The notes under the pieces: generated by a model
Database searches by the model: none
What the model was told of the DNA's origin: nothing
What the model saw: the letters and a program-made list of their open reading frames with translations, nothing else
Program-made: the position numbers and the translations under genes
Shown: one piece after another, positions 1 through 17,335 of the stretch
Layout: the number at the start of each line of letters is the position of its first letter
Numbering within the stretch: position 1 is the stretch's first letter
Source of the DNA: Treponema sp.
Lineage (GTDB): Bacteria > Spirochaetota > Spirochaetia > Treponematales > Breznakiellaceae
Assembly: GCA_031277045.1 (NCBI GenBank)
Contig: JAISLX010000131.1
Span: 1 to 17,335, forward strand
Reading direction: 5' to 3'
Length of the DNA: 17,335 nt

Positions 1-762
1 TTCATCAACAAAGATACGGTCCTTATCGAACCTACCAGCGGAAATACCGGCGTCGGGCTTGCCTTTGTGGCGGCCTCCAAAGGTTACCGCATCATTCTCG
101 TCATGCCCGACAGCATGAGCGTGGAGCGCCGCAAGCTCGTTCAAGCCCTCAACGCCGAACTGATCCTTACCCCCGGCGCCCAGGGAATGAAGGGCGCAGT
201 CCGCAAGGCCGAGGAAATCCGGGCCCAGATTAAGGGTTCCTATATCCCCCAGCAATTTGACAATCCCGCCAATCCCGATGTCCACAAAAAGACTACGGGC
301 CCCGAGATATGGAGGGATACGGACGGCCAGGTGGACGCCTTTGTGGCAGGCGTCGGAACCGGCGGTACGATCACGGGGGTAGGGGAATTCCTCAAAGAAA
401 AAAATCCGGATGTAAAAATATTCGCCGTGGAGCCTTATGATTCGGCGGTCCTTTCGGGGTCGGCGCCTTCCCCCCACAAGATACAGGGAATAGGCGCGGG
501 TTTCGTGCCGAAAGTGCTCAACACAAAAATTTACGACGAGATTTTCAAAGTGCGTGCCGAAGAGGCCTATGAAACCTCGCAGCTCCTTGGCGCCAACGAG
601 GGCCTCCTGGTGGGCATTTCTTCGGGAGCGGCGGCTTTCGCGGCGACGCAGATTGCAAGGCGGCCTGAGTTTGAGGGTAAGACCGTGGTGGTTCTTTTGC
701 CGGATACGGGGGAACGTTACCTTTCTACCCAGCTTTTCGACAGTCTTGAGAGGCCCGTGTAA
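1..762 (+). CDS. cysK: Cysteine synthase (O-acetylserine sulfhydrylase), 5' end missing
   Basis: PLP-dependent fold-type II enzyme making cysteine from O-acetylserine and sulfide in the cytoplasm. The window opens inside the gene: frame 1 is open from base 1, so the true start lies upstream, and the GTG at 67 is only an internal Val. Visible family motifs are TSGNTG (substrate-binding loop, at the very start), the [10 protein letters not shown] segment, [12 protein letters not shown] (PLP-phosphate loop), GISSGAAA and the C-terminal [12 protein letters not shown]. The PLP lysine would lie upstream and cannot be checked. It ends 1 nt before the NifB-like start, so the two genes are almost certainly cotranscribed. 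The family also contains O-acetylhomoserine- and thiol-using relatives, so in this context it could assimilate sulfide or a thiol released by the neighbouring reductase. That role is inference; the family call is firm. Confidence 0.93.
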
Positions 763-763
763 C

Positions 764-1666
764 ATGAAAGCAGCCGCATCCACCCCGCTGACCGAACTCA
801 AGGCGTCCCTCAAACATCCCTGCTTTTCCGGCGAAGCCAACGCCAACAGGGGAAGGATACATCTCCCGGTAAGCCCGGCCTGCAATATCCAGTGCCGGTT
901 TTGCAGGAGGGCTTTTAACAAGGTTGAAAACAGGCCGGGTGTAAGCTCAAAGATCCTGCGCCCCGAAGAAGCGGTTGAAGTCGTCAGGAAGTCCCTGGAA
1001 CTCTGCCCCGAAATAACTGTTGCGGGAATCGCGGGGCCGGGAGATACGCTGGCTACGGATAACGCGATCAAGACGGTTGAGATCATCCACCGGGAGTTTC
1101 CGCAGCTTATCAACTGCATGTCCACCAACGGGCTCCTTTTGGAACGTTACGCGCTTGATTTGGTCCGGGTATGGGTTAAAACCCTGACAGTAACGGTCAA
1201 TGCCGTTGATCCGGTCATTCTGGACAGGATAGTTTCTCACGTCCTTTGGGAAGGAGAAACCCTCAAGGGTCCTGAAGGCGCGGCGGTCTTGATAGAAGCC
1301 CAAAAGCGGGGGATTAAAAAAGCCGCCGATCTCGGGCTGGTGATCAAGATCAATATAGTCCTTATTCCGGGCGTAAACGACGATCATATAGGGGAAATCG
1401 CAAAAACCGTAAGCGGCCTGGGGGCGTCCATTATCAACATTATCCCGCTCCTGCCCCAAAACGAATTCTCAGGATGGGATACCCCTGACTGTGAGGCCCT
1501 TAACCGGGCCAGAGAGGATGCCGAAATGTATCTTCCGGTATTTAAGCACTGCCAGCACTGCCGGGCCGACGCAATCGGTATCCCCGGAAGAGGGGATATT
1601 TCTTCTCTTGTTTACGGAGAAGCGAAAAAACAAACGGAAACCGTGGAGACCTTTTCACACGGATAA
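764..1666 (+). CDS. nifB: NifB-like radical SAM cofactor-assembly protein
   Basis: 300 residues. NifB fuses two [4Fe-4S] clusters with a SAM-derived carbide to make the [Fe8S9C] NifB cofactor. The start is the ATG at 764, one base after the cysK stop, with a weak GAGAGG upstream; the longer frame from 554 only overlaps cysK. Visible motifs: HPCFSGEAN (18-26), HLPVSPACNIQCRFC with the radical-SAM cysteines C40/C44/C47, RPGVSSKIL, AGIAGPGD, NCMSTNG (C118), NIIPLLPQ and a C-terminal HCQHCRADAIG. Together these are diagnostic of NifB rather than a generic radical SAM protein. It lacks the NifX-like C-terminal domain of proteobacterial NifB and so matches the short archaeal/clostridial form. Oddity: the His normally found at position 9 of the HPC segment is Asn26. 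It presumably supplies the cluster for the two large subunits encoded just downstream. Confidence 0.88.
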   Translation: MKAAASTPLTELKASLKHPCFSGEANANRGRIHLPVSPACNIQCRFCRRAFNKVENRPGVSSKILRPEEAVEVVRKSLELCPEITVAGIAGPGDTLATDNAIKTVEIIHREFPQLINCMSTNGLLLERYALDLVRVWVKTLTVTVNAVDPVILDRIVSHVLWEGETLKGPEGAAVLIEAQKRGIKKAADLGLVIKINIVLIPGVNDDHIGEIAKTVSGLGASIINIIPLLPQNEFSGWDTPDCEALNRAREDAEMYLPVFKHCQHCRADAIGIPGRGDISSLVYGEAKKQTETVETFSHG

Positions 1667-1689
1667 TATTTTGTGAGAACAACATACCG

Positions 1690-1704
1690 CGTGGCTCTGC
1701 CACG
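1690..1704 (+). promoter_or_regulatory. Small hairpin between the nifB-like and nifK-like genes
   Basis: CGTGGC-TCT-GCCACG forms a perfect 6-bp stem with a 3-nt loop, in the 65-bp gap upstream of the nifK-like gene. It is followed after about 15 nt by the AAGGAG ribosome binding site and has no T-run, so it is not a simple terminator. It could be an mRNA processing or stability element separating cysK-nifB from the structural genes. A similar stem-loop precedes the last gene of the operon. Confidence 0.4.
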
Positions 1705-1731
1705 GCGCTTGTTGATTAAGGAGATGTTTTT

Positions 1732-3072
1732 ATGACTACATTTATTGACAGGCCGAGGTTCTCCTGCGCTTTGGGCGGCGCGATAGGAACCCTTCACGCC
1801 CTTTCCAGGACAGTTACCATTGTCCACGGTTCCGCCGGGTGCGCGGGTAACCTGAATAACGCCATCAATTCCAGCGCCGGTTATATGGGTTCCGGGTACT
1901 GCGGCGGACAGGCCATGCCTTCGTCCAACGTGGTGGAGCAGGACGTGGTCTTCGGCGGCGAGGCCAGGCTGAGGGAGGAGATCCAGTCTACCCTCGAAAT
2001 CGTTGACGGCGATCTCTTTGTGGTGGTTACCGGCTGTATGGTTGACATGATCAACGATGATACCGAAGCGATAACCTCCGAATTTAAAGACAGCAAAGTC
2101 CCGGTCCTGGGCATCCCGACGCCGAGCTTTAAGGGGAACAGCTTCTACGGTTACGAACTTGTCATGCAGGGGCTCGCGTCCAAGTATATCAGCCCCCAGG
2201 CAAAAAAAGACCCCGGGAGCGTCAATATCCTCGGAATCGTACCGGCCTTCGATATTTTTTGGAAGGGAAACCTCCGCGAGATCAAGCGGCTCCTCTCAAA
2301 ACTCGGGCTCAAAGTAAATACCTTCTTCGGCGAAGGCGAGACTTTGGAAAACCTCAAAAACGCGGGGAGCGCCGCGCTCAATATCGTTGTTTCAAACAAT
2401 GCCGGCATAGACAGCGCCCGGCATTTCCAGGAAGTCCACGGTATTCCCTACCTGGTTACGCCTTTCCCCATCGGCGCCCTCGCTTCGGAGAAGTTCCTGC
2501 GGGATGTTGCCGGGGCCCTCGACATTCCAAACGAGAAAGTCGAAAAGATCATCAGGGAAGAAAAAGAAATCTATTACGATTACTTCTTCCGCATCGTCGA
2601 TGTCCTCAACGACCAGGACTTGCAGCGTTACGCGATCATTGTGGCGGACTCCAATTACGCTCCGGCCATTACGCGCTTTATTTCGGACGAATTAAGCTGG
2701 CTGCCGGAACTTGTGGTGATCATTGACGGCATTCCCGCCGACAGGCAGGAATATGTAAGATCGGTTTTCAAAAATCTCAATTCGGGCCTTGAACCCCACG
2801 TCTTTTTTGAAACCGACGCTTCTTCCGTAAAGCGGCATCTTGCGGATATCTGGCCCCGGAATGACGGCAGGCGTTATTACGACGCCATGAGCCCGGCGGT
2901 GGTATTCGGGGGAAGCATCGAGAGGAACTTTGCGGAAGAATTTAACTATACCCTCATCCCGGTAAGTTATCCGCTGACAGGAAAATGCGTCATGAACAAG
3001 GCCTACGCCGGTTTTAACGGGGGGCTGTCTTTTACCGAGGATACTATTTCCAATCTGGTATCTAATTTATAA
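1732..3072 (+). CDS. Nitrogenase-like component 1, NifK/NifN-type (beta) subunit
   Basis: 446 residues; ATG preceded by AAGGAG at good spacing. The N-terminus carries three P-cluster-type cysteines in NifK order: SCALGGA (C12), VHGSAGCAGN (C37) and VTGCMVDMINDD (C102), plus C57 where NifK also has a Cys and the VFGGEARL segment. The C-terminus, with YTLIPVSYPLTGKC and YAGFNGG, resembles the NifK/NifN end rather than NifD. No cysteine occurs at the position of the NifD cofactor ligand (NIVVSNNAG region). There is almost no N-terminal extension before C12, so it is compact compared with nif-type NifK. It should form a heterotetramer with the next gene product. It precedes the alpha-type gene, the reverse of nifDK and marDK. 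It is clearly nitrogenase superfamily; the substrate is unknown. Alternatives are NifN-like scaffold or a methylthio-alkane reductase-type subunit. Confidence 0.85.
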   Translation: MTTFIDRPRFSCALGGAIGTLHALSRTVTIVHGSAGCAGNLNNAINSSAGYMGSGYCGGQAMPSSNVVEQDVVFGGEARLREEIQSTLEIVDGDLFVVVTGCMVDMINDDTEAITSEFKDSKVPVLGIPTPSFKGNSFYGYELVMQGLASKYISPQAKKDPGSVNILGIVPAFDIFWKGNLREIKRLLSKLGLKVNTFFGEGETLENLKNAGSAALNIVVSNNAGIDSARHFQEVHGIPYLVTPFPIGALASEKFLRDVAGALDIPNEKVEKIIREEKEIYYDYFFRIVDVLNDQDLQRYAIIVADSNYAPAITRFISDELSWLPELVVIIDGIPADRQEYVRSVFKNLNSGLEPHVFFETDASSVKRHLADIWPRNDGRRYYDAMSPAVVFGGSIERNFAEEFNYTLIPVSYPLTGKCVMNKAYAGFNGGLSFTEDTISNLVSNL

Positions 3073-3097
3073 CTGCTGCGCTATTTAGGAGGAAACT

Positions 3098-4654
3098 ATG
3101 GATTATTTGGATGCGAAGGGACCACCTTCACGGGAAGATCGGCTGAGGGCGGCGATAGCATTCGGCGGCGTGTGCTCCCAGATCAAGACCTGCGATAGGG
3201 CCGCAAGGAACGGCTGCACCAACCTGGCCCAGAGAAAGTTCACCGAATCCCAGGGCTGCCAGTTCAATCTGTCTCTGGGTACGATCAATTCCTTAAGGAA
3301 TTCAGTTACCATCCTGCACGGGGTGGTGGGTTGCGGAATCGCCTCGGTGCAGCTTTGGGGCCCCAACAGGGCACGGAAACGCCTCATCGATCCCAAGGCC
3401 GAAGGCATCGTTACGATAAGCACCAATCTTGACGAAAGCGACGTCATCACCGGCGGCGAGCGGAAACTGCGGGAAGCGGTTCTCTATGCGGAAAGGGAAT
3501 TGAGGCCCGAAACCATCGTGGTGGCCGTAAGCTGCGTGCCCGCCCTTATCGGCGACGACGTTGACGCCATTCTCGATGACCTCCAGAAACAGGTTTCGGC
3601 AATTCTGATACCGGTTCACTGCGAAGGTTTCAAAACAAAGCTCATGGCCACGGCTTACGATTCTGTTTACCACGGGTATCTCAAAAAGCTCGTGCGGCCG
3701 CCCAAACGGCGCAGAAATATATGGGAACAGGACGAGCAGCTCGCCGTTGAACGATTCAGGAATAGCCGCAAGGTCAATATCCTTAACATGGGCTCCTTGA
3801 GTTATCAGGACGAGGTGGAGATACGGCGCATACTTGAATCGCTGGACCTCAAAGTTACGTTCCTTCCGGTATATGCGGAGCCTGAGGATTTTCAATATAT
3901 GCTTGAGACAAGTCTCAATGTCAGCCTCTGCGGAACCCACGACGACTACTTTATCCAGCATATCGAAACAAAATACGGCGTTCCCTTTATCGTCGATTCA
4001 ATGCCCATAGGCAGGAAAAACACGGACCAGTGGCTGCGCCGGATCGCGGAGCATTTCAAACTTCAAGAGGAAGTCGAGGCTCTCATCAAAAATGAAAACG
4101 AAGAACTCGAAAAAGCCCTGGTTCCTTTCCGCGAAAAGCTCCGCGGCAAGAGGGTTTACCTGCTGGGAGGGGAGATCCGTATCGTGTCATCAGGCGAAAT
4201 CATGCAGGACCTCGGAATGGAGATCGTGGGTTTTAAGGCCCACCATTACGACCGTTTTGTGGAACCCATGTTTGACAACCTCCACGACATTGACGACGTA
4301 CTCTATTCGGTGGCAACGAGCCAGCCCTTTGAGACCTCCAATATCATTACCAAAATCAAGCCGGACATCTGCGTGGTTCATCCCGGAGGCCAGAACGTTA
4401 CCTCCCGCCACGGGCTTCCGCTGCTCCCGCTTTTTGGCCGCCAGTATAACTATGTCGGTTACAACGGCGTATTTGAATTCGCGAGACGTATTGTAAGGCG
4501 GTTCCGCAATTTTGAATATAACAAACAGATACAGGCCAATGTACCGCTTCCGTTTAAAAAAGAATGGTACGAAAAAGATCCCTTCAGTTATATCAAGGCC
4601 GCTCCGCTTGAGGAAGGTTCGGCTGAAATTGCAAAGATGGTGAGTGGGGAATAA
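3098..4654 (+). CDS. Nitrogenase-like component 1, NifD-type (alpha, catalytic) subunit
   Basis: 518 residues; ATG 8 nt after a strong AGGAGG. P-cluster-type cysteines are in SQGCQFN (C54), [10 protein letters not shown] (C79) and [13 protein letters not shown] (C146). VITGGERKL and PVHCEGFK (C175) align with Nif[14 protein letters not shown] (C278), followed by KYGVPFI, aligns with the NifD segment carrying the cofactor ligand Cys275. By ungapped eye alignment, Gln191 and His195 of Azotobacter NifD become M183 and Y187. His442, before the GFDG motif, becomes V453 before GYNG. Additional N-terminal cysteines C26, C32 and C40 are unusual. The pattern suggests a P-cluster and a NifB-derived cluster held by Cys but lacking the residues used for N2 reduction and homocitrate FeMo-co binding. 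The stop lies 1 nt before the nifH-like ATG. Probably the catalytic subunit of a nitrogenase-like C-S or other reductase; substrate not assignable. Confidence 0.86.
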
Positions 4655-4655
4655 C

Positions 4656-5537
4656 ATGGCGGCAATAAAAGCAAAGCAAATCGCGATTTACGGCAAGGGC
4701 GGCATAGGGAAATCGACGACAACGTCGAACCTCAGCGCCGCCCTGACAGAACTCGGCTACAAGGTGATGCAGTTTGGCTGCGATCCAAAAAACGATTCCA
4801 CCAACACCCTTCGCAAGGGCATCTATGTGCCCACGGTTCTCGATACGCTCCGGGAAAAAGGCGCCGTAAACGCCAGGGATGTAATCTACGAAGGTTACAA
4901 CGGCGTTTACTGCGTCGAGTCGGGCGGGCCTCAGCCCGGCGTAGGCTGCGCCGGCCGCGGTATTTTTACGGCGATAGAGCTTTTCAAACAGCAGAGGGTC
5001 TTTGAAGAACTGGATCTGGACTTTGTGATCTACGATGTTCTTGGCGACGTCGTCTGCGGCGGCTTCGCCGTCCCAATCCGTGAAGGGATAGCCCAGCATG
5101 TTTTCACTGTTTCATCTTCGGATTTTATGTCGATCTACGCTTCGAACAATCTCTTTAAGGGAATCACAAAGTACTCCAAATCGGGCGGGGCGCTTTTGGG
5201 CGGAGTCATCGCCAATTCGATAAACCTGCCCTACGCCAAGGAGATCATCGATGATTTTACCGCTAAAACACAGACAAAGGTGATGGAGTACATTCCGAGG
5301 TCCGTAACCGTTACCCAGTGTGAGCTCCAGGGGAAAACGACCATAGAAGCCGCTCCCGATTCGGCCCAGGCGAAAGTCTATCTCTCCCTGGCCCGGAAGA
5401 TTGCGGACCATACCCAGTCAAAAACTCCCTCGCCCCTGGGGGTTCAGGAGCTCCGGGATTGGGCCGACTATTGGGGGAAGTACCTGCTCTCTCTTGAAAC
5501 CGGCGAGGTGCGTCCTGAACTGGCGGTAAATCTGTAA
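4656..5537 (+). CDS. NifH-like ATPase, reductase component
   Basis: 293 residues. A homodimeric P-loop ATPase with a bridging [4Fe-4S] cluster that passes electrons to component 1 with ATP hydrolysis. The start is the ATG at 4656, 1 nt after the upstream stop, with GGGGA in front; the in-frame GTG at 4644 lies inside the previous gene and is less likely. Motifs: [10 protein letters not shown]-loop (13-21), GCDPKNDST (41-49), [16 protein letters not shown] with cluster ligand C98 and R101 (the residue ADP-ribosylated in some NifH), and [13 protein letters not shown] with ligand C134. It is very close to true NifH, so automatic pipelines may call it nifH. The divergent NifD-like partner argues against canonical nitrogenase. 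No nifI (PII-type) genes follow it, unlike many nitrogenase operons of anaerobes. Confidence 0.9.
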
Positions 5538-5540
5538 AAT

Positions 5541-5625
5541 GGGGAGCTGCTCCCAAGACCCGGTTGGTTTTGGGAAAGCTTCTGAGTTATGATTAAAATA
5601 GGTAAACCCCTGGCTTTGCCGGGGG
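5541..5625 (+). promoter_or_regulatory. Structured intergenic region before the flavoprotein gene
   Basis: Three stem-loops fill the 108-bp gap. GGGAG-CTG-CTCCC is at 5542-5554. A 10-bp stem (5551-5560 with 5566-5575, one G-T wobble, loop CGGTT) shares the TCCC at 5551-5554, so the two structures exclude each other. A third, 8-bp stem (5607-5614 with 5618-5625, loop TTT) stands 5 nt before the AAGGAGG ribosome binding site. None is followed by a T-run. A weak promoter, TTGGTT at 5564 with TATGAT at 5588 (18-bp spacer), may also lie here. The structures are read directly; a regulatory role is inferred. Confidence 0.45.
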
Positions 5626-5645
5626 ACTCAAAGGAGGAATATCTC

Positions 5646-6200
5646 ATGCCGAAAGAGATACTCGTTATAACCGGAAGCCCCCGCCGCAAGGGAAACAGCG
5701 ATCAGCTTGCGGACGCCTTTATCAAAGGCGCCTCTGCGGCGGGTCATACAACGTACAAATTTGAGGCCGCTTACAAAAAAGTCCAGGGCTGCAGAGGCTG
5801 CGATATGTGCTGGGCTTCTACGATTAAGCCCTGCGTGGTACAGGACGATTTCTTTGAACTTGTCCCGCTCATCGAGAAATGCGCCGTCCTTGTATTGGCA
5901 AGCCCTGTTTATTTCTGGGGCTTCAGTTCCCAGATAAAAGCGGTAATCGATCGCTTCTACCCATACGGTAAAACCGAAGGAAAAAAGCGTATCGCCGTTA
6001 AAGAAAGCGTCTTGCTTTTAAGCCTCGGCGACACCGAAGATTCGACCTATAGCCACGCGGCGCTCTCATACAAAGACATAGCGGATTATATGGAATGGAA
6101 AGATCGCGGCATCATCGCGGCAAAGGGTGTGCATAAAAAAACGGACATTTTAAAGAGCGAGGCCCTGGCGAAAGCCGGAGAACTTGGCCGGACGATTTAG
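5646..6200 (+). CDS. NAD(P)H-dependent FMN reductase-type iron-sulfur flavoprotein
   Basis: 184 residues. The start is the ATG at 5646, 8 nt after AAGGAGG; the in-frame ATG at 5589 lacks a comparable site. The N-terminal LVITGSPRRKGNSDQ is the FMN-phosphate loop of the flavodoxin-like NADPH-dependent FMN reductase family. LASPVYFWGFSSQIKAVIDR is the typical second flavin-binding region, and the C-terminus (DILKSEALAKAGELGR) matches the family. C49, C52, C55 and C63 form CX2CX2CX7C, close to the compact cluster motif of archaeal iron-sulfur flavoprotein (Isf), so a [4Fe-4S] cluster is plausible. Last gene of the nitrogenase-like operon, so a candidate electron carrier to the NifH-like protein. 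It could equally be a general flavin reductase. Confidence 0.8.
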   Translation: MPKEILVITGSPRRKGNSDQLADAFIKGASAAGHTTYKFEAAYKKVQGCRGCDMCWASTIKPCVVQDDFFELVPLIEKCAVLVLASPVYFWGFSSQIKAVIDRFYPYGKTEGKKRIAVKESVLLLSLGDTEDSTYSHAALSYKDIADYMEWKDRGIIAAKGVHKKTDILKSEALAKAGELGRTI

Positions 6201-6248
6201 TGTCTGTGTTGCCGGTACAATCCGCGGCTTACCATCCTGGGGGGATCA

Positions 6249-6332
6249 ATGCGTTTACGCGCAAAACACGGAGCGGCTGGCGGTGCATTACTTTTGCTGA
6301 GCGTCCTTATCTTCATTAGACTAAAAGCATAG
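6249..6332 (+). CDS. Possible 27-residue single-span membrane peptide
   Basis: A 27-codon frame starts at an ATG preceded by GGGGGGA at about 4 nt. The product has basic residues first (MRLRAKH), then a hydrophobic stretch GALLLLSVLIFI and a basic end (RLKA), a plausible positive-in membrane span. It lies in the 220-bp gap after the flavoprotein gene and before the terminator at 6354. Frames this short arise by chance, so support is limited to the ribosome-binding-like sequence and the composition. Confidence 0.22.
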   Translation: MRLRAKHGAAGGALLLLSVLIFIRLKA

Positions 6333-6353
6333 TTAATACGTTTTTATAGACAT

Positions 6354-6399
6354 AAAAAAAGCGTCTCCAAAATAGTATTTTGAAAACGCTTTTGCTTTT
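6354..6399. terminator. Bidirectional rho-independent terminator
   Basis: AAAAGCGT (6357-6364) pairs with ACGCTTTT (6386-6393), enclosing an inner CAAAATA/TATTTTG stem. On the - strand the stem is followed by seven T, ending the hypothetical gene at 6421. On the + strand it is followed by TTTTGCTTTT, so it can also stop transcripts of the nitrogenase-like operon. Its position between convergent genes fits both uses. Confidence 0.8.
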
Positions 6400-6420
6400 A
6401 GCGGTATTTCCCTGTACCCC

Positions 6421-7065
6421 TTACGCAATCACCCGCGATTGTATCGGTGAGGGCGGCCCCAGGCGGCCCTTCTCGTTCTGCCAGTACAGCGCGATGTACA
6501 GCGTCTGCCCCAACTGGGTGTCCTCGAAGGTGAGGATTTCACGCGGACGGGTGAGCAGTTTGCTCTCGGTCAGATCCTTGTGGCTCGCGGGGGCGTCCCC
6601 GCCCACTTTGTAGCGGGCCACCGCCCCATTGTAACGCGGCGGGCGGGCCGGGTGGTTCACGATAATTTGCAGGTATTCGCCGCCTTCAAGCGTAAACGGA
6701 ACGACCTCCGCCGGGTCGGGAACATCGGTGCGGTTGGGGTCTTTGGCGCGGAGGCCGAAGTCCAAAAGGATTTCAGGCGTTACCGCGTCCAGCGGGTCCC
6801 CGTCGATGTAGGCGTTCTTGATCTTGCGGATGTTCTTCGTCAGGTCTTCGCGCTTTTCCCGGCGGTCTTCGCGGTCAAGCTTGCCCGCGTTGGGGGCATC
6901 GGCGGTGTGATAGGCGGCGGTGTAGGCGGCCAGTTTCTCCGTATTGCCGGCCTGGAGCGCCTGAGGGATGCCCAGCAGCGTCCCGTGGGCGCTTACTCCG
7001 GCGTTGAAAGTCGTCGCAAAGGAGAGAAATTCCGCTTCGGAAGCGGGAATAAAATCGTTGCCCAT
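6421..7065 (-). CDS. Hypothetical protein, 214 residues, spirochete-type family
   Basis: Complete frame with ATG and a good AAGGAG ribosome binding site (rc of 7070-7077). No signal peptide or membrane span is visible. The N-terminal half is Ala-rich and helical (LSFATTFNAGVSAHG), followed by a charged KLDREDRREKRED segment. The C-terminal half looks like beta structure, with GEYLQIIVNHPARPPRY and a closing LYIALYWQNEKGRLGPPSP. The ending, an aromatic-W-x-N-xxGxxGPxS pattern followed by hydrophobic residues, resembles an unassigned protein group I associate with termite-gut treponemes and some Bacteroidetes. No function is known to me. It lies downstream of the XRE gene on the same strand, with the 21-bp repeat array between them, and is closed by the terminator at 6354. 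It could be structural or secreted by a non-classical route; I do not assign a role. Confidence 0.7.
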   Translation of the reverse strand: MGNDFIPASEAEFLSFATTFNAGVSAHGTLLGIPQALQAGNTEKLAAYTAAYHTADAPNAGKLDREDRREKREDLTKNIRKIKNAYIDGDPLDAVTPEILLDFGLRAKDPNRTDVPDPAEVVPFTLEGGEYLQIIVNHPARPPRYNGAVARYKVGGDAPASHKDLTESKLLTRPREILTFEDTQLGQTLYIALYWQNEKGRLGPPSPIQSRVIA

Positions 7066-7102
7066 ATTTACTCCTTCTTTTAGGTTGTAGCTTGTATTGT
7101 AT

Positions 7103-7324
7103 AGGCCGTGGCCTCTGTTTTCAAGGCCAGGGCTTCAATTTTTTAGGCCAGGGCCTTTTTTCTTTAGGCCACGGCCTTTTTTTCGCAGGCCAGGGCTTTA
7201 ACTTTTTAGGCCAGGGCCTTTTTCCCTTTAGGCCGTGGCTTTTTTTTCCTGGGCCACGGCTTTTTTTCTTTAGGCTATGGCTTTTTTTTCGCAGGCCAGG
7301 GCCTTTTTTCTTTAGGCCAGGGCG
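7103..7324. repeat. 21-bp tandem repeat array, about eleven units
   Basis: Units begin at 7103, 7124, 7145, 7166, 7187, 7208, 7230, 7251, 7272, 7293 and 7314. The spacing is exactly 21 bp except once, 22 bp, where a T-run has gained a base. A degenerate unit may start at 7082. Each unit has a near-palindromic core AGGCC(A/G)(G/T/C)GGCC followed by a T-rich tract. It fills almost all of the 305-bp gap between the XRE gene and the hypothetical gene. Because 21 is a multiple of three, the + strand reads as Gly-Gln-Gly-Leu-Phe-type heptapeptides and the - strand as Pro-Trp-Pro-Lys-type heptapeptides, but the 22-bp unit and stops break both, so I regard it as non-coding. Confidence 0.92.
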
Positions 7325-7370
7325 TAAAAACGCGCCGGACGCGCGCCGCAGTACCCTTTTGCCGGGGAAG

Positions 7371-7691
7371 TCAGCCTACATACCGCTTAAAAACCTCAGT
7401 CATTGCCAGATTGACGGTCTTTGTAAGATCTTCGGATATATGATTGAGCAATTCTTTATCATCATCGGGGGCAATATCCTCCAAAAAAAGCTTGTAGACC
7501 TCCACGCCAAGGGCATTTGACAGCTTTGACAGCATTTCCGGCTGGGGGAATTTAAGGCCCCGTTCAATATTGCTTAAAAAATTGATTGAGATGTCCGCTT
7601 TTTCGGATAGATCGGCCTGGGAAAGCCCCCTTCTGGCCCGCAATAACTTGATATTTCCGCCTAGGATATCTTTTATAGTCTGTCCGTCCAT
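7371..7691 (-). CDS. XRE-family helix-turn-helix regulator, copy 1
   Basis: 106 residues. A Cro/C1-type HTH occupies roughly residues 14-67: IKLLRARRGLSQADLSEKAD, the recognition segment SINFLSNIERG, then PQPEMLSKLSNALGVEVYKLF. The C-terminal 35 residues are acidic and helical, perhaps for dimerisation. The ATG at 7691 is forced: an in-frame TGA lies two codons upstream. A GAGGAGG lies about 17 nt upstream, longer than ideal. It is divergent from the outer-membrane protein gene at 7955, with a palindrome and direct repeat in between that could be its operator. It is paralogous to the gene at 8797-9117 (same length and layout). Probably a DNA-binding repressor of itself and its neighbour; target inferred from position. 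Confidence 0.88.
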   Translation of the reverse strand: MDGQTIKDILGGNIKLLRARRGLSQADLSEKADISINFLSNIERGLKFPQPEMLSKLSNALGVEVYKLFLEDIAPDDDKELLNHISEDLTKTVNLAMTEVFKRYVG

Positions 7692-7738
7692 GCCTCACAG
7701 CCCCGCAGCCTCCTCTATTGAAGTACACTTTGCCGCTG

Positions 7739-7784
7739 TTGACAAAACCCTAATAGGACAATAGTCTATAACCCTAATTGGGTT
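7739..7784 (+). promoter_or_regulatory. Candidate promoter and XRE operator, copy 1
   Basis: TTGACA at 7739-7744 is a consensus -35. The best -10 at 17 bp (TAGTCT, 7762) is poor. AACCCTAAT occurs twice, at 7746-7754 and 7770-7778, 24 bp apart. The second lies in the palindrome AACCC-TAATT-GGGTT (7770-7784). Such a dyad plus direct repeat over a promoter between a regulator and its divergent neighbour is the usual arrangement for an XRE operator. Binding is inferred. Confidence 0.5.
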
Positions 7785-7881
7785 TCCCGTGGTTTGCCGC
7801 GTTTCGGTGGCGGCGATTACGCCGGAAAACGGGGCGCCGCGGCCGGGCGCGGCGACGCCGTCTGCGGGCCCGGCCGGCGCT

Positions 7882-7947
7882 TCCCCGCGAGGGGACGCCT
7901 GCCCCTGCGGGCGGGAATTTCAGGGGGCTGAAGGCCCCGCGAGGAGT
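7882..7947 (+). promoter_or_regulatory. Structured 5' leader of outer-membrane protein 1
   Basis: Three successive stem-loops precede the ribosome binding site GAGGAG. H1 is TCCCC-GCGA-GGGGA (7882-7895), with a GNRA loop. H2 is CCTGCCC-CTGC-GGGCGGG (7898-7915), 7 bp with one T-G wobble. H3 is GGGGC-TGAAG-GCCCC (7924-7938). The same three stems, with the same 8-nt H2-H3 spacing, occur before the paralogous gene (9337-9393). Loop sequences differ while stems are kept, which favours a structured RNA over chance. Confidence 0.6.
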
Positions 7948-7954
7948 TTTTCAC

Positions 7955-8650
7955 ATGAAAAAACTTGTGCTGTTTTCGGTTCTTGCGGCGGCGGCCGCGG
8001 CGGGGGCGTTCGCCCTGCCTGAGTTCAAGGCCGGCGCAGGCGCGGGCGGCTTTTTTACCAGTGATTCAGGCGGAGGGGTTGAAGTATCGGCCGGGGGGCA
8101 AACCATGTCGATGAAAACCCCCTATGCCGGCGGCGGCGGTTTCGCGTTTGTGGACCTAACCTACGCGGAACTGTCGCTGGGCGTTTTCGGCGGCGGCGGT
8201 ACAACAAAACTGAGCGTGGGGAGCATCTCCCTGGGAGCCGGTATGTCCGTTACGGGGCTTGATATTGGGCTGCTGTTAAAATACCCCTTTGCAATCGGCG
8301 AAAAGCTTTCGCTGTTTCCCCTTGTGGGCAGCACCTGCCGGGTTATGCTTTCCGCACAAGATACGGACGGAAACAAGGTGCGGCATATTACGATTAACGA
8401 TCATGCCGGTAAAGAAGCGGATCCGGGGGATTTCAGCGCGCTGTGGTTTAACTTTGGCGGCGGTCTTGATGTTTTGTTCACCGATCATGTTTTTTTACGC
8501 GGGGAAGCCCTGTACGGGCTGCGGACCGTGAACAAATATGAAAAAGACTTTGATAAGGTTATTTCAGATATCGCTATTCCGGGGGTGGATACCAAGGCCC
8601 TGCCGGGGCACGGCTTTTTGGTAAAGCTTGCCGTGGGATACCGGTTCTAA
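7955..8650 (+). CDS. Outer-membrane beta-barrel protein, copy 1
   Basis: 231 residues. The start is the ATG at 7955, preceded by GAGGAG and giving a textbook signal peptide (MKK, hydrophobic core, Ala-rich end, likely cleavage after AFA at 18-20); longer in-frame extensions run through the structured leader. The mature part is Gly-rich with alternating hydrophobic and polar strands (TPYAGGGGFAFVDLTYAEL, VFLRGEALYGLRTV) and ends in AVGYRF. A terminal Phe is the usual signal for outer-membrane insertion by BamA. No lipobox Cys is visible. The size suits an eight-stranded barrel. It is paralogous to the gene at 9410-10087, with near-identical N-termini and strong similarity in strands and C-terminus. 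Its function, whether adhesion, permeability or other surface role, is not readable from sequence. Confidence 0.82.
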   Translation: MKKLVLFSVLAAAAAAGAFALPEFKAGAGAGGFFTSDSGGGVEVSAGGQTMSMKTPYAGGGGFAFVDLTYAELSLGVFGGGGTTKLSVGSISLGAGMSVTGLDIGLLLKYPFAIGEKLSLFPLVGSTCRVMLSAQDTDGNKVRHITINDHAGKEADPGDFSALWFNFGGGLDVLFTDHVFLRGEALYGLRTVNKYEKDFDKVISDIAIPGVDTKALPGHGFLVKLAVGYRF

Positions 8651-8661
8651 AAATTTTTTTA

Positions 8662-8695
8662 CGCGGCTGCTGTTCAGACGGCCGCGGCTTTTTTT
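8662..8695 (+). terminator. Terminator of outer-membrane protein 1
   Basis: CGCGGC (8662-8667) pairs with GCCGCG (8681-8686) across a 13-nt loop and is followed, after GC, by seven T (8689-8695). It starts 11 nt after the stop codon. Its 3' arm and T-run are part of a unit of the decayed 21-bp repeat, which suggests that these repeat units can act as terminators. Confidence 0.6.
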
Positions 8696-8780
8696 CTTTG
8701 GGCCGGGGCCTTAATTCTCCGGGCCGGAATGTCCTCCAGGGCCGCCTTTTCCGTTTCTTCCCGGTGACGGGCCGGGGCGG
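8679..8780. repeat. Decayed copy of the 21-bp repeat array
   Basis: Units starting at 8679, 8700 and 8721 are exactly 21 bp apart and share the core GGCC(G)(C/G)GGC(C) followed by a pyrimidine tract. Related but out-of-register GGGCCG motifs continue near 8739 and 8769. It lies 3' of the second XRE gene, in the same place and orientation as the intact array at 7103-7324 beside the first, so it was probably duplicated with the module and has since degenerated. Confidence 0.6.
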
Positions 8781-8796
8781 TCTGCGGTCCTGCGGG

Positions 8797-9117
8797 CTAG
8801 TCTTTGCAGGCGCCTGAGAGGGTTTCTTGTATGGCGTCCCGCACAACCTGTTTCATGTCGGTAACAATCTCCCGGCGCAGGCGTTCAAGCGCTTCGTCAA
8901 AGGTATCGGATGCGCTGAAAAGCCGGTGGGGCTCGACTTCCAGGGCTTTGGCAAGGCGTTCGAGCATTTCGGGCTTGGGGTATTTGTTGCGCGTCTCGAT
9001 CATGGCGATGTAGTGGGTGGATACGTCGGCTTTTTCCGCCAGTTGTTCCTGGGTTAGGCCCAGCTTCAGGCGGTTTAGCTTAAAATTCCGGGCCAAAATT
9101 TCTCTAATGCCTGTCAT
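8797..9117 (-). CDS. XRE-family helix-turn-helix regulator, copy 2
   Basis: 106 residues. The HTH spans about residues 12-65: FKLNRLKLGLTQEQLAEKAD, STHYIAMIETRNK, PKPEMLERLAKALEVEPHRLF. The C-terminal part is a charged amphipathic helix (EALERLRREIVTDMKQVV). The ATG at 9117 gives an N-terminus matching copy 1, but no ribosome binding site is near it. A perfect AAGGAGG lies at rc 9162-9168, too far upstream, and the frame between is open without an ATG, GTG or TTG at useful spacing. It is divergent from the barrel gene at 9410. ATGACC at 9131 and GGTCAT at 9185, the latter beside the -10 of the divergent gene, form an inverted repeat that could be half-sites. Likely local repressor, by analogy with copy 1. 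Confidence 0.87.
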   Translation of the reverse strand: MTGIREILARNFKLNRLKLGLTQEQLAEKADVSTHYIAMIETRNKYPKPEMLERLAKALEVEPHRLFSASDTFDEALERLRREIVTDMKQVVRDAIQETLSGACKD

Positions 9118-9166
9118 GTATGTTCGTACTATGACCTCTTCGGCAATGTTATATGCTTTATCCTCC

Positions 9167-9196
9167 TTGACTAATTTCCTATGTGGTCATTATAAT
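9167..9196 (+). promoter_or_regulatory. Sigma-70-type promoter of outer-membrane protein 2
   Basis: TTGACT (9167-9172), an 18-bp spacer and a perfect TATAAT (9191-9196). Transcription from about 9203 would give a leader of roughly 205 nt that includes the three-hairpin element. The -35 overlaps the sequence that reads AAGGAGG on the other strand, upstream of the divergent regulator. Confidence 0.72.
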
Positions 9197-9336
9197 TTGC
9201 CTAAACGTGCATTTCCTGGAGAATTTTACGGTCCGCAGGCCGTAGTTCGGGGAAGCGCGCCTAAAAACGGGCTGTTTTGGCCTGTTTGCGGCAACATCCG
9301 CCGGACGGCTCCGTATAGGGCTAAACCGGCTGTTGC

Positions 9337-9400
9337 TTCCCCGCAAGGGGAAACCTGCCCGTGCGGGCGGGAATTTTACGGGGCAAAGGCCCCAGGAGGA
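9337..9400 (+). promoter_or_regulatory. Structured 5' leader of outer-membrane protein 2
   Basis: Paralogue of the leader at 7882. H1 is TTCCCC-GCAA-GGGGAA (9337-9352), again with a GNRA loop. H2 is CCTGCCC-GTGC-GGGCGGG (9354-9371). H3 is GGGGC-AAAG-GCCCC (9380-9393). The ribosome binding site GGAGGAG follows at once, with the ATG at 9410. H1 gains one T-A pair relative to copy 1, while the loops change in all three hairpins. Confidence 0.6.
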
Positions 9401-9409
9401 GTTTTTCAC

Positions 9410-10087
9410 ATGAAAAAACTCGTGTTACTTTCGGTTCTTGCGGCGTTTACCGCGGCGGGGGCGTTCGCTATCAGCGCGGGCGCGGGCGGTTACTTTACCA
9501 GTGATTTCGGCGGAGGGGCTGAAAGCTCCCTCGTTTCCGTAAAAACCCCCTATGCCGGCGGCGGCGGTTTCGCGTTTCTTGACCTAACCTACGCGGAACT
9601 GTCGTTCGGCTTTTTCGGCGGCGGCGGTACATCAAAAATGAAAATAACCATACCGGGGGTGACCATAGGAGGGGTTAGTATCGTCGAACCAACGGAAGTG
9701 AAAACGGAAGGCAAGACGTCCATTTCGGGACTTGATATTGGGCTGCTGGGAAAATTCCCCATTGCCATTGGCAAAAAGCTTTCGGTATTTCCCCTTCTGG
9801 GCATTACCTACCGGGTTGTGCTTTCCGAAAACGATAAGGACGGAAAGAAGGTAAAAAACTTTGCTGGTAAAGAAATCGACCCAGGGGATTTCAGCGCGCT
9901 GTGGTTTAAAGGCGGCGCCGGTCTGGATGTTTCGCTCACCGATAAACTTTATCTGCGCGGGGGGCTCTTGTACGGGCTACGGGCCGCGAACAAGTTTGAA
10001 AACGACCTGCTTGATACAAAGGCAGCAAATATCATTTTACTTGGGCACGGGCTTGATGCAACGCTCGCCGTGGGGTACCGGTTCTAA
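9410..10087 (+). CDS. Outer-membrane beta-barrel protein, copy 2
   Basis: 225 residues. ATG at 9410, 9 nt after GGAGGAG. The signal peptide MKKLVLLSVLAAFTAAGAFA has its likely cleavage after AFA. The mature part is a Gly-rich barrel with the same landmarks as copy 1: KTPYAGGGGFAF.DLTYAELS, FFGGGGT, GLDIGLL, DPGDFSALWF, LYGLR and C-terminal AVGYRF. The variable stretch is around residues 75-105 (PGVTIGGVSIVEPTEVKTE), longer than in copy 1, as expected if an extracellular loop differs. The gene is followed by a three-stem repeat and a strong terminator. Function unknown beyond an outer-membrane location. Confidence 0.82.
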   Translation: MKKLVLLSVLAAFTAAGAFAISAGAGGYFTSDFGGGAESSLVSVKTPYAGGGGFAFLDLTYAELSFGFFGGGGTSKMKITIPGVTIGGVSIVEPTEVKTEGKTSISGLDIGLLGKFPIAIGKKLSVFPLLGITYRVVLSENDKDGKKVKNFAGKEIDPGDFSALWFKGGAGLDVSLTDKLYLRGGLLYGLRAANKFENDLLDTKAANIILLGHGLDATLAVGYRF

Positions 10088-10102
10088 ATTTTTTAAGCGG
10101 GT

Positions 10103-10147
10103 GTTGCCGAACCTTTGGTTCGCCGGAAACTGAGGTTTCCGGACAAC
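10103..10147. repeat. Dispersed hairpin repeat, copy 1 (three-way junction)
   Basis: GTTG (10103-10106) can pair with CAAC (10144-10147), closing two adjacent hairpins: CGAACC-TTT-GGTTCG (10108-10122) and CCGGAAAC-TGAG-GTTTCCGG (10123-10142). A diverged copy lies at 16651-16690. The element sits 15 nt after the barrel-protein stop. It is probably a repeated intergenic element and has no T-run of its own. Confidence 0.6.
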
Positions 10148-10170
10148 TCTATTTCCGCCGTCAGTTCCAA

Positions 10171-10212
10171 AAGCGCCCGGCGCCGAATCGAAAGATGTGG
10201 CGCCGGGCGTTT
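10171..10212. terminator. Strong terminator hairpin after outer-membrane protein 2
   Basis: CGCCCGGCGCC (10174-10184) pairs perfectly with GGCGCCGGGCG (10199-10209) across a 14-nt loop; AAG and TTT extend the stem with one wobble. TTTACTTT follows on the + strand and TTTTGG on the - strand. It can therefore end both the barrel-protein transcript and that of the convergent kinase gene. The rest of 10213-10320 shows no gene. Confidence 0.7.
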
Positions 10213-10320
10213 ACTTTCCAAGGGCCGGAATTTACCAAAACATTGAAGAATTTTTAACCACAAAGGCGCGCTACGCTGCTCGCGGCGGAGTTCTTCATTC
10301 CTTCCTTCTGCGCCTGGGTA

Positions 10321-11778
10321 TTAAACCGGACTTTGCGAATGATGGGCGCCGAAGTAGGGTTTAAGGGTCCGGTAGAGTTCCCGGTACATGCCGAAACGGT
10401 CCCCGTAGAGGGTTTCCGCGGCGGGTTCAAAGACCCGCTCTATTCTGACCAGGGCGGCGGAAGCTTCCGCCGGGGAGGCGTAGCTTCCCAGGGCCACGGC
10501 GCTGAGCATGGCCAGGCCCAGAAGTTCCGCGTCCCGCTGGGCGGGGAGCAGCACCGGGCGGCGGCTGATGTCGGCTTTAAGCTGGTTGAGGAAAGGGCTT
10601 TCCGAGGGGCCGCCGGTAACCCGAAGCTCCCCTACCCGGACTCCGCACTCTTCCATCACGGTAACAACATCCCGGATGGCAAAGCAGACTCCCTCGCACA
10701 CGGCCCTGGCAAGTTCGGCCCGGCCGGTGGTAAGGCTTAGGCCCTGGAACACTCCCCTGGCGCGGGGGTCCCAGAGGGGGGCCCGCTCCCCCGCCAGATA
10801 GGGCAGGAAGATAAGCCCCCCGGCGCCGGGCCGGGCTTCCGCCGCCAGTTTATAAAACGATTCGTAGGGCAGGGCCTTTATGCCCAAAAGTTCCTTGACC
10901 CAGGAGATGGCCCTGCCGCTTGTGGAGATGATCCCCGACAGGTTCCACAGGGGTTTGATGGGGTGGCCGTAGCTCATAAGGCGGCTGTCCGTGATCCGCG
11001 TTTCGGTACAGAGGTTTATTCCTTCGGAACTGCCGGACCGTCCGCAGGCCTGCCCCGCCCTGGTTACGCCGGTTCCCAGGATGGACACAAAGAAATCCGG
11101 GCCCCCGGCGAATACTTTGAGGCCCCGCGGAAAGCCGAAATGGGCGGAGGCCCCGGCGCCGACGGTCCCGATAAGTTCGCCGGGAGCGGCGGGGGGGGGA
11201 AATTTGGCGCTTTCCAGCCCCAGCCCCTCCAGCATCGCCTTGTCCCAGTACCAGCGTTCAAAGCCCCGGGAAGGAATGACGGTGCGGGCTTCCCCGGTCA
11301 GGGCAAAGACCAAATACTCCGGGGCGAACAGAAAGTACCGGGTTTTTTCGTAGAGTCCAGGTTCCCGGTTTTTTATCCACAGGGCTTTGGGGACAAAGAA
11401 ACTGGGGTCCACATAGGCGCCCGCCAGTTCCGAGACCTTCGCGGACTCTTCCCCGGCCCGCCGGTCCAGCCACAGCAGGGCCCTGCCGGCGGGGAGGGAG
11501 AGTCCCGCGCCGCCGCACGCGGGGTTCCCTGTTACGGGAACCAGGGTTGGCCCGTTTCCGGAGACAGCCAAGGCTTCCAGCCCCCCCAGGTCGCCCAGGC
11601 GGGACACGGCGGCCCCAAAAGCCTCCAGCCAGACGCCGCTTTCCGCCTCCCCGCCGCTTGCGGGCGTGGGGACCGCCGTCTGCTGAAGGCGGTCCCCGTT
11701 GCGGCTAAAAATCGCCGCCTTGAGGGTGGAGGTTCCAATATCGACGGTAAGTATCAAGAATTCGCCCCTGTCCGGCAT
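10321..11778 (-). CDS. FGGY-family sugar kinase (xylulokinase-like)
   Basis: 485 residues, normal for the family. It transfers phosphate from ATP to a sugar or polyol in the cytoplasm. Landmarks: the N-terminal ILTVDIGTSTLKA phosphate loop (D13), LLWLDRRA (102-108), AGGPDFF with the likely catalytic D228, LGTG next to it, the FGGY signature near 335-356 (PYLAGERAPLWDPRARG) and VTGGPSESPFLNQLKAD for ATP binding. The overall pattern is nearest xylulokinase, but GGPD in place of the usual GGGD and the absence of an isomerase neighbour leave the substrate open. The ATG at 11778 has no ribosome binding site; a TTG at 11757 has AGGGG 7 nt upstream and keeps the whole phosphate loop, so it may be the real start. 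The gene is separated from glgA by a terminator. Confidence 0.86.
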   Translation of the reverse strand: MPDRGEFLILTVDIGTSTLKAAIFSRNGDRLQQTAVPTPASGGEAESGVWLEAFGAAVSRLGDLGGLEALAVSGNGPTLVPVTGNPACGGAGLSLPAGRALLWLDRRAGEESAKVSELAGAYVDPSFFVPKALWIKNREPGLYEKTRYFLFAPEYLVFALTGEARTVIPSRGFERWYWDKAMLEGLGLESAKFPPPAAPGELIGTVGAGASAHFGFPRGLKVFAGGPDFFVSILGTGVTRAGQACGRSGSSEGINLCTETRITDSRLMSYGHPIKPLWNLSGIISTSGRAISWVKELLGIKALPYESFYKLAAEARPGAGGLIFLPYLAGERAPLWDPRARGVFQGLSLTTGRAELARAVCEGVCFAIRDVVTVMEECGVRVGELRVTGGPSESPFLNQLKADISRRPVLLPAQRDAELLGLAMLSAVALGSYASPAEASAALVRIERVFEPAAETLYGDRFGMYRELYRTLKPYFGAHHSQSPV

Positions 11779-11798
11779 TTCGCGGCGGTTCGCGGGGT

Positions 11799-11820
11799 AA
11801 AAAACCGGCTTTCAGCCGGA
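11799..11820 (-). terminator. Terminator after glgA
   Basis: Read on the - strand: CCGGCT-GAA-AGCCGG, a perfect 6-bp stem, followed by six T. It lies 40 nt past the glgA stop and ends the ligase-ACT-glgA transcript, so the kinase gene downstream likely needs its own promoter. Confidence 0.85.
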
Positions 11821-11859
11821 TTCCGCGGGATTCCACGCGCGAAACGCGGCGCGCCGCCG

Positions 11860-13344
11860 TCAGCGCAGGCAGCTCTTGTAGAGTTCAACGTACTTTTTCG
11901 CGGATTTTTCCCAGGAAAAGTTCTTTTTCATCCCGGCGATCCGCATGGCCTGGATCTGGGGCCGCCGGTTGTACCAGGCCCACACCGCCCAGCCTACGGT
12001 GTCGTAGATAGCCTGGGGGCTCAACTCATCGAACACAAAGCCCGTACCCTCCCCGGTTTCCTGGTTAAAATTCTCCACCGTGTCCGCCAGGCCCCCGGTG
12101 TTCCTGACGATGGGCGGAGTGCCGTAGGCCAGGGAGTACATCTGGTTAAGCCCGCAGGGTTCGTAACGGCTGGGCATCAGAAAAAAGTCGCTGCCCGCCT
12201 CGATAAGGTGGCTTAGGTCTTCCCGGTAACCGATATGGCACTTGAAATTGGGGAGCCGGGAAGCAAGGTTCCGGATTTCGTGTTCGCACCAGGATTCCCC
12301 GGAACCAAGCAGGACCAGTTGGACCTCCATGTCCCGGCAGATGGACCAGGCGGAACCGTGGCCGGGGCCGAAAAGATCGCCCACTCCCTTTTGATCGGTC
12401 AGACGGGTTACCATGCCGATAACCGGCAGATCCGCGTCAACGGCAAGGCCGAATTTCCGCTGCAGGGCCTCTTTTGCCCTGGCTTTGCCTTCGGTAAGGC
12501 TGGAAACGCCGTATTTTTTGGGAATATAGGCGTCCCTGGCGGGGTTCCAGACCGCCGTATCAATGCCGTTAAGGATTCCCACGTAGTCGGCGGAACGGTA
12601 GCGCAGTACCCCGTCGAGGTGGAAACCCTGGGCCTGGGTCTTGGTTTCTTCCGCGTAATGGGGGGAGACGGTGCTGAGTTTGTCCGCGCTGTAAAGGCCC
12701 GCTTTAAGAATGTTCATCATGTTCCAGTCTTCAAAGCCGGCGTTGTAAAACACGTCCCAGCCCAGCCCCACGCAGCCGTAGTTGTCCTTGCCGTAAACAC
12801 CCTGGTAGCCCAGGTTGTGGATGGTCAGTACCGACGCGGTTTTGGCGAATTCGCCGCGCTCCCCCAGGGGCCGTTCCCAGAATTTGAGGTACACGTTCAC
12901 CAGGGCGCTGGGCCAGTCGTGGGAGTGCAGCACGTCGGGGAACCAGCCTGTTTTGCGGCACAGTTGGAACACCGAGCGGCTAAAAAAGCTGAAGCGCCGG
13001 GGGTTGTCCAAAAAGTCCGGTTCCCAGGGGTTGCCGTAGATTCCCTCCCGGCCAAAGAACTTTTCGTGGTCGATAAAGTAAACCGGGACGGGATTTTTGG
13101 AGGGAGAGCCCGGCAAAACGGCGGTGTAAACGGCGCACCATTCCTCCCCGCCGCCCACGGGGACGCCCATAGCCCCCTCCAGCGGGGTAAGGCCTGACCG
13201 GTCGATACCGTAGTACCGGGGCAGGACTATCCGTACCTCATGTCCAAGTTTTGCCAGCGCGATGGAAAGGGCGGAAACCATGTCCGCCAGTCCGCCGGTC
13301 TTCGCGTAGGGGTGGGCCTCGCTGGAGGCCATGAGAATCTTCAT
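11860..13344 (-). CDS. glgA: Glycogen synthase (ADP-glucose type, GT5)
   Basis: 494 residues, close to the family norm of about 480. It transfers glucose from ADP-glucose to the non-reducing end of alpha-1,4-glucan. Landmarks: the N-terminal KTGGLAD (15-21, substrate-binding Lys), VLHSHDWPSALV, LTIHNLGYQGVYG, GILNGIDTAVWNP, MVTRLTDQKG, the C-terminal SRYEPCGLNQMYSLAYGTPP with the catalytic-region Glu, and NTGGLADTV. All key segments are present. The ATG is 3 nt after the ACT-protein stop with only a weak ribosome binding site, so translation is probably coupled. No glgC, glgB or glgP lies in the window. Its place at the end of a phenylacetate-ligase/ACT unit is unexpected. Confidence 0.95.
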   Translation of the reverse strand: MKILMASSEAHPYAKTGGLADMVSALSIALAKLGHEVRIVLPRYYGIDRSGLTPLEGAMGVPVGGGEEWCAVYTAVLPGSPSKNPVPVYFIDHEKFFGREGIYGNPWEPDFLDNPRRFSFFSRSVFQLCRKTGWFPDVLHSHDWPSALVNVYLKFWERPLGERGEFAKTASVLTIHNLGYQGVYGKDNYGCVGLGWDVFYNAGFEDWNMMNILKAGLYSADKLSTVSPHYAEETKTQAQGFHLDGVLRYRSADYVGILNGIDTAVWNPARDAYIPKKYGVSSLTEGKARAKEALQRKFGLAVDADLPVIGMVTRLTDQKGVGDLFGPGHGSAWSICRDMEVQLVLLGSGESWCEHEIRNLASRLPNFKCHIGYREDLSHLIEAGSDFFLMPSRYEPCGLNQMYSLAYGTPPIVRNTGGLADTVENFNQETGEGTGFVFDELSPQAIYDTVGWAVWAWYNRRPQIQAMRIAGMKKNFSWEKSAKKYVELYKSCLR

Positions 13345-13347
13345 AAG

Positions 13348-13764
13348 CTAGAACTGTTCCACCACGGAAAGGCCGTTATCCTTGATGATGCCAAGGCCCT
13401 TTTCATGATCCGCCAGTTTGAAAATGACCACCGCCTTTCCCGCCGTTCCTTCCAGCGAGGCGTACAGGTATTCGATGTTTACCTTGGACTTCTGGAAAAG
13501 CTCCATAATCCGGGCAAGGCTGCCGGGATTGTCGTCAATTTCCACCGCCGCCACATCGGAAACCCTGGTGGTAAAACCGCCCGCGTTCAGGGCCCGCAGG
13601 GCGTCGTCGCGCTTGTCCACGATGAGCCGCAGAATGCCGAAATCCGCCGTATCCGCGATGCTGATGGCCCGGATGTTGATCCCCGCGCCGGCCAGGGTCC
13701 GGGTTACTTCCGCAAGCCGGCCCGCGTTATTCTCCAGGAAAACCGATATTTGTTGTATGCCCAT
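13348..13764 (-). CDS. Tandem ACT-domain protein
   Basis: 138 residues made of two ACT domains and nothing else: about residues 3-70 (QISVFLENNAGRLAEVTRTL, then GINIRAISIAD) and 72-138 (AVEIDDNPGSLARIMELF, then VNIEYLYAS). Each begins with the beta-strand/NxxGxL(A) signature of small-molecule-binding ACT domains, which usually bind amino acids. The ATG follows AGGGGGATAAC, only 9 nt past the ligase stop. Double-ACT proteins are commonly found next to phenylacetate-CoA ligase genes in anaerobes, where they may sense an aromatic amino acid or aryl acid. That role is inference. Confidence 0.9.
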   Translation of the reverse strand: MGIQQISVFLENNAGRLAEVTRTLAGAGINIRAISIADTADFGILRLIVDKRDDALRALNAGGFTTRVSDVAAVEIDDNPGSLARIMELFQKSKVNIEYLYASLEGTAGKAVVIFKLADHEKGLGIIKDNGLSVVEQF

Positions 13765-13773
13765 GTTATCCCC

Positions 13774-15075
13774 CTATATTTTCCGGTTGTCGATGACCCG
13801 CCTGGCTTTGCCGATGGACCGCTCTATGGTTTTGGGTTCTACCAATTTTACCTTAACCCCAATCTGAAGCTTGCTTTTCATAACATTTTCGATTCGGTTC
13901 CGCAATTCTTCAAGGCCCCTGGTTTCGTCGCTGAAAAGTTCCCGCTTTACCTCCACCTGGAGTTCCACATCGTCCAAATGGCTTTCCCCCCGGTTCACTA
14001 CGATAAGGTACTGGGGTTCGGTTCCCTCAATTTCGATAAGGGCCTGCTCGATCTGGCTGGGGAACACGTTGACCCCCCGGATGATGAGCATGTCGTCGGT
14101 ACGGCCAAAAAGCCGGTGCATCCGCACGGTGGTTCTGCCGCAGGAGCAGGGCTCGCTCATCAGACAGGTGATGTCCCTGGTCCGGTAGCGGAGCAGCGGC
14201 GTGCCCTCTTTGGTCAGCGTGGTAAAGACCAGTTCGCCCTTTTCCCCGTGGGGCAGGACCTTTCCCGTTCCGGGATCGATGATTTCCGGGTAGAAAAGGT
14301 CTTCGTTGACGTGGAGGCCGTTCTGGGCTTCGCACTCAAAGGAAACGCCGGGGCCGATAATCTCCGTAAGGCCGTAGATGTCGTAGGCCTTCATGCCGTA
14401 GCGGCTTTCGATTTCCTTCCGCATATTTTCGCTCCAGGGTTCCGCCCCGAAACAGCCCTTGCGGATGGGGAGCTTGTGAAGGTCGATTCCGGCGTCCGCC
14501 GCTTCTTCCGCCATGTAGAGGGCGTAGGAGGGGGTACAGGTAAGGATGGTGGAGCCGAAGTCCTGCAGAACCATAAGCTGCCGGGCGGTATTGCCGCTGG
14601 ACATGGGCAGCACCTCCGCGCCGATGGTCAGGGCCCCGTAGTGGGCGCCCGGCCCGCCTGTAAAAAGGCCGTAGCCGTAACAGTTCTGCACGATGTCGTC
14701 CTTGGTGCAGCCGGCGGCCGCCATTGTCCGGGCCATAGCCTCCCGCCAGATGTTAATGTCCTTCATCGTGTACTCGTCCACCACGGGTTTGCCGGTGGTG
14801 CCGGAACTCATGTGGACCTCCACAATCCGGTCCTTGGGGCAGGCGAGAAGGCCGTGGGGGTAGTTAAGCCGCAGATCGTCCTTGGTAGTAAAGGGCAGAT
14901 GTTCAATGTCGTTAAGGCTGTGGATGTCCACGGGCTTTACCCCCAGGGCGTCCATCTTTTCCCGGTAAAAGGCCACGTTGGCGTAGAGCATTTCCACCAG
15001 GTTTTTAAGGTTGGCAAGCTGAAGTTTTTGCCGGACAGCCGTGTCCATACATTCGTATTCGGGATTGAAAATCAT
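13774..15075 (-). CDS. paaK: Phenylacetate-CoA ligase, copy 2
   Basis: 433 residues, family-typical. An adenylate-forming enzyme activating phenylacetate or another aryl acid to the CoA thioester with ATP. Landmarks: P-loop SSGTTGKP (90-97), [80 protein letters not shown] and the C-terminal [11 protein letters not shown] with the lysine used in adenylation. In gut anaerobes such enzymes sit in aromatic amino acid breakdown, often with indolepyruvate oxidoreductase, which is not in this window. It heads the ligase-ACT-glgA unit behind an extended -10 promoter and a structured leader. AAGGAAGG stands 7 nt before the ATG. Confidence 0.93.
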
Positions 15076-15117
15076 GGCGCCTTCCTTTTTTCGCGTTGTT
15101 TGGATATACGGCAGACC

Positions 15118-15191
15118 CGGCGGTTTACCGCGCTTCGCGCATACGATCCCTAAAAACCGGCTGAAAGCGGACTTTTACCCGCAAACCGCCG
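15118..15191 (-). promoter_or_regulatory. Structured leader with terminator-like hairpin before paaK copy 2
   Basis: Read on the - strand: CGGCGGTTT (rc 15183-15191); then a stem CCGCT-TTC-AGCCGG with one bulged C followed by TTTTTA (rc 15151-15170); then GCGC-GAA-GCGC (rc 15130-15140); then AAACCGCCG (rc 15118-15126), which pairs perfectly with the first arm. The terminator-like stem may simply end the transcript of the upstream ligase gene. Because the promoter at 15207 precedes it, it may instead attenuate paaK. Confidence 0.5.
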
Positions 15192-15206
15192 CGTGTAACA
15201 GGCCCC

Positions 15207-15215
15207 AGTATACCA
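15207..15215 (-). promoter_or_regulatory. Extended -10 promoter for paaK copy 2
   Basis: On the - strand TGGTATACT is an extended -10 (TGn plus TATACT, 5 of 6 consensus). No good -35 stands 17 bp upstream, as is common for extended -10 promoters. Start would be near 15200, about 125 nt before the ATG and upstream of the terminator-like hairpin. Confidence 0.5.
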
Positions 15216-15249
15216 TAACACAGGGGCGTTAAAGCAGCCGGCGGGGAGT

Positions 15250-16563
15250 TTACAGGTCCCGGGGCCGGTTGTCGATAACCCGCATGGCCTTGCCCTCCGC
15301 CACGGGGAGGCTCCCCCCCTCGTGAAGCTCCACTCTGGGGTTGATCGTTATGGAAGCCTGGATAGTCGAGCGGATCCGGTCCCGCAGGGCGTTCAGGGGC
15401 CGGGTGTCGTCCATAAAGATGTTTTTCCCCACCTCTACCTTGACGGTAAGCCGGTCAAGCGCCCCCTCTTTTTCCACCACGATAAGGTAGTTGTTTCCCG
15501 CGTCTTTCACGGACATAACCGCTTCCTCAATCTGGCTGGGGAAGACGTTTACCCCGTTGATAATCAACATGTCGTCGGTACGGCCTGTGATCCGGCGGAG
15601 CCGCCGGTGGGTACGGCCGCAGGCGCAGGGTTCGGTATAGAAACCGGACAGGTCCCTGGTACGGTAACGCAGCAACGGTGTGGCCTCCCGGCACAGGCAG
15701 GTAAGGACCAGTTCCCCGGTCTGGCCGTCGGGGACCGGTTCCAGCGTATCGGGATCGATGACCTCCCCGATGTAGCGGTCCTCCCACAGGTGCATGCCGT
15801 TCTTGGCCTGGCACTCAAAGGCGACGCCGGGGCCGTTCATCTCCGAAAGGCCGTAGGAATTGTACACGTCAATCCCCAGCAATTCTTCGATCCTCAGGCG
15901 GGTGTCCTCCGAGTAGGGTTCCGCCCCGGCGAACGCCTTGCGGAGTTTTAGGCTTTCCCGGCGTACCCCTTCCTCCTTCATCCGGGCCTCCACGTGGAGC
16001 AGAAAACTGGGGGTGGCGTGGACCACGGTGGTGCCGAAGTCCTGCATCAGCCGGAACTGCCGCGTCGTATTGCCCGGCCCGGAGGGAATCACCAGCATCC
16101 CTACTTCCTCCCCCCCGGCGTGGAAGCCCAGGCCCCCGGTAAAGAGGCCGTAGGTTATCATATTCTGGAACACGTCGGCCTTGTTACAGCCCGTACCGTA
16201 GATGCAGCGGGCCACATTGTCGGTCCAGCGTTTTATATCGTCCCGGCTAAAATATATCGTCGTGGGGACCCCCGTGGTACCGCTGGAGGCGTGGAGCCGC
16301 ACCACCTCTTCCTTGGGAATGCTTAAAAAGCCGTAGGGAAAACCGTCGCGGAGGTCCTGTTTGGCGGTGTAGGGGATGCGCCGCAGGTCCGCCAGGCTTT
16401 TGATGTCGCCGGGGCTTGTAATTCCCGCCTTGCCCAGCCGTTCCCGGTAAAAACTCGTCCGCAGGGCCCAGCCCACGGCCTCCTTAAGCCTGGCAAGCTG
16501 CAGGGCCTCAAGGGCGGGGCGGGGCATTGTTTCCAGTTCCGGGTTCCAGTATTGATAATCCAT
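15250..16563 (-). CDS. paaK: Phenylacetate-CoA ligase, copy 1
   Basis: 437 residues. Same fold and motifs as copy 2 but clearly diverged: SSGTTGVP (93-100), [78 protein letters not shown] and the C-terminal GKAMRVIDNR. The ATG has GGAG about 11 nt upstream. The first position of the gene string on the - strand suggests its own promoter in 16564-16650, but I see no clear one. Two divergent ligases side by side point to different aryl or branched acids (for example phenyl-, hydroxyphenyl- or indoleacetate), or to one acting in biosynthesis and one in breakdown. Which is which cannot be read here. Confidence 0.92.
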   Translation of the reverse strand: MDYQYWNPELETMPRPALEALQLARLKEAVGWALRTSFYRERLGKAGITSPGDIKSLADLRRIPYTAKQDLRDGFPYGFLSIPKEEVVRLHASSGTTGVPTTIYFSRDDIKRWTDNVARCIYGTGCNKADVFQNMITYGLFTGGLGFHAGGEEVGMLVIPSGPGNTTRQFRLMQDFGTTVVHATPSFLLHVEARMKEEGVRRESLKLRKAFAGAEPYSEDTRLRIEELLGIDVYNSYGLSEMNGPGVAFECQAKNGMHLWEDRYIGEVIDPDTLEPVPDGQTGELVLTCLCREATPLLRYRTRDLSGFYTEPCACGRTHRRLRRITGRTDDMLIINGVNVFPSQIEEAVMSVKDAGNNYLIVVEKEGALDRLTVKVEVGKNIFMDDTRPLNALRDRIRSTIQASITINPRVELHEGGSLPVAEGKAMRVIDNRPRDL

Positions 16564-16650
16564 GCCGGTTTTCTCCGTAACATCATGGATACAGGAAGCG
16601 CCGCCCTTTGTAAAGGAAGCGGCGGCGACGGCGCTTTTAAGCGGCTACCG

Positions 16651-16690
16651 GCGGGCCTTTGCTTCGGCGGAAACCGGGGTTCCGGACAAC
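16651..16690. repeat. Dispersed hairpin repeat, copy 2
   Basis: Aligned by eye with 10106-10147, about four fifths of positions agree, including CCTTTG, CGGAAAC and the end CCGGACAAC. The stem CGGAAAC/GTT-CCG keeps most pairs with a bulge; the other hairpin survives partly through wobbles. It lies in the divergent gap between paaK copy 1 and the GH109-like gene. Confidence 0.5.
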
Positions 16691-16717
16691 GCTGTTATAG
16701 TAATGCGGCAGAAACGT

Positions 16718-16723
16718 TATAAT
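16718..16723 (+). promoter_or_regulatory. Possible -10 element of the GH109-like gene
   Basis: A perfect TATAAT ends 7 bp before the ATG at 16731, so transcription from it would start at or next to the start codon, giving a leaderless message. The -35 region (TTATAG at 16695) is poor. It may be coincidence. Confidence 0.3.
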
Positions 16724-16730
16724 GACAGGA

Positions 16731-17335
16731 ATGAAACCATTGATAAACATCGGCATCATCGGGCTTGGCGGCAGGGGCATGAGTTTGATGGAGGTCTGCA
16801 TCCTCCCCCGGCCGGAGGTAACGGTTACGGCGCTCTGCGATTCCTACGAGGACCGCCGGTTGGAGGCCGCCGCGAAAGTTGGAAAGGCCGCCGGCCGGCC
16901 CAAGCCCCTGGTCACCGGGGACTACCGGGAAGTTCTGGACATGAAGGGCCTGGACGCGGTCCTTATCGCGACGGGCTGGGCGCCCCATGTGGAAATAGCC
17001 TGCGCCGCCATGGAGGCCGGCGTTTACGCGGCGGTGGAGGTGGGGGGCGCCTATTCCGTTGACGATTGCTGGCGCCTTGTCCGCGCCCAGGAAGAAACCG
17101 GCGCCCAGTGCATGCTCATGGAAAACTGCTGCTTCGGCCGCTACGAGCTCATGGTCCTCAACATGGCCCGCCAGGGCCTGTTTGGTGAAATAGTCCACTG
17201 CCAGGGCGGTTACCGCCACGACCTAAGAGCGGAAATAACGGGCGGCTGGGAAAACCGCCATTACCGCAAGGACAACTACCTGCTGCGGAACTGCGAAAAC
17301 TACCCCACCCACGAACTGGGCCCCATCGCCGAAGT
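16731..17335 (+). CDS. Gfo/Idh/MocA-family protein, GH109-like, 3' end missing
   Basis: 201 codons visible, running off the window. The N-terminal INIGIIGLGGRGMSLME is a Rossmann NAD-binding loop. VLIATGWAPHVEIACAAMEAGVYAAVEV is the typical second part of the domain (usually ending EKP, here EVGG). Then MENCCFGRYELMVLNMARQG, FGEIVHCQGGYRHDLR, NRHYRKDNYLLRN and NYPTHELGPIAEV follow, a series I associate with glycoside hydrolase family 109 (alpha-N-acetylgalactosaminidase). Those enzymes cleave by an NAD-dependent oxidation-elimination mechanism. The start at 16731 is chosen because the fold begins there; an in-frame ATG lies at 16722. No signal peptide is visible, so a cytoplasmic role, for instance on imported glycosides, is likelier. 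Substrate not certain. Confidence 0.82.
   Translation, partial: MKPLINIGIIGLGGRGMSLMEVCILPRPEVTVTALCDSYEDRRLEAAAKVGKAAGRPKPLVTGDYREVLDMKGLDAVLIATGWAPHVEIACAAMEAGVYAAVEVGGAYSVDDCWRLVRAQEETGAQCMLMENCCFGRYELMVLNMARQGLFGEIVHCQGGYRHDLRAEITGGWENRHYRKDNYLLRNCENYPTHELGPIAE

Follow-up and report, generated by a model that had tools for sequence, protein, structure and literature searches.

A cysK-linked nitrogenase-like operon of a Treponema sp. with a distinct D and K subfamily and a possible role in organosulfur assimilation

The window, i.e., the whole 17,335-nucleotide stretch of Treponema sp. DNA that we analyzed, probably of a gut-dwelling spirochaete, opens with six ORFs on the + strand in the order cysK-nifB-K-D-H-flavoprotein (Table 1). 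All six frames were confirmed to be open, and the intergenic gaps along the run are 1, 65, 25, 1, and either 51 or 108 nt, the last depending on the flavoprotein start (the ribosome site is better at 5646 than at 5589). Pfam and NCBIfam calls for the run were PALP/CysK, radical SAM/NifB, two PF00148 domains, Fer4_NifH, and FMN_red. The cysK frame is open from the first base and the gene is cut by the window start; its truncated product scored 344 bits against the TIGR01139 cut-off of 351, the best score among PLP families. The strong hairpin downstream of the flavoprotein gene is likely to be the operon end. None of nifE, nifN, nifV, or nifI was the best family match in the run or among the other window genes scanned. 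Two claims of an earlier note on this DNA, a six-gene run on one strand with gaps of 1 to 108 nt and the lack of these four genes from it, are thus borne out.

Table 1. Features of the operon and its downstream flank, with window coordinates
Feature	Position	Strand	Basis or remark
cysK, cysteine synthase A, C-terminal 253 aa	1..762	+	NCBIfam TIGR01139; 5' end beyond window start
nifB-like radical SAM enzyme, 300 aa	764..1666	+	TIGR01290, PDB matches, motifs
K-type catalytic subunit, 446 aa	1732..3072	+	PF00148, MarK match, Cys mapping, tree
D-type catalytic subunit, 518 aa	3098..4654	+	PF00148, MarD match, residue table, trees, AF2 model and fold match
H-type reductase (Fe protein), 293 aa; Cys98 and Cys134	4656..5537	+	TIGR01287, MarH match
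FMN-reductase-fold protein with CxxCxxCx7C motif	5589 or 5646..6200	+	PF03358/PF02525, sequence
Terminator-like hairpin, 17 pairs, T-runs	6357..6393	.	Faces convergent gene

Among solved structures, the best match of D, K, and H is methylthio-alkane reductase (Mar), with 212 bits for MarD, 252 bits for MarK, and 480 bits for MarH (the next match of H, a NifH, scored 280 bits). An AF2 model of D gave a Foldseek fold match, VIA-align being used solely as a second look at the Foldseek hits. Both D and K scored far below every curated NCBIfam cut-off, and no Bch/Cfb model (DPOR, COR, CfbD) was matched above its cut-off, the best being K against BchB at 107 of 490 bits. That NifE ranks first among the curated models for D might suggest that D and K form a NifEN-type cluster-assembly scaffold rather than a catalyst, but the score, 170 of 505 bits, is far under the cut-off, and we regard this reading as extremely improbable.

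In our trees, D and K fall in a clade of their own, outside the Mar clade and the canonical NifD/E and NifK/N clades. AU tests rejected a D tree in which the core clade was joined to Mar and Mar-like sequences (p-AU 8.5e-7), as well as placement of window D alone with those sequences (1.1e-53) and of the core clade next to just Mar proper (D, 2.8e-37; K, 6e-72). Forcing all proteins with a loop-I His into one clade gave a p-AU of 0.021, and a single gain of this residue is therefore unsure. A motif scan of genome contigs turned up the clade at 74 loci spread over five phyla; at least 120 D relatives with at least 55% identity were among the matches listed, and named isolates with the clade include Sporobacter termitidis, Mobilisporobacter senegalensis, and Faecalicatena contorta. 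Window H, which scored 396 bits against TIGR01287 (nifH) and thus barely passes the cut-off of 394, groups with MarH in a tree showing no split between the clade and Mar; because carriers use two H lineages, the H tree is unable to tell them apart. On sequence grounds D and K are a distinct subfamily, and it is to them that "distinct" refers. The suggestion in the earlier note of a distinct nitrogenase-like reductase is accordingly supported by D and K; H did not separate from MarH.

All six Mar P-cluster cysteine positions are kept (Cys54, Cys79, and Cys146 in window D, and Cys12, Cys37, and Cys102 in window K at the MarK positions), and Cys278 and the loop-I His428 of window D align to Cys270 and His429, the ligands of the Mar [Fe8S9C] cluster. 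The residue table of the clade shows the D-side P-cluster cysteines, the cluster-ligand Cys, and the loop-I His in 22 of 22 members. The NifB-like protein has NifB as its top PDB matches, scores 262 bits against TIGR01290 (cut-off, 344), and carries the NifB motifs HPC, CNIQCRFC, RPGV, AGPGD, TVTVNA, and CQHCRAD; no NifX domain was found in its 300 aa. Because the ligand positions are kept and these motifs are present, D likely holds an untrimmed NifB-type cluster rather than FeMo-co, which is what the sequence had earlier been taken to indicate. The last gene of the run, whose CxxCxxCx7C product is presumably iron-sulfur flavoprotein-like, occurs in only 6 of 75 loci (window counted) and was rejected as a core operon partner.

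The surroundings of the predicted cluster differ from those in Mar. Arg428-His429 in loop I is a proposed hallmark of Mar (PMC12552129), but the Arg is absent from window D and from 22 of 22 members of its clade. Mar His194, Trp195, and Phe199 are replaced by Leu182, Met183, and Tyr187 in window D; across the clade, His194 and Phe199 occur in 0 of 22 and Trp195 in 1 of 22. Mar (MarBHDK of Rhodospirillum rubrum) thus resembles the window system in fold, NifB-type maturase, P-cluster Cys, cluster Cys and loop-I His positions, MarH-type reductase, and sulfur-assimilation setting, but differs in D/K clade, in these pocket residues, in gene order (K precedes D in the window clade), and in that CysK is a steady partner here. 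The operon could still encode a functional methylthio-alkane reductase, converting methyl thioethers to methanethiol and hydrocarbon, with CysK just a sulfur-starvation neighbor. The nearest solved homologs, the common ligand positions, and the grouping of H with MarH would suit this, as would metY, whose product is able to use methanethiol and which is found in 12 of 75 loci. However, cysK is found nearby much more often than metY, and a separate D-K pair (D identity 26-30%; those examined are Mar-like) adjoins 11 of 74 loci, which suggests different substrates. We rejected membership in Mar on the basis of the trees, the AU tests, and the residues, and we consider a Mar activity unlikely; Mar as the nearest functional idea, put forward in the earlier note, stands for fold and cluster ligands but not for membership.

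The retained P-cluster and cluster-ligand positions and an H barely above the nifH cut-off could also be reconciled with a Group IV nitrogenase fixing N2, as claimed for Endomicrobium proavitum, which has group IV genes only and was reported to take up 15N2 (PMC9147875). Yet Gln191 and His195 of NifD correspond to Met183 and Tyr187 of window D, NifE stays below the cut-off or is absent in 35 of 50 carriers (a small number of the lower-scoring hits may be truncated genes), canonical NifE accompanies the operon in carriers including Sporobacter (G001), and the context is one of cysK and a transporter. NifE exceeded the cut-off in 15 of 50 carriers, including 2 of L001-L012, and NifV did so in 2 of 50, a count blurred by paralogs and split genes. 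N2 fixation, a very remote prospect in our estimation, was set aside as the main reading, and the enzyme very likely does not fix nitrogen. Group IV-A/Nfa (E. proavitum, Heliophilum NflDK1) is alike in having a Group IV D-K pair. The Geotalea, Syntrophobotulus, and methanogen group, for which the label Nfa is our guess, branches separately in the tree, with Pro in place of the loop-I His. Endomicrobium was neither among the 74 loci nor among the 120 matches listed for a protein search with the D of L119, our possible-Nfa query.

Where the flank is long enough to tell, the K gene always terminates no more than 600 nt upstream of D (68 of 68 loci). A cysK gene is present within 3.5 kb upstream in 49 of 54 loci, the other 5 having no cysK at that place; the cysK-K-D arrangement is thus more than chance. 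The earlier note had looked to a separate clade with a conserved cysK-B-K-D-H order: the D/K clade was recovered and the order recurs, but just 25 of 54 loci have B placed between cysK and K. Genes for a sulfonate-type ABC transporter occur nearby in 20 of 32 loci (12 are without a full set), and in 16 of the 43 loci with sufficient flank a complete ABC transporter set immediately precedes cysK. In the window, this stretch upstream of cysK would be cut off by the window start. Some transporter sets may instead serve the neighboring Mar-like pair. Transporter binding proteins scored 121 and 108 bits against the SsuA cut-off of 163.5, so sulfonate specificity is not supported, and inference of a substrate from the binding protein was dropped, its six PDB matches being weak and of mixed specificity.

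The transporter genes nevertheless bring to mind isethionate reductase (Isr; IsrBHDK of Rhodobacter capsulatus), which works with an SsuCAB transporter (PMC11423573) and is likewise a Group IV system with a radical SAM partner, a sulfonate-type ABC transporter, and a place in sulfur assimilation. A similar sulfonate reductase would release sulfite from an imported sulfonate, and a sulfite-reductase-type domain is present in 22 of 50 carriers, including L067, L019, L020, and L023, which at 64-65% D identity to the window are about as close to it as L010-L012. However, IsrD is reported to have just one P-cluster Cys and to lack the cluster Cys (the counterpart of Cys275), and IsrB to be BciD-like (PMC11423573), whereas window D has three P-cluster cysteines plus Cys278 and window B carries the NifB motifs; moreover, the domain is missing in 28 of 50 carriers, whose genome completeness is unstated. 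Isr, which we consider improbable, was set aside on these published features, by description and not by sequence. All of L001-L012 are among the carriers without the domain, which favors sulfide over sulfite as the product. In a family survey, 89 of 118 genomes had no such domain, and it was present in 7 of 27 carriers compared with 22 of 91 others; because its lack is common across the family, absence as an operon-specific trait is unsupported.

We place somewhat better than even odds (roughly 55%) on the operon encoding an assimilatory, ATP-driven organosulfur reductase of nitrogenase build that feeds sulfide to CysK. The direct observations behind this proposal are the gene order, homology, ligand positions, separate clade, and neighbors. 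NifB would supply an [Fe8S9C] cluster without further maturation to FeMo-co, D would hold it between Cys278 and His428, and H would pass electrons via the P-cluster common to D and K. An organic sulfur substrate, imported in many relatives by what may be the sulfonate-type ABC transporter, would be cleaved reductively, presumably at a C-S bond, and the released sulfide would be turned into cysteine by the co-encoded CysK. One observation against this reading is that five CysKs from such operons in other treponemes cluster next to the second CysKs. More tentatively, and with less confidence than doubt, the enzyme may belong to an additional class of enzymes built on the NifB cluster: a nitrogenase-like desulfurase converting imported organosulfur to sulfide for the co-encoded CysK and perhaps emitting hydrocarbon in termite and animal guts. 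If so, a Met-Tyr pocket without the loop-I Arg would be a third way, next to those of Mar and nitrogenase, of setting what the cluster reduces.

That such genes are linked to cysK is already in print (2012, 2023, and 2026): nitrogenase-like genes near cysteine synthase, which may not all belong to the present clade, were noted by Dos Santos 2012 (PMC3464626), in PMC10418091, and, for "P. corrugata," in PMC13067680. The relevant passages of these sources give the link as context, with no clade, residue, or transporter analysis. Our literature search found no account of the function or residues of this clade. The clade is widespread and has a built-in clue in cysK plus transporter, and its function can be tested now; to our knowledge, a function is established for only a handful of Group IV nitrogenase-like enzymes. 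The clade also provides a naturally altered pocket around unchanged cluster-ligand positions, which could help in learning how the protein sets what the cluster reduces. Finally, counts of nifHDK-like genes can overstate nitrogen fixation, as window H itself passes the nifH cut-off.

Domain scans bore out the earlier note's naming of the six close-packed plus-strand genes of the window, in order the C-terminal part of cysK, a nifB-like, a K-like, a D-like, and an H-like gene, and a flavoprotein gene, with gaps of 1, 65, 25, 1, and 51 or 108 nt between them. Because the window H lies just above the nifH cut-off, automatic annotation would label it nitrogenase. The proposal that this is a distinct nitrogenase-like system holds: the clade is a real, widespread subfamily of Group IV nitrogenase-like enzymes, separate in both D and K, and, judged from sequence, one with kept ligand positions, an altered pocket, and cysteine synthase as its regular partner.

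Positions of other features in the window
Position	Strand	Feature
6357-6393		Strong hairpin 3' of the flavoprotein gene, the last of the run
7102-7323		21-nt tandem repeat units (AGGCCAGGGC plus a T-run) beside a minus-strand HTH gene
7371-10087	both	Two minus-strand HTH regulator genes, each near a plus-strand gene for a similar putative secreted/outer-membrane protein, one with a beta-barrel family match; the pair looks duplicated
13348-16563	minus	Two phenylacetate-CoA-ligase-like genes and an ACT-pair protein gene, adjoining glgA
16722-17333	plus	GFO/IDH/MocA, glycosyl hydrolase 109-like gene, 5' part only (cut at the window end)

The D tree, built from 51 D-type proteins, places the window D in a 20-row clade (support 98/97) whose sister (96/84) holds methylthio-alkane reductase (Mar), the Mar-like pairs, a group labeled Nfa by guess, and one more row; canonical NifD and NifE fall outside both. 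The K tree echoes this arrangement (95/98). AU tests rejected uniting the 14 core D rows with the full set of 19 Mar and Mar-like rows (p-AU 8.5e-7) or with Mar proper only (2.8e-37), the window D alone with the same 19 rows (1.1e-53), and the K core with Mar proper (6e-72). The separate branching thus holds for D and K but not for H, as the window H clusters with MarH and other carriers (genomes with a D-K pair of the clade) use a second H lineage at ∼50% identity. The guessed group (locus L119 with proteins P0242-P0361) is conserved, retains the cluster Cys, carries Pro in place of the loop-I His, and may be Nfa; the gene order in L119 is H-D-K, and names in the group include Geotalea, Syntrophobotulus, and methanogens.

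By protein search and genome motif scan, the closest relatives of the window are Treponema and Spirochaetaceae. The search returned 512 D relatives at E≤1e-20, and the 120 listed were all at least 55% identical. A two-motif genome scan gave 74 loci, which their names assign to Spirochaetota (43), Bacillota (22), Synergistota (4), Myxococcota (4, titled "Deltaproteobacteria"), and Fusobacteriota (1); named isolates are Sporobacter termitidis, Mobilisporobacter senegalensis, Faecalicatena contorta, and Clostridium sp. LS, and the draft genomes are, we presume from their accession series, mostly from termite guts. The Clostridium sp. LS genome (G004; loci L105-L111) has 28 PF00148 matches, a radiation of nitrogenase-like proteins within one genome.

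Portions of PMC12552129 describe the Mar cluster as bound by Cys270 and His429, its S2B as ringed by His194, Trp195, and His375, and Arg428 as contacting belt sulfide S5A, with Arg428 and His429 together a possible mark of Mar. Among 22 clade members (MarD numbering), all kept the three D-side P-cluster Cys and the equivalents of Cys270 and loop-I His429, and 21 kept His375 (Asn in L112). In contrast to the seven Mar rows, all with His194, Trp195, Phe199, and Arg or Lys428, none of the 22 had His194 or Arg428, the loop being one residue shorter, and all had Tyr for Phe199; at Trp195 the 16 core rows uniformly had Met, and the six other rows had Met, Val, or once Trp (the second D of L069). The 13 Mar-like rows lacked His194 while keeping Trp195, Phe199, and Arg428; His429 was present in 12 of them. 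With ligand positions kept and pocket residues replaced, cluster anchoring looks retained while the pocket looks different. The window K keeps its three Cys, the window B has all six NifB motifs tested, and a NifB-like match (E≤1e-30) was found in 47 of 50 carrier genomes, none being found at that threshold in L009, L018, or L057. Fixation of N2 by a Group IV enzyme has been claimed for Endomicrobium proavitum in parts of PMC9147875 and PMC11257099; here, because Met183 and Tyr187 of the window D stand in place of NifD Gln191 and His195, it is unlikely. For nif genes beyond the window, absence was examined in the relatives' genomes: NifE exceeded its cut-off in 15 of 50 carriers, including 2 of the close carriers L001-L012, and the L004 genome had no PF00148 protein above cut-off besides its own D-K pair.

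Neighborhoods were surveyed at 75 loci including the window, counting those with enough flank. The expected order cysK-B-K-D-H was upheld in that all 68 loci with 1.5 kb available upstream had K ending no more than 600 nt before D, and a same-strand cysK lay within 3.5 kb upstream of D in 49 of 54 (3.9 kb available), but B stood between cysK and K in only 25 of the 54. In the five exceptions, cysK was on the other strand (L049, L031), further upstream (L017), or not found within the locus (L042, L064). A CysK tree covering 31 of the 60 operon copies groups the window's subgroup with Firmicutes operon CysKs, away from the same treponemes' second CysKs, but five operon CysKs of other treponemes (L053, L055, L057, L060, L062) adjoin those second copies; the operon label requires five changes, so the operon CysKs are not a single clean clade. 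The 32 wide-flank loci had a complete ABC set in 20, an H gene in 23, and a NifX-like gene in 18. Sixteen of 43 loci carried the ABC set immediately upstream of cysK, and in 9 it lay downstream of D at a distance of no more than 3.5 kb; sets placed elsewhere may serve an adjoining Mar-like pair. Scores of the ABC binding proteins against SsuA (121 and 108 bits) were under the 163.5 cut-off. Less frequent neighbors among the 75 loci were cysE (4), metY (12), patB (8), and Rrf2 (5). A second, distant D-K pair, always D before K, lay nearby in 11 of 74 loci, and L066 had two distant D genes near its operon. The second pairs (L036, L037, L045, L048, L049, L055, L064, L065, L066, L068, L071, L072) had 26-30% D identity, often their own ABC genes, and at times their own cysK or metY; the 8 of these 12 loci in our trees or residue table were Mar-like.

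CysK uses sulfide, and the likeliest job of the clade is reductive sulfide release: an imported organic sulfur compound would be reduced by the clade enzyme and its sulfur freed as sulfide, a reaction that we infer. An alternative is a reaction of the isethionate reductase (Isr) type, described in part of PMC11423573, which would release sulfite. No match to PF01077, the siroheme sulfite/nitrite-reductase domain, was found in 28 of 50 carriers, among them every one of L001-L012 (D identity 64-86%); it was present in L067, L019, L020, and L023, whose D identity is roughly that of the last carriers in that set. As carriers without PF01077 would not readily use sulfite, we infer that sulfide is favored as the product and the Isr-type reaction disfavored. 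However, the lack of PF01077 is no operon signature: among 118 genomes of the family of genome G005, completeness not reported, 29 had the domain, namely 7 of the 27 genomes counted as carriers (D at ≥49% identity) and 22 of the 91 others.

Searches of an open-access library turned up no functional or residue-level account of the clade. Sections of Dos Santos 2012 (PMC3464626) note that Cys275-bearing nitrogenase-like proteins, including that of R. rubrum, often have cysteine synthase or O-acetylhomoserine sulfhydrylase encoded close by, and a passage of PMC13067680 mentions termite spirochaete nifK and nifD with cysteine synthase, possibly for sulfur metabolism. Portions of PMC10418091 connect "IV-A" genes with clusters of corrinoid methyltransferase genes, and CysK is named as one of the neighbors in a figure legend; methyltransferase genes of that type adjoin the window's clade in L053 and L057. 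In some treponemes (L053, L056, L057, L058), the operon has corrinoid methyltransferase-type genes beside it on the opposite strand: MtaA-like, RACo, and, in three of these four loci, B12-binding.
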